Shown here one piece after another: positions 1 through 7,235 of a stretch of 7,235 nt of DNA. The stretch comes from Nitrospirota bacterium (GTDB lineage: Bacteria > Nitrospirota_A > Leptospirillia > Leptospirillales > Leptospirillaceae), in contig JAKCCY010000134.1 of assembly GCA_021838765.1 (NCBI GenBank), positions 1 to 7,235 on the forward strand, given 5' to 3'. Position 1 is the stretch's first letter. Every line of letters starts with the position of its first letter. The notes below the pieces were generated by a model, which made no database searches, was not told the DNA's origin, and was given only the letters and a program-made list of their open reading frames with translations. The translations under genes were made by a program, and so were the position numbers.

Positions 1-270
1 CTCCGGTTGAGGTTCCTCGTTCCGGCGACCTTTACAACCATGGCCTATATTCTTTTCCTTGGCGGAGGTCTTCTGATGAGGGAGGGAAAATCTTCCCCTG
101 CTGTCTCACCGGCTCTTTTAAACAAAATTCACGGTCTTCTGGGAAGGGATCTCGGCGTCTCAACCTTTGCCCGTAGACTCATCACCGAGCCCCTGATGGC
201 CATTGCCCGTACCATCAGGTCGCTTACGATCAAACCCGGAGACCTTTCCGTCAGGGATCGGGAACTTTGA
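1..270 (+). CDS. 3' end of a membrane protein gene, possibly NuoL/DabB-like subunit (partial)
   Basis: The frame is open from the first base, so the real start lies upstream and only the last 89 codons are visible (TGA at 268-270). The fragment begins with one hydrophobic segment, roughly bases 10-80, which would be a last transmembrane helix. A charged, amphipathic tail of about 60 residues follows and probably lies along the membrane face or in the cytoplasm. The stop codon shares one base with the next start (TGATG), which indicates translational coupling to the NuoM-like gene. By position before a NuoM-like gene and dabA, the likeliest identity is the ion-conducting DabB subunit of the NuoL/ND5 type (PF00361). 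That is inferred mainly from context: the catalytic core of the family is outside the window, and the tail has only a loose resemblance to NuoL C-termini. Another membrane subunit of the same complex is possible. Confidence 0.5.
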   Translation, partial: LRLRFLVPATFTTMAYILFLGGGLLMREGKSSPAVSPALLNKIHGLLGRDLGVSTFARRLITEPLMAIARTIRSLTIKPGDLSVRDREL

Positions 271-1679
271 TGAAAGACCCTTTACTCCTGACCATCCTGT
301 TGCTCCTACCTATTTTTTCGATGGTGCTGAACTTCCTTTCCGGAAAAAAAGAGGATCCATTCAACCGGGAAAGCCATTCCCTGGCCCGTTTGTCAAAGCT
401 CTGGCCAATGATTCTCTTTTCTCTTGTCGCCGCCGTTCTGGGAAAACAGCTTGAAGCGCCGCTGACATTTACAATTCTTGCATCGCTTCCTCTTCTTTTG
501 TTTCTTCCGCTCGATGACACAATAGACCCTCTCCGAAACACCCGAACGATCTCGTCACTTCTGACGATTTTCTTTGCGTCGGGCTTTCTGATCTCTCCCG
601 ACTCGCTCTGGGCAACCCTGTTTTGGGAAGGATTACTCATATCCCTTCTCTTCTCCGGAACATTCGGGAGAATCACAAAGGTCGATGATATTTTTCGTAC
701 AAGCGGGGTTCCCTTCCCCCTTTTGATTTCCGCCCTTTTATTTCCGGCTTCCCAGTGGTTGTCGGGAACCCTTCCCGGACAACACATCCATGTTTCGCTT
801 CTCTCTTTCACGACTGGAATCGTTGCACTCGGACTCTTTCTGCCTTCGGCCCCATTCATGAAATGGCTCCTTCTTTTCCCGGATGACAAACTGACGGCCA
901 GAAGCTATTTCCAGCGGGTAGCGCTCACGCTGGTCGCGACAGATGGCCTCATGAGATTCATCCTTCCCCAGCAGTCTCTTGCCGGCAGATCGTTTTTATT
1001 GTCCCATGGACACCTGACACTCTTGTCGATGCTTCTCGTGATATCGGCGCTTCTCGCCCAGATCCAGGGACTGGCTCTTGCCTTTAGTGAGCCGGTTCTC
1101 TTTCGCCGAGTGGCCTACCTGACATTCTCCCAGTCGACACTTCTTGCCACCGCCATCCTTCTTGGAGGCAGCCATCGGGAAACCATCCTGACCCTTCTGT
1201 CCGTATCGCTCATCTCATGCACTGTCACCATCGGCATGCCCCTGTTCCATATCGAGCTCCAAACCCGGCACAGGACCCTTTCAAGCCTTGGTGGCCTCCT
1301 GGTCAACATGCCCAGGACTGCGATCCTCATGGCTCTGGGAAGCATCGCCTTTTCAGGTTTTCCAGGATTTTCCCTCGCGGCGGCCTTTTCCTTTTTTGCT
1401 TTTGACAGGTGGGCGATTCCTTACCTTCTCCTCTCACTCTTTCTTGTAACGATCACCGGGATCCTTCTCGGCAGAACGCTCGGCAATCTTTTCCTTGGAG
1501 AGGAACCTAAAGCCTCTTACCGGCCAAGAGACTTGTCCCTGTGGTCTTTCTCCCTGGGGATCCTTCTACTGCTTCCGATCACCCTGCTGGCGTTCTACCC
1601 CCCAAGCTCCGGACACGGACTCTTTCACCGCCCAGGCTTCAATCAGTCCCTTTCCATAAAGACAGGATCTTCAAAATGA
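270..1679 (+). CDS. NuoM/ND4-like proton-conducting membrane subunit of a DAB-type carbon uptake system
   Basis: This is a 469-residue, very hydrophobic protein with about 14 predicted membrane helices. The antiporter-like family of complex I (NuoL/M/N, Mrp) is recognisable. FWEGLL at 118-123 carries E120 at the place of the essential TM5 glutamate of NuoM. APFMKWL at 194-200 matches the PFHTWLP region. RRVAYLTFSQ at 279-288 matches the KLVAYSSVSH region. The stretch from about 306 to 380, with LGG at 340-342, MPR at 347-349 and GFPG at 363-366, follows the NuoM C-terminal half. No other complex I genes are nearby, and dabA overlaps the 3' end by ATGA, so the protein probably serves the DAB complex rather than NADH dehydrogenase. 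The lysines used for proton transfer in NuoM TM7 and TM8 seem to be replaced. ATG 270 is chosen over the in-frame TTG at 267: it has GGGA at 260-263 and touches the previous stop. The family call is firm; the exact partner role is inferred. Confidence 0.82.
   Translation: MKDPLLLTILLLLPIFSMVLNFLSGKKEDPFNRESHSLARLSKLWPMILFSLVAAVLGKQLEAPLTFTILASLPLLLFLPLDDTIDPLRNTRTISSLLTIFFASGFLISPDSLWATLFWEGLLISLLFSGTFGRITKVDDIFRTSGVPFPLLISALLFPASQWLSGTLPGQHIHVSLLSFTTGIVALGLFLPSAPFMKWLLLFPDDKLTARSYFQRVALTLVATDGLMRFILPQQSLAGRSFLLSHGHLTLLSMLLVISALLAQIQGLALAFSEPVLFRRVAYLTFSQSTLLATAILLGGSHRETILTLLSVSLISCTVTIGMPLFHIELQTRHRTLSSLGGLLVNMPRTAILMALGSIAFSGFPGFSLAAAFSFFAFDRWAIPYLLLSLFLVTITGILLGRTLGNLFLGEEPKASYRPRDLSLWSFSLGILLLLPITLLAFYPPSSGHGLFHRPGFNQSLSIKTGSSK
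1664..1679 (+). promoter_or_regulatory. Shine-Dalgarno and ATGA stop/start overlap that set the dabA start
   Basis: AGGAT at 1664-1668 lies seven bases before ATG 1676-1678. The ATG overlaps the TGA (1677-1679) of the NuoM-like gene. This is the classic layout for translational coupling of subunits made in fixed proportion, and it decides against the longer dabA reading from 1541. Confidence 0.8.
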
Positions 1680-4600
1680 ACAATGCCCTGACACCTGCCA
1701 GCATCGAACTGAGGTCACGGATCCGTCTGGCACTCTCCATGATCCCCACAGCCTGGCCGCTGGACGGTTTCATCCACCATAACCCCCTCCACGGACTGAC
1801 CGACCTCCACTTCACGAAAGCCCTTTCACAGGGGGCCACCCTGTTTGGGGGAGGCGTGTGGCCGACCCGCTCCTATCTGAGGGATCAGTTCAAAAAAGGA
1901 TCCCTGACCCGCTCCGCCCTTCGAAAAACCCTTCTGGAGGCGAATGTCCTTCTGAAAAGCGAAAGCACTGATCCCGGAGTCGAACTCGATTCTCCAAACG
2001 ACGCCGGGCTGCCTTCACTGACACTTTCCCGGATATTCATGTCGGAGCTCCTTGTTGATCCGCCAACACCTGTGTTTTGGGAGAGGGACTGGGACCAATC
2101 CCTTCCCGGTGAAGAGACGGAAGACCCAGCATGGGATTCGATCATCGACGAGCTTTGTCAATCTGGAGAAGAACTCGGATTGCTCCAGGACAGAAAAGTG
2201 GTCAGGAAAAACGTTGCGGCGATTGCCCGAAAGGTCAGGGATCTCCATAAACTCCTCACCCCTCAAAGGAAGCTTTCCGGCAGCGCCTTTTTCCCTTTCA
2301 CCTTCAAGGAGAGATCCCATGGAGGCCATCTCTTTTTCGAGGACGGACTGCAATCCGATCCCCTCCATCATCTGAACACCTTAATCGATGGCATCTCTCC
2401 CGATGAGTTCTCTATCGACCGGCTGAAACCCACTCCCCTTGAATGGCTTGACCGTCTTGCCGGCACATCCCTTGTCTCCCGTCTCGACAATGCGATGAGC
2501 GAGGCGGCAGCCCTGTTCATGGATAATGGACAGGCGTTCTGGACACTTCCCGACCGGGAGAAGGGATTCTTCTCCCTCTTTAAAACCCGATGGAGCGATC
2601 CTCTCCTCGCACCGGATCCAATCTCCTCATGCTCTTCGGGGCTCGCGTCCCTTCCCGACTCCCCCGAAGAGGCAATGCTCTGGGTTCTGAAAGAGATGGG
2701 CATTCCTTCCTCGGAATGGGTGGCCCTTTTCTATCGGGAGTTTTCCTTCCTTCCGGGTTGGTCCGGAACCATCCGCTGGATGTCCGAGTCCCACGAACAC
2801 CGATCCTTCCCCCCCATCGACCCGACCGAATGGATCTCCCTCCGGCTCTGCACCGAATATTTTCTGGGGGAACCTGTAACACGGTCTCTCTGGAAAATTC
2901 CCTTTTCAAGGCCAGCGATTTCAGGGATTTGCAAAGAACATCCGGAAGAGGCCGCCATTCGCCTCCTGGGACTCCATCCCGACCTTCCGCGAGGGGTTGT
3001 CCGAAAAATCGAGGAAGTGACCCTGGAGAGGCCTTTCCAAAGCGTATCGTTTGGTTACGAGGAGCTCTGGGAAGAGATCGTCTCCTCCCACCTGAGAAAC
3101 CAGCCCTTTTTAGACCTGATCCTCTCCCTCTCCCGACTCTGGCTCTGGGAAGAAGGACGTCTTCCTGATCCTTCCGCACTCACCATCGAGCAACTGGCCT
3201 CCCTGATGAACGCGTTTTCCCGGATCCGAAGGGAGAACCTTCCCCTCTGGGGGCTTATGGCCCTTGAGCATCATTACCGGCAAGAACTTCTGGGCCAGAT
3301 CGGCAGCAAGCCCGAAAGCCGCTCCTCCACAGAAGGCTCTCCCCCCAAAAACCAGGTTCTCTTCTGTATCGACGTCCGGTCCGAATCTGTCAGAAGACAT
3401 CTTGAAACACTGGGACCTTACGAAACACGTGGTGTTGCGGGATTTTTTGGTCTTCCCATCGCATTTCGGTCATTTGGTGCGATGATCTTCCACCGTCAGT
3501 CGCCCCCGACGATTTCTCCCAGGATTTTTCTGTGGGAGCTTCACCGTCCCTTTGCCGTGCGATCGATGCGCAGCTTTTTTCAGGGACGAAGGATCTGGCG
3601 ATGGCTGAACCATCTTCTCCACGAACTGAAAAACAATGTGGTGACGCCTTATGTTCTGGTCGAGGCAATCGGCTGGATATCGGGAGTTCCTTTCTTTGGA
3701 AGAACCCTTTTCCCGAGGCGGTACGGAGAACTCTCCGAGACCGTTGCCGCATCCGTCCTGCCAGAGGTGCCCACGATGGTTCCGCTGGACAAGATTTCGG
3801 AAAAGGAAGCCCGGGAAATCGTCGAACAGGAGCAACGCCAAACCATCCGGCAGGTCGTCGCCGAGAAATACAGCCAACGGAATCTTCCCAGAATCCCCGG
3901 ACGGGCGGTCGAGGAATTCCGGTTTCTGATCCTCTCCACCGATCATGAAAAAGAAAATCCCCAAACCAGCCTCGCGAAACTGATCGGACTCTCCCCCAAA
4001 GAGGAAGAAGCCCTGATCCGCGATTTGCGGGAAATTCACCATCTGACACCCCGGATGGCGGCCAACAGGATCGAGGAGCTCGCGCGCGTGGGACTCACCC
4101 CGAACGAACAGGCCAATCTTGCCGAAACGGTTCTCACCGTCTCGGGACTTCGTCACAACCTGGGACGGCTCGTGCTTTTTCTTGGCCACCGAAGCCGGTC
4201 AGAAAACAATCCTTTTGAATCGGCCCTCGACTGCGGCGCCTGCGGAGGTCGAGACGGAAGCCCCAACGCACGGGTCTCGGCGGGACTTCTGAACCGTCCC
4301 GCCGTTCGGGAAATCCTCCAGAAAAGATCGATACACATTCCATCGGACACCTTTTTCATGGCCGGTGTCCATGAAACCACGACAGACCGCTTCTTCTTCT
4401 ATGATCAGGAGGACTGGCCAGAAAGCCATCTCCCGGAAATCGGCGTCCTGATCAAGGACCTCCGTACGGCAGGAACACTGTCGGCGATGGAGCGGCAAAC
4501 CACATTTCCCGACTCTTCTCCACAATCACCGAACATGTCACAGTCCTCTCTTGTCAAACGGGCCCACGACTGGGCAGAGGTCCGGCCGGAATGGGGACTT

Positions 4601-5137
4601 TCCGGAAACGCGGCCCTCGTGATCGGGAATCGCTCCCTCACATCAGGACGGAATCTCTCAAACCGTGTGTTTCTCCAGGAGTACAACCATTCCGACGACC
4701 CCCGGGGGAAATGGCTCGAGACACTCCTTTCCGGACCCATGGTGGTCGCATGGTGGATCAATCTCGAACATTACTTTTCTTCCGTCGACCCCAGAGTCTG
4801 GGGCTCCGGAAGCAAGGTTTCCCATAATGTGACCGGCAGGCTGGGTGTCGTGGTTGGACATGAAGGGGACCTGAGGTTTGGACTTCCACGACAGACTGTG
4901 ATGGACAAGAACAGAAAACTCAGACATGAGCCGCTCAGGCTCCTCGTCATTGTTGAAACCACAAGGGAGAGGATGGAATCCGCCCTTCTGGCCTCCCTGT
5001 CCATCCGGAAGATTTTCGATCTGGAGTGGGCAACCCTTGTTGTCAAGGAGCCGGAACAGCCAGGTTTCTGGCGATATGAAGCGGGAGGAGCCTGGATTCC
5101 AGAAGAGGCTCAAACACCAATCGCCTTTCGAATATAA
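1676..5137 (+). CDS. dabA: DabA, probable inorganic-carbon transporter subunit (UPF0753/DUF2309), long form
   Basis: DabA is a zinc-dependent cytoplasmic protein with a beta-carbonic-anhydrase-like site. With a membrane partner it is thought to convert CO2 to bicarbonate in one direction, driven by an ion gradient. The 1153 residues carry the family hallmarks. W27-L41 is the N-terminal WPLDGFIHHNPLHGL block. CIDVRSE at 564-570 supplies C564 and D566. H838 and DCGACGG at 852-858 supply the other zinc ligands, H838 and C853. The spacings C-x-D and H-(14)-C equal those of Halothiobacillus DabA2 (C351, D353, H524, C539). The C-terminal signature includes INLEHYF at 1028-1034, GSGSKVSHNV from about 1043 and HEPLRLLVIVE from 1084. 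No membrane helix is evident, which fits a peripheral subunit. The protein is much longer than the roughly 830-residue proteobacterial form. An upstream ATG at 1541 lies inside the preceding gene in another frame; ATG 1676 is preferred because it has AGGAT at 1664-1668 and forms an ATGA overlap. Confidence 0.95.
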   Translation: MNNALTPASIELRSRIRLALSMIPTAWPLDGFIHHNPLHGLTDLHFTKALSQGATLFGGGVWPTRSYLRDQFKKGSLTRSALRKTLLEANVLLKSESTDPGVELDSPNDAGLPSLTLSRIFMSELLVDPPTPVFWERDWDQSLPGEETEDPAWDSIIDELCQSGEELGLLQDRKVVRKNVAAIARKVRDLHKLLTPQRKLSGSAFFPFTFKERSHGGHLFFEDGLQSDPLHHLNTLIDGISPDEFSIDRLKPTPLEWLDRLAGTSLVSRLDNAMSEAAALFMDNGQAFWTLPDREKGFFSLFKTRWSDPLLAPDPISSCSSGLASLPDSPEEAMLWVLKEMGIPSSEWVALFYREFSFLPGWSGTIRWMSESHEHRSFPPIDPTEWISLRLCTEYFLGEPVTRSLWKIPFSRPAISGICKEHPEEAAIRLLGLHPDLPRGVVRKIEEVTLERPFQSVSFGYEELWEEIVSSHLRNQPFLDLILSLSRLWLWEEGRLPDPSALTIEQLASLMNAFSRIRRENLPLWGLMALEHHYRQELLGQIGSKPESRSSTEGSPPKNQVLFCIDVRSESVRRHLETLGPYETRGVAGFFGLPIAFRSFGAMIFHRQSPPTISPRIFLWELHRPFAVRSMRSFFQGRRIWRWLNHLLHELKNNVVTPYVLVEAIGWISGVPFFGRTLFPRRYGELSETVAASVLPEVPTMVPLDKISEKEAREIVEQEQRQTIRQVVAEKYSQRNLPRIPGRAVEEFRFLILSTDHEKENPQTSLAKLIGLSPKEEEALIRDLREIHHLTPRMAANRIEELARVGLTPNEQANLAETVLTVSGLRHNLGRLVLFLGHRSRSENNPFESALDCGACGGRDGSPNARVSAGLLNRPAVREILQKRSIHIPSDTFFMAGVHETTTDRFFFYDQEDWPESHLPEIGVLIKDLRTAGTLSAMERQTTFPDSSPQSPNMSQSSLVKRAHDWAEVRPEWGLSGNAALVIGNRSLTSGRNLSNRVFLQEYNHSDDPRGKWLETLLSGPMVVAWWINLEHYFSSVDPRVWGSGSKVSHNVTGRLGVVVGHEGDLRFGLPRQTVMDKNRKLRHEPLRLLVIVETTRERMESALLASLSIRKIFDLEWATLVVKEPEQPGFWRYEAGGAWIPEEAQTPIAFRI

Positions 5138-5158
5138 ACCTACAAAAAAGAGGATCCA

Positions 5159-5500
5159 ATGGCAGGACTGAAGCTTTATTCCGTCAAAAAAGTGGAAATC
5201 ATCACCGCAGGGGAACACCTTCCCTTTCTCAGGGAACTCCTCGACGATGTCAAGGTGTCCGGCTACACCATCATTCCCGATGTCTCGGGAAAGGGCCACA
5301 GCGGCTTCCATGAAGCGCAGCTCATGTTCAACGACATGAACATTCTGGTCATGGTCATTACCGTTGTCCCCGAATCCTGGGTCGAGACGATCCTCTCGGG
5401 GCTCTCGCCTCTTTTTGAGCGTTACTCCGGGGTGGTCTTTGTATCGGATGTCCAGGTCAGCAGGAGGGAGTATTTCGGGGGGACAGGCCAGACGACCTGA
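5159..5500 (+). CDS. PII-like signalling protein linked to the DAB system
   Basis: This 113-residue protein belongs to the PII superfamily of small trimeric sensors. It starts with the usual first beta strand (KKVEIITAGEHLPFLRELLDD, about 10-30). A short glycine-rich loop follows (VSGKGHSGFHEA, 42-53) in the T-loop position, then strands at 62-70 (ILVMVITVV), a second helix (72-88) and GVVFVSDVQVSR at 91-102. It differs from GlnB/GlnK: the uridylylated tyrosine region of the T-loop is not recognisable, and the nucleotide-binding B-loop (TGKIGDGKIF type) is replaced by ERYSGVVF. PII-like proteins sit beside carbon uptake genes in other autotrophs (SbtB with SbtA; the bicarbonate-responsive CPII near carboxysome genes). 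A regulatory role on DabA or the membrane subunits is therefore plausible, but inferred. The gene begins 21 bases after dabA; AGGA at 5151-5154 gives a short four-base spacing to the ATG. It is the last gene of the operon. Confidence 0.88.
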   Translation: MAGLKLYSVKKVEIITAGEHLPFLRELLDDVKVSGYTIIPDVSGKGHSGFHEAQLMFNDMNILVMVITVVPESWVETILSGLSPLFERYSGVVFVSDVQVSRREYFGGTGQTT

Positions 5501-5510
5501 TTCCCCGAAA
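5473..5510. terminator. Strong hairpin over the convergent junction, possible transcription end
   Basis: TTTCGGGG (5473-5480) pairs perfectly with CCCCGAAA (5503-5510). Inside it, two G-U pairs, one A-A mismatch and CAGG/CCTG (5484-5487 with 5496-5499) extend the stem to about 15 positions around an eight-base loop. The hairpin covers the last codons and stop of the PII-like gene and ends just before the stop of the opposing gene at 5518. No U-run follows the stem on either strand, so it is not a textbook intrinsic terminator. It may act as a two-way stop, a Rho-assisted site or an mRNA 3'-end stabiliser. Confidence 0.45.
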
Positions 5511-5517
5511 AAAGAAT

Positions 5518-6054
5518 TTACCGGGACGGGCTTTCTTCGTGGAAGGCCACGAGAGGATGAAGGGCGATCTCGTTATCCAGTGCATGATAGAAACGAAGAA
5601 TACTGTTTCGGGTTGCCCCCAGATCAGGAAGTGACCCGTCAGCCTTTCCCGACATGGACAGCCTGACGCCTTCGGAGATGGGGGTTTTGGTCAGCGTCAT
5701 GGTCTCTTTCTTTCTCCAGAATGTCGAAGGAACCTTGATCCGGTAGGTCCCGCCTGTTCCTGACACCGTCAGCGTCTCGATCGTCCAGCCCCGAAAATGC
5801 TTGATCGCCCGCATGATGTTCTGATCCAGAACAATAACATCCCCTTCATAGTTTCGGTCCATCAGCTCGGGGAGGGGATATCCCTGGCCAGTCCAGGCCC
5901 GGTTCAGGGAGAAGTAGACGGATAATCGCTTCATGACTCCCGGAGGATTCCACAGATTCGTGTTGTTCGAGATCAGGTCCCCTCCGAGATAGACAAAACA
6001 GGCCAGACAGAAAACGGCCAAACCGATGAAAGTCCAGCGCACCGGTCCGCTCAT
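5518..6054 (-). CDS. Unknown protein with one N-terminal membrane anchor, coupled to trxB
   Basis: I do not recognise this 178-residue protein. A short polar start with one arginine (R6) leads into a single hydrophobic helix at about 7-24, so it is probably anchored in the inner membrane with residues 26-178 outside. The soluble part is mixed alpha/beta in look, has many basic residues around 130-140 (FWRKK), and contains no recognisable catalytic motif. The helix holds C16-L-A-C19, a CxxC pair that is unusual inside a membrane segment; a lipobox reading (cysteine at -3) is poor. The ATG at 6054-6052 overlaps the trxB stop as ATGA and follows AGGGGG with a six-base gap. This start is therefore preferred over an in-frame ATG at 6105 that would overlap trxB by 55 bases. 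Co-translation with trxB hints at a link to redox or envelope upkeep, but this is only context. Confidence 0.75.
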   Translation of the reverse strand: MSGPVRWTFIGLAVFCLACFVYLGGDLISNNTNLWNPPGVMKRLSVYFSLNRAWTGQGYPLPELMDRNYEGDVIVLDQNIMRAIKHFRGWTIETLTVSGTGGTYRIKVPSTFWRKKETMTLTKTPISEGVRLSMSGKADGSLPDLGATRNSILRFYHALDNEIALHPLVAFHEESPSR

Positions 6055-6977
6055 CCATGGCCCCCTGCTTCGAGAAATCTCTCGGCATCCATGGCCGCCA
6101 TGCACCCGGAACCGGCTGCGGAAATTGCCTGGCGGTAGGTCGGATCCTGAACATCTCCCGCCGCAAAGATACCGGGGACGGAGGTTTTGGTTCCGTCATG
6201 GGTCCGGATATAGCCGACATCGTCCATGTCGCACAGCCCTTTCACAAAATGGCTGTTGGGGGTATGGCCGATCCCGAGGAAAAAGCCCTGACAGGGAATC
6301 TCGGAGATCTCCCCCGTTACGGAGTCCTTGACCCTGACACCGGTCACCTGTCCTTTGGACACGTCAAGGACTTCGAGAACTTCCTTGTTCCAGGCAAACC
6401 GGATCTTTTCATTGGCGTGAGCGCGATCCTGCATCGCTTTTGAGGCGCGAAGACGATCCCGGCGATGGACGATGGTCACCGACTTTCCAAAACGCGTCAG
6501 AAAGATCGCCTCTTCAAGGGCTGTATCCCCACCTCCGATCACAACGATCTCCCGTTCCTTGAAAAAGAATCCGTCGCATGTCGCACAGGCCGACACACCG
6601 GCTCCCATAAGGGCTTTTTCAGACGGGAGTCCCAGATATTTGGCCGAAGCCCCGGAAGCGATAATCAGGGTTTTCGTATGGAGAACCTCATCTTCCCCGG
6701 ACAGAATGAATCCGCCTTTTTCCGGAACGACCGACTCGATTGAACGGGTCATGAACCGGGTTCCGAAGCGGAGGACCTGGGCCTTCATCCTTTCAATCAG
6801 CTCGGGCCCGGTGATCCCATCCGGAAATCCGGGAAAATTGTCCACTTCAGTCGTTGTCGTCAACTGTCCCCCATGCTGGGGACCTTCCAGAACAACAGGA
6901 GAAAGTCCGGCTCTGGCGGTATAAAGTGCTGCGGTCAGTCCCGCCGGACCGGACCCCAAAATCACGACGTCTTCCAC
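6051..6977 (-). CDS. trxB: Thioredoxin reductase (NADPH, FAD)
   Basis: This cytoplasmic flavoenzyme passes electrons from NADPH through FAD and a cysteine pair to thioredoxin, which keeps protein thiols reduced. The 308 residues match the usual bacterial length of about 310-320. The FAD-binding GSGPAG is at 8-13. GGQL at 36-39 and NFPGFP at 47-52 are also typical of the family. The redox-active pair C131-A-T-C134 is followed by D135. GGGDTA at 148-153 is the NADPH-binding fold, and HRRDRLRA at 171-178 holds the arginines that select the NADPH phosphate. The second FAD motif GIFAAGDVQD is at 269-278, followed by the conserved RQAISAAGSG block. All key residues are intact. The start is GTG at 6977-6975, chosen for the GGAGGT just upstream and because it places the first motif at the normal distance. 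It is the first gene of a minus-strand pair with the unknown membrane-anchored protein. Confidence 0.97.
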   Translation of the reverse strand: MEDVVILGSGPAGLTAALYTARAGLSPVVLEGPQHGGQLTTTTEVDNFPGFPDGITGPELIERMKAQVLRFGTRFMTRSIESVVPEKGGFILSGEDEVLHTKTLIIASGASAKYLGLPSEKALMGAGVSACATCDGFFFKEREIVVIGGGDTALEEAIFLTRFGKSVTIVHRRDRLRASKAMQDRAHANEKIRFAWNKEVLEVLDVSKGQVTGVRVKDSVTGEISEIPCQGFFLGIGHTPNSHFVKGLCDMDDVGYIRTHDGTKTSVPGIFAAGDVQDPTYRQAISAAGSGCMAAMDAERFLEAGGHG

Positions 6978-6986
6978 AAAACCTCC
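6975..6986 (-). promoter_or_regulatory. Shine-Dalgarno that sets the GTG start of trxB
   Basis: Read on the minus strand, GGAGGT (6986-6981) is followed by TTT and GTG (6977-6975). The match to the anti-Shine-Dalgarno is strong, though the three-base gap is tight. An ATG four codons upstream (6990) is out of frame with TrxB, so GTG is the only sensible start. Confidence 0.75.
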
Positions 6987-7235
6987 ATTCAGAAAACAGC
7001 CCTCAACCAGTCAAGAGGATCCCGGGGAAAGAGTCTTTCCGGAGAGATCCACCGGAGAATCCCCATTCAAAACAACATGCATTCTCTCACAGCTTGCCGG
7101 CTTCCCGCCAGATCCCCCAAACGCTCCAGAAGAGAGATCCTTACCTCAAAAACGTAAAGAGCCAATCTCCATCGAGAATGACCGGAAACAAAAGCTTTTA
7201 CGATACAGAGCAACATTGGAAACTTGACAGCATAA
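6978..7235. other. Intergenic region upstream of trxB, no convincing gene
   Basis: Apart from the trxB Shine-Dalgarno and the 7-1-7 palindrome, this stretch holds a 10-base palindrome AAAAGCTTTT (7190-7199). It also holds a plus-strand TTGACA at 7224-7229 that could be the -35 box of a divergent gene beyond the window edge, with no -10 visible. No clear sigma-70 promoter for trxB was found. A minus-strand frame open from 7234 to a TGA at 7069-7067 (55 codons) is too short and too featureless to call. Confidence 0.6.
7026..7040. promoter_or_regulatory. Perfect 7-1-7 palindrome upstream of trxB, candidate operator
   Basis: GGAAAGA-G-TCTTTCC is an exact inverted repeat centred on base 7033, which places it 49-63 bases before the trxB start. 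Two direct CCGGAGA copies (7039-7045 and 7052-7058) overlap and flank it. The position suits a transcription-factor site between promoter and start. No known regulator's consensus is recognised, and a fold-back RNA with a three-base loop is the alternative. Confidence 0.3.

Follow-up and report, generated by a model that had tools for sequence, protein, structure and literature searches.

Organisation of the locus

The stretch of DNA that was analysed (7,235 nt, hereafter the window) contains four genes on the forward strand that form a tightly packed operon located far from any nuo genes. The first is the 3' end of dabB (1..270, +), comprising the last 89 codons of a NuoL-like antiporter subunit and showing 74% identity to the end of its homologue in locus L001. 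The dabB stop overlaps (TGATG, 268-272) the start of a gene that we refer to as X (270..1679, +; ATG at 270), which codes for a 469-aa membrane protein classed as NuoM-like on the basis of profile matches. X in turn overlaps by ATGA (1676-1679) a dabA gene of the long type (1676..5137, +; 1153 aa; PF10070, 772.4 bits against a cut-off of 25), and 21 nt separate the end of dabA from the start of a PII-like gene (5159..5500, +; 113 aa; P-II, 80.6 bits, 1.2e-22). Two genes on the reverse strand face the operon: one of 195 aa that matches no Pfam family (5518-6105, -) and has 87% identity over 191 residues in L001, and a thioredoxin reductase gene (-) which it overlaps. Both overlaps within the operon had been pointed out in the first-pass annotation, where the genes were taken for a DAB-type carbon pump, and both are confirmed.

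The same locus was found in genome G020 with 17 mismatches over the 7235 nt, 15 of which lie at the two ends of the window, and L001 (Nitrospirae MAG YS4.bin12) has the same four genes in the same order with a DabA that is 83% identical. The dabB gene that is cut in the window is complete in G020 (L073, 7197-8918; 573 aa), where it matches PF00361 with an E-value of 2.1e-45 and has NuoL models as its best NCBIfam matches. Thus, the earlier proposals that both membrane proteins are antiporter-like and that the upstream one is NuoL-like held true. The membrane genes could in principle belong to Complex I or to an Mrp antiporter and adjoin dabA by chance, and their antiporter-like character would fit this. 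However, the genes overlap; the same order recurs in G020 and G001, both of which carry NuoM elsewhere (in G020 at 1.71 Mb, with the DAB locus at 2.23 Mb); and X is fused to DabB beside DabA in seven loci. Moreover, the multi-gene antiporter clusters of G001 lie on contigs other than that of its DAB locus, and no nuo genes were seen among the window genes or among the scanned upstream neighbours in L001, so neither of the outcomes named in the first-pass annotation as refuting it (an upstream gene unrelated to PF00361, or a full nuo operon just upstream) came about. We therefore regard a chance neighbourhood as hardly credible.

With regard to DabA, the sole solved relative found by sequence was 9rd0_A (DabA2). 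In the alignment, C564, D566 and R568 (3365..3379, +) correspond to the DabA2 zinc ligand C351 and the D353/R355 dyad, E663 (3662..3664, +) to the membrane-finger Glu444, and H838 and C853 (4187..4234, +) to the zinc ligands H524 and C539. The roles of C351, the dyad and Glu444, and that of H585 and D590 in holding the active-site water, are described in PMC13144422. All six window-like DabA sequences keep C351, D353, R355, E444, H524, C539, H585 and D590. The Cys2His zinc site, the Asp-Arg dyad and the finger Glu are accordingly intact in a PF10070 protein, in line with the DAB-type assignment. Elsewhere in the material, H585 is replaced (by M, V or I, as aligned) in 13 of the 21 DabA proteins that go with a separate X, D590 is Asn (as aligned) in 10 of the 19 X-less ones, and the finger Glu is Asp in four of the five DabA in the group termed 'other'.

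Of DabB, the window itself contains the last 89 residues only. The five distinct window-like DabB sequences keep S256, H260, K310, S316, H339, H343 and K347 of DabB2, and the importance of the DAB2 proton-path and active-site residues has been shown by mutation (PMC13144422). Compared with the other groups, window-like DabB has Arg in place of K235, Glu at the position of I151, and Q/G in place of R182/D185; because of these replacements the proton path of window-type DabB may differ from that of DAB2.

The PII-like protein had two solved relatives at E <= 0.001, namely 5d4n and 5d4l (E 1e-28, residues 2-103), both of which we take to be CPII. Judged by its sequence, the window protein is thus of the CPII type, CPII being its closest relative among solved structures. 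CPII senses bicarbonate and adenylate state, and by analogy the window protein probably does the same and tunes the pump. CPII is reportedly carboxysome-associated, going by a paper's title, whereas a BMC shell match was found in neither of the two genomes searched (G020 and G001).

Relationship of X to NuoM

Window X has no Pfam match, and its NCBIfam matches were all below cut-off, the best being EhbF (33.7 bits, 1.7e-8). At least eight relatives were found in a search of 5.8 billion proteins. Differences between X of the window and X of L001 are distributed over the three codon positions as 121/71/235, the pattern of a selected coding gene. Nitrospirota loci supplied more distant X proteins, and of the nine X proteins that were scanned, six pass the PF00361 cut-off and seven match the NuoM model TIGR01972 with E-values from 4e-10 to 8e-28, none of them over the cut-off of that model.

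Profile comparison with hhalign gave a more direct view of the relationship. Against 15 Nitrospirota NuoM sequences, the window X family scored Prob 97.1 over X residues 176-445, three mid-sized X proteins scored 98.5 and fused X 98.4 (these forms are described below). Against a set of 29 NuoM sequences, which is not independent since it was gathered with an X profile, the window family aligned over its full length (X 2-470 to NuoM 1-496, Prob 99.1, E 8.9e-19), and fused, mid and small X reached Prob 99.6, 97.2 and 94.4, respectively; three reversed controls gave Prob 0.1. The AlphaFold model of window X had a pLDDT of 36.9 and is not usable as a structure. In a fold comparison of a DabB-X fusion, the listed matches all fell within residues 1-604 and none in the X part.

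X occurs in four forms. The window family measures 437-473 aa. The mid form is a separate gene in other Nitrospirota (about 390-460 aa as open frames, 411-433 aa in the mid X set), the fused form (about 290 aa) is joined to the end of DabB, and the small form (about 250 aa) is found in Nitrobacter, Thiomonas, Guyparkeria and others. Fused X (as aligned) and a 253-aa X start at TM7 and so are without the TM1-6 half. The DabB-X fusions gave at least 120 matches of 811-995 aa, each covering at least 91% of the fused query, and such natural fusions argue that DabB and X act together. In the tree, mid, fused and small X make up one group (support 100/100) and window-type X another (100/100), and the branch uniting both groups against NuoM has a support of 94/88, with long branches flagged. 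Direct comparison of the window-type (long) profile gave Prob 3.4 to mid X and 35.1 to small X; small X against fused X gave 98.9. In view of that branch and the long branches flagged, a single origin of all X forms is neither demonstrated nor rejected. What the profile matches do indicate is that X is related specifically to NuoM, over its full length in the window type; its relatives elsewhere are shortened, separate or fused to DabB.

We next consider the residues of the proton channel. Four residues, the TM5 Glu, TM7 Lys, TM8 Lys and TM12 Glu, are what we take from the Complex I literature to be the proton residues of NuoM; some of the corresponding residues in NuoL are named in PMC13144422. 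In a first joint alignment the TM7 Lys was present in 14 of 15 NuoM sequences, in none of 36 X and in none of 53 fused X, and the counts for the TM8 Lys and the TM12 Glu were the same, while the proline of a G-x-P motif was kept in every sequence (15/15 NuoM, 36/36 X, 53/53 fused X). A recount on dereplicated sets, from which near copies and one misfiled fusion had been dropped, found each of the three residues in 26 of 30 NuoM (the other four rows being gapped or misaligned, apparently from wrong frames) and in 0/31 X and 0/52 fused X. Of the 83 proteins (X and fused X combined), none has a Lys or Glu within three columns of the TM7 or TM8 position, whereas 12 have one within three columns of the TM12 position, at least eight of these being fused X with a Glu two columns on. 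In a further set, the TM12 Glu was missing from 40/40 small and 44/44 mid X, as was a His that is kept in 28 of 29 NuoM. Eight of the 31 dereplicated X (10/36 before dereplication) retain the TM5 Glu, among them window X, in which the alignment to NuoM places it at E120 (codon from 627, +). Window X thus retains one of the four proton residues of NuoM and misses the other three; in addition it keeps an acidic residue, D225.

The first-pass annotation had envisaged the membrane part as a two-module unit that could move more ions per CO2 hydrated. According to this explanation both DabB and X carry protons, giving two or more ions per CO2 hydrated. It can draw on the placement of a NuoL-like beside a NuoM-like subunit, as in the Complex I arm, on the TM5 Glu in window X and in 10/36 X, and on seven loci in which two DabB genes precede X and the path residues are kept except S256. 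Against it, the TM7 Lys, TM8 Lys and TM12 Glu are missing from 31/31 X and 52/52 fused X, and fused X and the 253-aa X do not even possess the TM1-6 half. With three proton residues missing from X, a machine of two pumps appears distinctly unlikely, although X may have some proton role in view of the TM5 Glu, D225 and the Lys/Glu residues near TM12 in 12/83. As judged from these alignments, X is better read as a degenerate NuoM paralogue, apparently without a proton channel and with a structural or gating role.

Occurrence of X and the PII gene with long DabA

Gene order was compared across 83 loci with 84 DabA places, 75 long and 9 short. It should be underlined that the sample is uneven: L073-L076 and L078 were chosen by their X match, 60 loci were the best-ranked DabA matches, and the window, L073 and L001 are close copies. 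Long DabA adjoined by DabB or X was seen in 57 places, with X in 38 and DabB only in 19. A PII gene adjoins 56 of these 57 long dabA genes, so the one that closes the operon of the window is a usual companion of long dabA. The seven short DabA with DabB had neither X (0/7) nor PII (0/7). The 38 X loci consist of 21 with separate X, 8 scored as two DabB followed by X, 7 fused and 2 irregular. In one of the eight (L141) the two DabB are apparently one gene broken into two frames, which leaves seven tandems; the irregular ones are a fusion cut by a contig end (L082) and an X in two frames (L145). For another sixteen long DabA no adjoining DabB was scored, and four more DabA (two long and two short) are at the end of a contig. 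Two of the sixteen are places in L093 that are annotated with dabB, a 253-aa gene and PII, so the scoring misses small X.

Of the 19 genomes of the X-less loci, 16 carry a clear X at another place (E <= 2e-107), whereas three gave NuoM-level matches only to the X profile, which indicates that X is dispensable for long DabA. Among the Nitrospirota loci that were examined, X and PII accompany long DabA; they do not accompany short DabA, nor do they follow acidophily. The suggestion that the arrangement suits an acidophile consequently finds no support as far as was sampled, since numerous further Nitrospirota loci and a plasmid of Nitrobacter share the layout.

The association with long DabA raises another explanation, namely that X has no part in the coupling and acts in assembly or anchoring, either by placing long DabA at the membrane or by carrying PII. 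X was found only with long DabA, whose N-terminal region (group medians 459.5-554.5 against 331 in short DabA) and finger-to-H524 segment (172-176.5 against 90) are both longer. However, segments of the same length are present in the long DabA of the 19 X-less loci (medians 495 and 172) and hence do not depend on X, and we consider an anchoring role rather doubtful.

The survey also revealed several other arrangements. Seven loci (L130, L144, L146, L148, L149, L152 and L153) contain five genes, that is two NuoL-like dabB genes in tandem, X, dabA and PII. All tested path residues are kept in their 14 DabB proteins except S256, in place of which one copy has Thr and the other His. Long dabA without a scored DabB beside it was seen at L101, L106, L117, L121, L122, L126, L136 and L139, and in G123, G250, G095 and G086 the contig with such a DabB-less long dabA also carries a dabB-dabA-PII set, at a distance of about 9-14 kb. 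At L184 (G179, 5754-18709) a different long DabA stands between a SulP-family gene and a full antiporter row of the Mrp/Mbh type (MnhE, MbhD/E, MnhB, Oxidored_q2 and then three PF00361 proteins of 489, 703 and 503 aa); L185 (G206, by open frames) is similar, and L120 (G242) is so in part. If any DabA couples to several working antiporter modules, it may be the L184 type. G020 and G001 each have three DabA-type loci, although the copy on contig C51 of G001 was matched in two pieces, one with internal stop codons. Both genomes gave RuBisCO-family matches of up to 142 bits, which may be true RuBisCO or a RuBisCO-like protein.

Proposed mechanism and comparison with known systems

Taken together, we put a probability of roughly 0.7 on the reading that the operon encodes a DAB1-type vectorial carbonic anhydrase in which X is a NuoM-related partner without a proton channel of its own, and not a second pump. 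DabA, a cytoplasmic zinc protein resembling beta-carbonic anhydrases, would hydrate CO2 that diffuses inwards. Protons would enter through DabB, passing the membrane-finger Glu663 of DabA and making the reaction one-way, and bicarbonate would accumulate as a result. X would sit beside DabB and most likely act on DabB and DabA in a structural or gating capacity, and the PII-like protein would adjust the pump to bicarbonate and adenylate state. That X touches DabB and DabA, what it does there, how PII regulates the pump and that this organism carries out the reaction as a whole are what we infer from the genes.

A more speculative and rather unlikely extension is that the DAB1 arm consists of two antiporter-derived modules (three in some Nitrospirota), in which the NuoM-derived X relays conformational or lateral electrostatic coupling between DabB and DabA and is the switch point for PII. 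The window-type features tied to such a relay are the Glu at TM5 of both DabB and X and the Arg at TM7 of DabB.

DAB pumps are widespread and have been considered for transfer into other organisms to raise bicarbonate. The first-pass annotation described the characterised systems as two-part, which does not apply to DAB1 of Halothiobacillus neapolitanus: PMC13144422 presents it as three-subunit, with hneap_0908 as a small hypothetical transmembrane protein, and the methods text of the 2020 eLife paper (PMC7714395) files the interstitial gene under PF00361. Together with this gene, dabAB1 complements a carbonic-anhydrase-free E. coli in air (PMC7714395; PMC13144422). DAB1 (dabA1, dabB1, hneap_0908) and the window share dabB, dabA and an interstitial membrane gene, which in DAB1 is filed under PF00361, X (270-1679) lying between dabB and dabA just as the third gene of DAB1 does. 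Hence, the three-part pump was already known, and so was the PF00361 label. In the literature that was searched, no statement was found that the third DAB1 subunit is NuoM-derived, is without proton residues or is fused to DabB elsewhere. A related arrangement is seen on the Nitrobacter hamburgensis plasmid, which has dabB, a 253-aa gene, dabA and PII, and Guyparkeria has a 248-aa relative of the Nitrobacter protein. Window X and Nitrobacter X differ in extent: the former (469 aa) aligns to the whole of one NuoM set, whereas the latter (253 aa) starts at TM7.

Window X suggests what the little-studied third protein of DAB1 may be. If that subunit is a channel-less NuoM paralogue, one proton path serves the pump and the extra subunit has another job, and the family would clearly illustrate how a pump module of Complex I can lose that function once it is part of a different machine. 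The natural DabB-X fusions and the full-length X would then be ready constructs for solving the third subunit.

The pairing of antiporter-like subunits also recalls the cyanobacterial NDH-1MS, in which two such subunits, NdhF and NdhD, correspond to NuoL and NuoM. There the carbonic-anhydrase-like CupA goes with the specialised NdhF3 and NdhD3 (PMC8438413), so a carbonic-anhydrase-like protein and two antiporter-like subunits are common to both systems. However, NDH-1MS is a complex of 20-21 subunits driven by ferredoxin oxidation, whereas the window has no redox subunit, and the likeness is one of architecture only.

DAB2 (DabA2-DabB2, PDB 9rd0) shares with the window the zinc site, the finger Glu and most of the DabB proton-path residues. 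In contrast to the window type, which adds X and PII, it is described as two-subunit with a short DabA (870-aa chain), and its K235 and I151 are replaced in window-type DabB by Arg and Glu, respectively.
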